Assembly (NCBI RefSeq): GCF_030285785.1
Contig: NZ_CP127247.1
Coordinates: 1,883,501-1,947,500 of the forward strand
Length of the DNA: 64,000 bases
Source of the DNA: Parasedimentitalea psychrophila
GTDB lineage: Bacteria; Pseudomonadota; Alphaproteobacteria; Rhodobacterales; Rhodobacteraceae
Reading direction: 5' to 3'
The notes under the pieces are model-generated. The model was not told where the DNA came from. It searched no databases and saw only the letters and a list, made by a program, of their open reading frames with translations. Every line of letters begins with the position of its first letter. Within the stretch, counting starts at the first letter, position 1. Both the position numbers and the translations under genes were made by a program. Positions 1 to 64,000 of this stretch are shown one piece after another.

Positions 1-37
1 GTTTGTTTTGCCCAGCCTCCCAAGGCCAGGCGCTGAT

Positions 38-730
38 CTATATTCTACAGAGATCACTATCCAAACATTCGACGATTTCTGTGCGCACCGGGTCTCGCAG
101 GAGCTTGGCATATTTATACTTAAACGCGCCGCTCGATAGATCGACAATTTGCTGAGCAACCCATTTCGGATCCAACATGGTTTGCGTGTCTTCGCCGGTG
201 TCTTCCCAAAACGGCGTGCGGATACCAGAAGGAGCAGCGACAAGCACTTTTCCGATTTCTGGATCTCGGGCGAGAGAGGCTCCTAGCATTCCCAGGCCAG
301 ACTTCGTGGCGCTATATGCAGGCTCATGTTCTCGTGGGGTGTATTGTGAACTGGATGTGATCAGCATGACCTTTAACGGCGTAGGAGCGTATTGCTTGAG
401 ACGTTGGATCAACATCATTGGTGCCAACAGACCGACATTCGTCATTGTTCGAAGACTGTGATCGCTTAGCTGATCAATGTGCCCCCGCTGAAGGAAACCA
501 GCGGCATAGATCAGGGTGTGGATTTGTTCAAACTTCCCCAGCACCCGATCAATGTCTCCTGACAAAGTTGCGCTGTCATCTGTTATTGCCAACTCCGCGT
601 AGGTGGCGCCCGCAAGACCTGGATCCTTGCGTCCGGTGACGCATACGTTGTGCCCTTCTGACACATAGTGTGTGGCCAGTTCCTTACCGACCCCAGAGGT
701 TCCGCCAACGATAAAAATGTTCTTCTTCAC
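38..730 (-). CDS. SDR family NAD(P)-dependent oxidoreductase
   Basis: Short-chain dehydrogenase/reductase with a Rossmann fold. Near the N-terminus it has the cofactor motif GGTSGVGKE, later the NAG-equivalent YAAGF and the catalytic YSATK. The open frame reaches a TTG at 787, but I prefer the GTG at 728-730: it follows AAGGA at good spacing and puts the protein start directly before the first beta strand (KKNIFIVGG), giving 230 aa, a normal short SDR length. It lies 57 nt downstream of the response regulator stop on the same strand, so it is probably the third gene of that operon. Substrate cannot be predicted from sequence. Family certain; function generic. Confidence 0.85.
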   Translation of the reverse strand: MKKNIFIVGGTSGVGKELATHYVSEGHNVCVTGRKDPGLAGATYAELAITDDSATLSGDIDRVLGKFEQIHTLIYAAGFLQRGHIDQLSDHSLRTMTNVGLLAPMMLIQRLKQYAPTPLKVMLITSSSQYTPREHEPAYSATKSGLGMLGASLARDPEIGKVLVAAPSGIRTPFWEDTGEDTQTMLDPKWVAQQIVDLSSGAFKYKYAKLLRDPVRTEIVECLDSDLCRI

Positions 731-787
731 AACAAATTCCTTGCTAAAAATGCTTTTGTTTACGTTGGGAATTCCGTCTTTGGCCAA

Positions 788-1492
788 TCAGCTCCAACTG
801 ACATCGCCAAGAAAGATGTAGCCGGCCCCGTAGATGGTCTTGATCAGGCGCGGGTTTTTGGGATCTTCACGCAGTTTGGTGCGCAGGCGTGAAATCCGCA
901 CATCCATCGCCCTGTCAAAGCTGTCCCCGGCGGCACCTCCCAGTATTTCCTGCATCTGACCGCGCGATATGAGCCGCTTGGGGCTGTCCAGAAACAGCCG
1001 CAGTACCTCGCCTTCGGCATGGGAAAACGGCGTCTCGGTGCCGCTGTCATCTTCCAGCATGTAACGGTCGAAATGGGCGATCCAGCCCGAAAAATGCGCG
1101 GTATTGCCGGATTGCGTCGCCGGACGCGGACCGCTGCGCAGCCGGGCCCGCACCCGGGCGACAACCTCGACCGGGTCAAAGGGTTTGGTGATATAGTCAT
1201 CCGCCCCCAGCTCCAACCCGGTCACCCGGTCCTGCACCTGGGCCCGGCCCGAGATGATGATCACGGCCGCCCCCTGCTCTAGCGCCAGCCGGTGCACCAG
1301 CGACAATCCGTCGGTATCGGGGAGCGACAGATCGACTAGGCAGACATCCGGGGTGACCCGTTTCAGCGAGGCCTCGAATTCGCGGGCGCGGGCAAAGCTC
1401 TGGGTGCGAAATCCGGCTTCTTCCAGGGCCTCGGTCAGGATCTGGCGGATTTCAGGTTCGTCGTCCAGAATGGTGATCAGGGGCGTCTTCAT
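788..1492 (-). CDS. OmpR-family two-component response regulator
   Basis: Receiver domain (about residues 5-118) with acidic pair D10/D11, phosphoacceptor D54 in the context CLVDLSLPD and conserved K103 (ITKPFD), followed by a winged-helix DNA-binding domain (about 130-232, ending TIYGAGYIF). 234 aa is the usual OmpR/PhoB length. Its start overlaps the stop of the upstream histidine kinase by 4 bp, so the two are translationally coupled and form a cognate pair. A 10-bp-period direct repeat at 3483-3502, between this operon and the divergent transporter operon, could be its binding site (inference). The sensed signal is unknown. Confidence 0.93.
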   Translation of the reverse strand: MKTPLITILDDEPEIRQILTEALEEAGFRTQSFARAREFEASLKRVTPDVCLVDLSLPDTDGLSLVHRLALEQGAAVIIISGRAQVQDRVTGLELGADDYITKPFDPVEVVARVRARLRSGPRPATQSGNTAHFSGWIAHFDRYMLEDDSGTETPFSHAEGEVLRLFLDSPKRLISRGQMQEILGGAAGDSFDRAMDVRISRLRTKLREDPKNPRLIKTIYGAGYIFLGDVSWS

Positions 1493-3393
1493 GCCGCGGT
1501 CTCCGAGTTTAGCAGCGCCGAGAGCTGCCCGGTGGAAAAGGGTTTTTGCAGCACCGGACCCGATTTCAACGCGGTGCGGTGCAGGGGGTCCTGGGGCGGC
1601 AGCGAGGTCATCAGGATGATCGGTCGCCCCGAGCCCTGCAACCGGGTCAGCAGATCCAGCCCGGTGGCTTCGCCCTGCAGTCGGATGTCGGACAGAACCA
1701 GCGAGATATCCTCGAGATCGGCCATCAGCGCGCAGGCCTCGTCGACCGAGGTGGCTTCGATGACCGAGTGGCCCAGATCTACCAGCATGTCGCGGAAGGT
1801 GGCGCGCAGATCCTCGCTGTCCTCAACCAGCAACACCAGGCCTCCGCGAGCGTCTGGGGCCTTGCGATAGGGTAGCCGCAGGGTGACGCGGGCCCCCGAG
1901 ATGGTGTTGCCGATGCTGACGTCGCCGCCCGCCAGTTTCACGGTGTCATAGACCATCGGCAGGCCCAGGCCCGACCCTTCGCTGCCCTTGGTGGTGAAAA
2001 ATGGATTGAGCGCCTTGGCCAGCGCCTCGGTCGAGAAGCCGGGGCCGGTGTCCGTGACGCTGATTTCCAGCCAGGTTTCGCCAACGATATGGGCGCTGAC
2101 GGTGATCTGGCCGGTGGCGCTGCAGGCATCGCGGGCGTTGAGGATCAGATTCAGCAATGCATCTTGCAGCATGCCGGGATCCAGCAACAGCGCTCCGTCG
2201 GGGGTATTGTCCAGCACGCTGAGCCCCATCGCCTGCGGCAGTGACGGCGAGGCCAGGATTTTCAACTCGTGCAGCAGGCTATGCATGTCGGTGGCCTGCG
2301 GTCGCAGGGTTCGATGGCCGGTCATATCGGCAATCCGGTTCAGCAACCGGCCGCCGCGCCGCGCCGCTGACAGGGTGCCCTGCACCAGATCATTGGCCTC
2401 GGGGCTTAGGGGGATCTTCTGCAACCGGCCCTGCATCCCCAGGATGATGGTCAGAAGGTTGGAAAAATCATGCGCCAATCCACTGATCATCTGTGCCGCC
2501 ATTTCGCGGCGGCGCGACTGTTGCAGGGCGACGCGGGTTTGGGTTTCTTCGGTGATGTCCATCGACAGCACATAGATGCCGCCCGCCGGGTCGGGGGTCA
2601 GCGCCACCCGGATGCGACGGCTGCTGTGGTCCTCGGTGAACTCAAAGACCGGGCTTTTGCCGGTATAGGCGGCTTGCAGATGTGGTTCGATCCGCGCATG
2701 GCTGCTGGCACCCAGGGCCTCAGAGATATGCACCCCCAGAATGTTGGAGGGCCGACCGGGAAACACCGCGCTCAGGCGACGGTTGGTATAGGTATAATAC
2801 CCCTCCAGATCCACATGGGCGATATGGGCCGGCATCATTTCGGTGGTCAGCCGGGTATGGCGTTCGATGTCGGTCAATTGCCGTTTGGTTTCTTCCAGCG
2901 AGGTGTTTGAGGCGGCGAGTTTCCGGTTGGCAGCCGACAGCTCTTCGGTATGGGCCAGCACTTGTTCCGAGAGCTCTTCCGAGCGCGCCCGCAGCAAAAG
3001 CTCGACCTGTTTGGTGGGGGTGATGTCGGTGTAAACGGTGACCCAGCCGCCATTGGGCAAGGGGGCGCCCTCAACCGAGAGGAACTGGCCGTTGCCGCGT
3101 TCCCGCTCCATATAGTGCGGTGCAAAATCCATCGCCTGATTGACCCGTTGCTGGACCAGATCGTCAAGATCATCAACCGGCCCGTATTCACCGCTTTGTG
3201 CAATAAAGCGGATGGTGTCGTCAAACCGGGCGCCGGGGGTGATCAGATGATCCGGCAGGCCGAACATTTCCTGGAACCTGTGGTTGCAGACGGCAAGTTT
3301 AAGGTCGTCGTCGTAAATCGACAGGCCCTGAGCAATCAGGTTCAGTCCCGCCATGGTCATTGCTGTGGTTTGTTTGCTGGTCGTGTTCATCAT
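1489..3393 (-). CDS. hybrid sensor histidine kinase with PAS domains and C-terminal receiver
   Basis: 634 aa, no evident membrane segments, so probably cytoplasmic. Order: PAS (about 15-125), a coiled-coil linker (about 130-180), second PAS (about 185-290), HisKA-type dimerisation region with the phosphorylatable H308 in GLAHDFSN, an ATPase with N box (NLILNARDA, N415/N419), G1 (DTGPGF) and G2 (GSGLGLPM), then a receiver (about 518-630) with phosphoacceptor D569 and K617. It overlaps the response regulator by 4 bp. The attached receiver suggests either a phosphorelay or self-inhibition. Divergent from the acyl-CoA ligase and LIV operon, which it may control (inference). Confidence 0.92.
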   Translation of the reverse strand: MMNTTSKQTTAMTMAGLNLIAQGLSIYDDDLKLAVCNHRFQEMFGLPDHLITPGARFDDTIRFIAQSGEYGPVDDLDDLVQQRVNQAMDFAPHYMERERGNGQFLSVEGAPLPNGGWVTVYTDITPTKQVELLLRARSEELSEQVLAHTEELSAANRKLAASNTSLEETKRQLTDIERHTRLTTEMMPAHIAHVDLEGYYTYTNRRLSAVFPGRPSNILGVHISEALGASSHARIEPHLQAAYTGKSPVFEFTEDHSSRRIRVALTPDPAGGIYVLSMDITEETQTRVALQQSRRREMAAQMISGLAHDFSNLLTIILGMQGRLQKIPLSPEANDLVQGTLSAARRGGRLLNRIADMTGHRTLRPQATDMHSLLHELKILASPSLPQAMGLSVLDNTPDGALLLDPGMLQDALLNLILNARDACSATGQITVSAHIVGETWLEISVTDTGPGFSTEALAKALNPFFTTKGSEGSGLGLPMVYDTVKLAGGDVSIGNTISGARVTLRLPYRKAPDARGGLVLLVEDSEDLRATFRDMLVDLGHSVIEATSVDEACALMADLEDISLVLSDIRLQGEATGLDLLTRLQGSGRPIILMTSLPPQDPLHRTALKSGPVLQKPFSTGQLSALLNSETAA

Positions 3394-3482
3394 TGCCCTC
3401 GCAATAGGGCTATCATCCTGCGCCGATCAGTCAAAGGGGCGTTGCTGCATAATTGTGCCGCGATCGAAATAGATCTAGCCGT

Positions 3483-3502
3483 GTAACAATTCGTAACAAT
3501 TG
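3483..3502. promoter_or_regulatory. 10-bp tandem direct repeat, candidate response-regulator site
   Basis: Two head-to-tail copies GTAACAATTC / GTAACAATTG with an exact 10-bp period, in the 223-nt gap between the divergent two-component operon (start 3393) and the acyl-CoA ligase (start 3617). OmpR-family dimers typically bind such half sites one helical turn apart. A TTGACG hexamer at 3522-3527 could be a -35 element for the rightward operon, but its -10 is not convincing. The rest of the gap shows no gene. Confidence 0.4.
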
Positions 3503-3616
3503 GGAAACCTTCACGAAAAACTTGACGGTCACTCATTGTCGCGTCCCTTATTGGGATCAGAATCGCCACAAGCGATCAATCCGGCCAAAGGGGGTCGGAG
3601 AGGGAGGAGAATTAAA

Positions 3617-5590
3617 TTGGCTCAGATGCAGTCGGGCGCCGAGGGATTGCTATCCCTGCCGGCGCTGCTTCAACGCAACGCAACGCAGTTCGCGAATTCA
3701 CCCGCATATCGGGAGAAGGAATTTGGCATTTGGCAATGCTGGAGCTGGGCTGAGGCAGCAAAAGAGATCGAAGCCCTGGCGCTTGGTTTCATCAATCTTG
3801 GCGTCAACAGGGGTGATTTTATCGCCGTGATTGGCCGCAACCGTCCCTATATGTACTGGTCGATGGTTGCCGCACAATCTGTGGGTGCCATCCCGGTGCC
3901 GCTGTATCAGGACGCCAATGCCGAAGAGATGGCCTATGTGCTGAGCCACTGTGGCGCCCGCTTTGTGGTGGTCACCGATCAGGAACAGGTCGACAAGGTG
4001 ATCGAGGTGCAGGATCAACTGCAGCAGTTCGAACACCTGATCTATCTTGATCCACGCGGCTTGCGGAAATACGATCACTCGCAGCTGCATCAGTACAGCC
4101 ATGTGCAGGATCAGGGCCGCGCCGCCTATGATGAATATATGCCCGAATTGGACAGGCGCCGTGGTGAGCTGGATTATGACAGCACCTGCGTGATGCTGTA
4201 TACCTCGGGCACCACCGGCAAGCCCAAGGGCGTGGTGCTGTCCAACCGCAACGTGATTGAAAGCGCCAAGAACGCCTCGGAATTCGACAAGCTGCGGATA
4301 GATGACGAGATCCTGGCCTATCTGCCGATGGCCTGGGTGGGTGATTTCATCTTTTCCGTCGGTCAGGCCTACTGGACCGGGTTCTGTGTCAACTGTCCCG
4401 AAAGCGCCGAGACCATGATGACCGATCTGCGTGAGATCGGCCCGAGTTACTATTTTGCACCGCCGCGGGTGTTTGAAACGCAGCTGACCAATGTGATGAT
4501 CCGCATGGAGGACGCCGGCAGCCTGAAGCGCTCGATGTTCCGTTACTTTATGGCGCATGCCAAAAAGGTTGGCCCGGCCATTCTGGATGGCAAGCCGGTT
4601 GGGGTGATGGACCGGCTGAAATACACGCTGGGCGATTTTATGATCTATGGCCCGCTGAAAGACACCTTAGGTTTTGGCAAGGTGCGGGTTGGCTATACCG
4701 CCGGTGAAGCCATCGGCCCGGAGATTTTTGAGTTCTATCGCTCGCTGGGTATCAACCTGAAACAGCTCTATGGCCAGACCGAGGCGACGGTGTTCATCAC
4801 CGTACAGCCCGACGGTGAGGTGCGGGCGGATACGGTGGGTATTCCGGCGCCGGACGTCGAGATCAAAATTGCCGAGGATGGCGAGATCTTCTATCGCTCG
4901 CCCGGCAGCTTTGTGGAATATTACAAGAACCCCAAAAGCACCGCCGAGACCAAAGACGCCGACGGCTGGGTGGCGACCGGCGATGCGGGCTTCTTTGAGG
5001 AGAGCTCGGGCCATTTGCGCATTATCGACCGCGCCAAGGACGTTGGCAAAATGGCCGATGGCAGCATGTTCGCGCCCAAGTTTGTCGAGAACAAGCTGAA
5101 GTTCTACCCCGATATTCTGGAGGCGGTGCTGTTTGGCAATGGTCAGGACCGCTGCGTGGCCTTTATCAACATCGACCTGACGGCGGTGGGCAACTGGGCC
5201 GAACGCAACAATATCGCCTATGCCTCGTATCAGGAGTTGGCCGGTCATCCCAAGGTGCTGGCCAGCATTGGTGAGCATGTTTCGGCGGTGAACCTATCGG
5301 TGGCTGACGATCCGATGCTGTCGGGCTGCCAGGTGCATCGCTTTGTGGTGCTGCACAAGGAACTGGACGCCGATGATGGTGAAATGACCCGCACCCGCAA
5401 GGTGCGTCGCCGGGTGGTCGAAGAGAAATTCGCCGATATCATTGCCGCGCTTTATGACGGCTCGGCGCAGATCTCGACCACCACCGAGGTGACCTATGAA
5501 GACGGTCGCAAGGGGGCGATCAATGCCACCCTGAGTATCGGTGACGCCGTGGTGGTGCCGGTGACGGTGCAGAAGGTGGCAGCAGAATGA
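3617..5590 (+). CDS. AMP-dependent acyl-CoA synthetase (long-chain type)
   Basis: 657 aa member of the adenylate-forming superfamily; activates a carboxylic acid to acyl-CoA with ATP. The P-loop-like motif YTSGTTGKPKG, the GQTE adenine/AMP motif and the later TGDAG region are visible, and length fits the long-chain (FadD15/AAE) subtype with its large insertion. The open frame begins at 3500, but GGAGG at 3604-3608 followed by TTG at 3617 makes LAQMQSG the likely start. First gene of a run with a LIV-type ABC importer, so it probably activates the imported compound or a related acid (inference). The substrate is not readable from sequence. Confidence 0.9.
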   Translation: MAQMQSGAEGLLSLPALLQRNATQFANSPAYREKEFGIWQCWSWAEAAKEIEALALGFINLGVNRGDFIAVIGRNRPYMYWSMVAAQSVGAIPVPLYQDANAEEMAYVLSHCGARFVVVTDQEQVDKVIEVQDQLQQFEHLIYLDPRGLRKYDHSQLHQYSHVQDQGRAAYDEYMPELDRRRGELDYDSTCVMLYTSGTTGKPKGVVLSNRNVIESAKNASEFDKLRIDDEILAYLPMAWVGDFIFSVGQAYWTGFCVNCPESAETMMTDLREIGPSYYFAPPRVFETQLTNVMIRMEDAGSLKRSMFRYFMAHAKKVGPAILDGKPVGVMDRLKYTLGDFMIYGPLKDTLGFGKVRVGYTAGEAIGPEIFEFYRSLGINLKQLYGQTEATVFITVQPDGEVRADTVGIPAPDVEIKIAEDGEIFYRSPGSFVEYYKNPKSTAETKDADGWVATGDAGFFEESSGHLRIIDRAKDVGKMADGSMFAPKFVENKLKFYPDILEAVLFGNGQDRCVAFINIDLTAVGNWAERNNIAYASYQELAGHPKVLASIGEHVSAVNLSVADDPMLSGCQVHRFVVLHKELDADDGEMTRTRKVRRRVVEEKFADIIAALYDGSAQISTTTEVTYEDGRKGAINATLSIGDAVVVPVTVQKVAAE

Positions 5591-5617
5591 GTAGCGCCGG
5601 GACGGGAGCCGCTACGC

Positions 5618-5668
5618 GGCACAAAGACGCCTCCGGCGGGAGTATTGCCGGCAAAAAGAAGGACGCGG
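5618..5668. repeat. short GC-rich intergenic repeat in the 82-nt ligase-livG gap
   Basis: The gap carries CGCCTCCGGCGGGAGTATT followed by GCCGGCAAAAAGAAGG. From memory this resembles a short repeat common between roseobacter genes, and it is similar in style to the element at 16973-17036. The AAGGAC at its end may act as the ribosome-binding site for the next gene. Confidence 0.35.
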
Positions 5669-5672
5669 TGTC

Positions 5673-6491
5673 GTGAAGGATATGCAAGAGGGATATACCA
5701 CCGCAGACGGGCGCAAGATCGGCGGCGTGGTGATGGAGATGAAGAACATCACCCTGCGCTTTGGCGGTGTGGTGGCGATCAAGGACATCAGTTTTGACAT
5801 TCGCGAGGGCGAGATCCGCGCGATTATCGGCCCCAATGGCGCCGGCAAGTCATCAATGCTGAACGTGATTTCGGGGTTCTATATCCCGTCTGAGGGCGAA
5901 GTCTGGTATCGCGGCGCCAAACGGCCGCAGCTGCGCCCCTATGAGGTTGCGCAGCAGGGCATCGCCCGTACCTTTCAGAACATCGCTTTGTTCGAGGGTA
6001 TGAGCGTGCTGGACAATGTGATGACCGGGCGACTGGGACACATGAAGTCCGGCCTGATTGCCCAGGCCCTGTGGAAGGGCAAGGCCGAGGCGGAAGAGGT
6101 GGCCAACCGCGAAGTGGCGGAGAGGGTCATTGATTTCCTGGAAATCCAGCACATCCGCAAGACTCCGGTCGGGCGCTTGCCCTATGGGCTGAAAAAGCGG
6201 GTGGAACTGGCGCGGGCGCTGGCGGCGGAGCCAAAACTGCTGCTGCTGGACGAGCCGATGGCGGGCATGAACGTCGAGGAAAAAGAGGACATGAGCCGCT
6301 TTATTCTGGATGTGAATGATGAATTTGGCACCACCATCACCTTGATCGAACACGACATGGGCGTGGTGATGGATCTGTCCGACCGGGTGGTGGTGATGGA
6401 TTATGGTAAGAAAATCGGCGACGGCACCCCCGATGAGGTGCGCAACAATCAGGCAGTGATTGATGCCTATCTGGGGGTGTCGAATGACTGA
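5673..6491 (+). CDS. LIV-type ABC transporter ATP-binding protein (LivG-like)
   Basis: 272 aa ATPase of a branched-chain-amino-acid-type (HAAT family) importer. Walker A GPNGAGKSS, a signature region around PYGLKKRVELARAL and Walker B LLLLDEPMAG are present, and the C-terminal segment ending DAYLG is typical of LivG. Start is GTG at 5673, with an ATG at 5682 as alternative. The signature has LPYGLKK instead of LSGGQ-type, which is normal for some LivG homologues. Works with the second ATPase at 10200-11036 and permeases at 6518 and 7632. Confidence 0.93.
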   Translation: MKDMQEGYTTADGRKIGGVVMEMKNITLRFGGVVAIKDISFDIREGEIRAIIGPNGAGKSSMLNVISGFYIPSEGEVWYRGAKRPQLRPYEVAQQGIARTFQNIALFEGMSVLDNVMTGRLGHMKSGLIAQALWKGKAEAEEVANREVAERVIDFLEIQHIRKTPVGRLPYGLKKRVELARALAAEPKLLLLDEPMAGMNVEEKEDMSRFILDVNDEFGTTITLIEHDMGVVMDLSDRVVVMDYGKKIGDGTPDEVRNNQAVIDAYLGVSND

Positions 6492-6517
6492 TTTTCTGAC
6501 AGACTTTATAGGGGGCT

Positions 6518-7516
6518 ATGATGCCTGATCAGTTTCTTTTTGCCGTCGAGGTATTCATCAACGGTCTGATGTCCGGGGTGCTTTATGCGCTGGTGGCACT
6601 GGGCTTTGTGTTGATCTACAAGGCCTCGGGTATTTTCAACTATGCCCAGGGTGTTATGGCGCTGTTTGCGGCGATGACATTGGTTGGCATCATGGATGGC
6701 CAGGTGCCGTTCAGCCATATCATCAACTCGGTGTTTGGCACCAATCTGCATCATTTTGGCTGGCATGTGCCGGCACTGCTGGCGATCTTGCTGACCGCCG
6801 GGGTGATGGTGCTGTTTGCCTGGCTGGTGCAGCGCTTGGTGATGCGCCATCTGGTGGGCCAGGAACCGATTATCCTGTTCATGGCCACCATTGGGCTGGC
6901 CTATTTCCTTGAGGGTGTTTCGGACCTGATGTGGGGCTCTGAGATCAAGAAGCTGGATATCGGCCTGCCGCAGGGTGGTTCGTTCTGGATCGAGGATATG
7001 ACTGCCGGTCTGGGCAGTGACAACTTCTACGGCTTCTTTATCGACAATCTCGATATGGTGGCGACCGTTGTTGCCGCGCTGCTGGTGACCGGGCTGGTGC
7101 TGTTCTCGCAGTATACCAAACAGGGCCGCGCCATGCGGGCGGTGGCGGATGATCACCAGGCGGCGCTGTCGGTTGGCATCTCGCTGAACTTTATCTGGGT
7201 GCTGGTGTGGTCGGTTGCGGGTTTCGTGGCGCTGGTTGCCGGTATCATGTGGGGCACCAAATCGGGGGTGCAGTTCTCGCTGTCGCTGATCGCGCTCAAG
7301 GCGCTGCCGGTGCTGATGCTGGGCGGCTTCACCTCGATCCCCGGTGCCATTGTTGGCGGGCTGATCATTGGGGTCGGTGAGAAGATGTTTGAATTCGCCA
7401 TCGGCCCGATGGTCGGCGGCGCCACCGAGAACTGGTTCGCCTATGTGCTGGCGCTGCTGTTCCTGGTGTTCCGTCCGCAAGGATTGTTTGGGGAGAAGAT
7501 CATTGAAAGGGTTTAA
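6518..7516 (+). CDS. LIV-type ABC transporter permease (LivH-like)
   Basis: 332 aa, strongly hydrophobic with about eight membrane segments; belongs to the bacterial inner-membrane translocator family (LivH/LivM). The N-terminal FINGLMSGVLYALVALGF and the C-terminal FRPQGLFGE are characteristic of the LivH branch. Start at ATG 6518, with an in-frame ATG directly after it, behind a GGGGG tract. It lies 26 nt after livG and 115 nt before the second permease, in one operon. Confidence 0.93.
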   Translation: MMPDQFLFAVEVFINGLMSGVLYALVALGFVLIYKASGIFNYAQGVMALFAAMTLVGIMDGQVPFSHIINSVFGTNLHHFGWHVPALLAILLTAGVMVLFAWLVQRLVMRHLVGQEPIILFMATIGLAYFLEGVSDLMWGSEIKKLDIGLPQGGSFWIEDMTAGLGSDNFYGFFIDNLDMVATVVAALLVTGLVLFSQYTKQGRAMRAVADDHQAALSVGISLNFIWVLVWSVAGFVALVAGIMWGTKSGVQFSLSLIALKALPVLMLGGFTSIPGAIVGGLIIGVGEKMFEFAIGPMVGGATENWFAYVLALLFLVFRPQGLFGEKIIERV

Positions 7517-7631
7517 CACCAGCCTGATCTTCGCGGCGCGGGGTGCTGACGACAGCGGCTCCGCAGACCAGACGCAACAACTGGAGGCAGCGGCTCTGAA
7601 CCGCGCTCAGGAACAGGGGAGCATTTAAGAC

Positions 7632-8708
7632 ATGTTCTATCGTGAATCCGGAGATTTCAAAACCTCCTACGAGCAAGACAGCCAGACCTTCCCGATCAAG
7701 TTTGACCGGTTCCGGTATTATGTGGTGCTGGCGATTGCCTTTTTGGTGGTGCCCTTTGTGATCAATGATTACTGGGCCAACGCCATCCTGCTGCCGTTTC
7801 TGATCTATGCGATTGCCGCGATCGGGTTGAACATTCTGGTCGGCTATGCCGGTCAGGTCAGCCTGGGCACCGGTGGCTTCATGGCGGTCGGGGCCTATGC
7901 CTGCTACAAGTTCATGACCATGATGCCCGAGGTGTCGATGTTCGTGCATGTGCTGCTGGCCGGCGGTATGACCGCCATTGTCTGTGTGGTGTTTGGCCTG
8001 CCCAGCCTGCGCATCAAGGGGTTCTACCTGGCGGTGGCAACGCTGGCGGCGCAGTTCTTTCTGGTCTGGCTGTTCAACCGGGTGCCGTGGTTTTACAACT
8101 ACTCGGCCTCGGGCCAGATCAGCGCGCCTGAGCGGGATGTGTTTGGCATTCTGATCACCGGCCCCAATGCGCCGGCCTGGGCCACCTATATGTTCAGCCT
8201 GATTTTCCTGACCTTCTGTGCGCTGGTCGCCCGCAATCTGACCCGCGGCACTATTGGCCGCAGCTGGATGGCGATCCGCGATATGGATATCGCCGCCGAA
8301 ATCATCGGGGTGAACCCGCTGAAGGCCAAACTGACCGCCTTTGCGGTGTCTGGCTTCTTTATTGGTATCTCGGGGGCGCTGTTCTTCTCGGTCTATCTGG
8401 GCGCGGTTGAGGTCGGCGAGGCCTTTGGCATCACCAAATCGTTCCTGGTGCTGTTCATGGTGATCATCGGTGGGCTGGGCTCTATCTTTGGCTCATTCGC
8501 CGGTGCGGCGTTCCTGGTGCTGCTGCCGGTGGTGCTTAAGGTTGTCGGCGTTGACGTGCTGGGCTGGCCCACGGATATCGTGGCGCATTTTCAGCTGGTT
8601 ATCGTCGGCGCATTGATCATTGTGTTCCTGATCGTCGAACCACACGGTCTGGCACAGCTCTGGCGTGTCGCCAAAGAAAAACTACGACTTTGGCCTTTCC
8701 CGCACTAG
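7632..8708 (+). CDS. LIV-type ABC transporter permease (LivM-like)
   Basis: 358 aa membrane protein with an unusually long hydrophilic N-terminus (about 40 residues) before the first membrane segment. The segment LNILVGYAGQVSLGTGGFMAVGAYA is the hallmark of LivM, and the C-terminus VEPHGLAQLW fits. Pairs with the LivH-like permease to form the membrane channel. A GGGG tract lies 7-13 nt before ATG. It is followed by a hairpin with a T run that may reduce read-through into the binding-protein gene. Confidence 0.93.
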   Translation: MFYRESGDFKTSYEQDSQTFPIKFDRFRYYVVLAIAFLVVPFVINDYWANAILLPFLIYAIAAIGLNILVGYAGQVSLGTGGFMAVGAYACYKFMTMMPEVSMFVHVLLAGGMTAIVCVVFGLPSLRIKGFYLAVATLAAQFFLVWLFNRVPWFYNYSASGQISAPERDVFGILITGPNAPAWATYMFSLIFLTFCALVARNLTRGTIGRSWMAIRDMDIAAEIIGVNPLKAKLTAFAVSGFFIGISGALFFSVYLGAVEVGEAFGITKSFLVLFMVIIGGLGSIFGSFAGAAFLVLLPVVLKVVGVDVLGWPTDIVAHFQLVIVGALIIVFLIVEPHGLAQLWRVAKEKLRLWPFPH

Positions 8709-8728
8709 CGGGGCAGGCACCTAAGCTG

Positions 8729-8760
8729 CGGGGGGATAATAAGATCAAACCCCCGTTTTT
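8729..8760 (+). terminator. hairpin plus T5 between livM-like and binding-protein genes
   Basis: CGGGGG (8729-8734) pairs with CCCCCG (8750-8755) and is followed directly by TTTTT. The loop is 15 nt, so strength is uncertain. It sits 38 nt before the binding-protein start and could act as a partial terminator or mark the start of a separately controlled transcript. Confidence 0.45.
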
Positions 8761-8797
8761 ATCCACATCGGATAATACCATGGGAGGATTAATACCG

Positions 8798-10081
8798 ATG
8801 AAATTGAAACTGACCACACTGGCGCTGAGCGCCCTGATGGCCGCTGGCCCCGCGATGGCGGATCTGGTGTTTCCATCGCTTAGCTATCGCACCGGCCCCT
8901 ATGCGGCTGGCGGCATTCCCTTTGCGGATGGCTATGCCGATTACTTTACCCTGCTGAACGAGCGCGATGGCGGCATCGGCGGCGTGATGACCAAGCTGAT
9001 CGAATGTGAGACCGGCTATAACACCGAAAAAGGTGTGGAATGCTACGAGTCCACCAAGGGCGAAGGCGCGCTGGTTTATCAACCGCTGTCGACCGGCATC
9101 ACCTATCAGCTGATCCCCAAAGTGACGGCGGATAATATTCCTCTGCACACCATGGGCTATGGCCGGACCTCGGCTGCCAACGGCGAAGTGTTCTCGAATG
9201 TCTTCAACTACCCGGCCAACTACTGGAACGGTGCCTCTGGCGTGATCAACTACCTGCTGGAAGCCAATGATGGCGACCTCAAGGGTAAGAAGATCGCTCT
9301 GGTTTACCACAACTCGGCCTATGGCAAAGAGCCGATCCGCACCCTGGAAGAGCTGTCCGCCAAACATGGCTTTGAGCTGATGGCTCTGCCTGTTGACCAC
9401 CCCGGTCAGGAGCAGAAAAGCCAGTGGCTGCAGATCCGCCGCGAGCGGCCGGACTATGTCACCATGTGGGGCTGGGGCGTGATGAACCAGGTTGCCATTC
9501 AGGAAGCCGCCAACATCCGCTTCCCGATGGAAAACTTCATCGGTGTCTGGTGGTCCGGTGCCGAGCATGACGTGATGTCTGCTGGCGATGCGGCTGATGG
9601 CTATAAGGCGCTGACCTTCCACAATGTTGGTCGTGACTTCCCGGTGTTCAACCACATCCAGAAGTTTGTTGTTGATACTGGCAAAGCCGCGGGCGCTGGC
9701 GATCAGATCGGTACCGTTCTGTATAACCGTGGCATGTACGCCGCGATGCTGGCCGCCGAAGCTGTGAAAACAGCCCAAGGCATCCACGGCACTGCCGACA
9801 TCGACGCAGCAATGATGCGCGATGGTATGGAAGCGCTGGAGATGAATGAAGCCAAGATGATCGATCTGGGCATGCCCAACTTTGGTCCAACGTTCAATGT
9901 GTCCTGTGAAAACCACGGTGGCCCCGGCCTGGTTGGTGTGACTCAGTGGGATGCGGGTAGCAAAACCTGGTCGCTGATCTCTGACTTCAAAGCCACAGAC
10001 GGTGACGTTATTGGTGCCTTGATCGCCGAAGATTCCGCGGCCTATGCAGCGGAAAACAAGATCGCTCCAAGCTGTAAGTAA
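8798..10081 (+). CDS. LIV-type ABC transporter substrate-binding protein
   Basis: 427 aa periplasmic binding protein of the Leu/Ile/Val-binding family (Peripla_BP_6). The open frame reaches back to 8690, but the ATG at 8798 with GGAGG upstream starts a clean Sec signal peptide (MKLKLTTLALSALMAAGPAMA, about 21 aa). Mature part begins DLVFPSLSYRTGPYA. Binding proteins in this subgroup, found with acyl-CoA ligases, are often for aromatic or aliphatic acids rather than amino acids (family knowledge; substrate here is inference). Flanked by hairpins on both sides, as usual for a gene that must be expressed above the rest of its operon. Confidence 0.92.
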   Translation: MKLKLTTLALSALMAAGPAMADLVFPSLSYRTGPYAAGGIPFADGYADYFTLLNERDGGIGGVMTKLIECETGYNTEKGVECYESTKGEGALVYQPLSTGITYQLIPKVTADNIPLHTMGYGRTSAANGEVFSNVFNYPANYWNGASGVINYLLEANDGDLKGKKIALVYHNSAYGKEPIRTLEELSAKHGFELMALPVDHPGQEQKSQWLQIRRERPDYVTMWGWGVMNQVAIQEAANIRFPMENFIGVWWSGAEHDVMSAGDAADGYKALTFHNVGRDFPVFNHIQKFVVDTGKAAGAGDQIGTVLYNRGMYAAMLAAEAVKTAQGIHGTADIDAAMMRDGMEALEMNEAKMIDLGMPNFGPTFNVSCENHGGPGLVGVTQWDAGSKTWSLISDFKATDGDVIGALIAEDSAAYAAENKIAPSCK

Positions 10082-10089
10082 ACCCGGTG

Positions 10090-10179
10090 GGGTCCAGACC
10101 CTGCTCTGGACCCAATCGAAACGGTGCGGCGGTTCGCTGCCGCACCACACTCCGCCAAGAGATCCGGGATCTGACCCGG
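10090..10179 (+). promoter_or_regulatory. three consecutive stem-loops after the binding-protein gene
   Basis: Stem 1: GGGTCCAGA (10090-10098) with TCTGGACCC (10105-10113). Stem 2: GGTGCGGC (10123-10130) with GCCGCACC (10139-10146). Stem 3: CCGGG (10164-10168) with CCCGG (10175-10179). None has a T run, so they look like mRNA-stabilising or processing structures that keep the binding-protein message more abundant than the downstream ATPase message. Confidence 0.55.
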
Positions 10180-10199
10180 GACGGATGAGGACAAGCCTG

Positions 10200-11036
10200 A
10201 TGCTGGATGCAGCCAAAACGACTGATGTGCAGGCCGAGACCCTGCTTGAGATCAACAATATCGAAGTGATCTACAACCACGTGATCCTGGTGCTGAAAGG
10301 CGTCAGCCTGACGGTCCCCAAAGGCGGTATTATTGCCCTGTTGGGGGGCAATGGCGCGGGCAAGACAACGACGCTGAAAGCGATCTCGAACCTGCTGCTC
10401 TCGGAGCGCGGTGAGGTGACCAAGGGGTCGATCAAATATCGTGGTGTGGACGTGCATGGGTCTGACCCGGCCGAGCTGGTGCGACAGGGGGTGATCCAGG
10501 TGATGGAGGGCCGCCATTGTTTCGAACACCTGACGGTCGAGGAAAATCTGCTGACCGGCGCCTATACCCGTACTGATGGCAAGGCCAATATCGCCGCTGA
10601 TCTGGAGATGGTTTACACCTATTTCCCACGCCTGAAAGATCGTCGCAAAAGCCAGGCAGGTTATACCTCAGGCGGGGAACAACAGATGGTGGCAATGGGG
10701 CGCGCCCTGATGAGCCGCCCTGAAACCGTGCTGCTGGACGAACCCTCGATGGGGCTGGCACCGCAGCTGGTGGAACAGATTTTTGAGATCGTGAAATCGA
10801 TCAATCAAAAGGAAGGCGTGACCTTCCTGCTGGCCGAACAGAATACCAATATGGCGCTGAAATATGCCCATTATGGCTATATTCTGGAATCCGGTCGCGT
10901 CGTGATGGACGGCCCTGCGGCTGAACTGCGCGAAAACCCCGATGTAAAAGAGTTTTACCTGGGCATGTCAGATGAGGGCCGTAAATCCTTCCGTGATGTG
11001 CGCTCATATCGCCGCCGTAAACGGTGGCTCAGTTAA
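10200..11036 (+). CDS. LIV-type ABC transporter ATP-binding protein (LivF-like)
   Basis: 278 aa ATPase with Walker A GGNGAGKTT, signature TSGGEQQM and Walker B VLLDEPSMGLAP, all typical of LivF. The frame is open from 10044, but that stretch is the hairpin-rich leader; ATG 10200, with GAGG upstream, starts MLDAAKTTDVQ and gives the family length. Its C-terminus is slightly extended (RSYRRRKRWLS). The stop overlaps the start of the next gene (TAATG), so the downstream ligase is translationally coupled. Confidence 0.92.
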   Translation: MLDAAKTTDVQAETLLEINNIEVIYNHVILVLKGVSLTVPKGGIIALLGGNGAGKTTTLKAISNLLLSERGEVTKGSIKYRGVDVHGSDPAELVRQGVIQVMEGRHCFEHLTVEENLLTGAYTRTDGKANIAADLEMVYTYFPRLKDRRKSQAGYTSGGEQQMVAMGRALMSRPETVLLDEPSMGLAPQLVEQIFEIVKSINQKEGVTFLLAEQNTNMALKYAHYGYILESGRVVMDGPAAELRENPDVKEFYLGMSDEGRKSFRDVRSYRRRKRWLS

Positions 11037-12250
11037 TGGATAACAGTGCTGACATGACCTATTATGACGCGCTTGAAACCCGGTCAGCAGATGAGCGGGC
11101 CAAGGCTCAGCTTGACGGGCTGCGCGGGCAGATTGACCGCGCCCGCGCCGCCAAGAATGCCTGCAATCTGGACGGACCCGAAGTGCAAGACCTCTCGGAT
11201 CTGGCGCAATACCCGGTGCTGCGCAAGGCAGAGCTAAGCGCATGGCAAAAGGCAAATCCGCCCTTTGGGGGCATTGCGGTGTCCAATGTCGCGCATATCT
11301 TTCAGTCGCCGGGGCCGATCTATGAACCCGGTGGCATCACCCATGACTGGTGGCGCATGGGCCGGTTCCTGCATGCCTGCGGTATCGGTGCGGGTGATGT
11401 GGTGCAGAACTGCTTTGGCTACCACCTGACCCCGGCGGGGATGATCTTTGAAAGCGGCGCCCGGGCGGTTGGGGCCACGGTTCTGCCGGCTGGTACCGGT
11501 CAGACCGAACTGCAGGTGACGGCGGCCCGCGATGTGGGGGCCACCGCTTATGCCGGCACGCCGGATTACCTGAAGGTGATCTTGGACAAGGCCGACAGCA
11601 TGGGGATCAAGCTGAACTTCTCCAAGGCGGCGGTGGGCGGTGGCGCATTGTTCCCCAGCCTGCGTCAGGAATACGCCGATCGCGGCATTGCCTGCCTGCA
11701 ATCTTACGCCACCGCAGATCTGGGCAACATCGCCTATGAAAGCGCGGCAATGGAAGGCATGATCGTTGACGAAAAGGTCATCGTCGAAATCGTCACGCCG
11801 GGCACCGGCACTCCGGTGGCACCGGGAGAGGTCGGCGAAGTTGTGGTCACCACGCTGAACACTGACTATCCGCTGATCCGCTTTGCCACTGGCGATCTGA
11901 GCGCGGTGATGCCGGGCCTCAGCCCCTGTGGCCGCACCAATATGCGGATCAAGGGCTGGATGGGCCGCGCCGACCAGACCACCAAGATCAAGGGCATGTT
12001 TGTGCGCCCCGAACAGGTGGCGACACTGGTGGCCAGGCATGATGAGGTGACCAGAGCGCGGGTGATTGTCCGCCGTGAGGGCGAGATGGACGCGATGACG
12101 GTTCAGATCGAAACTCCGGGCGGCGATGAGATCGCCTATGGGCGGTCTGTGATCGAGGTGCTGAAACTGAAGGCCAAGGTCGAGATGGTGTCGCCGGGAA
12201 GCCTTCCCAAAGACGGGTTGGTGATCGAGGATCAGCGAAAATACGACTGA
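11036..12250 (+). CDS. phenylacetate-CoA-ligase-like AMP-binding protein
   Basis: About 404 aa of the PaaK-like branch of adenylate-forming enzymes: an N-terminal FGGIAVS segment, IFQSPGPIYEPGG, RFATGDLSAV and the C-terminal KGMFVRPEQV that marks the PaaK C-terminal domain. The ATG at 11036 overlaps the LivF stop; ATG 11054 (MTYYDALE) and GTG 11024 are alternatives. PaaK forms aryl-CoA thioesters from aromatic acids; this homologue's substrate is unknown. Together with the ligase at 3617 it brackets the importer, so the operon carries two distinct CoA ligases. Confidence 0.87.
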   Translation: MDNSADMTYYDALETRSADERAKAQLDGLRGQIDRARAAKNACNLDGPEVQDLSDLAQYPVLRKAELSAWQKANPPFGGIAVSNVAHIFQSPGPIYEPGGITHDWWRMGRFLHACGIGAGDVVQNCFGYHLTPAGMIFESGARAVGATVLPAGTGQTELQVTAARDVGATAYAGTPDYLKVILDKADSMGIKLNFSKAAVGGGALFPSLRQEYADRGIACLQSYATADLGNIAYESAAMEGMIVDEKVIVEIVTPGTGTPVAPGEVGEVVVTTLNTDYPLIRFATGDLSAVMPGLSPCGRTNMRIKGWMGRADQTTKIKGMFVRPEQVATLVARHDEVTRARVIVRREGEMDAMTVQIETPGGDEIAYGRSVIEVLKLKAKVEMVSPGSLPKDGLVIEDQRKYD

Positions 12251-12271
12251 TCCCGCTGGATTTTGCCAAAG

Positions 12272-12307
12272 AAGCCCCGAATGCCCGCCGGTATTCGGGG
12301 CTTTTTG
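12272..12307 (+). terminator. rho-independent terminator of the ligase/LIV operon
   Basis: Perfect 11-bp stem AAGCCCCGAAT (12272-12282) / ATTCGGGGCTT (12293-12303) followed by TTTTG, 22 nt after the last stop of the operon. Confidence 0.9.
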
Positions 12308-12407
12308 TCTTGGATGAGCTTTCGATCTGGAGTTTCCGAGCAATTTTGTCGCATAAGAGGCCAGTCCTATTACCCAGTCCCAATTACAAAGACGGATCAA
12401 CTGAACC

Positions 12408-14078
12408 GTGAGCGATACCCCTGATTACGCCCGCAAGGGCAGCCGCCGTGGCAAAAAAGGCGGCAGCCGCCTGTTGTCGGTGCTGGCCTGGACCGTGGCG
12501 CTGGCCTGTCTGTTGCCAATGGTGGCGGTGGTTCTGGCCGCAGTGACCGGCGGCACCGACACTGTCTCGCATCTGATGGAGACCGTGTTGCTGCGCTATA
12601 CCGGCACCACCATTGTGTTGGTCTGTCTGGTAGCCGTGGGGACGTTTTTGTTTGGCGTCGGCGCCGCCTGGTTGGTGACAATGACCAAGTTTCCGGGGGT
12701 GCGTTTCTTTGAAATGGCGCTGATCCTGCCCTTGGCCTTTCCCGCCTATGTTCTGGCCTATGCCTATACTTTTGTTCTGGATCATCCCGGAGTGGTGCAG
12801 TCCACCCTGCGACAGGTCACCGGCTGGGGGCCGCGCGACTATTGGTTCCCCGAGATCCGCTCGACCGTTGGCGCCGCATTGATGCTGGTGCTGGTGCTGT
12901 ACCCTTACGTCTACCTGCTGGCCCGCGCCGCCTTTCTGCAGCAAAGCGCCGGGGCCTTTTTGGCGGCGCGGGCTTTGGGCAATACTGCCTGGCAGGCGTT
13001 CTGGCGGGTCAGCCTGCCGATGGCCCGGCCGGCCATTGCCTCCGGAGTGCTGTTGGCGATCATGGAGACCATCGCCGATTTTGGCACCGTGTCCTATTTT
13101 GGCGTGCAGACCTTTGCCACCGGCATCTATACCAGCTGGTTTTCCATGGGTGACCGGGCTGGCGCGGCGCAGCTGGCCCTGGTGTTGCTGGGATTCGCAC
13201 TGACCCTGGCCGTGGTTGAGCGCTCGACCCGTGGCAAAGCCCGCTACCATCAGGCCGGCAAGCAACACAACAAGATGCCACCGAGCACCCTGACGGGCGG
13301 CAAGATGCTGATTGCCTGGGGGCTCTGTGCCATTCCGGTTCTGTTGGGGTTTCTGCTGCCGGTGGTTATTCTGGTCGATATGGGGCTGGAGTCGGAGCAG
13401 AACCTGTTCAGCCGCCGTTACATCGGCTTTATCCTGAACTCCCTGACACTGGCCAGTGTCGCGGCGCTGCTGACGGTCTGCGCGGCGGTCTGCATTGGCT
13501 TCTATCTGCGACTGCAACCGGGGCGCACCGCCACGGCTGCGGCCTATGCCGCGCGGCTGGGCTACGCGGTGCCGGGCGGAGTGATTGCGGTTGGCCTGAT
13601 GGTGCCCTTTGCCGCTTTTGACAACACGCTGGATGCCTGGATGCGCAGCACCTTTGACATCCGCACCGGGCTGTTGATCACCGGCTCGATCTGGTTGCTG
13701 ATTGCCGCCTATATGGTGCGCTTCCTGGCCGCCGCCCTGGGCGCCTATGAGGGCGGTCAGAGCACCGTACATGTCAACATGGACGCCGCCGCCAGATCGC
13801 TGGGGCAGGGGCCCTTTGGCATGCTGCGCCGGGTCCACCTGCCGATCCTGTCGCCCAGCCTGCTGACGGCGCTGCTGATTGTCTTTGTCGATGTGATGAA
13901 GGAACTGCCGGCCACCTTGATCATGCGGCCATTCAATTATGACACGCTGGCGATCCAGGCCTACCGGCTGGCCTCGGACGAGCGGCTGGAGGGCGCTGCA
14001 GTGCCGTCACTGGTGATTATGGCGGTGGGGCTGCTGCCGGTCATCCTGATCTGCCGACAGGTCGGACGCCGCCGCTAA
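12408..14078 (+). CDS. ferric iron ABC transporter permease (FbpB-like, two permease domains)
   Basis: 556 aa with about twelve membrane segments forming two tandem binding-protein-dependent permease domains (about 20-270 and 300-555), the layout of FbpB/SfuB iron(III) permeases. EAA-loop-like motifs occur in each half (ARALGNTAWQAFWRVSLPMARPA and the ARSLGQGPFG region). Start is GTG at 12408. Predicted partner is the iron-binding protein encoded convergently at 14361-15377. No ATPase (FbpC) lies in the window, so it must be encoded elsewhere or shared. Confidence 0.88.
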   Translation: MSDTPDYARKGSRRGKKGGSRLLSVLAWTVALACLLPMVAVVLAAVTGGTDTVSHLMETVLLRYTGTTIVLVCLVAVGTFLFGVGAAWLVTMTKFPGVRFFEMALILPLAFPAYVLAYAYTFVLDHPGVVQSTLRQVTGWGPRDYWFPEIRSTVGAALMLVLVLYPYVYLLARAAFLQQSAGAFLAARALGNTAWQAFWRVSLPMARPAIASGVLLAIMETIADFGTVSYFGVQTFATGIYTSWFSMGDRAGAAQLALVLLGFALTLAVVERSTRGKARYHQAGKQHNKMPPSTLTGGKMLIAWGLCAIPVLLGFLLPVVILVDMGLESEQNLFSRRYIGFILNSLTLASVAALLTVCAAVCIGFYLRLQPGRTATAAAYAARLGYAVPGGVIAVGLMVPFAAFDNTLDAWMRSTFDIRTGLLITGSIWLLIAAYMVRFLAAALGAYEGGQSTVHVNMDAAARSLGQGPFGMLRRVHLPILSPSLLTALLIVFVDVMKELPATLIMRPFNYDTLAIQAYRLASDERLEGAAVPSLVIMAVGLLPVILICRQVGRRR

Positions 14079-14303
14079 AGCGGGCTCAGCCGCCGCAGCC
14101 GCCGCAGTCGCCGCAGCTGCCGCCTTGCGGGCAGGCCCGCCTGGGAGCGCAGCTCAACACCCATTTTCTGGCTTTTTACCGGGGGGCCTTCTACCGGGGG
14201 GGGGCTTCTATCGGCGGCCAACTGTTTGGTGACAGAGGTTCGACCATATCGAGCCTTGGCTGCCAAATGTCTTCAGGTCAGGTCAGATCAGGGCAAACGC
14301 AAA
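14079..14303. other. convergent intergenic region, low-complexity GC tract
   Basis: Non-coding gap between the permease stop and the binding-protein terminator. It holds a CCGCAGCCG-type trinucleotide-like run at about 14091-14120 and a C/G-rich CCGGGGGG tract near 14178-14210. No gene seen. Confidence 0.5.
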
Positions 14304-14329
14304 CAAGGCGCGAAACGGTCCGCGCCTTG
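14304..14329 (-). terminator. terminator of the iron-binding-protein gene
   Basis: Stem CAAGGCGCG (14304-14312) / CGCGCCTTG (14321-14329), about 30 nt beyond the stop of the minus-strand binding-protein gene; read on the minus strand it is followed by TTTGCGTTTG. Confidence 0.7.
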
Positions 14330-14360
14330 TCCAAATTATATCCACTCAAAGGGAGAGAGA

Positions 14361-15377
14361 TTATTTCCAGTTCACTTCGTTGAAGATCTTCTGGGCCACA
14401 GGGATGTTCTTGGCGACGTCAGCCAGAATAACATCGTCGGCCTTGAAGTCACCCAGCGCAGCCACGCTTGGGGCCAGCTCTACACCGGCAACTACCGGGA
14501 ATTCGTCATTGCCGTTCGAGAAGTATTGCTGCGCCTGAGGCGAGGCCAGATATTCCAGGAACTTGATGGCGTTGGCTTTGTTTGGGGCATGGGCTGCAAC
14601 ACCGGCGCCGGACAGGTTCATATGGGCCCCCTCAGCGTCCTGCGATGGGAATGCCCAGCCGATCATCTCGCGACTGTCTGAAAGGCCTTTGACATTTTTG
14701 CGGATCGAGCGGGCAAAGTAGTATGTATTGGCAACTGAGATTTCGCACTGGCCAGAGACAATGCCGCGCAGCTGGTCGGTGTCACCGCCCTGCGGGTCAC
14801 GCGCCATATTGGCCACCACGCCTGCAGCCCAGTCCTTGGCAACCTCTTCACCGTGGTGTGTCACGATCGACGCCAGCAGAGTCTGGTTGTAGGTGTTGGT
14901 CGACGACCGGATGCAAACCATGCCTTTGTATTCAGGCTTGGCCAGGTCCAGGTAGGTTGCGGGTGGGTTGGCAACCTCTGCCTTGTCGAAAAAGATGATC
15001 CGCGCCCGCTGCGAGAAGCCAAACCACATATTGTCGGTGTCTTGCAGGTTGGCAGGGATCTTGTCTTCAAGAACGTCGCTGTCGATGGCCTGCAGAATAC
15101 CGGCATTCCTGGCCCGGGCCAGACGCGAGGTGTCAACCGTCAGCAGGATATCAGCAGGCGAGTTCGCCCCTTCGGCCTGCATCCGCGCAATCAGCTCGTC
15201 GGCCTTGCCTTCGATGCGGTTGATGGTGATGCCGGTGGCCTCTTCGAAATCAGAATACAACCGCTCGTCGGTGTCATAATGGCGCGAAGAATACAGGTTC
15301 AACTCGCCGCTTGCAGCAGCCGAAGTGGCCACCACGGCAGTGAGCGCAGAGGCGATGATTGTAGTAGATTTCAGCAT
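14361..15377 (-). CDS. Fe(3+) ABC transporter substrate-binding protein (FbpA/FutA-like)
   Basis: 338 aa periplasmic iron-binding protein. Sec signal peptide MLKSTTIIASALTAVVATSAAA, then GELNLYSSRHYDTDE, the usual start of FutA/FbpA mature proteins. The tandem tyrosines in ANTYYFARS match the iron-ligand pair of the family. The frame extends to a TTG at 15389, but the ATG at 15377 starts the signal peptide. The promoter region carries a perfect -10 and two palindromes suggesting iron control. Confidence 0.92.
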   Translation of the reverse strand: MLKSTTIIASALTAVVATSAAASGELNLYSSRHYDTDERLYSDFEEATGITINRIEGKADELIARMQAEGANSPADILLTVDTSRLARARNAGILQAIDSDVLEDKIPANLQDTDNMWFGFSQRARIIFFDKAEVANPPATYLDLAKPEYKGMVCIRSSTNTYNQTLLASIVTHHGEEVAKDWAAGVVANMARDPQGGDTDQLRGIVSGQCEISVANTYYFARSIRKNVKGLSDSREMIGWAFPSQDAEGAHMNLSGAGVAAHAPNKANAIKFLEYLASPQAQQYFSNGNDEFPVVAGVELAPSVAALGDFKADDVILADVAKNIPVAQKIFNEVNWK

Positions 15378-15420
15378 GACATGTCCCAATGTGAATCACG
15401 GATTCGGAGAGTATTCCCGA

Positions 15421-15482
15421 CTGATTTAGTCAATTATACGAAATTGATCCAGATGCAAATCTAAACTGACAAAATTAGTCAG
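15421..15482 (-). promoter_or_regulatory. promoter and operator-like palindromes upstream of the iron-binding gene
   Basis: On the minus strand a consensus -10 TATAAT lies at 15433-15438. It adjoins CTGATTTAGTCA (15421-15432), and a second palindrome CTGAC-N7-GTCAG lies at 15466-15482. TGA...TCA palindromes of this kind resemble the iron-responsive boxes described for Rhodobacterales (RirA/IscR-type); assignment to a specific regulator is inference. Confidence 0.5.
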
Positions 15483-15580
15483 AAAAATGAAGGTGTCTAA
15501 AACTGATGTCCAGCGGAGCGGAAAATAGGCGGCTAGGCATTGGCTAAATGGCCCGGCCAAGACATTGCTGTTAAACGCAA

Positions 15581-15607
15581 AAAACCGCATCCCAGGGATG
15601 CGGTTTT
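15581..15607 (-). terminator. terminator of rpmJ
   Basis: 12-bp stem AAAACCGCATCC / GGATGCGGTTTT with a 3-nt loop, 26 nt past the rpmJ stop. The flanking A and T runs make it usable in both directions. Confidence 0.85.
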
Positions 15608-15633
15608 CAAAACGTCTCTAGCAATGCGAGAAC

Positions 15634-15759
15634 TTAGCCCTGACGTGCTTTGAAGCGGGGCTGAGTTTTGTTGATCACGTAGACGCGACCCTTACGACGC
15701 ACAATGCGGCAATCCCGGTGCCGGTTCTTGAGCGAGCGGAGCGAGTTCTTGACTTTCAT
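15634..15759 (-). CDS. rpmJ: 50S ribosomal protein L36 (long variant)
   Basis: 41-aa ORF beginning [20 protein letters not shown] and ending RFKARQG, the C-minus-like L36 form with a longer tail seen in alphaproteobacteria. CAGGAG precedes the ATG at good spacing. Small basic protein of the large ribosomal subunit. Followed by a strong terminator, so monocistronic. The single internal cysteine (HRDCR) means the classical C4 zinc site is absent. Confidence 0.95.
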
Positions 15760-15838
15760 CAGTCTTCTCCTGTTCTGCGGCGCGAACCAGCGCCTGGGTT
15801 ACGGGTGTCATGACCTTACAGTCACAACAATGAATTCA

Positions 15839-15913
15839 TGGTGGGCACTACAAGGTTCGAACTTGTGACCCCTTCGATGTCAACGAAGTGCTCTACCGCT
15901 GAGCTAAGCGCCC
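15839..15913 (-). tRNA. tRNA-Val (GAC)
   Basis: Cloverleaf on the minus strand: acceptor GGGCGCT / AGTGCCC, D arm TAGCTCAGCGGTAGAGCA, anticodon stem CTTCG / CGAAG with loop TTGACAT (anticodon GAC), T arm ACAAG-TTCGAAC-CTTGT, and encoded CCA. Confidence 0.95.
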
Positions 15914-16072
15914 ATGAATACCGGCGTTTATTTCCAGCCCCAATTAATCGGGGCCGAGAGGTCTGCGCCAGTGAAGGGGTCTATAAAAGGAGTCGTGCAG
16001 GGGCGCAAGAGCTTTTGACCACAGAAATTTCCGCTCTATGCTGTTTCTTGAACCAGACGCACCGGAGATAGG

Positions 16073-16933
16073 ATGTCCAAGGCTGCATTTCACGTATTTT
16101 CTCCGAAAAAACTGCTATCTGGCGTGGTTTTTGCCTCGCCACATAGCGGTGCGGAATACTCGGACGCGTTTATCTCCCGGTCGATTCTGTCGCCGCATCA
16201 AATCCGAAGCTCGGAAGATGCATTTGTAGACCAGCTTTTTGCCGCGGCGCCGGACTTTGGAGTGCCATTGCTGACGGCGGTGGCGCCCCGGGCCTTTGTG
16301 GATCTCAACCGCGCCATTGACGAATTGGACCCGGCCTTGATTGAGGATGTCCCGCGCCGAGGGCAAAACCCGCGGATTGCCTCCGGGCTCGGGGTGATTC
16401 CCCGTGTTGTCGCCCAGGGGCGGCCGATTCATCGGGGCAAGCTGACGCTGGCTGAGGCGCAGCAGAGGATCAACCGCTACTGGATCCCCTATCATTCTGA
16501 ACTGCAACGATTGCTGCAACAGGCGCAGAGCCAGTTTGGCCAGGCGATCCTGGTGGATTGCCACTCGATGCCGCATGAGGCGCTCCAAACGATGGGCAAA
16601 GGCAGTGGTCCTTTGCCCCAGGTGGTTCTGGGAGATCGGTTCGGCACCTCAGCCAGCGGCGCGGTGACCGACCAGATTGAGGCGGCCTTTGTTGCCGCAG
16701 GTCTGAATGTGTGGCGCAATACACCTTTTGCCGGCGCCTATATTACTCAGGCCTATGGGCGTCCCTCACGCGGTCAACATGCGGTGCAGGTGGAAATTGA
16801 CCGGGCACTCTATATGGATGAGGCGGCGATACAACCGAGCAGCAATTTTGCCGCCCTGAAGGCGCTGCTGCGGGGGGTCATCATCGAAATCTCGCAGATT
16901 GGCGCCGAACCGGCCTCTCTGGCCGCAGAATAA
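16073..16933 (+). CDS. N-formylglutamate amidohydrolase
   Basis: 286 aa of the N-formylglutamate amidohydrolase family (HutG type), hydrolysing N-formyl-L-glutamate (last step of one histidine degradation route) or related N-formyl compounds. Early ASPHSGAEY and the later VDCHSMP and AYITQAYG motifs match the family. GGAGATAGG precedes the ATG. It stands alone here, not with other hut genes, so it may be a generic formyl-amide hydrolase. Confidence 0.9.
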   Translation: MSKAAFHVFSPKKLLSGVVFASPHSGAEYSDAFISRSILSPHQIRSSEDAFVDQLFAAAPDFGVPLLTAVAPRAFVDLNRAIDELDPALIEDVPRRGQNPRIASGLGVIPRVVAQGRPIHRGKLTLAEAQQRINRYWIPYHSELQRLLQQAQSQFGQAILVDCHSMPHEALQTMGKGSGPLPQVVLGDRFGTSASGAVTDQIEAAFVAAGLNVWRNTPFAGAYITQAYGRPSRGQHAVQVEIDRALYMDEAAIQPSSNFAALKALLRGVIIEISQIGAEPASLAAE

Positions 16934-16972
16934 GGGAGCGCTGCCCCCTTCGCAGGCAAAGCCTGCTCCTCC

Positions 16973-17036
16973 CCCGGGATATTTCTGGCCAGATGAAGCA
17001 GGGATCCTTTTCATCTGGCCGGTAAATATCCTGGGG
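16973..17036. repeat. inverted intergenic repeat (GGCCAGATGAA / TTCATCTGGCC)
   Basis: ATATTT..GGCCAGATGAA (16979-16997) is mirrored by TTCATCTGGCC..AAATAT (17010-17029), bordered by CCCCGGG and CCTGGGG. It separates convergent genes and probably serves as a bidirectional terminator. I recall very similar elements scattered through roseobacter genomes. Confidence 0.6.
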
Positions 17037-17068
17037 TCTGGGGCAAAGCCCCAGCCGCCGGAGGCGGA

Positions 17069-18334
17069 TTAGCGGAGCGCCCGACCTTTCAGGATGGCGC
17101 TGGCCCCAAAGCGGCTGCGAATCGCGTCCGTCGCCCGTTCGGCCTTGGCCCGTTGGGCGGCCTGAGGGTCCAGAAGGTCACCGGTAATATCCGCCTGGGA
17201 TTCAGGCACCAGATCAGAGATGCCGCAGCCAAGCAGTCGATAGGGCCCCTGATCGCCGACCTGATCCAGCAGATCCCGCGCGGTGCGGTAAATCACTTCG
17301 GCCATCTGAGTGGCATCGCGCAGGGATAGGCGCCGGGTCAGCGCAGAATGGTTGGCGCGCTTCAGCTTAAGTGTGACCACGCGCCCCGCCAAGTGTTTGG
17401 CTTTCGCCCGGCCCGATACTTTTTCGGCTAGCCGCCACAAATGACCATCGAGTATTTCGATATTGGCGGTGTCCTCATTGAATGTGGTTTCATTGGTGAT
17501 GGATTTCATCGGCGTATTGGCTGAAACGCGGCGCCGGTCCTCGCCGCGGGCCAGATGCCACAGGCGATCGCCCATTGATCCAAAGCGCGCCGCCAGATCG
17601 CGGCGCTCCCAGCGCAGCAGATCCGCAAATATCCGGATCCCGGCCTGGTCCAGGCTGGCCTGTGCTGCGGGGCCGATGCCCCAGATCAAGCCCACGGGCT
17701 TGTCATAAAGAAAGGCGCCGGTCTCGGCTTTGCCAATCACCGAATATCCACGCGGTTTGTCCAGATCCGAGGCCACCTTGGCGAGGAATTTGTTGTGGGA
17801 CAAGCCGATGGATCCGGTAATCCCCAGTTCATCCTTCATCCGCTTCACCAGCCGCGCCAGCATTACTGCCGGGGGCGCGCCGTGCAGCTGCTCGGTGCCG
17901 CTCAGATCCATAAAGGCCTCGTCCAGCGACAGCGGCTCAACATCCGGCGTCAATTCATCCATCATTGCGCGGATCTGACGTGAGACTTCGACATAGGCCT
18001 CCATACGCGGTTTGATCACCACTGCAGTGGGGCACAGCTTCAGCGCCTGGAACATTGGCATTGCCGAGCGGACGCCGCGAATGCGGGCGACATAGCAGGC
18101 GGTGGACACCACCCCGCGCTTACCGCCGCCGATGATCAACGGCTTGTCGGCCAGATCGGGGTTGTCGCGCTTTTCCACGCTGGCAAAAAATGCGTCGCAA
18201 TCCATATGGGCAATGTTCAGCGCGAACAGTTCGTCATGCGCCTTCACCCTTGGGCTGCCGCAGTGCGGGCAGCGTCGCGCCGGCGCGATCTGGCTCAGGC
18301 AATCTCGGCATATGGCAGGCATGGTGGGGCTCAT
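17069..18334 (-). CDS. dinB: DNA polymerase IV (Y family) with N-terminal zinc ribbon
   Basis: 421 aa translesion polymerase. Catalytic carboxylates lie in HMDCDAFFASVE and SLDEAFMD; VSTACYVAR, GIGLSHNKFLAK-like and WGIGP motifs are typical of DinB. Unusual for E. coli-type DinB, residues 9-25 (CRDCLSQIAPARRCPHCG) form a CxxC...CxxC zinc ribbon before the palm domain, a known alphaproteobacterial variant. Start ATG 18334; ATG four codons later is possible. The canonical C-terminal beta-clamp peptide is not obvious. Confidence 0.93.
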   Translation of the reverse strand: MSPTMPAICRDCLSQIAPARRCPHCGSPRVKAHDELFALNIAHMDCDAFFASVEKRDNPDLADKPLIIGGGKRGVVSTACYVARIRGVRSAMPMFQALKLCPTAVVIKPRMEAYVEVSRQIRAMMDELTPDVEPLSLDEAFMDLSGTEQLHGAPPAVMLARLVKRMKDELGITGSIGLSHNKFLAKVASDLDKPRGYSVIGKAETGAFLYDKPVGLIWGIGPAAQASLDQAGIRIFADLLRWERRDLAARFGSMGDRLWHLARGEDRRRVSANTPMKSITNETTFNEDTANIEILDGHLWRLAEKVSGRAKAKHLAGRVVTLKLKRANHSALTRRLSLRDATQMAEVIYRTARDLLDQVGDQGPYRLLGCGISDLVPESQADITGDLLDPQAAQRAKAERATDAIRSRFGASAILKGRALR

Positions 18335-18499
18335 TTGGGCGCTGGTGGGTCTGGATCTGGCGTCTGTGGCTGCAGTCTAGCCTGTTGGCCAGGTATTGTC
18401 TTTATCTGGCAGCCAGATCAATCCGCTGGCGGTGCCGCATTTCGCAATCCAGTTGCAAGAGTATCTTGAGGAGGCTGAGACCTGAGCCCAAAGAAAAAG

Positions 18500-18520
18500 C
18501 CCCCGCTGCTGAGGCGGGGG
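18500..18520 (-). terminator. orphan minus-strand terminator
   Basis: CCCCCGC (18500-18506) / GCGGGGG (18514-18520); read on the minus strand it runs into CTTTTTCTTT. It lies 324 nt beyond the pyrF stop and upstream of dinB, so it may end either pyrF mRNA or an unannotated small RNA. Confidence 0.65.
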
Positions 18521-18843
18521 TATAGTCACGGACCTCAGGAAGAGAGCCCGTAGGGGAGTGTCTTACTTTGACGATCTTCTATTTTCGGCAAATCACAAAG
18601 GCTGGAATGTTAGCCAGCGCAATTGAGAGTCATAAATGTGCCTTTGTCGGCACAGGGACAATTTGGCGCGCTTTTGCGGCCGGTTATTCGATTTTTCGTT
18701 TACAGTAAGGAGGTTGACCTGACGTCAACTCTCTTTTTGACAGCCTGAACCGCAAATGATGCTGGTTTTGCGGAAAGTTTTTATTCTGCTGATAAAATGT
18801 GCAGCTGCCCGATATCACGGGCAAGCTGTCATTTTTTGCGCCC
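18521..18843. other. 323-nt non-coding region, possible small RNA
   Basis: No convincing ORF. Besides the terminator at its left edge, a plus-strand hairpin GTTGAC (18713-18718) / GTCAAC (18724-18729) is followed by TCTCTTTTT, i.e. a second terminator-like structure facing the other way. The stretch is more AT-rich than its neighbours. Two inward and outward terminator-like signals without a gene suggest one or two small transcripts (inference). Confidence 0.3.
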
Positions 18844-19563
18844 TCAGCCCTGGTTTAAAGGGCTGGCCGCTGTGTTTCTCATTTCATCCAGAATAGCCAG
18901 GGCAGCGGCCTGCGGATCTTTGGCTTGCCAGATGGGGCGCCCAACAACGATGTGATCCACGCCATCTGCAATGGCACTGGCCGGGGTTGCCACCCGTTTC
19001 TGATCGCCCAGATCGGCGCCTGCGGGACGGACGCCGGGGGTGACGATCAGGCGGCCCTCTGCCTCGGGCAGGGCGCGGATCACTGCGGCCTCTTGGGGCG
19101 AGGCAATAACGCCGTCGGCTCCGGCGGCAAAGGCATTGCCGGCCCGTTCCAGCACCAGATCCTTAATAGCCCCGTCTTTGATCAGCGCGCCGTCCAGATC
19201 CTGCCGGTCCAGCGAGGTCAGGATGGTCACCGCCAGGATTTTCATATCACTGCCCGCAGCGCCCTGCTTGGCGGCGGACACCACATAGGGGTCGCCATGC
19301 ACTGTCAGGAAATCGAGATCAAACTGCGCCAGTCCGCGAACCGCTTTCTCAACGGTGGCGCCGATGTCGAACAGTTTCATGTCCAGGAAAATGCGCTTGC
19401 CCATCTCGTGCTTCAGCTCGTTGGCCAGCGCCAGTCCGCCGCCTGTCAACATGCCCAGACCAATCTTGTAGAACGATACGGCATCGCCCAGCTGTTCGGC
19501 CAGTTGCAGGCCTTGCACAGCGTTGGGGACATCCATTGCAACAATCAGGCGGTCGTCGGACAT
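18844..19563 (-). CDS. pyrF: orotidine 5'-phosphate decarboxylase
   Basis: 239 aa, last step of UMP synthesis (OMP to UMP plus CO2). The catalytic DMKLFDI tetrad segment, TVHGDPY, TPGVRP and VVGRPIW phosphate-gripper motifs are present. ATG 19563 starts MSDDRLIVAMDVPN. Usual family length. No adjacent pyrimidine genes. Confidence 0.97.
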   Translation of the reverse strand: MSDDRLIVAMDVPNAVQGLQLAEQLGDAVSFYKIGLGMLTGGGLALANELKHEMGKRIFLDMKLFDIGATVEKAVRGLAQFDLDFLTVHGDPYVVSAAKQGAAGSDMKILAVTILTSLDRQDLDGALIKDGAIKDLVLERAGNAFAAGADGVIASPQEAAVIRALPEAEGRLIVTPGVRPAGADLGDQKRVATPASAIADGVDHIVVGRPIWQAKDPQAAALAILDEMRNTAASPLNQG

Positions 19564-19652
19564 GGGGAAAGCTCCGGGTGTGATGGGGGTTGCGCCTGTC
19601 TAAGGTCAGCGGCGATCCAGCACAAGGGCCTAGGATTTGTCGAGTTTTTGGA

Positions 19653-19901
19653 TCAGTGGCGCTGCCGCAATTGGCCCACCAGTCTGAGGTCCGGCTGCCC
19701 TGACCGACTGCCGGGCATTGGCTGCAACTGAGCGATGGCCGCGCTGGTGAACTGCGATGCGGCCGTGTTTCGCTTGGGCAGGGTAATCTGACAATACAGG
19801 CTGACGCCTCGATAGCTCATCGAGAGCGATGCGTTGGCGCGGCGGCGGGCGCTATTGGCGCCATTGCGGTGCTGAGCGGGCTGAGTTTTGGGAGCAAGCA
19901 T
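19653..19901 (-). CDS. small basic hypothetical protein (82 aa)
   Basis: Not recognised. The frame is open up to 20087 but only the ATG at 19901 has a strong ribosome-binding site (CGGAGG, 5 nt spacing), giving MLAPKTQPAQHRNG... with many Arg, Gln and Ser, no membrane segment and one Cys. The segment SMSYRGVSLYC recalls the start of small DUF4278-type proteins, but the match is too weak to name it. It sits between pyrF and clpB, divergent from clpB. Confidence 0.45.
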   Translation of the reverse strand: MLAPKTQPAQHRNGANSARRRANASLSMSYRGVSLYCQITLPKRNTAASQFTSAAIAQLQPMPGSRSGQPDLRLVGQLRQRH

Positions 19902-20025
19902 GAGGGCCTCCGGCTGTGATTCTCTAAAATTCTCATAAAATGCCGGCGAAACTATGGCGGTGATCGGGGGCAGCCGGCATTGATTTTTGTAAGTGAAATT
20001 CTCATCATTTCCGGGGATTATGCCC

Positions 20026-20054
20026 CTTGAACAGATGGCAACACTACCCACATT
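20026..20054 (+). promoter_or_regulatory. candidate heat-shock (RpoH) promoter of clpB
   Basis: CTTGAA (20026-20031), 15 nt, then CCCACATT (20047-20054), about 77 nt before the clpB start. This fits the alphaproteobacterial sigma-32 pattern CTTGAA / CCCCAT-like and the known heat induction of clpB. Confidence 0.5.
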
Positions 20055-20130
20055 GATGCAGAGGCCCAGATCGGGGCGTGCCGCCAAGCGGGCGTTTCAA
20101 ATAACCGGGCGCTTATAAAAGGAGAGACAG

Positions 20131-22749
20131 ATGGACTTGAACAAGTTCACCGAGCGGGCACGCGGTTTTGTGCAGGCCGCTCAGACTATTGCGGTGCGTG
20201 AAGAGCATCAGCGACTGGTTCCTGAACACATTCTAAAAGCATTGATGGATGACGACCAGGGGCTGGCCAGCAATCTGATCAGCCGGGCTGGCGGCGAGCC
20301 GTCGCGGGTGGTGGACTCGCTGGAAACCGCGTTGTCGAAACACGCCAAGGTCAGCGGCGATGGCAGCCAGATCTATCTGGATGGCCAGACCGCCAAGGTG
20401 CTGGCCGAGGCCGAGAAGCTGGCCTCCAAGGCTGGCGATAGCTTTGTCCCGGTTGAACGGGTGCTGATGGCGCTGTGTATGGTGAAATCCAAGGCCAAGG
20501 ATGCGCTGGATGCCGGGGGTGTCTCTGCGCAAAAGCTGAACGAGGCGATCAACGATATCCGCAAGGGCCGCACTGCTGACAGTGCCAGCGCCGAAGACGG
20601 CTATGAGGCGCTGAAGAAATACGCCCATGACCTGACCGAGGCGGCACGCCAGGGCAAGATTGACCCGATCATTGGCCGCGACGAGGAAATCCGCCGCGCC
20701 ATGCAGGTGCTGTCGCGCCGCACCAAGAACAACCCGGTGCTGATCGGCGAACCCGGCGTTGGTAAAACCGCCATCGCCGAGGGCATGGCGCTGCGCATCG
20801 TCAATGGCGATGTGCCGGAATCCTTACGCGACAAGCAACTGCTGTCGCTGGACATGGGGGCGCTGATTGCCGGTGCCAAATACCGGGGCGAGTTTGAGGA
20901 ACGGCTCAAGGCGGTCTTGACCGAGGTGACCGAGGCCAATGGTGAAATCCTGCTGTTCATCGACGAAATGCACACGCTGGTTGGCGCGGGTAAGGGCGAC
21001 GGCGCGATGGATGCGGCCAACCTGATCAAACCGGCGCTGGCGCGCGGTGAATTGCACTGTATCGGCGCCACCACGCTGGATGAATACCGCAAATACGTCG
21101 AGAAAGACGCCGCCCTGGCGCGTCGGTTCCAGCCAGTGGTGATCTCTGAGCCCACGGTTGAGGACACCATCTCGATCCTGCGCGGCATCAAAGAGAAATA
21201 TGAACTGCATCACGGGGTGCGGATCTCGGACGCGGCGCTGGTGGCGGCGGCCACTCTGTCGAACCGCTATATCACCGACCGCTTTCTGCCGGACAAGGCC
21301 ATCGACCTGATGGACGAGGCCGCCAGCCGTCTGCGGATGGAGGTCGACAGCAAACCCGAAGAGCTGGACCAACTGGATCGTCAGATCCTGCAAATGCAGA
21401 TCGAGGGCGAAGCTCTGCGGATGGAAGATGACGCCGCCTCCAAGGACCGGCTGGAAACGCTGGAGCTGGATCTGTCCGCATTGCAGGACCGCAGTGCCGA
21501 GATGACGGCGCAGTGGCAGGCGGAACGGGACAAACTGGCCGGCGCCCGCGACATCAAAGAGCTGCTGGAAAAGGCCCGCGCCGAGCTGGAAATCGCCAAG
21601 CGCGAGGCCAATCTCGCCAAGGCGGGGGAGCTGTCTTACGGCGTCATCCCCGAGCTGGAAAAACAGCTGGCGCAGGCTGAGGGCCGCGAAGACAGCGAGC
21701 GATTGGTCGCCGAAGCGGTGCGCCCGGAACAGATCGCTGCGGTGGTCGAGCGCTGGACCGGTATCCCCACCTCGAAAATGCTCGAAGGCGACCGCGAGAA
21801 ACTGCTGCGGATGGAGGATGCGCTGCATGGCCGGGTGATTGGCCAGCACGACGCGGTCACTGCCGTCGCCAATGCGGTGCGCCGTGCGCGGGCGGGCCTG
21901 AACGACGAAGGCCGCCCGCTGGGCTCCTTCCTGTTCCTTGGCCCCACAGGTGTCGGTAAAACCGAGCTGACCAAGGCGGTGGCCGAGTTCCTGTTCGACG
22001 ACGAACATGCCATGGTGCGCATCGACATGTCGGAATACATGGAGAAACACTCGGTCTCGCGCCTGATCGGCGCGCCTCCGGGCTATGTCGGCTATGACGA
22101 GGGTGGATCGCTGACCGAGGCGGTGCGCCGTCGCCCCTATCAGGTGGTGCTGTTTGACGAGGTCGAAAAGGCGCACCCGGATGTGTTCAACGTGCTGTTG
22201 CAGGTGCTCGACGACGGGGTGCTGACCGATGGTCAGGGCCGCACCGTTGATTTCAAGCAGACGCTGATCGTGCTGACCTCGAACCTTGGCGCTCAGGCGC
22301 TGAGCCAACTGCCAGACGGGGCTGATGCCTCGGAGGCGCGTCACCATGTGATGGAGGCGGTACGCGGGCACTTCCGCCCCGAGTTCCTGAACCGTCTGGA
22401 TGAAACCATCATCTTTGACCGGCTCAAGCGCGAGGATATGGACGGTATCGTTGATATCCAACTGGGCCGGCTAGTCAAACGTCTGGCTGAGCGCAAGATC
22501 ACCCTGCAGCTGGACGAGGAGGCCAAGACCTGGCTGGCGGATGAAGGCTATGACCCGGTGTTTGGTGCTCGGCCGCTGAAACGGGTGATCCAACGCGCGC
22601 TGCAGAACTCGCTGGCCGAAATGCTGCTGGGCGGCGATGTCAAAGATGGCGACACCGTGCCGGTCTCGGCCGGCCCCGAAGGTCTGATCATCGGCGACCG
22701 CCTTGGCAGTACCAACCGCCCCAAACCGGACGACGCGGTGGTGCATTAA
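20131..22749 (+). CDS. clpB: ATP-dependent chaperone ClpB
   Basis: 872 aa hexameric AAA+ disaggregase that works with DnaK. Order: N-terminal Clp domain (1-145), NBD1 with Walker A GEPGVGKT and Walker B LLFIDEMH, the coiled-coil middle domain (about 410-525), NBD2 with GPTGVGKT and the D2-small domain. AGGAGAGAC precedes the ATG. Full family length, no anomalies. Likely monocistronic: heat-shock-type promoter upstream and a terminator downstream. Confidence 0.98.
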
Positions 22750-22757
22750 ACAAGAAC

Positions 22758-22785
22758 AGGCCCGTCAGAAATGGCGGGCCTTTTT
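22758..22785 (+). terminator. terminator of clpB
   Basis: AGGCCCG (22758-22764) / CGGGCCT (22775-22781) followed by a T run to 22785, 9 nt past the clpB stop. Confidence 0.85.
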
Positions 22786-22889
22786 GCGGTGAGGGTGCTG
22801 TGCTGGTGACAGTTTCTGTCATCAGGGGGGTGTTATCGTGATCCCAAGTCCTCCGTTGGGCACGATCTTCATAACCGCAGGTACCACAC

Positions 22890-23363
22890 GTGATACATCA
22901 TCAACGAACACGCGATATCCAAGCCACTCCTGACGCCGTATGGGCGATCATCGGTCGCTACATGCACATAGACGAGTTTGCACCACTGGTGAAATCCGTC
23001 GAGGCGCTTACCAATGGCGCCGATGGGATCGGCTCAAAACGGCGCTGTCATTTCGACGATGGCAACTCGGTGGTAGAAGAGGTGACCGCGTGGGAGGTCA
23101 ATCGCAGGTATCGCGTCCGTTTGTCGGAAATGGATGCGATGCCTCTTCATGAATGCCACGCCGAACTGTCGCTCACTCCAATGCTGAACGGGCAGACACG
23201 GGTGATATGGAGCATGGACTACCGGGTGAAGTTCGGACCTTTAGGATGGCTGTTGGGGCAGACCATGATGAAAATGATGATGGGCAAGATCCTGGACGGT
23301 AACCTCAAGGGCCTTGCCGACAGGGTTCGCTCAAACCGGGTTGGATCTGCACTGGCCAGCTAG
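22890..23363 (+). CDS. SRPBCC (START-like) family protein
   Basis: 157 aa with the helix-grip pattern of polyketide-cyclase/START proteins: RDIQATPDAVWAIIGRY at the start, then VVEEVTAW and a C-terminal amphipathic helix (GWLLGQTMMKMMMGKILDGNLKGLADRV). These proteins bind hydrophobic ligands; no catalytic function can be inferred. Start is GTG 22890, without a strong ribosome-binding site. Upstream at 22806-22821 is a small palindrome TGACAG-TTT-CTGTCA of unknown role. Confidence 0.8.
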   Translation: MIHHQRTRDIQATPDAVWAIIGRYMHIDEFAPLVKSVEALTNGADGIGSKRRCHFDDGNSVVEEVTAWEVNRRYRVRLSEMDAMPLHECHAELSLTPMLNGQTRVIWSMDYRVKFGPLGWLLGQTMMKMMMGKILDGNLKGLADRVRSNRVGSALAS

Positions 23364-23814
23364 TACCACTTCGCCCGAACCAGCGAGACGAGGGCGCAAA
23401 GTGCTCTCTTGTCTTGCCAAAGGGACCAAAGCGGCGGCTGTCTGGGACCTTACCCCACCGCACGCCCTGATCACCGCAGTTTTATCTCTGACCCCCATAC
23501 TGCCCGGCAATCGCGATTACCGCTGGGATTCACATCCCCGGCACAGGAACAGGGCCTAGCGTTGTACCGCGGGCGCTATGGGATGCATCTACGCACGGGG
23601 GATAAAATCCCCGTCCAAACCCGCTCTGGCGACGTCGCCACTCGTAACCAACACAGGCGCCGACACAGGCAGTCAAGACAGTACAAATATCCACCACAAC
23701 CCGATGGGCCAGTGGCTCAGCCGGGCGCTTCGGCGTGGCTGCGTGTAAGTGGGGGGCATTGATGCCATCCGTTTGGCTGTGGCCAATGCTGCCGCTCTTC
23801 CTATATTTAGCGAT
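23364..23814. other. 451-nt gap, no gene seen
   Basis: Several overlapping short frames are open but none has a ribosome-binding site or recognisable product. A hairpin ACGGGG..ATAAAAT..CCCCGT lies at about 23595-23615. Confidence 0.4.
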
Positions 23815-24486
23815 ATGTCCAACCAACAAGAAAACTCTCACCAATCCAGCCCCCGCCGCTCTGTTTTTGCCGCCGCCGTTCTGCTTCTCATATTCGGGAG
23901 CGCGCTGGGCTTCGTGGTGAGTAAATATTCCCTGACCCCGGACGAGCTGGCGCAGCAGTTGCGGGCCCTTGGCGCCTGGGCTCCGGTGGCGGTGATCGTG
24001 CTGATGATCCTGCACAGCTTTGTGCCGTTCCCGGCCGAGATCCTGGCGATTTGTGCCGGGGCGGTGTTTGGCACCGTTATGGGCAGTGTGCTGATCTGGA
24101 TTGGCGCCATGCTGGGGGCGCTTGCCGCCTTTGGTCTGTCGCGCAAGCTGGGGCAGAGGGTTATTCTCGGATGGCTGGCACCGGCCCAGGCCCAGCGACT
24201 GAACGATTGGACCCAGGACCGGGGGGCGCTTGCCCTGTTGATCAGCCGCTTCATTCCGGTGATTGCCTTTAACCTGATCAACTATGCCGCTGGCCTGACT
24301 AGGGTGCGATTGTGGACCTTTGTCTGGACCACTGGCCTGGGCATCGTGCCGTTTACCGTGATGCTGGCCTATCTTGGGGCGCAGATGAAGGAGCTGAGCT
24401 GGCCAATGCTGCTGATTGTTTCGGCTGTTGGGGTGATCTTGGTCTGTGGGTTGCACCACTGGGCCAAGCTCCGGCGATGGATCTGA
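23815..24486 (+). CDS. TVP38/TMEM64 family (DedA-like) membrane protein
   Basis: About 223 aa with five to six membrane segments. The core SFVPFPAEILAICAGAVFG...LGAALGA-like and the later RFIPVIAFNLINYAAGLTR are the VTT/SNARE-associated domain signatures. Start is uncertain; ATG 23815 (MSNQQENSHQ) gives a short polar N-terminus before the first helix, while the frame opens at 23749. DedA-superfamily proteins act in lipid or ion homeostasis; exact role unknown. Confidence 0.85.
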   Translation: MSNQQENSHQSSPRRSVFAAAVLLLIFGSALGFVVSKYSLTPDELAQQLRALGAWAPVAVIVLMILHSFVPFPAEILAICAGAVFGTVMGSVLIWIGAMLGALAAFGLSRKLGQRVILGWLAPAQAQRLNDWTQDRGALALLISRFIPVIAFNLINYAAGLTRVRLWTFVWTTGLGIVPFTVMLAYLGAQMKELSWPMLLIVSAVGVILVCGLHHWAKLRRWI

Positions 24487-24593
24487 TCCCGCCCTGCGGC
24501 AACATTGGCTTGCGCAGGCCGGCGATCGCGCTCAACATCAAACCCATCTTCGGCACCTAACAGGCCCCACATTTACTATACAGGAGATCGCGC

Positions 24594-26087
24594 ATGGATT
24601 TTGCTGCAAACGTTATCGAGTTTATGGCGCTGGGCTTTGTCTTTCTTCTCGGCGCAATTGCGGTCTGTGTTGCGGGGCTGTTTGTGGTGGACCGGTTGCA
24701 AACCAGCGATGCTATCCGGCGCAACTATCCGGTGATCGGGCGCTTTCGGCATCTGTTCAGCGAGCTGGGTGAGTTCTTTCGCCAGTATTTCTTTGCCATG
24801 GACCGCGAGGAGCTGCCGTTCAACCGCGCACAGCGCGATTGGGTAAAGCGGGCCTCGTTGGGGGCGGACAATACCATCGCCTTTGGCTCAACCCGCAATA
24901 CTAACGTGCCGGGCACGCCAATCTTTGTGAATGCGCCGTTTCCACCACTGGATGATGAAAGTGCCCGCACCACACCTTTGCAGATAGGCCCGACGGCGCG
25001 CATCCCCTATCTGGCGCCGTCGATCTTTAATATCTCAGGGATGAGCTTTGGTGCCATTTCCAAACCCGCCGTACAGGCGCTGAGCCGGGGCGCCAAACAG
25101 GCTGGGGTCTGGCTGAACACCGGTGAGGGCGGGCTTAGCCCGTTTCATCTTGAGGGTGGTTGCGACATCGTGTTTCAGATCGGCACTGCCAAATACGGCG
25201 TGCGCAGCGATCAGGGCGGGTTATGCGATGATAAGCTGAAGCAGGTTGCCGCCCATGACTCGGTGCGGATGTTTGAACTTAAACTGTCGCAGGGGGCCAA
25301 GCCGGGCAAGGGCGGCATCCTGCCAGCCGCCAAGGTGACCGAGGAGATCGCCGCCATTCGCGGGATTGCTGCCGGGCAGGCCAGCCTGTCGCCCAACCGT
25401 CACCCGGAAATGGAGAATTTTGGCGATCTGCTGGATATGATCAGTCACATCCGTTTGGTGACGGGCAAGCCGGTAGGGATCAAAACCGTTGTCGGTTCTG
25501 AGGCGGTCATGCGCCAGCTGTTTGAATGCATTGTGGCACGCGGCGATGAGGCCGCCCCGGACTTCATCACCATTGATGGCGGCGAGGGCGGCACTGGCGC
25601 GGCGCCGATGCCGCTGATTGATCTGGTCGGCATGTCGGTGCGCGAGGCGCTGCCGATGGTGGCCAACCTGCGCGATGAACATGGGCTGAAAGACCGGATC
25701 CGGCTGATTTCATCCGGTAAGCTGGTCAACCCCGGTGATGTGGCCTGGGCGCTGGCGGCGGGGGCCGACTTTGTCACCTCGGCGCGCGGCTTCATGTTTG
25801 CGCTGGGCTGCATTCAGGCGCTGAAATGTAATCGCAACACCTGCCCAACCGGTGTCACCACCCATGATCCCCGGTTCCAAAAGGGGCTGGTGGTCGCGGA
25901 CAAATATACCCGTGTTGCCAAATATGCCCGCGAGATCATCCACGAGGTGGAGATCATCGCCCACTCGGTCGGGGTGGCCGAGCCACGCCAGATCCACCGC
26001 CGCCATGTGCGCATCATGATGGAGGGCGGGCGCTCCCGCCCGATGAACGAGCTGATGCCAGGTTACAGTTCCGTCGCTGAATTGTGA
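24594..26087 (+). CDS. FMN-binding glutamate-synthase family protein
   Basis: 497 aa with a single N-terminal membrane segment (about 8-34), then a glutamate-synthase central barrel domain: GMSFGAISKPAVQALSRGAK, GEGGTGAAP and the cysteine cluster C-x5-C-x4-C in CIQALKCNRNTCPTG that binds a 3Fe-4S cluster. Lacks the amidotransferase domain, so it is not a complete glutamate synthase. AGGAGATCGC precedes ATG. Homologues are widespread as membrane-anchored flavoproteins of unknown substrate. Confidence 0.88.
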   Translation: MDFAANVIEFMALGFVFLLGAIAVCVAGLFVVDRLQTSDAIRRNYPVIGRFRHLFSELGEFFRQYFFAMDREELPFNRAQRDWVKRASLGADNTIAFGSTRNTNVPGTPIFVNAPFPPLDDESARTTPLQIGPTARIPYLAPSIFNISGMSFGAISKPAVQALSRGAKQAGVWLNTGEGGLSPFHLEGGCDIVFQIGTAKYGVRSDQGGLCDDKLKQVAAHDSVRMFELKLSQGAKPGKGGILPAAKVTEEIAAIRGIAAGQASLSPNRHPEMENFGDLLDMISHIRLVTGKPVGIKTVVGSEAVMRQLFECIVARGDEAAPDFITIDGGEGGTGAAPMPLIDLVGMSVREALPMVANLRDEHGLKDRIRLISSGKLVNPGDVAWALAAGADFVTSARGFMFALGCIQALKCNRNTCPTGVTTHDPRFQKGLVVADKYTRVAKYAREIIHEVEIIAHSVGVAEPRQIHRRHVRIMMEGGRSRPMNELMPGYSSVAEL

Positions 26088-26155
26088 CAGGATATGTTTT
26101 GGTTGTTTAGTCCGTTGTGGGTATCTCTGGGAAAACGAGATTTAAGGAGCCCCAA

Positions 26156-27058
26156 ATGGCCTATCGCTGGACCAATGACCTGACCCATGATGATGTCACC
26201 TCTCAGAGTGCCTTTCTGAACCGCCGTCAGATCATGGCGGGCATGGCCGGATTGGGGCTTGGCGCCATGGCTGGCGGTGCTCAGGCCCAGGAGGCGCTGC
26301 AGCCCAACAGCTGGGACGAGGTCACCAGCTATAACAATTTCTATGAGTTCGGCACCGGCAAGGATGACCCGGCGGACAACGCCCATCTGCTCACCACCTC
26401 GCCGTGGAGCGTCACCATTGACGGTCTGGTGGATCGCCCCGGCGCCTATGACTTCAAGGACATCCTGTCTGAGATGACAATAGAAGAGCGGATCTACCGC
26501 TTTCGCTGCGTCGAGGCCTGGTCGATGGTGGTGCCCTGGAACGGCTTTGAGCTGGCAGATCTGCTGGCCATGGCCGGAGTGCAGGACAGTGCCAAATACG
26601 TCGCTTTTGAAACCCTGTACCGACCTGATGAGATGCCCGGCACCGCCTACCGGGTGCTCGACTGGCCCTACCGCGAGGGCCTGCGTCTGGACGAGGCAAT
26701 GAACCCGCTGACGTTGATGGCCACCGGCATCTTTGGCAAGGATCTGCCCAATCAGAACGGTGCGCCACTGCGTCTGGTGGTGCCGTGGAAATACGGCTTC
26801 AAGTCAATCAAATCGATTGTCCGCATTACCCTGAGTGATCAGCAGCCACCAACCAGCTGGAACATGTCCAATTCCCGCGAGTATGGTTTCTACAGCAACG
26901 TCAACCCGCAGGTGTCCCATCCGCGCTGGAGCCAGTCCTCTGAGCGCCGGATCGGCGGCGGCCTGTTTTCCAAGCGCCAGCCAACCCTGATGTTCAATGG
27001 CTACGAGGGCGAGGTCGCGTCCATGTATGACGGCATGGATCTGGCGGAATTCATTTGA
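26156..27058 (+). CDS. msrP: protein-methionine-sulfoxide reductase catalytic subunit MsrP
   Basis: 300 aa periplasmic molybdoenzyme that repairs oxidised methionines. ATG 26156 follows AAGGAG. A Tat signal is visible ([17 protein letters not shown]...AQA). The molybdenum-ligating cysteine lies in [11 protein letters not shown], and [13 protein letters not shown] is the family hallmark. Coupled by TGATG overlap to msrQ, which supplies electrons from the inner membrane. Confidence 0.96.
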
Positions 27059-27678
27059 TGCGGGATCGGCTCAATCAGTTGCTGCGCCGTTTACCGACCT
27101 GGGTGGTCTATGGTCTTGGCCTGCTGCCGGCGCCCTGGCTGTTCTATCAGGGGTTGACCGGAGGGCTGGGCGTTGAACCCATCAAGGCGCTCGAGCATGA
27201 GTACGGCGAATTGGCCTTGCAGCTGCTGGTGCTTGGCCTCGCCATCACCCCGCTGCGCAAATACTTGCGGGTTAATCTGCTGAAGTTCCGCCGTGCCGTC
27301 GGGTTGCTGTGTTTCTCCTATGTGTCCTGTCACTTGCTGGTCTGGCTACTGCTGGATGTGCAACTGCCGGAACAGATCGTGGCGGATATTATCAAACGCC
27401 CCTACATCACCATCGGCATGGCGGGCTTCTTATTGCTGTTGCCACTGGCTCTGACCTCGAACAACTGGTCGATCCGACGGCTGGGCCCCAGCTGGCGCAA
27501 GCTGCACCGGGCCAGCTATGTGATCGGGGTGCTGGGGGCGGTGCATTTTGTCATGCTGGTCAAAGGCCTGCAGCTTGAACCGCTGATCTACCTCGCTCTG
27601 ATCGTCGGATTGCTGCTGTTGCGGCTGCCAGTTCGCCGCATCAGGCCGACCTCCAGCCCCCGACGACAGCGCGCCTGA
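27058..27678 (+). CDS. msrQ: protein-methionine-sulfoxide reductase heme-binding subunit MsrQ
   Basis: 206 aa with five to six membrane helices, ferric-reductase-like; histidines suitable for heme b in SCHLLVW, LHRASYV and AVHFVML. The ATG at 27058 overlaps the msrP stop by one base. Ends with a basic tail (RRIRPTSSPRRQRA). Transfers electrons to periplasmic MsrP. Confidence 0.95.
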   Translation: MRDRLNQLLRRLPTWVVYGLGLLPAPWLFYQGLTGGLGVEPIKALEHEYGELALQLLVLGLAITPLRKYLRVNLLKFRRAVGLLCFSYVSCHLLVWLLLDVQLPEQIVADIIKRPYITIGMAGFLLLLPLALTSNNWSIRRLGPSWRKLHRASYVIGVLGAVHFVMLVKGLQLEPLIYLALIVGLLLLRLPVRRIRPTSSPRRQRA

Positions 27679-27942
27679 GATCGCGCCTGAGATCGGATCC
27701 GGGGTCGGACGCGAGCTCCAGGGCGGCCAACCGGCCCGGGTATTCACTGATTCCGACTCAGTCGGCGCCTTGATTTTCACCGCCGCTTTGCTGCCGCCTT
27801 GTGTCTTGTCGCAATCACCCCACAAGATCTGGTGGCTTCGTTGCGCAGGCTTCAATGGGCGCTTCATTTACTATCAGCCAGATCCGTGAGGGAGCCGAAT
27901 ATAAGATCATAACATATTGATTTCATAAATTTATTCACTTGT
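27679..27942. other. gap before the rRNA promoter
   Basis: 264 nt without a gene. Starts with a tandem GAGATCGCGCCT-type duplication just past msrQ, then becomes AT-rich from about 27890 (UP-element-like sequence before the rRNA promoter). Confidence 0.4.
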
Positions 27943-27971
27943 TTGGAAAAAAGATGCTGTTTGCGTAATTT
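27943..27971 (+). promoter_or_regulatory. candidate rRNA operon promoter
   Basis: TTGGAA (27943-27948), exactly 17 nt, then TAATTT (27966-27971), preceded by an AT-rich stretch. It lies about 435 nt upstream of 16S rRNA, a usual leader length for this group. Confidence 0.5.
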
Positions 27972-28152
27972 AGCTGTTGCGGGCTGGGTGCGATAACCCT
28001 AGAACCCCCCTACCGGCGGCGCAGATGTGCTACCGGGGACGCTTCGGAGAGACGGGGGGTGGAGATTGGGGTTGAAGCGGGCGTGCTGAGAGATTGGCGC
28101 ATCGGTTTGATTTTGGTCTCTGGGGCTTACGAGCCTAGGACCTTTGGTCTGT

Positions 28153-28164
28153 TGCTCTTTGAAA
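28153..28164 (+). promoter_or_regulatory. boxA-like antitermination site in the rRNA leader
   Basis: TGCTCTTTGAAA closely matches the bacterial boxA TGCTCTTTAACA and lies in the leader between promoter and 16S. The remaining leader (27972-28406) holds no gene. Confidence 0.6.
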
Positions 28165-28406
28165 ATTTATATATCTGAAGAGATATGTGGGCGGTTTGGT
28201 TCATTCGATGGATCAACCTGTGCATATATCAACGCTGGTAGGGTCGTATATGCATACGAACCGATGACCAGTGTCAGCTTCACTGTTTGGAGGGTTTCGG
28301 TTTCTTTTGAAACTGAAGCACAACCAAACGGTTAAACTGTCCCATTTGAACAATGGGACGATATGTGCAGAGGTTCGACGTCAAGGACACGATCGCAAGA
28401 TCGTTT

Positions 28407-30217
<1,811 letters not shown>

Positions 30218-30418
30218 CCCCACTTTCCGCTTCGCGGACAAGTGGGAATAACAGGTCCTCTTGGTGACAAGCGACAGGGTAGTCTACGCAGTGGACTGTC
30301 CCGACAGCGGGTCTCAGGATTACACCCTGCCTCGCAGAACATGACTGAGTGCTTCTCGCAGACTTTCCCTGAAAGTCGGCTGCCAGCACGCCCAGTCAAT
30401 TTGCGGCGCAAATTAACT

Positions 30419-30494
30419 GGGGCCTTAGCTCAGCTGGGAGAGCGCCTGATTTGCATTCAGGAGGTCAGGAGTTCGATCCTCCTAGGCTCCACCA
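30419..30494 (+). tRNA. tRNA-Ala (TGC)
   Basis: Acceptor GGGGCCT / AGGCTCC, anticodon loop TTTGCAT (anticodon TGC), T arm GAGTTCGATCC, encoded CCA. Standard second spacer tRNA. Confidence 0.97.
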
Positions 30495-30932
30495 ATTTAC
30501 TTTGATTAGATCTTCAAGCATTCCTTTGAATGTTTGAACGTCCAATCGGACGTGGCTTCGCAAGAAGCCTTGACATCGTTTAGAGAGATATAATCAACAA
30601 TACTGTTGGTCGCCCGAGTAAGGGAGAGACCTCAGATTGGTGCTGATCTTCCCTTCGGGGGCGTGATGCAAGCCTGTACGACATCTGTTTCCTCGGATGT
30701 TTATGGGTATGCCGGACTGAAACGACGGTGTTGTCCAAGTCAAGTAAACTAACCCGAGTACGTTCTTCAGTCACCTCCCGCACGGATGGTGATTGCATAC
30801 GGGACGTGCTCAAATTGTTCGCATCATTACTATGGTGCGAGCGGGAAAGTATGCTTTTGATATCAGAGATATATGGGAACAGTTTCTTACCAGCTTCTGT
30901 TCTCTGATTGACGCAAGTCTTTCTATTTCTGG
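30495..30932 (+). other. tRNA-Ala to 23S spacer
   Basis: 438-nt transcribed spacer without gene. Its last bases GGATCAAATCAAGC pair with GCTTGATTTGATCC at the 3' end of 23S (about 33824-33837), the processing stem. Confidence 0.6.
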
Positions 30933-33836
<2,904 letters not shown>

Positions 33837-34108
33837 CAGTAATAGACAGACTGTTAGCAATAACAAAAACTCTGTGAACGACAATCAAAGCATACATTCC
33901 AACCGTGTCATAGGTCGCCATAACTGGCGGCACGACACGTATCAGACTATACGAGACTTGGACAAAACGAAGGCATCTGCCCCCGGGCAGGCCACAACAT
34001 TGTTGGTGCAGGAACGCGCCTTTGCTTCGCAAAGACACTGTCTCCTGCTCGGCGCGCTTGCTCTGCAAGCACGCCGTATATCTCTCCAAAGCGGGGATTT
34101 TCCTCGGT
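33837..34108 (+). other. 23S-5S spacer
   Basis: 272-nt transcribed spacer; no gene seen. Confidence 0.5.
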
Positions 34109-34222
34109 TTGGTGGTCATAGCGCAAGTGAAACACCCGGTCCCATCCCGAACCCGGAAGTTAAGCACTGTTGCGCCGATGGTACTGCATCTTAAGGTGTG
34201 GGAGAGTAGGGCACCGCCAAAC
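34109..34222 (+). rRNA. 5S ribosomal RNA
   Basis: Starts TTGGTGGTCATAGCGC and contains the universal CCCATCCCGAAC and GGAAGTTAAGC segments; ends with GCACCGCCAA pairing with the 5' end. Confidence 0.97.
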
Positions 34223-34434
34223 CTAGAAAAATCCCCAACGATAAAACAAATAGAATACCTTCAGAACAATCAAAACCTCCTGAAGGATGACACGTCTCTC
34301 CGCAGACCGGTGAAGAGACAAACGGCCGAAAGCTACGATAGCAAGAGGCTAAGGTAGATGTTCGAAATCACCCTCGTGGTGAACAAACAAATACCAGGGC
34401 TCAAGTAGCGTAAGCGATAGCCCACTATAAGTGT
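34223..34434 (+). other. 5S to tRNA-fMet spacer
   Basis: 212-nt spacer without a gene. Confidence 0.5.
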
Positions 34435-34515
<81 letters not shown>

Positions 34516-35197
34516 CTTATGCAGCAAACACAGATACTTAACGCCACCTACGGGTGGTCGCTTGCGTTTGTGATATCTCGCTCGGTGCTACGCTGGTGCT
34601 ACGCTGGTGCTACACTGTGCAGCAAAGTACAGCAACGTTGAGCCGCTATGAAGGACGCGAATCTTGCGGCCATTGAATGCTGAAGATCACCCAACCACAA
34701 CGGATCGGCGCATTTACCGTCAGCACTGTCAGCCAATCGGGGCGAAGCAGTCGAAAAAGTGCCCGGCCGTTGCCGGTTGAGCATCCTTTGCAGTGTGAAG
34801 CTGATGTGTGACCCTTACCTGCTGGTCAACTCAACCACCCTCATTCCTGCCTTTCCCTCGCGGCTAAAGCCTATGTTTAGACCCTTACGCCTTAACACTG
34901 GTTGAACCCGGCGCAGGGCCGCGCCAAGCCGGGCCTCAGACCCTCCCTTTGGCAACTCGTGAAGGCTGGGGTTTCGATTTCATCTAAAAGCCGAGCGGGA
35001 AAATCACTTGCCCGCCGGGCGGTTTCATTAAATTTGTTAACTAATTCGAAGTGCTTCCCTTGGCTTAGATGTAAATTGTCCTAAATATCCGTTAAGATTG
35101 TAAGGGTTTCTGACCTGCATTTATCGCGTATTTCCGAATTTGCGCGTTTTTATCGAGCTTGGTTGGCTCGGTTTTTGAACTAATAGTGGAGTTATTC
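34516..35197. other. left end of island, no convincing gene
   Basis: About 680 nt. Contains the 11-bp repeat triplet at 34584-34616 and several short frames (for example 34902-35084 plus, 34599-34784 minus) without ribosome-binding sites or recognisable products. It becomes AT-rich towards the next gene. Confidence 0.4.
34584..34616 (+). repeat. three 11-bp phased repeats, left island end
   Basis: GGTGCTACGCT at 34584-34594 and 34595-34605, GGTGCTACACT at 34606-34616, exactly head to tail. A matching triplet occurs at the right end (41625-41657). Probable arm-type binding sites of the island integrase (inference). Confidence 0.65.
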
Positions 35198-36376
35198 ATG
35201 ATTGGTCGAGTAAATTTTGTAGCGCTTATTATCAGCGTTTCCTCGCTGGCTTTGGTAGGCCAAACGGCTAGTGCTGAACAGCGCTGCACGAAAAAAACGG
35301 TAAAGCAATCTGTTGCTACTGATGCACTGTGCGGGTGTACCGTGGTTACAACTGGGATGCTCCGCTACATACAGAGGCGGCCGGATTTCGATGAGATTCT
35401 GCTGCGAACGTCTGTCGAATGCCCCGCCTTTGCAGCTGTTCTTACCGATTTGCCTACGGCTTCGTTCGCAGCGGACGAACCAGAGAGGTCAGGCGAAGAT
35501 CGCGAAACTGAGGCCGGGGAACGCGGTAGTCGTGGTAACAGTGGCAGCGGTGATGGCGAAGCCGGTGAGAGCGGCAGCGGTGATGGCGGCTCAGGCGGAA
35601 GCGGTGATAGTGGCAGCGGTGATAGTGGCAGCGGCGACAGCGGTGATAGCGGCAGCGGCAGCGGTGACAGCGGCAGCGGTGACAGCGGCAGCGGTGATAG
35701 CGGCAGCGGTGATAGTGGCTCCGGCGAAAGCGGCAGCGGTGATAGCGGCAGCGGTGATAGTGGCTCCGGCGACAGCGGCAGCGGTGATAGCGGCAGCGGT
35801 GATAGTGGCTCCGGCGACAGCGGCTCCGGCGACAGCGGCAGCGGTGACAGCGGCAGCGGTGATAGTGGCAGCGGTGATAGCGGCTCCGGCGAAAGCGGCA
35901 GCGGTGATAGCGGCAGCGGTGATAGTGGCTCCGGCGACAGCGGCAGCGGTGATAGCGGCAGCGGCGACAGCGGCAGCGGTGATAGTGGCTCCGGCGACAG
36001 CGGCAGCGGTGATAGTGGCTCCGGCGACAGCGGCAGCGGTGATAGTGGCTCCGGCGACAGCGGCAGCGGTGATAGTGGCTCCGGCGACAGCGGCAGCGGT
36101 GATAGTGGCTCCGGCGACAGCGGTAGCGGTGATAGTGGCTCCGGCGACAGCGGTAGCGGTGATAGTGGCTCCGGCGACAGCGGTAGCGGTGATAGTGGCT
36201 CCGGCGAAAGCGGCAGCGGTGATAGTGGCTCCGGCGACAACGGCGGCGACAACGGCGGTGGTAACGGCGGTGGTGGCGGCGGTGGTGGCGGAGTTAACGG
36301 CAATAATGGGGGCGGTAACGGTCCCGAGGGTGGCAGCCCTGGTCAAGGAAGTGGCGCCAATGACGACGAAACCTAA
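35198..36376 (+). CDS. secreted protein with about 40 GSGDS repeats
   Basis: 392 aa, not a recognised family. ATG 35198 follows a GGAG and starts a clear Sec signal peptide (cleavage likely after TASA, residue 26). Mature residues 27-90 form a small domain with four cysteines (C30, C45, C47, C75), which could make two disulfides. Residues from about 105 to 348 are almost entirely GSGDS pentads, then a glycine/asparagine-rich tail ending DDET. No membrane anchor or LPxTG-like sorting signal. The repeat DNA alternates two synonymous 15-bp versions in 30-bp units that are nearly identical from 35990 to 36240, a sign of recent expansion. Acidic, flexible and probably extracellular or periplasmic; function unknown. 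Confidence 0.75.
35600..36240 (+). repeat. 30-bp / 15-bp tandem repeat tract inside the GSGDS gene
   Basis: Basic unit is 15 bp encoding GSGDS in two forms, GGCAGCGGTGATAGT and GGCTCCGGCGACAGC. These alternate as a 30-bp unit, most regular from 35990 to 36240; three successive units share the GGTAGC variant (36122-36200), showing block duplication. All lengths are multiples of three, so copy-number change keeps the frame. Confidence 0.9.
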
Positions 36377-36427
36377 GGATGAACTGGCCTAGGTTACGCC
36401 TAAGGTAATAAATGCCCGCTTGCATGC

Positions 36428-36453
36428 AGACACGCGCCTTTAGGCGCGTGTCT
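36428..36453. terminator. bidirectional terminator between repeat protein and protease genes
   Basis: Perfect 11-bp stem AGACACGCGCC / GGCGCGTGTCT with loop TTTA, in the 93-nt gap between two convergent genes. Confidence 0.8.
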
Positions 36454-36469
36454 ATTGGTTAGGCGATAT

Positions 36470-37093
36470 TCAGCCCGTCTTGAAGCCGCCAACCCAAGCA
36501 GATGGAAGTTGCGGATTCTGCATGCGTAGGAACAGGTACCGCGTGTCTTTCCAAGAACGAATTTTATTTGTCAGGTTGTCCAGCACTAGGTCGCCGTTCT
36601 CCGAGCGATAAACCAGCACGGCGTGTGCGTTGCGCCGCCTGTCCAGCACTGTGGCAAGCAGCAATTTTCTTGGATCGACGCCGCGCCGAATTAGTTCGCG
36701 TTTTTTGAGAAGAGCAAAGTCCTCGCAATCGCCGCCACGCTGGGTCGGGAGTGCCCAAAGCTCCGCACGATTGTACTGACTTTGGTCACTAATGCTCCGT
36801 GTGCGTGCATTTACATTAGCGTTAATAGTGCGGATCAATCGCCATTCTTGTGGATAAGTCAAGTTAGCAGAATTTGAACCTTCACAGGCCCAGGAGTACT
36901 GTCGGCACAGCGCTTTGGCTCCAGATGGCGGTGGCAATTGAATGGTGGCCGTCAGATAGGCATTACCTGTCGCGGCAGCCATGCTGGGGGCCACAGAGGC
37001 CAATGCCACCAACAACAACTGAAGCAGCAGGCGTGGCGCGGGTATGGGGTGCCTTTGGCGAGGTTGTACCGGATCTGATGGCATTTGGGACAC
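36470..37093 (-). CDS. transglutaminase-like cysteine protease (BTLCP/LapG-like)
   Basis: 207 aa of the bacterial transglutaminase-like cysteine proteinase family. Catalytic triad is visible: C123 in RGGDCEDFALLK, H157 in NAHAVLV, D172 in LVLDN. A hydrophobic segment at 21-40 (LLLQLLLVALASVAPSMAAA) is a signal peptide or anchor after a 20-residue polar start, so it probably acts in the periplasm. LapG of this family clips large surface adhesins under c-di-GMP control via LapD; no LapD or adhesin is in the window. It is convergent with the GSGDS repeat protein, sharing a terminator, and both are island cargo. Confidence 0.85.
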   Translation of the reverse strand: MSQMPSDPVQPRQRHPIPAPRLLLQLLLVALASVAPSMAAATGNAYLTATIQLPPPSGAKALCRQYSWACEGSNSANLTYPQEWRLIRTINANVNARTRSISDQSQYNRAELWALPTQRGGDCEDFALLKKRELIRRGVDPRKLLLATVLDRRRNAHAVLVYRSENGDLVLDNLTNKIRSWKDTRYLFLRMQNPQLPSAWVGGFKTG

Positions 37094-37541
37094 TCCAAAT
37101 TGAAAAACTCTTCGTTCGTCGGCTTTCGAAGAGGGGAATCCTTCATCGTGCCGACGCTAAGAAGGACGGTCGCAACAAAAAACGGCGGAATTCAGCATGA
37201 AATTGTGACTTAATGTAGCATAATGTGGCACATCTGTTGCAGGAACTTGATCCAGAAAAAGAGCGGGTCGATGACTGACTGGTTTAGGGTGCAACGCCCG
37301 CTCGACAGGGCGCGGTAGACAACAGAAGTCCATATCCGGCGTTATGACTTACCAACCTGGACGCTTGATCAATCGAATTGTCCGGAAGTGCGGGATCGTC
37401 TGAATGCTGAGTGCGACAGCAGCATTGGTCCCAATGGGCTCGTTCCGACCATAAGCTGTGATCCAAACGAAGGTCGGCTATGGTCGTATCATGGCACTAT
37501 CTCAAATTTTATCGTCAGCATCGTCAGCATCGTCAGCATCG
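37094..37541. other. island intergenic region
   Basis: About 450 nt between two minus-strand genes. Short frames only, no recognisable product. Ends in the 9-bp repeat array. Confidence 0.4.
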
Positions 37542-37555
37542 TCAGCATCGTCAGC
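37511..37555. repeat. five tandem copies of ATCGTCAGC
   Basis: Exact 9-bp unit repeated five times. The last two copies pair with GGCTGACGATGCTGA at 37575-37589, forming a 15-bp perfect stem (37542-37556 / 37575-37589) just past the stop of the minus-strand ATPase remnant, so the array may have grown from a terminator arm. Confidence 0.85.
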
Positions 37556-37596
37556 CGACTGAGGTCGTGTGCATGGCTGACGATGCTGAAGATGGA

Positions 37597-38711
37597 TTAA
37601 ATGCTTGTGATCTGGATGAGCCGTTCGCCTGATTTCCCGCGACGTTCAAAGCTGATTGCAATGCGCCCTCTGCGAAGGGGCGGTTGCACACGTCGAAGCG
37701 CTGCACTGAGTTTGTTTTCCTGGCGTGGAAAACTGTACGGGTCATCTGTGAGCGTCGGAAAGCGTTGGCGCAGGGTTTGTTTGAGATCGGTCGCGGTGCC
37801 TTCCCAATGCTTCTGAGCGCCCATGAGGCGCATGACTGCCAGGGCTACTGGGTTGTTTTCGATTGCGGATTGGTCGCTGGTCTCTCGGTTTGCTGCGTAG
37901 GAGTCCAGAAATGCCCCCTCAGGCCACCCTAAGGCTGGCGCGGCGGCTACTACCCATTTTGCAAAGTCCGCCATTCTGGGGGCTTCTGAGAGACTCACGG
38001 AGTCAATTCGGGAAAGGGCCGTCGAAACCGCATCCAGGAGCGCCCCCAGAATGAAGGGGGCCGCTTTGGCGAAGTCTCGATTGAAACTACCAAGTGTGCG
38101 GCGTTCACGTGATGAGATCACCGGCAGGGTGACGCCAATAGAGCGGTCGGCCAGATCGGGGCGCGCCGCCAGATCGGGAATGCCGTTCAACAGACAGGGA
38201 CGGGTCGCGTTGAACAAGACTTCATCTGTGTCTGTGTGCAGTTTCCTTGTGCCAAAGCCACCACCAGTGGCAATCCGGCAAAAAGCATCAGCCATCATTG
38301 GGCGGATGTTAGACAGATTGTCGAAAGACAGGACATGGTTGTGTTTGGCTGCGATTACCAAATCCTGTTCAGTTGAAGGTGTGCTGCGGGTGCTGGGATT
38401 GGCTGGATCAACCAGGCTGCGCAAGATCTGCGCTGTCGTGCTTTTGGCGCTGCCCTGTTCACCTGACAGGATCAGGATGGGGTAGGGGCCTTTGGGGTGA
38501 AAACAGCCGACAACCCAGGCGACAAGCATCCGGAAGTCATCGTCATCTTTGACATTGAGGAAGGGGCGCAGAAGCTCGATGCCGCCGCTGTGCCGTTCTG
38601 GAACGGGGAGAGCATCCATGGATGGTGACCGGCGAAACCGGGCCATTGGATGGGTGACCACCTGCCAACCCTCGGCGGTAATTGCGACCGCCTGCCAATT
38701 CGCATCCCCTA
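37597..38711 (-). pseudogene. 5'-truncated helicase-type ATPase of a mobile element
   Basis: Open frame read from the IS border at 38711 to the stop at 37597; the longest ATG-started part is 354 aa (from 38661). The coding sense continues upstream of that ATG (LGDANWQAVAITAEGWQVV) to the IS edge. Walker A is GEQGSAKS, followed by LSFDNLS and RIATGGGFGTRK, matching plasmid/phage primase-helicase C-terminal domains. The N-terminal primase half is missing and is not found on the other side of the insertion, so the gene was truncated by a deletion before or with the IS insertion. Probably inactive. Confidence 0.75.
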
Positions 38712-38721
38712 GGCTCAGGAC

Positions 38722-39111
38722 TCATAACCAGAAGATCACGGTTGCTGCGAGAGCGATGGCGGACAGGAAGACCTTCGGGCATCGGTCACAACGGGTAGCC
38801 ACGCGCCGCCAGTCTTTCAGGCGACCAAACATGATCTCAATCCGGTTACGTCTTTTGTAACGACGCTTGTCGTACTTGATGGTTTTGTCTCGCGACTTTC
38901 GTCCAGGGATGCAGGGCGTTATTCCCATATCTACAAGGGCCTCTCGGAACCAATCCGCGTCATATCCGCGATCTCCCAATAGCCAGTCGGCCGCTGGCAG
39001 ACTATTCACCAGAGCTCTTGCCCCAGTGTAATCGCTAACCTGACCGGCGGTCAGGAAGAACTGGATCGGCCGCCCAATCGCGTCCACTGCCCGGCAGTGG
39101 TTTGCCTGCAA
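38722..39111 (-). CDS. IS5-family transposase, OrfB part
   Basis: 129 aa carrying the C-terminal half of an IS427-type transposase: TAGQVSDYTGA, LGDRGYDADW and the final RYKRRNRIEIMFGRLKDWRR with the catalytic glutamate. Normally joined to OrfA by frameshifting at the A7G5 tract (39180-39191 region). Between the OrfA-side segment GRTKGGMNTKLHAV and DAIGRPI I see about 41 bp that the family usually lacks, which changes frame; this copy of the transposase may therefore be inactive. Confidence 0.75.
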   Translation of the reverse strand: MQANHCRAVDAIGRPIQFFLTAGQVSDYTGARALVNSLPAADWLLGDRGYDADWFREALVDMGITPCIPGRKSRDKTIKYDKRRYKRRNRIEIMFGRLKDWRRVATRCDRCPKVFLSAIALAATVIFWL

Positions 39112-39169
39112 ACCATGAGAGGGGTCACGGCATGCAACTTCGTGTTCATACCGCCCTTGGTACGTCCGA

Positions 39170-39517
39170 TCAGACGTCCACGCCCCCTTTTTTTACCCGC
39201 AGGCTGGAGGCCGTGCGATGTGCCTTGAGGTAAGTTGCGTCAATTGAGATCGTCTTGTTGTCAGGAACCTCGGCTGCCAGCCCCATCATAATCCGCGCGA
39301 ACACTCCCATGTCGCTCCACCGTTTCCAGCGGTTGTAGAGCGTCTTGTGTGGACCATACTCCTTGGGCGCATCACACCAACGCAACCCATTGCGATTGAT
39401 GAAAATAATACCACTTAACACTCGACAATCATCGACCCGTGGCACGCCATGACTCTTCGGAAAATAGGGCCGAAGCCGAGCCATCTGATCTTCGCTCAGC
39501 CAGAAAAGATTACTCAT
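39170..39517 (-). CDS. IS5-family transposase, OrfA part
   Basis: 115 aa N-terminal half: FWLSEDQMARLRPYFP, DDCRVLSGIIF, LYNRWKRWSDMGVF and the catalytic aspartate in ISIDATYLKAHRTA. Ends at VKKGGVDV right after an A7G5 run, the usual slippery site for making the OrfAB fusion. Confidence 0.85.
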   Translation of the reverse strand: MSNLFWLSEDQMARLRPYFPKSHGVPRVDDCRVLSGIIFINRNGLRWCDAPKEYGPHKTLYNRWKRWSDMGVFARIMMGLAAEVPDNKTISIDATYLKAHRTASSLRVKKGGVDV

Positions 39518-39625
39518 AAAACCCCCGTAATTTGGGGCCTTGAATCATGCAGAACAGATAGCCTCAAGCAGATTAATGGCTCCTGAGCCTAGAGGGTTAT
39601 TTCTACGCCGGGGAAAACACTGCCT

Positions 39626-40441
39626 CTAAACGCTACGGGTTTCGTCCTTTAGTTGTGATCGGATATTTTCGATGGCCGTACCGGCAAGACTTTCCGCCAC
39701 TTGGGAATCCATTTTGGAGATGATCTGATAGAGCGTATAGCCTGGCTCTGAAACATAGCCGCCACGGTCGTGATGATATCTGCCCCTGATGTACTTTTGT
39801 TTGGAGTAGGTCTCCCAGATGGGTCGGAAGGCACTTGCTGCGGTTTCGAGGGCATGGAACTTGGGAAGAGGCTCTCGGCGCTCAGAGAGTTCCTTGTTGA
39901 GGGCCATCGCATGGAACTTGGCTTCGTGGCGAAACTCCCTTTCGTCATCATCCTCGCCAGGAAGGGGAATGATCTCTCCAATCGATTGCGTCAGCGCCTC
40001 TGAAATGTCTTGGAGATAGTTCAGAGGTTTTTCTGGCCCGTTTCGCGCCTCGGCAGACCGATGTGCTTGCGTTCCCCTTACTTGAGAAGAGGTGAGGTAC
40101 TTGCTAACGCCCTCTTGGATCATGGATGCCGCGATATCGCTTTTGGATACTTGGCGAAGGGCATAGGCCAATTGCTGTGCAGCAAGACCTGCACTAAATA
40201 GATGCTTGCCTGTGTGCTTGAGAAATCCGCTTTTCTCGATGGTCTTTGCCTGCTTTCCGGACAGGTAGGCGCGTGCAGTGTTGTGAACTCCCAATACAAG
40301 CTCAACTGGCTGCGGTGATTTATCGAAGAGGCGGGTGAAATTAATAAAAAAATCAGGCGTGTAGACGTCGCTTAGGTCAGAAAATAGATCATTGCTGACC
40401 ATCAATCGTTGCCAGACTTCATTCCGTAATTTCTTGCTCAT
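39626..40441 (-). CDS. hypothetical island protein (271 aa)
   Basis: Not recognised. ATG 40441 overlaps the 3' end of the integrase gene by 23 bp, implying coupling to it. No signal peptide; helix-rich, soluble composition, with a charged middle (PLPGEDDDEREFRHEAKFHAMALNKEL) and C-terminal LKDETRSV. Overlap with the integrase suggests a role in island maintenance or transfer rather than cargo (inference). Start at 40471 is also open. Confidence 0.65.
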   Translation of the reverse strand: MSKKLRNEVWQRLMVSNDLFSDLSDVYTPDFFINFTRLFDKSPQPVELVLGVHNTARAYLSGKQAKTIEKSGFLKHTGKHLFSAGLAAQQLAYALRQVSKSDIAASMIQEGVSKYLTSSQVRGTQAHRSAEARNGPEKPLNYLQDISEALTQSIGEIIPLPGEDDDEREFRHEAKFHAMALNKELSERREPLPKFHALETAASAFRPIWETYSKQKYIRGRYHHDRGGYVSEPGYTLYQIISKMDSQVAESLAGTAIENIRSQLKDETRSV

Positions 40442-41606
40442 CGTCGCCTTGCTCCGGTTGCATATATCCAAACATTACATCCGTCGCCTTGTTCACGGAT
40501 TCACGAACCGGGTCTAGGTTGAGCCGTGCATAAATCGCAGTTGATTGCTGGCTGCGGTGCCCCAGTGATTTACCGATGATGTAGCCATTTGCCCCCGTCG
40601 CGGCCTGGTAGCTGCCCAATGTGCGCCGCAGATCGTGAATGCGCAGATCTTCAATGCCAGCCTCGATCAGGATGCGTGCCCAGGCTTTCTTGGGGTCCGC
40701 CAAATGCCCCGTTTTGCCCGCCCCTGGAAACACCCAGGGGCTTTCACTTTGCCACCTGCGTTCGGTCAGGATTGCCATTGCCTGCTTGGGAAGGTGGATG
40801 GTCTGTGCTTCGCCGTTTTTGGTCTCTTCCACACGCCAGGTCTCAACGCTGAAGTTGATATCCTTCCACCGCATTGCCAAGGTGTTCGACTTCCGCGCCC
40901 CGGTGAGAAGGGAAATCATGATGAAATCCCGAGCGGCCCCGTTTGGCTCATTGGCCAGTGCCTCGAAAAAGCGAGGCAGTTCATCAGGTTGCAAGAACCG
41001 ATCACGGCTCCTTTCTTTGAACTTTTTGACGCCAACGGCTGGGTTTGATCCATCCCAGCCCCAATCTATTGCCTTGTTGAAGATGGAGCGGATGCGTTCC
41101 AGCAAGCGATTAGCTTGGTAAAGTCCATTCTCTTTGCCGATCTTGGCGTGAAGTCGCTCCACCTCACTTCGATCAATCAACGATATCTTTCGCTTGAACC
41201 AATGCGACAGGAATTTGTTCACCTCACGCTCGTCATAGGTCCATGAGCGTTTATGCACCTTTGAGTACTTCTCCATATATTCGGTGAACAGCGCCGCAAA
41301 GGTCATTTCATCCCGAATGGCGCGGCGCTCTTTCTGCGGATTTTGACCGCTGACAATATCACCCTTTGCCGCCGCTGCCGCCTTCCTGGCGTTCTCGATG
41401 CTGATATCCGGAAACCGCCCCAGGAGGACGCGTTCAGGGCGTCCGTCAATCCGCTTGTAAAGGTAGAAGCTCTTGGTTCCGGTCTGCGTCACCGCCATCA
41501 CCAGGCCCTTTTCCCGGTCGTCGTAATAGTAATCCTTCTTGCCTTTGTCAGCATTCGGGGCCTTCAACAAAGCGGCCTTGGTGAAGTTCAATCTATGGTT
41601 GGTCAA
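40419..41606 (-). CDS. tyrosine recombinase/integrase of the tRNA-fMet island
   Basis: 395 aa, P4-like: N-terminal arm-binding DUF4102-type domain (about 1-95, YYYDDREKGLVMAVTQTGTKSF), core-binding SAM-like domain (about 100-190), catalytic domain with R238 (LTGARKSN), K263, H324 and R327 (HDLRRT), H350 (LGHRS) and nucleophile Y359 (TAIYARL). All catalytic residues are present, so it is probably functional. It is transcribed away from the right border, at the end of the island distal to the intact tRNA. Confidence 0.93.
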   Translation of the reverse strand: MTNHRLNFTKAALLKAPNADKGKKDYYYDDREKGLVMAVTQTGTKSFYLYKRIDGRPERVLLGRFPDISIENARKAAAAAKGDIVSGQNPQKERRAIRDEMTFAALFTEYMEKYSKVHKRSWTYDEREVNKFLSHWFKRKISLIDRSEVERLHAKIGKENGLYQANRLLERIRSIFNKAIDWGWDGSNPAVGVKKFKERSRDRFLQPDELPRFFEALANEPNGAARDFIMISLLTGARKSNTLAMRWKDINFSVETWRVEETKNGEAQTIHLPKQAMAILTERRWQSESPWVFPGAGKTGHLADPKKAWARILIEAGIEDLRIHDLRRTLGSYQAATGANGYIIGKSLGHRSQQSTAIYARLNLDPVRESVNKATDVMFGYMQPEQGDDEQEITE

Positions 41607-41624
41607 AATGTATCCCTCAAATCT

Positions 41625-41657
41625 CGTGCTACAACAGTGCTACACTGGTGCTACGTT
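41625..41657 (+). repeat. three 11-bp phased repeats, right island end
   Basis: CGTGCTACAAC (41625-41635), AGTGCTACACT (41636-41646), GGTGCTACGTT (41647-41657), directly upstream of the integrase start and in the same orientation as the left triplet at 34584. Shared core GTGCTAC. Probable integrase arm sites, possibly overlapping its promoter. Confidence 0.65.
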
Positions 41658-41771
41658 TCTGAGCGATCTAGCGCAACGTAGGGAGTGGGCGGGGTGGCTT
41701 GATAGTTTGATATCATACTGATAAATAACGAAATTTACTGGTTTTCAATGTTCGTCAATAACTCGCCTATG

Positions 41772-41823
41772 AGGCTCATAGCCTGAAGGTCGTAGGTATA
41801 AATCCTACTCCCGCAATCAATAT
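41772..41823 (+). repeat. attR: imperfect copy of tRNA-fMet 3' end
   Basis: Matches 34464-34515 at 48 of 52 positions, from the anticodon arm to just past CCA. The 5' half of the tRNA is absent, so it is not a gene. Differences include the T-loop (GGTATAAATCC for GGTTCAAATCC). Confidence 0.8.
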
Positions 41824-41837
41824 ATCACCGCATATAC

Positions 41838-42349
41838 AATACGTTACCAGACGGTCCGTTTCTGGTGGAATAGGTTCGGGTCGTTGTTCGCCGCGCAGAC
41901 CCGCAGAAAACGTATCCAGCAGATGCGCGCCCAGTCCAATTGGCAATGGCACATGGACGAAGTTTTTGTGAAGATCAACGGCAAGACGCAAGTCTTTGGC
42001 GTACTGTGGATCACCAAGCTGAGGAGTTGGAAACCTATGTCACCAAACGCCGGGATCGAAAGGTGGCGTTGAAACCCCTACGAAAAACCATAAAACGCTG
42101 TGGGGGTCCGCATGTCATCGTAACGGACAAACTTCGATCCTACGGTGCTGCCATGAAAGTCGTAGGCAATGCACAGAACCAGGAAACTGGCCGTTGGCTA
42201 AATAATTGGGGGGAGAATTCTCACCCACTGCCCGGCAGGGTATGTTTACATGCCCGAGAGGGGTGAAGCGCCCCCTTTACTCACGCGTCAGTTTCACGCT
42301 CAACCGCGCTACCGCTCTCGCCGAGTGGCGCCAGCTTTGTGCGCTATAA
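41838..42349 (+). pseudogene. IS6-family transposase remnant, left
   Basis: Frame-shifted fragment: VRFWWNRFG, RIQQMRAQSNWQWHMDEVFVKING, then in another frame VDHQAEELETYVTKRRDRK and VTDKLRSYGAAM, and at the end TALAEWRQLCAL. Lacks the N-terminus; begins 15 bp past attR. At least two frameshifts. Same orientation as the second remnant at 46300. Confidence 0.8.
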
Positions 42350-42379
42350 GGGACAGCGTTACTGACCTTACAGAGACTG

Positions 42380-42537
42380 GTTCGCATCCGTCTGACACTG
42401 CCGAAAAAACGGGTTCCAAAGAAGCAGAGCCATACGTCAAAGCGCATCTTTGAACGGTTGCGTGATAAGTATCATTTTACGGGCGGCATCAGAATCGTGA
42501 AGGATTATATCTTCGCAGTCAGGCAGCGTCAGCGGGA
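42380..42537 (+). pseudogene. IS21-family IstA fragment
   Basis: One frame reads KKQSHTSKRIFERLRDKYHFTGGIRIVKDYIF, the characteristic N-terminal region of IstA transposases. Cut off right at the 3' end of the phosphatase gene. Confidence 0.7.
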
Positions 42538-42539
42538 GA

Positions 42540-45500
42540 TTAGGCAAAGACAAAGTCAGGTGGGCCGAGGACATCGATATCGATATCACGCAAAGTGATC
42601 GTGAACGCATCTAGTGTGATCACGGTATCAGGGCCCGATTGCGCAAAACCGAGATCCTCGAAGTCGCTCACATTGGTGATGTTCTCGAAGCGGATGACAT
42701 CGATGCCGTCTTCGAAGTCGGTAATAAAATTCGCCCCGTCAGACTCGTCAGTGAATTGAAAAACGTCCGCGCCATCCTGACCATACAGCCAATCGTTGCC
42801 AGGATTGCCGGATGGCGCATCGTCTTCTGCTCCACCAACGGGTTCGCCGTCGCCACCCTGCGCAAAGAGTTGCTCGTCGCCTGCAAGCCCGTTCAAGCTG
42901 TCGTTGTATGGGTCGCCGTAGATCAAGTCAGCGCTGCCAGCAAGTAACGGATCAGCGCCCGGCAGGTCGATTGTGTAGCTGTCAATCAGTGTGCCGCCAT
43001 CCGCAATCGACCAAAACTCAAAGGTGATCGACGCGTCGCTGGCCTGGACCAACATGGTGCCGTAATCGTCATTGTAGCGCGCCTCACTGCCCGGGATCGG
43101 GGTGTCGAATTCACGTATAATGCGCCCGCCAAGCCCCGTGACGAAATAAGGCAGCGTCTCCCCGTCGCCATTGTTGTCGCGCAGAATCCGTTCGTAATCG
43201 TGATCGTGGCCGGTAAGGACCGCTGTGACGCCCCAGTCCTCGAAGGGCCACTGCAGAGCCGAGTTCGATCCGTGAAACCCGGAGGAATAGGACGCGTGGT
43301 GAAAGTAGACGATCTTGTATAACGCATCGGAATTTGCCAACTCCGTTTCGAGCCACTGTGCTTGGTCTGAGGTGCTGGATCGACCATCGGGTTCCTGACC
43401 ATTGCTGTTGAGCGCAAAGAAATGGACGGGGCCCGTCTGGAAATCATAGTAGCGCTCGTTGCCCGGAAGGGAGAAGTAATCCAGGTAAGCACCCAAGCCG
43501 ACATCGCTGTAGTCGTGGTTGCCGAGCGACGGGAAGAAGCGGTTGACCTCGCTTCCCGGTCCGTAGGCCCCGGAATAATTGCCGATATAGTCACCAAAGG
43601 AGGGCCCGATCTGGTCATCGATTGGTAGCGCGTAACCATTGTCTCCGGTGGTAATGATGAAATCGACATTCATGCCGTCAATCATATCAGCCATAGACAG
43701 CATGCCCGGGCTAACTATGTAGTCTCCAAAGGCCGCGAAGCGCACTTCGTCGATATCCGTGACCGCGACTGTCAGGCTGCGGGTGACGCTAAGCCCGCCC
43801 GGGTCAATGGCGGTGACATCGAGATCGATCTCGTCGCCCAGCTCGTAGTCGAGGCGAATCCCATTCTTGAGTTTTAGCTGGCTGCCCACGACCTCGAACC
43901 GCGGATCGCTGAGCAGGAAGCTGTGGGTGTCGCCCGCATCAGGATCTGTCACGCTGAGAGTTCCGGCGACGACGCCCGGCGCATTCTCGACCAAGGCCTG
44001 GCCTGGGAGGAAGACGATATCGGTCGGTGCGCCTCCGCCGCCGCCATTGACAAACACAAAGTCGATATAGTCGGTGCGCAGCGGTTCGCTACCATCCTTG
44101 AAGCCGACGAACTCGATCACGTCACCGGCTGTCAGCGACAGGTCGCTGATGATGTGTTCGGTAAAGGAGGTCTGGTCGGCCGTCGCCGATCCGGCATCGG
44201 CATTCCAGATAAAACTGTCGACCTCAAACCCATTCACCAGGATGCTCATTTGCGACTGGCCGTCGGACTCGTCGAAATGGCCAATTTCCAAATCATAGAT
44301 GCCACTGGCCGCTGCAAATGCATAAGATGCGCGCTGCTCGCCGCTGCCGTTGGCCTGCAGATATTGGCCGCCGGAACCATGATTGTTGTTCTTAACGGTA
44401 AACCCGCTGAGGATAGTGAACGTCTCAGCTTCGACCCGGAACGGATCCGGCGGCGCCGCGGACAGGTCAACCGTGAACCCCTGCATAGACGGGTCGGCCG
44501 ACACGAAATTGCCGCTGGTGTCCTGAACTTCGGCGGCCATAAGGGCAACGTTATAGCTGCCCTCGTCGGCCACATCCCAGGTTCCGCCGGGCGCGTCCAC
44601 CGTATAGGTCGCGGTGCGCGGGGTTCCATCACCGCCGATGTCGACGCTGACGGCGCTGACCGTGAGTGCACCACCCGGCCCGGTGACGGTGATGTCACCG
44701 GTATCGATTGAGGACACATCAATCGCCACGTTGTCAGAGAAGGTCACGGTGACATCCATAGTGGCGCTACCGGCCCCAGCAGGGCCGACGTCGGGCGCCA
44801 AAGACGACTGGATGAAAGGCGATGTCGTATCACCGCCGCCGCCGCCATCGACAAACACAAAGTCGATATAGTCGGTGCGCAGCGGCTCACTGCCATCCTT
44901 GACGCCGACGATCTCGATCACGTCACCGGCAGACAGCGACACGCCACTGATCGCGTGTTCGACAAAGGAGGTCTGGTTGGCGGTGGAGCCTCCGGCGTCG
45001 ATGTCCCAGACAAAGTTATGGATCTCGGTCCCATTCACCAGGATGCTCATTTGCGACTGGCCGTCGGACTCGTCGAAATGGCCAATCCCCAGATCATAGC
45101 TGCCACTGGCCGCTGCGAACGTGTAGGACGCCCGCTGCTCGCCGCTGCCGCCAGCCTGCAGATACTGCCCGCCCGAAGCCTGATTGTTGTTCTTGACGTT
45201 AAAACCGCTGAGGATAGTGAACGTCTCAGCTTCGACCCGGAACGGATCCGGCGGCGCCGCCGATAGATCAACCGTGAAGCCCTGCATAGACGGGTCGGCC
45301 GACACGAAATTGCCGCTGGTGTCCTCAACCTCGGCGGCCAGAAGGGCAACGTTATAGCTGCCCTCGTCCGCCACATCCCAGGTTCCACCCGGCGCGTCCA
45401 CCGTATAGGTCGCCGTGCGCGGGGTTCCATCACCGCTGATATCGACGCTGACGGCGCTGACCAAAAGCGCACCGCCCGGACCGGTGACGGTGATGTCACC

Positions 45501-46082
45501 GGTATCGATTGAGGACACATCAATCGCCACGTTGTCAGAGAAGGTCACGGTGACATCCATAGTGGCGCTACCGGCCCCAGCAGGGCCGACGTCGGGCGCC
45601 AAAGACGACTGGATGAAAGGTGATGTCGTATCACCGCCACCGCCGCCATCGACAAACACAAAGTCGATATAGTCGGTGCGCAGCGGCTCACCACCATCCT
45701 TGACGCCGACGATCTCGATCACGTCACCGGCAGACAGCGACACGCCACTGATCGCGTGTTCGACAAAGGAGGTCTGGTTGGCGGTGGAGCCTCCGGCGTC
45801 GATGTCCCAGACAAAGTTTTGGATCTCGGTCCCATTCACCAGGATGCTTATTTGCGACTGGCCGTCGGATTCGTCGAAATAGCCTATCCCCAGATCATAG
45901 CTGCCACTCACCGCTGCGAACGTGTAGGACGCCCGCTGCTCGCCGCTGCCGCCAGCCTGCAGATAGGCCCCACCCGACGCGACCGAATTGCTCGCGACCT
46001 TGAAGCCGCTCAGAAGATCGAACGTTTCCATTTCAATCTGAAATGTGTTGCCGATTGCCAAATCGCCACTCCAGTGAGCCAC
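42540..46082 (-). CDS. modular extracellular metallophosphatase with three repeated modules and degenerate RTX tail
   Basis: 1180 aa. Order: carbohydrate-binding-like beta domain 1, Ig-like domain 1, beta domain 2, Ig-like 2, beta domain 3 (to about 690), a cadherin-like domain (about 695-778), a calcineurin-like phosphoesterase (about 779-1010) and a C-terminal region with RTX-like remnants. Phosphoesterase motifs are intact: AAFGDYI, TTGDNGY, LGNHDYSD, YFHHASYSS, GHDHDYERI, resembling purple-acid-phosphatase-type enzymes. The tail (NDSLNGLAGDEQLF, GNDWLYGQDGADVFQF, FEDGIDVIRF) resembles type I secretion substrates but its calcium nonapeptides are damaged. No N-terminal signal, consistent with type I export; no T1SS genes nearby. 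Start is GTG 46082, with weak ribosome-binding site. Confidence 0.85.
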   Translation of the reverse strand: MAHWSGDLAIGNTFQIEMETFDLLSGFKVASNSVASGGAYLQAGGSGEQRASYTFAAVSGSYDLGIGYFDESDGQSQISILVNGTEIQNFVWDIDAGGSTANQTSFVEHAISGVSLSAGDVIEIVGVKDGGEPLRTDYIDFVFVDGGGGGDTTSPFIQSSLAPDVGPAGAGSATMDVTVTFSDNVAIDVSSIDTGDITVTGPGGALLVSAVSVDISGDGTPRTATYTVDAPGGTWDVADEGSYNVALLAAEVEDTSGNFVSADPSMQGFTVDLSAAPPDPFRVEAETFTILSGFNVKNNNQASGGQYLQAGGSGEQRASYTFAAASGSYDLGIGHFDESDGQSQMSILVNGTEIHNFVWDIDAGGSTANQTSFVEHAISGVSLSAGDVIEIVGVKDGSEPLRTDYIDFVFVDGGGGGDTTSPFIQSSLAPDVGPAGAGSATMDVTVTFSDNVAIDVSSIDTGDITVTGPGGALTVSAVSVDIGGDGTPRTATYTVDAPGGTWDVADEGSYNVALMAAEVQDTSGNFVSADPSMQGFTVDLSAAPPDPFRVEAETFTILSGFTVKNNNHGSGGQYLQANGSGEQRASYAFAAASGIYDLEIGHFDESDGQSQMSILVNGFEVDSFIWNADAGSATADQTSFTEHIISDLSLTAGDVIEFVGFKDGSEPLRTDYIDFVFVNGGGGGAPTDIVFLPGQALVENAPGVVAGTLSVTDPDAGDTHSFLLSDPRFEVVGSQLKLKNGIRLDYELGDEIDLDVTAIDPGGLSVTRSLTVAVTDIDEVRFAAFGDYIVSPGMLSMADMIDGMNVDFIITTGDNGYALPIDDQIGPSFGDYIGNYSGAYGPGSEVNRFFPSLGNHDYSDVGLGAYLDYFSLPGNERYYDFQTGPVHFFALNSNGQEPDGRSSTSDQAQWLETELANSDALYKIVYFHHASYSSGFHGSNSALQWPFEDWGVTAVLTGHDHDYERILRDNNGDGETLPYFVTGLGGRIIREFDTPIPGSEARYNDDYGTMLVQASDASITFEFWSIADGGTLIDSYTIDLPGADPLLAGSADLIYGDPYNDSLNGLAGDEQLFAQGGDGEPVGGAEDDAPSGNPGNDWLYGQDGADVFQFTDESDGANFITDFEDGIDVIRFENITNVSDFEDLGFAQSGPDTVITLDAFTITLRDIDIDVLGPPDFVFA
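44040..46010 (-). repeat. 801-bp direct repeats within the phosphatase gene
   Basis: The beta-domain plus Ig-like unit recurs with an exact 801-bp (267-codon) period: beta domains near 45672-46010, 44871-45210 and 44070-44410, Ig-like parts near 45240-45640 and 44440-44840. Copies 1 and 2 are almost identical over hundreds of bases; the third beta domain has diverged. Confidence 0.9.
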
Positions 46083-46299
46083 GGACCTAAGTGCCTATGC
46101 AAAGTGCCTATCAATCTCGACGCGAAAGGCCGTTTCAGCCAAGCGAAAGTGGAATGGCGGAACCGATACCGGAAAGGAACCGTGTGGGTTGCACAATACT
46201 TTACTCTACCACGGTTGGAGATTCGCCCCAAGTCCCGCACAGGGCAATGTCAGAGGGATTCTGCTTGAGACGGGCGGAGCGGATTTGTAGCGTTCCAAG
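46083..46299. other. gap between phosphatase start and IS6 remnant
   Basis: 217 nt with no convincing gene; holds the direct repeat AAGTGCCTAT at 46090-46099 and 46105-46114. It must contain the phosphatase promoter if that gene is expressed. Confidence 0.4.
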
Positions 46300-46580
46300 G
46301 TGACTAAACGTGATCCTTTCAAGCACTTTCAGAGCAGCCCCGAAATCTTCCGGCTTGCGGTGATGATGTACGTTGGGTTCCCACTTTTCCTCCGAAATGT
46401 CGAAAACCTGTTGCACGAACGAGGGAATGATATCTGTCACGAGACGATCCGTTTCTGGTGGAATATGTTCGGCCCGTTGTTCGCCGCGGAGATCTGCAGC
46501 AAACGTATCCAGCAGGTGCGCGCCCAATCCAATTCACAATGGCACCTGGACGAGGTTTTCGTGAAGATCAACGGCGAGAT
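46300..46580 (+). pseudogene. IS6-family transposase remnant, right
   Basis: N-terminal third of an IS6-type transposase (NVENLLHERGNDICHETIRFWWNMFGPLFAAEI...HLDEVFVKINGE), about 85% like the left remnant by eye over the shared part but not identical, so not a simple duplicate. Truncated within KINGE, where an integrase fragment begins. Confidence 0.8.
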
Positions 46581-46840
46581 GCATTCTCTTCGGCAGCGCG
46601 GCGCACCGGATCATCCGCCAGATGCGGGTAACGCATGGTGGTCTGAATTTGGCTGTGCCCTAAAAGCCGCCCAACCATCTGGATCGTCATGCCAGAGGAA
46701 ACTGCGTTTGACGCATAGGTATGGCGCAGGTCGTGGATGTGCATATAGTCCAATTGTGCCCTTTTGAGAATAGGCCGCCGCGGGTGTAGCAAGTTGGTTA
46801 TGTGCTGTCCGTCAACCCGCCCGACAATCACAAAGGATTA
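46581..46840 (-). pseudogene. tyrosine integrase 3' fragment
   Basis: 87-aa frame with the C-terminal catalytic part of a phage-type integrase: HIHDLRHTYASNAVSSG, LLGHSQIQTTMRYPHLADDPVRRAAEENA. Arginine-rich end runs into the IS6 fragment and the N-terminal domains are gone. Different from the intact island integrase, so it stems from another element. Confidence 0.8.
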
Positions 46841-46876
46841 CATTATCCTTCGCGCTCCAATTTTTTGGGTGCCAGC

Positions 46877-47554
46877 TTACGAGCGCCACGGGGTGGCTTT
46901 GTGATCGCCGAACCGGCTTAAGAACGACATGCAGGATCCATGGAAAATCAACACATAACCCAAAAGCTCCACCCCCTCCTGAATAATGGATTTGTAATCT
47001 GGACTGTAGTTGTTTCCCATAACAGCGTCCCAAAATGATCCGGTTCCAAAGAGCCTGCTGAAAACGACAACAATAAGAAATCCGGTGTAGACATGAGTAG
47101 AATGCCTGCCTTCCAGATGGCATAAAAAGGGGTCCATCAAAGTGTCCAGATTTCGCGCAGTGTACCAGCCACTTGCTATCAATGCGCAGAATGTTGGAAC
47201 GACCCAAAAGCCATGTCGGATAAGATCAAACACGGCGTCATTTTCGCGAATGAACATACAGCCAAAAAGCGTCGCGACTAGCACCAGGTAAGCTCTTTTG
47301 AAAGGATACCTGACCGCTCCCAGAGCGAAGATGACTGACGACAACAGAATAAATGAACTTTGCAAAAATTGGGAAATAGATATTTCTGACAGGTTGTTGT
47401 GAAGGATCGTTGCGTCGACGAATATGGAAATATTCGCTGCTATCAGAAGGATGAATAGAAAAAACAGTTCAACCAAGACGAAAAGAAGCCGGCGACCATT
47501 TTCCGAATGCGACAATCCGGTCTTCCGGACTTTTAATCGCTTGCCAGTTGCCAC
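46877..47554 (-). CDS. hypothetical multi-pass membrane protein (225 aa)
   Basis: Not recognised. Basic N-terminus (MATGKRLKVRKTG) then about six hydrophobic segments (25-45, 60-82, 86-102, 112-130, 152-172, 190-210). A polar loop carries ARNLDTLMDPFLCHLEGRHSTH. AT-richer than flanking core genes. Sits among transposon remnants but has an undisturbed frame, which suggests it is still under selection. Confidence 0.6.
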   Translation of the reverse strand: MATGKRLKVRKTGLSHSENGRRLLFVLVELFFLFILLIAANISIFVDATILHNNLSEISISQFLQSSFILLSSVIFALGAVRYPFKRAYLVLVATLFGCMFIRENDAVFDLIRHGFWVVPTFCALIASGWYTARNLDTLMDPFLCHLEGRHSTHVYTGFLIVVVFSRLFGTGSFWDAVMGNNYSPDYKSIIQEGVELLGYVLIFHGSCMSFLSRFGDHKATPWRS

Positions 47555-47689
47555 GAAACAGACCCCTCACGTGTATTGTCGCTGCTTGCGTCTACGATAC
47601 GGATGGCCAAGTAGTAGCCGATCTTTGAGATTGCTAGATATAATGGGCGAAATAGAGCGGTCCTCAAAGTTGTCCAACACCCTCTCCTG

Positions 47690-48030
47690 TCAGGCGGCAG
47701 CTCTACGGCCACCGGACCGCACGAGGTCCCGTTTTGCGCTGAGCTTGATTGAACGCGAAGAGGTTTCCGCAGGTCTCGTGGCCAAGCGCTCATGTCGCTC
47801 CATTGCGCGGAACCGAAAGCGGTCGCCCTCGACAATCAGCCGAGAGACTGGTCGCAATGTGGACGACAGGCCTATCGCACGGCACCTTCAGGCCAGCGTG
47901 CTTGGGACTGCGCAAAGCGGCCTAAATCCTGTTCGCTCTCGGTCAACGCGCCTTTGTGCCAGTGGATATCGCGGCAGCTGCGTTTGAAGTGGTCTCCGGT
48001 GCAGACCGCAGGACTATCCGGTCATTCGGT
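47690..48030 (+). pseudogene. IS30-family transposase fragment
   Basis: One frame reads FALSLIEREEVSAGLVAKRSCRSIARNRKRSPSTISRETGRN, the IS30 N-terminal helix-turn-helix; the continuation (QAYRTAPSGQRAWDCAKRPK, RQLRLKWSPVQTAGL) lies in another frame. Both ends missing. Confidence 0.75.
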
Positions 48031-48122
48031 TTTGGAACTTGAATGTCAGCTTTTCGAACTCGATTTTAGGCTTCATCAGCTCCAGGCCGATTGTTCGGTC
48101 AGGCCTCACAGGTCCGGAAAAT

Positions 48123-48165
48123 AGTGTCGCGCCTTATCCCTGAGACAGGGATGAGACGCGACACT
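48123..48165. repeat. long hairpin near the IS30 remnant
   Basis: AGTGTCGCG (48123-48131) pairs with CGCGACACT (48157-48165), and inside it ATCCCTG with CAGGGAT around a 3-nt loop. Role unknown: possible element end or terminator. Confidence 0.5.
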
Positions 48166-48190
48166 ACACGCTACAATAGTGTTTTGGGGG

Positions 48191-48227
48191 CCTTGCCAAA
48201 AGGCCTAGATGCAGCTTTTTGGCAAGG
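48191..48227 (-). terminator. terminator of the TRAP operon
   Basis: CCTTGCCAAAA (48191-48201) / TTTTGGCAAGG (48217-48227), 5 nt past the DctM stop on the minus strand. No clear T run. Confidence 0.55.
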
Positions 48228-48231
48228 CGAT

Positions 48232-49680
48232 TTAGTTTGCGTAGGCAACAGCCGGAAGCCAAGTGGTCAATTGCGGGACGAAGAACACGATCAAAAGGCC
48301 CAGGATCTGAAGCAGTACAAAGGGGATAATACCGCGATAGATGTGGCTCAAGCTGATATTTGGCGGGCAAACGCCCTTGAGATAGAACAGTGCAAAGCCG
48401 ACCGGAGGCGTCAGGAACGAGGTTTGCAATGTCACAGCCACAAGGATGGCAAACCAGACAACCGAGGGGTTGTCGACGACGCCATAGCCTTCAACTGGGA
48501 TGTTCAGGCCCACAATCACCGGCAGCATCAAAGGCATAATGATCAGGGTGATCTCGATCCAGTCCAGCAGAAAACCGAGCAGGAAGATGATGAACAGAAT
48601 GAAAGCAATAACCAAGTAGGGGTTGTCAAAACTGCCCAGAACCATGTTCTCGATGATCTCATCGCCGCCGAAACGACGTAGAATATATGAGAAGAAATTG
48701 GCAGCGATGAAAATCCCGACAATGTAACCCGAGGTGTTAAGGGTCTGGCGCATCACATCCAAGAAGACTTTGCCGTTCAGATTGCGCGATGCCAGTGCCA
48801 GCAGTGTCGCGCCAAGCGCGCCAAGACCAGAGGCCTCGGTCGGAGTGGCCAACCCGAAGAAGATAGATCCGAGCACCACAATGATGAGGCCAAAGGGCGG
48901 TACCACTGAAAGTGCCACGTCCTTAACCACTTTCATGCTGATCGGTTCACGATTTTCCGGTACCGGCATCGAACTGGGCGAAATCAGGCCGTAGACGATG
49001 ATGTAGACGATATAAAGCACGCCAAGCAGAAGCCCGGGAAACAGAGCGCCCATAAACAGATCACCCAGTGAGATCGCCAGCTGATCCGACATGATCACCA
49101 GCATGATCGACGGCGGGATAAGGATACCCAGCGTACCCGAGGCCGCAATGGTGCCGGTCGCGATGGGTTTTGCGTAACCCTGGTCCATCATCGTGGGAAT
49201 ACCCATGACACCCAGCAAGACCACCGACGCACCAATCACCCCGGTCGAAGCCGCCAGAATGATGCCGATCAGCATAACGGTCAGCGCCAACCCGCCTTTC
49301 AGAGCGCCAAACAGCACCTGCATCGAGCGCATCATCTTTTGCGCGACGCCAGACTGATCCAGCATCAACCCCATATAGATGAACATCGGCAGTGCGACGA
49401 GGATGGGGTTCTTGATGATACTGCCGAAAAAGCGGCCCGCATTGACGTGCAGTTTCACATAAGAAACGCCCGTGCGGTGAAAGGCGATATATTCGTTGAT
49501 CAGCGCCTTGTTGGGATCAAGCACCAGGAAGGCAATGAGTGAAAAGATCAGGCTGACACCAACCAGTGAGTAGACCACCGGGATGCCGCGAAACAGCATG
49601 AAGATAAAGGTCAGGAACATGACCAGAACCAGCCATTGGTTCAGGTCCATCAACATGCCCATGGCAGAGAGTATTTCCAT
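48232..49680 (-). CDS. TRAP transporter large permease (DctM)
   Basis: 482 aa, about twelve to fourteen membrane segments. GVIGASVVLLGVMGIPTMMDQGY and the IPPSIMLVIMSDQ segment are DctM signatures, as is the C-terminal FLTPPVGFALFYLKGVCP. Forms the transport channel driven by the sodium gradient. Four nucleotides separate it from the small permease gene upstream. Confidence 0.95.
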   Translation of the reverse strand: MEILSAMGMLMDLNQWLVLVMFLTFIFMLFRGIPVVYSLVGVSLIFSLIAFLVLDPNKALINEYIAFHRTGVSYVKLHVNAGRFFGSIIKNPILVALPMFIYMGLMLDQSGVAQKMMRSMQVLFGALKGGLALTVMLIGIILAASTGVIGASVVLLGVMGIPTMMDQGYAKPIATGTIAASGTLGILIPPSIMLVIMSDQLAISLGDLFMGALFPGLLLGVLYIVYIIVYGLISPSSMPVPENREPISMKVVKDVALSVVPPFGLIIVVLGSIFFGLATPTEASGLGALGATLLALASRNLNGKVFLDVMRQTLNTSGYIVGIFIAANFFSYILRRFGGDEIIENMVLGSFDNPYLVIAFILFIIFLLGFLLDWIEITLIIMPLMLPVIVGLNIPVEGYGVVDNPSVVWFAILVAVTLQTSFLTPPVGFALFYLKGVCPPNISLSHIYRGIIPFVLLQILGLLIVFFVPQLTTWLPAVAYAN

Positions 49681-49684
49681 GTAA

Positions 49685-50467
49685 TCAGGCCTCGGAGTCG
49701 GCGCGGCGGTTCAGCACAAAGCTGATCGCGGCAATGATGGTAATTAGGCCCAGACCGTACCAGACCGTGTAGTCGAAAATGGGCTCACGGGCGACTTTTC
49801 GGATATGGAGCTCAGGGTTAGACAGATGCATGATCCACCACAGAGCGTAGTAGACCGCCCGCTCGCCCATAAACCAGAAACCTGGCAGCCCGCCGAGGAT
49901 CATCCTCCAGAGCACAGGATCATTCAGTTTGGCAAGATTGCGGGACAGTGTCGCAACCGTCGATATGATTGCCACAACAAACAAAAGAGGCAGAGCGGAT
50001 TTCAAAAGGTAGAGGCCGTGCAGCCCGTTCGGACTGTCAGAGCCTTCGCGCGCGGCGATCGATGAGACCGCGTAGTGGGTCAGCACGTCTGTCATGATCA
50101 AAAGGAACGGCAATAGCAGCCAGCCCAGACCAAATACTTCAATCCGCGCCTTTTTGCGCTTGGAGAAATTGGCGTGAAGAATATCCACCCGCACATGGCT
50201 GTTGGTGGTAATCGCATAGCCAAAAGCCGTGAGCATGGCGATGCCGTAGAGCCACCACTGCAAATCGTCAAGCCAGGCTTGGTTCATGCCCATCTTGCGG
50301 ATGATCACCTGGGTGACGATTGCCAGTATCAGGATCGGAAAAAACCAAGCAATAACATTGCCCAGGTTGATCACAAGCCTGTCGCCCCATAGATGTTCCG
50401 AGCGGTTCATTTCACCTGGATCGGTGATTTTGAGCACTTGCTCGACGTCGATATTAGCCCCGGTCAT
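49685..50467 (-). CDS. TRAP transporter small permease (DctQ)
   Basis: 260 aa from the ATG at 50467; the frame opens at 50488 but AGGGA before 50467 favours the later start. Membrane segments near 40-60, 80-100, 120-140, 175-195 and 235-255. WLDDLQWWLYGIAMLTAFGYAI and HVRVDIL are DctQ hallmarks. Longer than most DctQ (about 170-200 aa), with a C-terminal extension carrying an additional membrane segment, as in the mannitol/chloroaromatic-type TRAP subgroup. Confidence 0.9.
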   Translation of the reverse strand: MTGANIDVEQVLKITDPGEMNRSEHLWGDRLVINLGNVIAWFFPILILAIVTQVIIRKMGMNQAWLDDLQWWLYGIAMLTAFGYAITTNSHVRVDILHANFSKRKKARIEVFGLGWLLLPFLLIMTDVLTHYAVSSIAAREGSDSPNGLHGLYLLKSALPLLFVVAIISTVATLSRNLAKLNDPVLWRMILGGLPGFWFMGERAVYYALWWIMHLSNPELHIRKVAREPIFDYTVWYGLGLITIIAAISFVLNRRADSEA

Positions 50468-50542
50468 GACTTTCTTCCCTCTGTTCATGCGACGGCGGCC
50501 GCCGTAAGGCAGCCGCCATCCTTTAGTTCAACGTGCCAGTAA

Positions 50543-51580
50543 TCAGTTGCGTGGCAGGTAGATTGTTGACCAGACCTTATAGCCTTCGCGGTATTCCTGC
50601 AGATCAGCCCAGACTTCTTGGAAGAATGGATCGTCCGCAGCCAATTCACCGACAACTTCGTCCCATGCGCCTTCAAAAGCACCCAGCATCTCTGGCGACC
50701 ACTGCTTGATGGTCACGCCGTTGTTTTCAACGTTGTCGACCATTGCGGCATAGTTCGAGGCTTCGCCTTCGGCGAGGTTGGTGGTGATTGTGGCAAGACA
50801 AGCAGTTTCAATCTGCGCCTGCTGGGTTTCGTCCAGATCTGCCCAAACGTCGCCGTTAACCAGCAGTTCGAACAGAGTCGAGGGCTGGTGCCAACCGGGG
50901 AAGTAGTTGAACTTAGCGATTTTGTGGAAGCCAAGACGCGCATCAATGAGGGGCATCGAGAACTCAGTCGCGTCAATTGCGCCACGTTCCAGTGCCGGGA
51001 AGATGTCGCCGGCTGCCAGCAGCGAGGTCGAAACGCCAAGCTTATCCATGACTTTCGCACCAAGGCCGAAGAAACGCATGTTCAGACCCTTGAGGTCCTC
51101 AACAGTGTTGATTTCTTTCTTGAACCAGCCTGAAGTTTCCGGCGCGATCACGCCGCAAGGGATGGCGTGCACATTGTAGCCAGCATCGTCATACATCTGC
51201 TGCCAATATTTGGCTCCGTCATCATAGAGAATCCAACCCAGGAATTCACCAGCTTCCGGGCCAAATGGTACAGCCGCAAAAAGCGAGGCCGTATTGAGTT
51301 TGCCCTGCCAATAACCTGTCGTGGCGTAAGCCGCATCGACCGAACCGTTGGCAACGGCATCCAGTGCTTCGAGCGTCGGTACCAGTTTGCCGGGGTCGTA
51401 ACGTTCAACTTCGACATCATTGGAAATCGAGTTGATCCGGTTGGTGAAATCCACGGCAGCCGTGCCGAGGATCGGCAGGTTCTGGCCAAAAGCGGTGGTC
51501 ATTTCGATAGTTGTCTGAGCCGAGACGGCGGAGCCCATCAAGGCAAGTCCGGCTACAGCGGCACGTATATTGATTGTCAT
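50543..51580 (-). CDS. TRAP transporter substrate-binding protein (DctP/TakP type)
   Basis: 345 aa. ATG 51580 follows GGGAGGA and begins the Sec signal MTINIRAAVAGLALMGSAVSA; the frame is open to 51682. MRFFGLGAKVMDKLG and the ATEFSMPLIDARLG region correspond to the substrate pocket of DctP/TakP proteins, where the arginine binds the ligand carboxylate. Ligand probably an organic acid; 2-oxo acids fit the TakP-like look, but that is inference. First gene of the operon. Confidence 0.92.
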   Translation of the reverse strand: MTINIRAAVAGLALMGSAVSAQTTIEMTTAFGQNLPILGTAAVDFTNRINSISNDVEVERYDPGKLVPTLEALDAVANGSVDAAYATTGYWQGKLNTASLFAAVPFGPEAGEFLGWILYDDGAKYWQQMYDDAGYNVHAIPCGVIAPETSGWFKKEINTVEDLKGLNMRFFGLGAKVMDKLGVSTSLLAAGDIFPALERGAIDATEFSMPLIDARLGFHKIAKFNYFPGWHQPSTLFELLVNGDVWADLDETQQAQIETACLATITTNLAEGEASNYAAMVDNVENNGVTIKQWSPEMLGAFEGAWDEVVGELAADDPFFQEVWADLQEYREGYKVWSTIYLPRN

Positions 51581-52089
51581 ATTGTTCCTCCCGAGAACAG
51601 TTGCTTGGCGCAATATCCAACTAAAGCGACTCACGTCGCCGAATTTGGTAATTTTATATAACCAATTTTCAGAGGAACTCACATATTAACTTGAGCTTGT
51701 CTCGATTTACGTTGGGAACCATGTGGATTTTTCAATAATATGGCCGTTGATCCCCGTCTTCATAGTGGTAGCCCCGCGATTCCTTCTTGGCAGGCGGGGC
51801 TGTTTGTGTTGCCCGTGCAGAACTGGACGCACTGTGGAAACAGATGGATCACAAGCTGGGGTGTGGCAATAATGCTGCGATGCCATCACTGGCAACCCGA
51901 TCTGTTCCGGCACGCTGCTGTTGTCGCTTCATGTCGCCACCTTCAGTGATGCAGCGTGCAACAACTGTTTCATTGGACATTTTGTTTCTGCGATTCACAG
52001 CCGCTGCCAGAAACGCTGCGGTTCTACACCCGGGCTGCCTTACGGATTGTCGCCTCTCATGGTTTGCAGGTAAGCCGCTGACAGGCAGC
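51581..52089. other. intergenic region upstream of the TRAP operon
   Basis: About 510 nt without convincing genes. Contains the TRAP promoter region (AT-rich 51640-51690) and a hairpin AGCCCCGC (51770-51777) / GCGGGGCT (51794-51801). Confidence 0.4.
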
Positions 52090-52250
52090 GGGACAGCCAG
52101 TTCACCGGTTTTGAATGGATACAGGCGCTGAAAGAGGCTGCTGTGAAGATATCCCCTCTCCCGGATGTAAAGATGCGCTGCCGGGCAGTGGACAGCCGGA
52201 TGATGAAACGGATGACATGCTATAACGCCGAACGCCCGCATTCGTCCCAC
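52090..52250 (+). pseudogene. IS3-family transposase (OrfB) scar
   Basis: A broken frame reads FTGFEWIQALKEAAVKIS...CRAVDSRMMKRM...YNAERPHSSHG, matching the end of an IS3-type integrase core with internal deletions (the WRSLKYE stretch is missing). Its end abuts the sulfotransferase start. Confidence 0.6.
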
Positions 52251-52252
52251 GG

Positions 52253-52870
52253 ATGTTTGTGTGCCCGAGGCACAAATTTTCTTTTGCGAGAATTCCGAAA
52301 TGTGCGAATTCAACTCTAGTGAAGACATTTTCCAAACACTGCGGTGTGACACTCAAAAATGATGCCTCCGGCCAAAAAGCAAAGATTCTATTCAATCTCG
52401 ACGCCGGTGCATCTGTATTTGAGTCCGCCAGAAAAGCCGTATTCTTTCGTGAGCCGTTGTCGCGGGCAGTCTCCATGTGGCTTGACAAGGGGCACAATTT
52501 AACCTGGATACAGAAATGCAGGTTTGCCGGTTCAGATACGCAAGCGCCGACATTTCTCGAGTTTTTGAAATCACTTGAAGAAAACGAATTTCACCACGAT
52601 GGCCACTTCATTCCACAGACCAGCATGGTGCCAGGCGATCTCTCACAGTATCACGTTGGAACTGTTGAGAATATCGACAGGGATCTTCCCCGTATTTGCG
52701 AGGAGATTTTTGGCGAATTTTTTGGAGTCGAATTAGAACGATCAAATCGGACAAATGCACATGAGCGACTTGGCGAAATCTCGCAAGAGGAGCGAGACCT
52801 GGTATCGAAACTATATCACAGGGACTTCGTGCTCTATAATTCTCTCAGTGCAAATGCTGCCTCGTTGTGA
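52253..52870 (+). CDS. sulfotransferase family protein
   Basis: 205 aa. PAPS-binding motifs: the 5'-phosphosulfate loop in FARIPKCANSTLVKTF and the 3'-phosphate motif in VFFREPLSRAVSMW. Short but complete for the small sulfotransferase-2-like group. ATG 52253 comes directly after the IS3 scar and lacks a strong ribosome-binding site. Overlaps the next glycosyltransferase by 4 bp, so both probably build or modify a surface glycan. Confidence 0.8.
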   Translation: MFVCPRHKFSFARIPKCANSTLVKTFSKHCGVTLKNDASGQKAKILFNLDAGASVFESARKAVFFREPLSRAVSMWLDKGHNLTWIQKCRFAGSDTQAPTFLEFLKSLEENEFHHDGHFIPQTSMVPGDLSQYHVGTVENIDRDLPRICEEIFGEFFGVELERSNRTNAHERLGEISQEERDLVSKLYHRDFVLYNSLSANAASL

Positions 52871-53802
52871 GCTCTCTGTCTGTAGTCATGGGCGTTCACA
52901 ACGGTGCAAAATACCTCTCCGAGGCAATTGACAGCATTTTGTCGCAGTCTTTCCGGGATTTTGAGTTCATCATCATTGATGACGGTTCAACGGACGCAAC
53001 GGCTGAAATCCTGGGTGAATTTTCGCGCCGGGATTCGCGCCTTCAATGTATATCCCTCGATAAGAATTTGGGTTTGCCGCATGCTCTGAACCTGGGCATT
53101 CAAAAGGCGAGTGGAAACATAATTGCCCGGATGGATTGTGACGATGTGTCCGGTCCTGAGCGCTTTGAATTGCAACTCGCAGCCATGGAGACCAGCGGCG
53201 CTGATCTTTTGGGAACATTTGCTTTCAGTCTGAGCTCGAACGGAGCCACGAAGGTGAGAGAGCCACTGCCTGTAACGGAAGACGGCATCGCGCTAAGATT
53301 ACCACACAGCAATTGCATCGTTCATCCCAGCGTAATGGTTAAAAAGACTGTGCTGGAGGATGTCGGAGGCTACAACGAAGAGTTCTTGAATAGCCAGGAC
53401 TACGATCTTTGGCTTCGCCTGCTACCGCAGGCTCGGATGAACAATCTGGACGTGCCTCTGATCGGGTACAGAAGGCACAATGGCCAGATCAGCGCTCGCA
53501 AAAGTAGAGGTAAACAAACACATTACAGTGTCTGCGCCGCCTTGAGCCATTTTAGAGTTGGCTTCGACATGGATCGCATTAGCCCAAAGGAAGATGTCGC
53601 GGTTGTTGTCAACGGCTTTACCGAAGTCTTCCAGGCTGATCTCACTCCTCGGGTAAGGCAGTGTCTTAACGGGCATGTGATCCGATACGCCCGAAAATGC
53701 GTACGAGACAAAGATCAGCGCAAGGCCCTGAGGGACCTCTTGTTTACAACCGCCACGTTTCGTGAAAAGTGCAAGTGGCAACTCTACCAGTTGACAGGTT
53801 AA
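52867..53802 (+). CDS. family 2 glycosyltransferase
   Basis: 311 aa, GT-A fold. VVMGVHNGAKYLSEAIDSIL at the start, IIDDGSTD nucleotide-binding segment, RMDCDDV as the metal-binding DxD, and NSQDYDLWLRL with the catalytic ED-equivalent. Start GTG 52867 overlaps the sulfotransferase stop. Cytoplasmic or membrane-peripheral; likely transfers a sugar to a polysaccharide precursor. Base composition is less GC-rich than the core genes, consistent with acquired surface-polysaccharide functions. Confidence 0.9.
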   Translation: MSSLSVVMGVHNGAKYLSEAIDSILSQSFRDFEFIIIDDGSTDATAEILGEFSRRDSRLQCISLDKNLGLPHALNLGIQKASGNIIARMDCDDVSGPERFELQLAAMETSGADLLGTFAFSLSSNGATKVREPLPVTEDGIALRLPHSNCIVHPSVMVKKTVLEDVGGYNEEFLNSQDYDLWLRLLPQARMNNLDVPLIGYRRHNGQISARKSRGKQTHYSVCAALSHFRVGFDMDRISPKEDVAVVVNGFTEVFQADLTPRVRQCLNGHVIRYARKCVRDKDQRKALRDLLFTTATFREKCKWQLYQLTG

Positions 53803-54269
53803 GGGTGCGCGGCCCCGTCATTATACCGCGTATTGATGACGCATTTGGGGGCGCTCTGTTTTGGGCTGTGGGGCCGAATGGCAGATAGCGTCGAGGCTTC
53901 CATTTTGTCAGAATTCATCAAAGGCCGTATTCGTAACGAGACAGTGGTCTTGTCACGGTTTGGTGCCGTCCTTTTGTTAGTATATTTTGCAACAAAGGAG
54001 ATGAACTATGGGACCAACACCAACGGAATTCGATCCACAAAGGCAGCCAAGAGCAACAACAGTGCAAATAGAAGTTAAGCGGCAAGTATCGCCGAAGTTG
54101 GTGTCTTTGCGCCGGATTTCTCGTTCAAATCAGACCTAATGATTGCGTCAATTCCTCCCTCGTCGCCTTGGTGTACAGGGATCTTGTTGGTATAACGAAA
54201 ATGATCTATTTGCAGTTTAATATTCCAAATTGGAATTTTTGAACAAGTATCGGTTTTGGAGGATGAGCC
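53803..54269. other. intergenic region with a possible small ORF
   Basis: 467 nt before the LysR gene. A 43-codon frame (54008-54139) follows AAAGGAGATGAACT; otherwise nothing recognised. Confidence 0.4.
54008..54139 (+). CDS. possible 43-aa small protein
   Basis: Starts MGPTPTEFDPQRQPR and ends RRISRSNQT; basic, no membrane segment. The AAAGGAG 8 nt upstream is a good ribosome-binding site and the preceding stretch is AT-rich. No family recognised. A 25-codon frame in another register uses ATG 54001. May be spurious. Confidence 0.3.
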   Translation: MGPTPTEFDPQRQPRATTVQIEVKRQVSPKLVSLRRISRSNQT

Positions 54270-55199
54270 ATGGATAGCCGCATTGGACTGCGTCAGCTCC
54301 GCGCCTTTCACGCCGTCATGACGACAGGCAATGTCACTGCGGCGGCGCAGCAACTAAATTTGACCCAGCCTGCGGTCAGCAAACAGCTTGCCGCGCTGGA
54401 ACAGTCTTTGGGCATCACATTGTTTCACCGGAAAAGCGGCTCTGCCACCAGCGCCACCAGAGAGGGCATTGCTTTCTTTAAAGCCTCGGAAACAACGATT
54501 TCCGGGCTGGAAGATTTGCCGATGATTGCGCGTGACATTGCCACCAACAGCCAGCGTCGCCTGCGCATTGCCGCGACTCCGCCGATCATCAACAGCCGCC
54601 CCATGATGCAGGCCATCAAGAACTTCCGCCGGGATTATGAGGATATACAGATCTCTTTTGAGGCGCGCGCCCGGATTGACATCGAAGATTGGGTGCTGCG
54701 GCGTCAGGTCGACTTTGCTGTTGCCCTGCTTCCTGCAAGTGCGCCGGGCCTTAGCGCGCGCAAACTTGTTGATACCTCGGCGGTTGTTGCAATGGCCCCT
54801 GATCATGTCCTCTCGGGTGAGGATGTGCTGACCCCTGAAACAGTTAAGGGGCATCAAGTCATTCTGCCAAGCCGTCAATTGCTGCGGTGCCGCATTGAAG
54901 CGGCGCTAAAGACCTCAGGAGAATCCCTGCAGGTTGGAATGGAGGCCTCGTCGTCGCTCATGTGCTGCCACATGGCCGCCTCGGGTTTAGGCGTTGCGAT
55001 TTGCGATCCTTTTAGCCCATCCACATTTGCGCAGTCTCTCTTGACGGTTCGGGCCTGGCAGCCTGAAGTACCATTGTCTTATGGTGCATTGATGCCAAAG
55101 GATGTCGACCTGAGCAGCCCCGCCTGCAGATTTCTTGACCTCCTAGAGGAGAGTTTTTCTATGCCGCTCCAATCCGGATTACCGCGAGCATCCGCATGA
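54270..55199 (+). CDS. LysR-family transcriptional regulator
   Basis: 309 aa. N-terminal winged helix (LRQLRAFHAVMTTGNVTAAAQQLNLTQPAVSKQLAALEQSLG) and a periplasmic-binding-like effector domain. GGAGGATGAGCC precedes the ATG. Its stop overlaps the next gene's ATG (ATGA), so it is cotranscribed with the formylglycine-generating enzyme and may regulate it or the nearby ABC importer. Effector unknown. Confidence 0.93.
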   Translation: MDSRIGLRQLRAFHAVMTTGNVTAAAQQLNLTQPAVSKQLAALEQSLGITLFHRKSGSATSATREGIAFFKASETTISGLEDLPMIARDIATNSQRRLRIAATPPIINSRPMMQAIKNFRRDYEDIQISFEARARIDIEDWVLRRQVDFAVALLPASAPGLSARKLVDTSAVVAMAPDHVLSGEDVLTPETVKGHQVILPSRQLLRCRIEAALKTSGESLQVGMEASSSLMCCHMAASGLGVAICDPFSPSTFAQSLLTVRAWQPEVPLSYGALMPKDVDLSSPACRFLDLLEESFSMPLQSGLPRASA

Positions 55200-56134
55200 C
55201 GGATGGCAAGCCCTGTTGTCATGTTGCCCGTAACATGGGCCATAAGGACAGCGCCCCACAGGTCTTCACCGCTCAGAAAAGCAGCGTCAATTTTGACACT
55301 GCCCTGATCCCCGGTGGCAAGGCGGTGGGCGGCACCGCACATCCGAAAATTGCCGACGATGGCGAGGGTCCGTTGCGGTCTTCGCGTGTCAGGCCGTTTC
55401 GTATGGCGATGACCACAGTGACCAACGCCCAGTTTCAGGCCTTTGCTGCGGCAACCGGCTATGTCACTGAGGCCGAGGGTTTTGGCTGGTCCTTTGTCTT
55501 TTGGAGCGATGTTGCCAAACAGAGTGCTGGCGTGAGGCGGGTGCCGGGGCTGGATTGGTGGCGCGCGGTGGAGGGTGCGGACTGGCGCAACAGTCATGGC
55601 CCAAAGACGGACCCGTCGGTCTGGCGGTCAGATCACCCCGTTTCGCAAGTGTCCTGGGCCGATGCCCGGGCCTACGCGAGCTGGGTCGGGGGGCGACTTC
55701 CAACCGAGGCCGAATGGGAACATGCTGCCCGTGGGGGGCTCGGCGATGTCAAATATCCTTGGGGAGACAGCGACCCGGACGACGTTGGCAATTTCCGATG
55801 CAATATCTGGCAGGGCCATTTTCCGCAGACAAATACAGCAGCTGACGGATACCGCCATACCGCCCCGGCGCAGTCGTTTGAACCCAATGGCTTTGGCCTC
55901 TACAACATGGTTGGAAATGTCTGGGAATGGACCGGCGACAGGTTCACGATCAAGTCTCTGAAGACTTCCGTAAAGGCAAGATTGGCCGGGATGAAGGATT
56001 ACCGCCTGTCCAAAGGCGGCTCTTTTCTGTGCCACCAAAGCTATTGCTTCCGATACCGCATCGCCGCGCGCTCAGGCAACTCGCCGGACAGCGCAACTCC
56101 GCATCAGGGGTTTCGAATGGTTTGGGATGTTTGA
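55196..56134 (+). CDS. formylglycine-generating enzyme (sulfatase maturase, SUMF1 type)
   Basis: 312 aa. Contains GRLPTEAEWEHAARGG, GNVWEWTGD and, decisively, GGSFLCHQSYCFRYRIAARSGN with both active-site cysteines (C279 and C284) that bind copper in true formylglycine-generating enzymes; paralogues of other function lack this pair. It oxidises a cysteine in the sulfatase motif CxPxR to formylglycine. The N-terminal CC near residue 8 occurs in other bacterial members as I recall. No sulfatase gene lies in the window. Confidence 0.88.
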   Translation: MTDGKPCCHVARNMGHKDSAPQVFTAQKSSVNFDTALIPGGKAVGGTAHPKIADDGEGPLRSSRVRPFRMAMTTVTNAQFQAFAAATGYVTEAEGFGWSFVFWSDVAKQSAGVRRVPGLDWWRAVEGADWRNSHGPKTDPSVWRSDHPVSQVSWADARAYASWVGGRLPTEAEWEHAARGGLGDVKYPWGDSDPDDVGNFRCNIWQGHFPQTNTAADGYRHTAPAQSFEPNGFGLYNMVGNVWEWTGDRFTIKSLKTSVKARLAGMKDYRLSKGGSFLCHQSYCFRYRIAARSGNSPDSATPHQGFRMVWDV

Positions 56135-56735
56135 GCGAGCGGACCTGTCACGGCATTGCTCCGCCCCCATGAGGGCATATTCTGCCCCGAAGAAGATCTG
56201 CCATGGCGTCACGACCCTGCGAAGAATTCAAACGCCACGCAGTGCGGATCGCACCAACCAGCGGGCGTTGTTGCAAAAGAGGATCAGGAACCGGGGCAAG
56301 GAAGGCGAATGCCTTCGCCGCCTGAATGAGCCGCCTGAATGAGCCGCCGGGGCGGAACGAAAGCGGCACAGGTCTACTTTTGAGATTTCGCGTATATCGC
56401 TGGGTTTGCTCTGTAAATCTCTCACCATTGCCGGTATGTTGACCCAATGGCATCAAAGGTATTTTGCCACGGCGCTTTAGGGGGATATGCCGGGCATTTC
56501 AAGCCTATTTCCAGTCGAACTGGCGTCGTTAGTTCGCGGAGACAGGTCGTGTTTGATCCCGCTCAGCCCTGATCCATGGCTATCCTATATCTCTGTGTGC
56601 TGCTGTGGCCGGGGGTTTCGTGGGGTTATCGCAGTTATATGGGGCAGATTTCTGCAAGATGGATCGCGTCGAAAACATGTTGCAATGTTTGATAATACCA
56701 AGACAATGCCGACAAAATAATAGTGGAGGAATAAT
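56135..56735. other. intergenic region with a probable IS3 OrfA scar
   Basis: About 600 nt. The frame from 56203 reads MASRPCEEFKRHAVRIAPTSGR, like the start of IS3-type OrfA, then degrades. At 56325-56350 CCGCCTGAATGAG is duplicated. The AT-rich part near 56660-56730 probably contains the promoter of the following binding-protein gene. Confidence 0.45.
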
Positions 56736-58307
56736 ATGACCAAATCAATCACTCACACGGGTCTGACCCGACGGAGCGTGCTGCGCGGTGCAACGGCACT
56801 GGGTGCGGCAGCCTTGATCCTGCCGGCTAGCATGCGCGCCGCATCGGCTGAGCCAAAAAAGGGTGGAATCCTGCGTATTGGCATGGGCCATGGTAGCACC
56901 TCGGACAGCTTGGATCCGGGCTCTTGGGACAATGCCTATTCGCAGGTGTTTGCGTCTTCGCGTCACAACTACCTGACCGAGATCGACGCCGATGGCGCGT
57001 TGCAGCCTGAAATCGCCGAAAGCTGGGAAGCCTCTGCCGACGCCGCAACCTGGACCTTCAAGATCCGTCAGGGCGTAACGTTCCACTCTGGCAAAGCACT
57101 GGATGCGGAAGATGTGATCGCCTCGATCAACTTCCACCGTGGCGAAGACAGTACATCGGCTGCTAAACCAATCGTGGACGGTATCACTGACATCAAGGCC
57201 GATGGCAGCCACACCGTGGTTGTTTCGCTGGACGCGGGCAATGCTGACTTCCCGTTCATCATGTCGGATTACCACATCGCGATCATGCCAGCCAAAGACG
57301 GCGCTATTGATCCGACGTCGGCTGATGGCTGTGGCGCATATGTCGTCGATAGCTTCGAGGCCGGTGTCGAGGCGCGGATGACCCGCAACCCGAACTACTG
57401 GAAGTCGGACCGGGCCCATTTTGACGGCATTGAGTTGCTGCCAATCGTTGATGGCGCTGCCCGCCAGAACGCTCTGATCAGTGGTCAGGTTGATGTGATC
57501 GACCGGGTTGATCTGAACACTGTGCACCTGCTGAAGCGCGCCCGAAATATCAACGTTCTGTCGGTTACAGGGTCGCAGCATTATGTGTTCCCAATGGACT
57601 CGCGTGCGGCACCGTTCAGCGACAACAATGTGCGGATGGCGATGAAACACGCGGTTGACCGTGAAGAGCTGGTTGAAAAGATCCTCAACGGCTATGGCTC
57701 TGTCGGCAACGACCACCCAATCAGCACCGCCAACCGGTTCCACGCTGGTGATGCGCTGGAACAGCGCACCTATGATGCGGACAAGGCCAAATGGTATCTG
57801 AAGCAGGCCGGGCTGGATTCGATCGACCTTGAACTGTCGGTCAGCGATGCGGCCTTTGGTGGCGCCGTGGATGCCGGTGTTCTGATGTCGGAAAAATCGG
57901 CTGCTGCTGGCATCAAGCTGACAGTAAAGCGTGAGCCAAGCGATGGTTATTGGTCCAACGTCTGGATGAAGAAACCTTTTGTTGCCAGCTACTGGGGTGG
58001 CCGCCCGACTGAGGACTGGATGTTCAGCACCGCCTATAAGTCTGGCGTAAACTGGAACGAAAGCTATTGGGAAAATGCCCGCTTTGATCAACTTCTGGCC
58101 GCTGCGCGGTCCGAGCTGGACAATGACAAGCGCCGTGAGATGTATGTCGAGATGCAGGGGCTGGTCCGCGACGAAGGCAGCACAATCATCCCGATGTTTG
58201 CCAGCTACGTGATGGCGCATTCCACGGCAGTGGCCACGCCAGACACAGTTGCGCCGAACTGGACTATGGACGGGTTCCGGGTCGCAGAACGTTGGTGGTT
58301 TGCCTAA
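56736..58307 (+). CDS. peptide/nickel-type ABC transporter substrate-binding protein
   Basis: 523 aa family-5 extracellular binding protein (DppA/OppA). Tat-type signal TRRSVLRGATALGAAALILPAS. AESWEASADAATWTFKIRQGVTFHSG is the family signature. GGAGG lies 7 nt before the ATG. First gene of the importer operon, followed by a hairpin. Members transport di/oligopeptides but also opines, sugars and other solutes; ligand unknown. Confidence 0.93.
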   Translation: MTKSITHTGLTRRSVLRGATALGAAALILPASMRAASAEPKKGGILRIGMGHGSTSDSLDPGSWDNAYSQVFASSRHNYLTEIDADGALQPEIAESWEASADAATWTFKIRQGVTFHSGKALDAEDVIASINFHRGEDSTSAAKPIVDGITDIKADGSHTVVVSLDAGNADFPFIMSDYHIAIMPAKDGAIDPTSADGCGAYVVDSFEAGVEARMTRNPNYWKSDRAHFDGIELLPIVDGAARQNALISGQVDVIDRVDLNTVHLLKRARNINVLSVTGSQHYVFPMDSRAAPFSDNNVRMAMKHAVDREELVEKILNGYGSVGNDHPISTANRFHAGDALEQRTYDADKAKWYLKQAGLDSIDLELSVSDAAFGGAVDAGVLMSEKSAAAGIKLTVKREPSDGYWSNVWMKKPFVASYWGGRPTEDWMFSTAYKSGVNWNESYWENARFDQLLAAARSELDNDKRREMYVEMQGLVRDEGSTIIPMFASYVMAHSTAVATPDTVAPNWTMDGFRVAERWWFA

Positions 58308-58332
58308 GCTCCGCGACACTTAAAAATACCTG

Positions 58333-58365
58333 CAGCCCCGAGGTCTATGCTTCGGGGCTGTCTTT
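58333..58365 (+). terminator. hairpin between binding protein and permeases
   Basis: CAGCCCCGA (58333-58341) / TCGGGGCTG (58352-58360) followed by TCTTT. Likely partial terminator or mRNA stabiliser raising binding-protein levels. Confidence 0.65.
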
Positions 58366-58419
58366 CCTGGCGGCAGGCAAAAACAATAAGCCGCCGGACA
58401 AACGGAGGAACTAGGACAG

Positions 58420-59373
58420 ATGGCACATGTTTGGCGTATGATCGCTCAGCGTCTCGCCCTTGGGTTTTTGACGCTTTTTGTGGTCTCACTGTTGATCTTT
58501 GGGGCCACCGAATTGTTGCCCGGCGATTTCGCCGAGGCCATTCTCGGTCAATCTGCAACGCCCGAAACCATCGCCGCAATTCGCCGCGAACTGGGGCTCG
58601 ATCAACCTTTCCACACACGCTACGTCAGCTGGCTGAGTAGCGTGCTGCAGGGGGATTTCGGAAAATCTCTGGCCAATCAGCAACCGGTAATCGAGCTGAT
58701 ATCCAAGCGATTGGGCAATACGCTGTTCCTGGCCCTTTATGCGGCCGCGATGGCGGTGCCACTGGCCCTGATCCTGGGCATCCTGGCGGCGCTGTTTCGC
58801 AATTCGGTCTTTGACCGGATGTCAAACGCTCTGGCGCTGACCTCGATCTCGTTCCCTGAATTCTTTGTCGCTTATATCCTGATCCTCTGGTTTGCGCAGA
58901 CTGGCTACTTCCCGTCGATCGTGCGGTTGTCCTCTGGTATCAGCTTTGGCGAATCGCTGTATCGCAGCTTCTTGCCGGCGCTGACCCTGACCCTGGTGGT
59001 CACTGCCCATATGATGCGGATGACACGGGCGGCTCTCATCAACCTGCTGGCCAGTCCCTATATCGAAATGGCGCGGCTAAAGGGCATGAGCCCGATGCGG
59101 GTGATCCTGCGGCATGCGCTGCCCAATGCGCTGGCCCCGATCATCAATGTGGTGGCGCTGAACCTGGCCTATCTGATCACCGGCGTGGTGGTGGTCGAGG
59201 TGGTGTTTGTCTATCCCGGTCTTGGCCAGTTGATGGTCGACAGCGTGTCGCGTCGCGACATTCCCGTAGTGCAGGCGGTGGCGCTGATCTTTGCCTCTGC
59301 TTATGTGCTGCTTAATCTCACTGCCGATGTGCTTTCGACCCTGTCGAATCCGCGGCTGATGCACCGGCGCTGA
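58420..59373 (+). CDS. peptide-type ABC transporter permease (DppB-like)
   Basis: 317 aa with six membrane segments. N-terminal TQ-like LALGFLTLFVVSLLIFGATELLPGDFA and EAA loop EMARLKGMSPMRVILRHALPNALAPI are typical of DppB/OppB. GGAGGAAC precedes ATG 58420. Pairs with the DppC-like permease 10 nt downstream. Confidence 0.94.
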   Translation: MAHVWRMIAQRLALGFLTLFVVSLLIFGATELLPGDFAEAILGQSATPETIAAIRRELGLDQPFHTRYVSWLSSVLQGDFGKSLANQQPVIELISKRLGNTLFLALYAAAMAVPLALILGILAALFRNSVFDRMSNALALTSISFPEFFVAYILILWFAQTGYFPSIVRLSSGISFGESLYRSFLPALTLTLVVTAHMMRMTRAALINLLASPYIEMARLKGMSPMRVILRHALPNALAPIINVVALNLAYLITGVVVVEVVFVYPGLGQLMVDSVSRRDIPVVQAVALIFASAYVLLNLTADVLSTLSNPRLMHRR

Positions 59374-59383
59374 GGGGAAAACC

Positions 59384-60307
59384 ATGAGCATTCTGATTTC
59401 GATATTCTGGTTCGCAGTGGCTGTGGTTGGCGCCATGGCGCTTGGCTGGCTGTTCCGGGCCTTTGTGGTTGCGGTTTCACCGCAGCGGCAGGCGCAAGAT
59501 ATGCGCAAAGCGCCGCTGACCGCCAGCTTTGGCCTGCTGGTCATTCTTGTCTATGTGCTGGTTGCTGCGCTGGCACCGGTTATCGCACCATTTGGCGAAA
59601 GCGAAGTGGTGGGCGGCGAGTTCCTGCCCTGGGATTCGACCTATCTGTTGGGCACCGACAATCTGGGGCGCGATATGCTGACCCGGATGATATATGGCGC
59701 CCGCAATACTGTCGGCATTGCCTTTACCATTACTGCGCTGGCGTTTTTCGTGGGCACGGTTCTGGGCCTGCTGGCGGCAGTCGTTGGCGGCTGGCTTGAC
59801 CAAGTGCTGAGCCGGTCCGTCGATGTGCTGATGGCAATCCCGTCGCTGATCTTTTCGCTGCTGTTGCTGACGATCTTTGGCACCTCGGTGCTGTCGCTGG
59901 TGCTGGTTATTGCCACGGTCGATGCCACCCGGGTCTTTCGTCTGGCGCGATCGGTGGCGCAGGGCATTGTGGTGATGGACTATATCGAGGCGGCGCGGTT
60001 GCGCGGCGAAGGCAAATGGTGGTTGATCACCCGCGAGATCCTGCCCAATGCGATGGCACCTCTGGTGGCTGAATTCGGGCTGCGGTTCTGCTTTGTCTTT
60101 CTGGCCATCTCGGGGCTGTCGTTCCTGGGTCTGGGGATCCAGCCGCCCACCGCTGACTGGGGTGGCATGGTGCGTGACAACGCAACACTGATCACCTTTG
60201 GCGACCTCACACCGTTCTTGCCGGCTGGCGCGATTGCGCTGTTGACTGTGGCGGTCAATTTTGTGGTCGATTGGCAGCTACATAAATCCAGCGGATTGAA
60301 GGAATAA
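59384..60307 (+). CDS. peptide-type ABC transporter permease (DppC-like)
   Basis: 307 aa with six to seven membrane segments; one extra N-terminal segment (residues 4-25) before the usual first helix. LGTDNLGRDMLTRMIYGARNT and EAARLRGEGKWWLITREILPNAMAPL are DppC signatures. Directly followed by the ATPase gene (3-nt gap). Confidence 0.94.
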   Translation: MSILISIFWFAVAVVGAMALGWLFRAFVVAVSPQRQAQDMRKAPLTASFGLLVILVYVLVAALAPVIAPFGESEVVGGEFLPWDSTYLLGTDNLGRDMLTRMIYGARNTVGIAFTITALAFFVGTVLGLLAAVVGGWLDQVLSRSVDVLMAIPSLIFSLLLLTIFGTSVLSLVLVIATVDATRVFRLARSVAQGIVVMDYIEAARLRGEGKWWLITREILPNAMAPLVAEFGLRFCFVFLAISGLSFLGLGIQPPTADWGGMVRDNATLITFGDLTPFLPAGAIALLTVAVNFVVDWQLHKSSGLKE

Positions 60308-60310
60308 ACC

Positions 60311-61945
60311 ATGGCGGATCAAGACAACACAGAAAACCGCCTGCTGACCATCCGCAATCTGTGGATTGAAGGGCAAAGCGAAGACAAGTGGTCACCGATC
60401 ATCAAAGGTGTGGATCTGGACCTGAACCGGGGCGAAGTGCTGGGGTTGATCGGGGAATCCGGGGCAGGTAAGTCCACTCTTGGTCTGGCGGCGATGGGCT
60501 TTACCCGCGATGGCTGCCGCATCAGCGACGGCACTGTCGAATTCGACGGCATTGACCTGCGCCATGCTGCGCCGGGAGAGCGGCGCGGCTTGCTGGGCAA
60601 GCGTATCGCCTATGTGGCGCAATCCGCGGCGGCCAGTTTCAACCCGGCCCACAAGCTGATTGATCAATACAGCGAGGCGCCGGTGGTGCATGGGGTGATG
60701 TCGCGGCAACAAGCCGAGACCGACGCCACCAGTCTCTATGAACAGATGCAATTGCCGGACCCCGACCAGATCGGCTTTCGCTATCCGCATCAGGTCTCGG
60801 GCGGGCAGCTGCAACGGGCAATGACGGCGATGGCGATGTCCTGTCGGCCTGACCTGATCATCTTTGATGAACCCACCACGGCGCTGGATGTGACCACTCA
60901 GATCGAGGTTCTGGCGGCTATCCGCTCTATCGTCAAAGAGTTCAACACTGCTGCGATCTACATCACCCATGATCTGGCGGTGGTGGCGCAGATGGCGGAT
61001 CGCATCAAGGTGCTGCTGAAGGGGGAAGAGGTCGAAGAGGCCGATACCCGCACCATGCTGTCCACCCCGCAAGAGGACTATACCAAGTCGCTTTGGGCGG
61101 TGCGCAGTTATGCGCGTGCCGAACAGGCGGACACCGACAAGGGCACTCCGGTTGTTTCGGTGCGCAATGTCACCGCCGGCTATGGCGCGACCACAGTGCT
61201 GGATGATGTCAGCTTTGACTTCTATCAGGGCCGCACGGTTGCGGTTGTCGGCGAAAGTGGCTCGGGTAAATCGACCGCGGCGCGGGTGATCACTGGTTTG
61301 CTGCCGCCTAGCAAGGGTGAGGTGTTGTTTGACAGCAAGGTCATGCCTGCCGATTACCGGTCCCGCCACCGTGATCAGCTGCGTCAGGTGCAGATGATCT
61401 ATCAGATGGCGGATACCGCGCTGAACCCCAAGCTGCGCCTGCGCGAGCTGATCGGGCGCCCGGCACAGATGTATCTGGGCCTTAAGGGTAAGGCATTGGA
61501 CGAACGGGTGCGCGAGCTGCTGTCGCTGATCGAGCTGGAGCCGGATCAGTATATCGACCGCTTGCCGTCCGAGTTGTCCGGCGGCCAGAAACAGCGGATC
61601 GGTATTGCCCGGGCGCTGGCCGCCGAGCCCAAGTTCATCATCTGTGACGAGGTCACCTCGGCGCTGGATCAGCTGGTGGCCGAGGGTATCCTGCGTCTGC
61701 TGGACAACCTGCAGGCCGAGTTCAATCTGGGCTATATGTTCATCACCCATGATCTGGCCACGGTTCGCGCCATTGCCGATGACGTGGTGGTGATGCAGCA
61801 GGGTAAGGTGGTGGAACAGGGCCAAAAGGCCGCGATGTTCCAGCCGCCGCATCATCCCTATACGGAACTGCTGCTCAGCTCGGTGCCCGAAATGGACCCG
61901 GACTGGCTGTCCAATTTGCTCGAGGCGCGGGCAGAGGCCGGCTGA
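60311..61945 (+). CDS. ABC transporter ATP-binding protein, fused DppD-DppF type
   Basis: 544 aa with two complete ATPase domains: first with Walker A GESGAGKST, signature SGGQLQRAM and Walker B LIIFDEPTTALD; second with GESGSGKST, SGGQKQRIG and FIICDEVTSALDQ. The fusion replaces separate DppD and DppF. In the second domain the Walker B carries V (DEVTSALD) instead of P, common in DppF-like proteins. Completes the importer operon. Confidence 0.94.
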   Translation: MADQDNTENRLLTIRNLWIEGQSEDKWSPIIKGVDLDLNRGEVLGLIGESGAGKSTLGLAAMGFTRDGCRISDGTVEFDGIDLRHAAPGERRGLLGKRIAYVAQSAAASFNPAHKLIDQYSEAPVVHGVMSRQQAETDATSLYEQMQLPDPDQIGFRYPHQVSGGQLQRAMTAMAMSCRPDLIIFDEPTTALDVTTQIEVLAAIRSIVKEFNTAAIYITHDLAVVAQMADRIKVLLKGEEVEEADTRTMLSTPQEDYTKSLWAVRSYARAEQADTDKGTPVVSVRNVTAGYGATTVLDDVSFDFYQGRTVAVVGESGSGKSTAARVITGLLPPSKGEVLFDSKVMPADYRSRHRDQLRQVQMIYQMADTALNPKLRLRELIGRPAQMYLGLKGKALDERVRELLSLIELEPDQYIDRLPSELSGGQKQRIGIARALAAEPKFIICDEVTSALDQLVAEGILRLLDNLQAEFNLGYMFITHDLATVRAIADDVVVMQQGKVVEQGQKAAMFQPPHHPYTELLLSSVPEMDPDWLSNLLEARAEAG

Positions 61946-61952
61946 CAAAAAA

Positions 61953-61974
61953 AGAGGGGCCGCGAGACCCCTCT
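61953..61974 (-). terminator. hairpin between importer operon and ilvD
   Basis: AGAGGGG (61953-61959) / CCCCTCT (61968-61974); on the minus strand it is followed by a seven-T run, so it is a strong terminator for ilvD; on the plus strand it sits 8 nt past the importer stop. Confidence 0.75.
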
Positions 61975-61994
61975 GAAATACCGATGATTTTGGA

Positions 61995-62021
61995 TTGGGC
62001 CTGCCAGTGTGGCAGGCCCAA
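61995..62021 (-). terminator. first ilvD terminator hairpin
   Basis: Perfect 12-bp stem TTGGGCCTGCCA / TGGCAGGCCCAA with a 3-nt loop, 5 nt past the ilvD stop. In tandem with the hairpin at 61953. Confidence 0.7.
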
Positions 62022-62026
62022 TTGCT

Positions 62027-63862
62027 TTAATCGACCTGGCGGACAGCGCCCTTGGCGGCGCTGGTGGTCAGCTTGGCATAGGCCTTTAGCGCCGTGGACA
62101 CCTTGCGCTTGCGCGGTTTGGCTGGGATCCATCCATTTGCATCCAGCACCTTGCGGCGTTCGGCCAGCACATCTTCGCTGACAGCTAGGTGGATCGACCG
62201 ATTCGGGATGTCGATCTCGATCTTGTCGCCGTGCTCGACCAGACCAATGGTGCCGCCCTCAGCCGCTTCGGGTGAGACGTGGCCGATGGACAGACCCGAG
62301 GTGCCGCCCGAGAAACGACCGTCGGTCAACAAGGCGCAATCCTTGCCCAGACCTTTGGATTTCAGGTAGCTGGTCGGATAGAGCATTTCCTGCATGCCGG
62401 GGCCGCCGCGCGGACCTTCATAGCGGATCACCACCACATCGCCGACCTTGACCTTGCCGGTCAGGATATCGCTGACCGCGGCGTCCTGGCTTTCGCAGAC
62501 ATAGGCCGAGCCGGTGAATTGCAGGATGCTGGCATCAACGCCGGCGGTTTTCACAATGCAGCCGTCCAGCGCGATATTGCCGAACAGCACTGCCAGGCCA
62601 CCATCCTGGCTAAAGGCATGTTCCTTGGAGCGGATCACGCCGCCCTTGCGGTCTTTGTCCAGTTCCTTGAAGCGGTTCGACTGGCTGAAGGCCTGGGTGG
62701 TGCGCACACCGCCGGGGGCGGCCTTGAACAGTTCCTCGGCCTCGGGGTTGTTGGCCACGGTGATATCCCATTTGCCAATCGCCTCAGCCATAGTGCTGGA
62801 ATGCACGGTGGCCACTTCGCCGTGCAGTAGACCGGCCCGGTACAGCTCGCCGAGGATCGAGAAGATGCCACCGGCGCGGTGGATGTCCTCCATGTGGACG
62901 TTTTCGACGTTGGGCGCGACTTTGCACAGACAGGGCACTTTGCGGCTGAGCCGGTCCATGTCCGTCATGGTGAAATCGACCTCGCCCTCATGGGCGATGG
63001 CCAGCAGGTGCAATACGGTGTTGGTTGAGCCCCCCATGGCGATGTCGACGCTCATGGCGTTCTCGAACGCGTCGAAGGAGGCAATATCGCGCGGCAGCAG
63101 GCCTTTTTCTTCGCCCTCATAGTGGCGCTTGGTGATGTCGACGATCTTGCGGCCGGCCTCAAGAAACAGGTTCTTGCGGTCCGAGTGGGTGGCCAGAGTC
63201 GAGCCATTGCCCGGCAGCGCCAGACCCAGGGCCTCGGCCAGACAGTTCATCGAGTTGGCGGTGAACATGCCAGAGCACGACCCACAGGTGGGGCAGGCGT
63301 TTTCTTCGATGTGCTGCACCTGCGCATCCGTCAGGGTCTCGCTGGCGGCGGCGACCATGGCATCAACCAGATCTATTTTCTTCATGTCGAGATCTTCGAA
63401 GTCGATCTTACCGGCCTCCATCGGGCCACCGGACACAAAGATCACCGGGATGTTGAGGCGCATGGCGGCCATCATCATGCCGGGGGTGATCTTGTCGCAG
63501 TTGGAGATGCAGACCATGGCGTCGGCGCAGTGGGCGTTGACCATGTATTCAACCGAATCGGCGATGATTTCGCGCGATGGCAGCGAGTAGAGCATGCCGT
63601 CGTGACCCATGGCGATACCGTCATCCACCGCGATGGTGTTGAATTCCTTGGCAACACCGCCCGCCGCCTCGACCTCACGCGCGACCATCTGGCCCAGATC
63701 TTTGAGGTGGACGTGACCGGGGACGAACTGGGTGAACGAGTTGACGATGGCGATGATTGGCTTGCCGAAATCACTGTCGGTCATGCCGGTGGCGCGCCAC
63801 AAGCCGCGGGCGCCGGCCATGTTGCGGCCATGGGTGGAGGTTCTTGAACGGTAAAATGGCAT
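62027..63862 (-). CDS. ilvD: dihydroxy-acid dehydratase
   Basis: 611 aa, dehydrates 2,3-dihydroxy acids to 2-oxo acids in Val/Leu/Ile and CoA synthesis. Iron-sulfur cysteines are in [13 protein letters not shown] and [23 protein letters not shown] and [15 protein letters not shown] are hallmarks. The length matches the 4Fe-4S IlvD group. ATG 63862 begins [20 protein letters not shown]. The 138 nt upstream to the window end show no gene. Confidence 0.97.
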
Positions 63863-64000
63863 TGTGCTGTTTCCCTATGTTTGCCCTCAGGGACACGATT
63901 TGCGCAACAAACGCAATATGCCGGGGCGGTGTTTGAGTGTTTTAGACCTCTGCTCCGGTTTAACGGGCCTGAGCGGCGGCGGTGTTTGTCTGGGGGCGCT
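63863..64000. other. upstream region of ilvD at window end
   Basis: 138 nt; no gene recognised. A GGGA tract before ATG 63862 may be the ilvD ribosome-binding site. Confidence 0.4.

Follow-up and report, generated by a model that had tools for sequence, protein, structure and literature searches.

A repeat-tailed exported protein of Parasedimentitalea psychrophila and its relatives as a candidate substrate of a neighboring LapG-type protease

A gene of 392 codons in Parasedimentitalea psychrophila encodes a protein with a signal peptide, a small cysteine-containing domain and a long tail of GSGDS repeats. It was found in a stretch of 64,000 nucleotides that was analyzed as a whole (the window, to which all positions below refer). 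Next to it lies a gene for a LapG-like protease of the BTLCP family. The tail protein is probably what this BTLCP cuts, since the two genes co-occur almost constantly and are usually placed end to end. On balance, we favor the reading that the BTLCP has the tail protein as its dedicated substrate and would release the tail by a cut at PTA|S. A broader claim is made more tentatively. It is possible that in Rhodobacteraceae and relatives a LapG-type protease that operates free of LapD has an undescribed family of Sec-exported proteins as its dedicated substrate, with the tail released or trimmed at PTA|S and with no part played by c-di-GMP/LapD, T1SS adhesins or retention modules. As far as the literature searched shows, the partner family and its pairing with BTLCP are undescribed, as no paper on the pairing was found; the protease family itself is known.

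The repeat-tailed gene

The open reading frame starts with the ATG at 35198 on the + strand, and its stop codon ends at 36376. The features of this gene and of the adjoining protease gene are as follows.

35186-35192, + strand: Shine-Dalgarno-like GGAG region, about 10 nt 5' of the ATG (direct sequence reading)
35198-35275, + strand: putative signal peptide, residues 1-26, with a hydrophobic core and an A-S-A end (by inspection)
35276-35473, + strand: small conserved domain, residues 27-92, with C30, C45, C47 and C75 (alignments A2 and A4)
35438-35467, + strand: L-T-D-x-P-T-A-[ST] motif, residues 81-90, at the order/disorder boundary; candidate BTLCP cleavage site A88/S89
35540-36237, + strand: GSG[D/E]S tail, 41 pentads, mainly in 30-bp units (TRF and pentad count)
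36299-36373, + strand: non-repetitive C-terminal motif, common to members in other genera (alignment A6)
36428-36453, no strand: perfect 12-bp inverted repeat between both stop codons
36470-37093, - strand: BTLCP / Peptidase_C93 protease, 207 aa, LapG-like, with a signal peptide (PF06035)

Other open reading frames overlie the gene, two on the other strand (312 aa and 251 aa) and one of 359 aa in another + frame. These were rejected as by-products of the repeat.

A sequence-only reading of this gene had described an exported protein of unfamiliar architecture, with a compact domain of four cysteines and about 40 pentads. This description holds. The N-terminus reads as a Sec signal peptide, the family relatives likewise begin with signal peptides, and export of the 392-aa protein via Sec is predicted. 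The four cysteines all fall within residues 27-92, and 41 pentads were counted. The domain gave no convincing match in Pfam, NCBIfam, PHROGs or the PDB sequences. What has changed is the interpretation, as the conserved partner protease and the PTA[ST] boundary motif shift the reading from a spacer to a protease-processed protein.

The conserved domain and its family

The family was found from two domain relatives first, both convergent with a BTLCP gene, and profiles then found more members. Their architecture is a signal peptide, one or two copies of a domain some 45 aa long, and a hypervariable hydrophilic tail. The core of the domain can be written as LC..(4-8)..hydrophobic..I.R.DF..IL......CP.LA..L[TS]D.PTA[ST]. 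Two of its four cysteines are invariant across the family. Equivalents of C30 and C47 are both present in 50 sequences and both missing in 5, with the second alone in 2. Since C30 and C47 are thus gained and lost together, the alignment suggests disulfides C45-C75 and C30-C47 in the domain.

Structure prediction of the domain, which had been proposed as a check, gave an AF2 model of five short helices with a pLDDT of 74 (moderate confidence). Structural relatives of the domain were sought with this moderate-confidence model, and none was found by Foldseek (E >2) or VIA-align (Z <2). With a pLDDT of only 74, a new fold is not claimed for the domain. A gamma-crystallin profile match (E 0.86) was taken as chance. 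Outside of the window's bacterial family, a class-wide sample of 240 genomes contained no match to the domain. A phage or plasmid origin of the tail-protein gene was rejected, as tblastn found no match in phages or plasmids and no PHROG was convincing.

The BTLCP protease

The BTLCP gene is convergent with the tail gene and lies 93 bp from its stop codon. The 207-aa protein matches PF06035 with an E of 3.9e-43, at 147.5 bits over a cut-off of 27. Its catalytic residues (C123-H157-D172) and its calcium-site residues (D122/E124) are invariant in 53 sequences. It aligns to the LapG structures 4u65 and 4fgo (Pseudomonas, Legionella), which are its closest solved relatives. The AF2 model has a pLDDT of 86.8, and the top six Foldseek matches are all LapG (E 2.9e-8 to 7.6e-6). 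On the strength of this model, the protein is assigned the LapG fold. With the LapG equivalog NF045674 of NCBIfam it scored 40.4 bits against a cut-off of 320, and by its sequence it is LapG-like, not LapG.

The perfect 12-bp inverted repeat between the two genes is probably a shared terminator. In a terminator scan, terminator-like sites were no commoner than in shuffles.

Linkage of the two genes across genomes

The linkage was followed in 394 genomes of the window's bacterial family, mostly one genome per genus. The domain was present in 21 of these, PF06035 over its cut-off in 29, and both in 20 (Fisher p = 1e-25, a value that ignores phylogeny beyond the one-per-genus sampling). In the sole genome with the domain and no PF06035 (G267), the domain gene sits at a contig end. 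The genomes with BTLCP only carry more distant BTLCPs only. In the window's genus, the same two of eight genomes carry the domain and PF06035.

An independent scan for BTLCP in named genomes (Ruegeria, Roseovarius, Aliiroseovarius, Shimia, Lutimaribacter, Defluviimonas, Jannaschia and others) gave 79 loci. A convergent domain gene was found within 3 kb at 61 of them, mostly 23-193 bp away, and at three more the domain gene was on the same strand within 4 kb (64 in all). For the remaining 15 loci, 14 genomes carry the domain elsewhere or at a contig end. The one exception is from a MAG, and its contig ends 411 bp past the BTLCP. Eight of the 15 unlinked contigs end 144-691 bp from the BTLCP, and the contigs of several separate domain copies break off within the tail. 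Some of the apparent separations are therefore assembly breaks in repeats. For the same reason, many draft annotations probably have the family in pieces or lack it. Contigs from short reads (L186, L187, L190, L192, L198 and L199) and the loci L099, L110, L112, L121 and L140 all end within the tail or just past the BTLCP.

In a BTLCP tree built on few columns and with many open forks, a single clade with a support of 87 takes in all 72 domain-linked rows. The distant BTLCPs outside this clade have no adjoining domain gene. No third neighbor is conserved across genera; only the domain gene and the BTLCP are kept together. A conserved neighborhood is found in Ruegeria only, with an alanyl-tRNA-synthetase-like gene on one side and a typA-like GTPase gene on the other (both named by sequence). 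A second domain gene, at a distance from the BTLCP, is also common in Ruegeria. Such departures from one-to-one pairing count against a dedicated substrate. In Ruegeria L200-L204 this second copy is divergent and has its own variable tail. The convergent orientation likewise counts against it, as it implies separate transcripts.

The linkage bears on the earlier idea that the protein is a spacer or surface polymer of variable size, functionally unconnected with the adjoining protease. An export signal and in-frame length variation would suit such a polymer. However, the co-occurrence and adjacency with BTLCP across many genera disfavor it, and the domain and motif persist in members whose tail chemistry is wholly different. 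We regard this explanation as remote.

The protease and its partner do not appear to belong to a Lap system of the known kind. LapD, searched for by its LapD_MoxY_N periplasmic domain, is absent from the window's genome and from nine of ten carriers. None of the ten has a LapA-type retention module over the cut-off, and the window's own genome has a single match below it (29.6 against 50 bits). Membership in a LapA-LapD-LapG system was rejected on these grounds. The pair thus differs from Lap systems in having LapD in only one carrier in ten, in having no retention module over the cut-off, and in the convergent placement of protease and partner.

The absence of LapD can also be read in another way. 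The small domain could be an inhibitor, pro-domain or adaptor that controls the BTLCP, as LapD does elsewhere, with the tail serving to tether or solubilize it. The near-strict co-occurrence and the nine carriers that lack LapD are consistent with this, BTLCPs elsewhere have a dedicated regulator (PMC13090378), and a stable domain held by disulfides fits an inhibitor. On the other hand, the linear motif at the boundary of domain and tail is highly conserved, as in a cleaved site, and the long tail, which has no conserved chemistry, is left unexplained. Control of the BTLCP by the small domain is considered unlikely.

The boundary motif as a candidate cleavage site

The tail protein as a substrate of the BTLCP is also argued for by the motif that closes the domain, L-[TS]-D-x-P-T-A-[ST]. 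Information content was measured over 72 sequences in windows anchored on the motif Thr, which is also invariant in alignments A2 and A4. It is 1.9-4.2 bits over T-A-[ST]-[IV] and 0.4-0.8 right after; that is, it stays high to +3 from the motif Thr and then falls to background. In the AF2 domain model, the last helix (model residues 50-58) is followed directly by T-D-L-P-T-A-S, with pLDDT <50 beyond.

LapG and DvhG read their substrates through a targeting helix and a DP turn, cleave at [TAP]A|AG and make no contacts past the cut (PMC13090378). Further work has defined these substrates (PMC3032545; PMC6890996; PMC11264772), and T is found at P2 in most LapA/RtxA sites (PMC11264772). The predicted helix and the motif resemble this arrangement, conservation drops sharply after the motif, and cleavage at PTA|S is proposed for this reason.

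Several points speak against cleavage. The candidate site has S/T in place of A-G at P1', and D-x-P in place of DP (D-x-P-T-A-[ST] as opposed to DP..[TAP]A-A-G), so it is a variant and not the LapG consensus. The disulfide-stabilized domain may hold the last helix and block docking. The gene pair could also make a complex or an inhibitor pair instead. A weak signal in favor of the substrate reading comes from one clade, a Roseovarius/Lutimaribacter group (L101, L127, L133, L143 and L147). In this group TTFS replaces PTAS, and its BTLCPs share residues private to them at the sites two positions ahead of the catalytic H157 and D172.

The repeat tail

The tail of the window protein consists of 38 GSGDS and 3 GSGES pentads, and only eight nucleotide versions encode all 41. 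TRF reports a period of 30 bp in 21 copies with 0% indels. The longest repeated block of variants is eight pentads (ABABABAB), a length reached in 0.05% of shuffles. Few nucleotide variants and a long repeated block indicate that the array grew by block duplication, as the sequence-only reading had proposed. It had also expected the tail to change length in frame. Tail length differs in all 19 pairs of relatives with BTLCPs >90% identical (relatives, not isolates of the same species), with a median difference of 54 aa. A shared repeat number in distant strains, which that reading had named as speaking against it, was not found among these relatives.

Its suggestions of calcium binding and of an acidic polymer do not hold as general roles. 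The tails of the family may be of Gly/Asn/Ser, neutral Gly/Ala, Glu/Pro, Asp, Lys/Ser or Arg/Ala type, and their net charge runs from -82 to +29, the latter in a Lys-rich tail. As the chemistry is not conserved and the length differs among close relatives, calcium binding is not a shared role. The Ser-Asp character is limited to the window member and is no family trait. The Sdr/Clf proteins of staphylococci have a length-variable stalk of Ser-Asp rich repeats; they are Gram-positive proteins, sortase-anchored, with large ligand-binding domains. The likeness to them lies in the Ser-Asp repeat of the window member only and does not extend to its family. Two known repeat families were also considered and rejected. 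Pentapeptide_2 (PF01469) matched the repeats only, at 17.3 bits below its gathering cut-off of 26.4. An RTX calcium-binding repeat protein was set aside, since the unit is GSGDS and not the GGxGxDxUx nonapeptide, and no RTX Pfam match was found.

The array could be low-complexity drift driven by slippage on a small periplasmic protein of which the domain alone matters. The units are nearly identical and the tails hypervariable in length and composition, as drift would predict. Against this, a tail that is hydrophilic, poor in cysteine and in frame is retained by nearly all members (27-364 aa), and in some the repeats are followed by a conserved C-terminal motif. The tail therefore seems to be selected, and drift alone is quite improbable. 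The C-terminal motif, NNG.GNG.EG.SPG....ANDDE, is common to the window protein and to members of at least three other genera. A search of 12 genomes with it gave only three matches, each a C-terminus of the tail-protein family.

Tail composition also bears on a cross-linking role, in which the BTLCP would act as a transglutaminase or transpeptidase and join the tail protein to another envelope molecule in a matrix or coat. BTLCPs have a transglutaminase-like fold, HvyA has been suggested to act by such chemistry (PMC4241560), and sortase-like ligation at the TA|S motif is conceivable. But lysine is missing from 31 of 65 tails and glutamine from 21 of 65, and the tail of the window protein has a single Gln and lacks Lys. 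The frequent lack of Gln or Lys speaks against cross-linking, and the BTLCPs with tested substrates are proteases. Cross-linking appears highly improbable.

Proposed mechanism and comparison with known systems

The two convergent genes may be a protease-substrate module. Both proteins would leave the cytoplasm by Sec. The 392-aa protein would fold into a small helical domain held by disulfides, and the LapG-type protease encoded next door would recognize the last helix of this domain together with T-D-x-P-T-A-S. A cut between A88 and S89 would part the compact domain from the long, disordered and fast-changing hydrophilic tail, which would be the sole part that the protease need not read. Free or attached, the tail may give the cell envelope a bulky, hydrophilic extension. 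The linkage of the genes, the motif, the intact triad, the LapG fold, the tail variability and the scarcity of Lap partners are observations, and from these we infer the cleavage itself, the exact bond and the job of the tail.

The closest counterparts are LapG-LapA of Pseudomonas fluorescens, LapG-FrhA/CraA of V. cholerae, DvhG-DvhA of D. vulgaris and LapG-RtxA of Legionella. As in the LapG systems, the window BTLCP has the C-H-D triad and calcium-site residues. The exported protein resembles their substrates in its predicted helix, followed by a variant of the D/P turn and by TA with a small residue where the folded part gives way to the disordered one, and in the repeats beyond. Unlike LapA-type substrates, which are giant T1SS adhesins that bear a beta-rich retention module, it is a Sec-exported protein of about 120-550 aa across the family with a small disulfide domain. 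The gene pair probably works like a LapG-substrate pair, yet outside of the Lap system, although we hold this with only modest confidence.

The best studied of the alphaproteobacterial BTLCPs, HvyA, governs capsule and phage sensitivity in Caulobacter and has, to our knowledge, no known molecular target. Like this capsule restriction factor of Caulobacter crescentus, the window protein is an alphaproteobacterial BTLCP, predicted to be periplasmic, that has no known Lap partners. Unlike HvyA, which is located in a capsule export locus, the BTLCP/tail pair has no capsule gene family recurring beside it. The molecular target of HvyA is not named in its description, and alphaproteobacterial BTLCPs are thought to act on specific, mostly unidentified targets (PMC4241560). 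LapG of Pseudomonas aeruginosa is reported to release the surface adhesin CdrA (PMC4694147); to that extent, it resembles the BTLCP proposed here to release part of an exported protein.

BTLCPs are widespread in alphaproteobacteria, and comparative genomics here names one candidate target with a predicted scissile bond. If the proposal is true, LapG-type proteolysis reaches beyond giant adhesins and c-di-GMP control. It would also be a case in which a protease site is kept while everything downstream evolves freely, and would constitute a protease-gated envelope system with an evolvable disordered tail.

Genomic surroundings

A complete rrn operon (28407-34511; 16S, tRNA-Ile, tRNA-Ala, 23S, 5S and tRNA-Met) is directly upstream of the gene pair. 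A mobile segment (37597-41606) adjoins the pair. It contains a 354-aa protein with a P-loop-like stretch and no Pfam match (37597-38661), pieces of an IS4/5-type transposase (38722-39517), and a tyrosine integrase with Arm-DNA-bind_3 (40419-41606). Further along, a 1180-aa protein (42540-46082) has long, near-identical internal repeats, a calcineurin-like phosphoesterase domain, a cadherin-like stretch and C-terminal RTX-like motifs. A cluster at 52253-56134 contains putative genes for a sulfotransferase (52253-52870), a family-2 glycosyltransferase (52867-53802) and a formylglycine-generating-enzyme-like protein (55196-56134). In a relative of the same genus, the protein encoded directly upstream of the tail gene (L002:884-1468) ends in VPLPGGMVLLLGAGAALGAARRRKS, which resembles a VPLPA-CTERM sorting signal.
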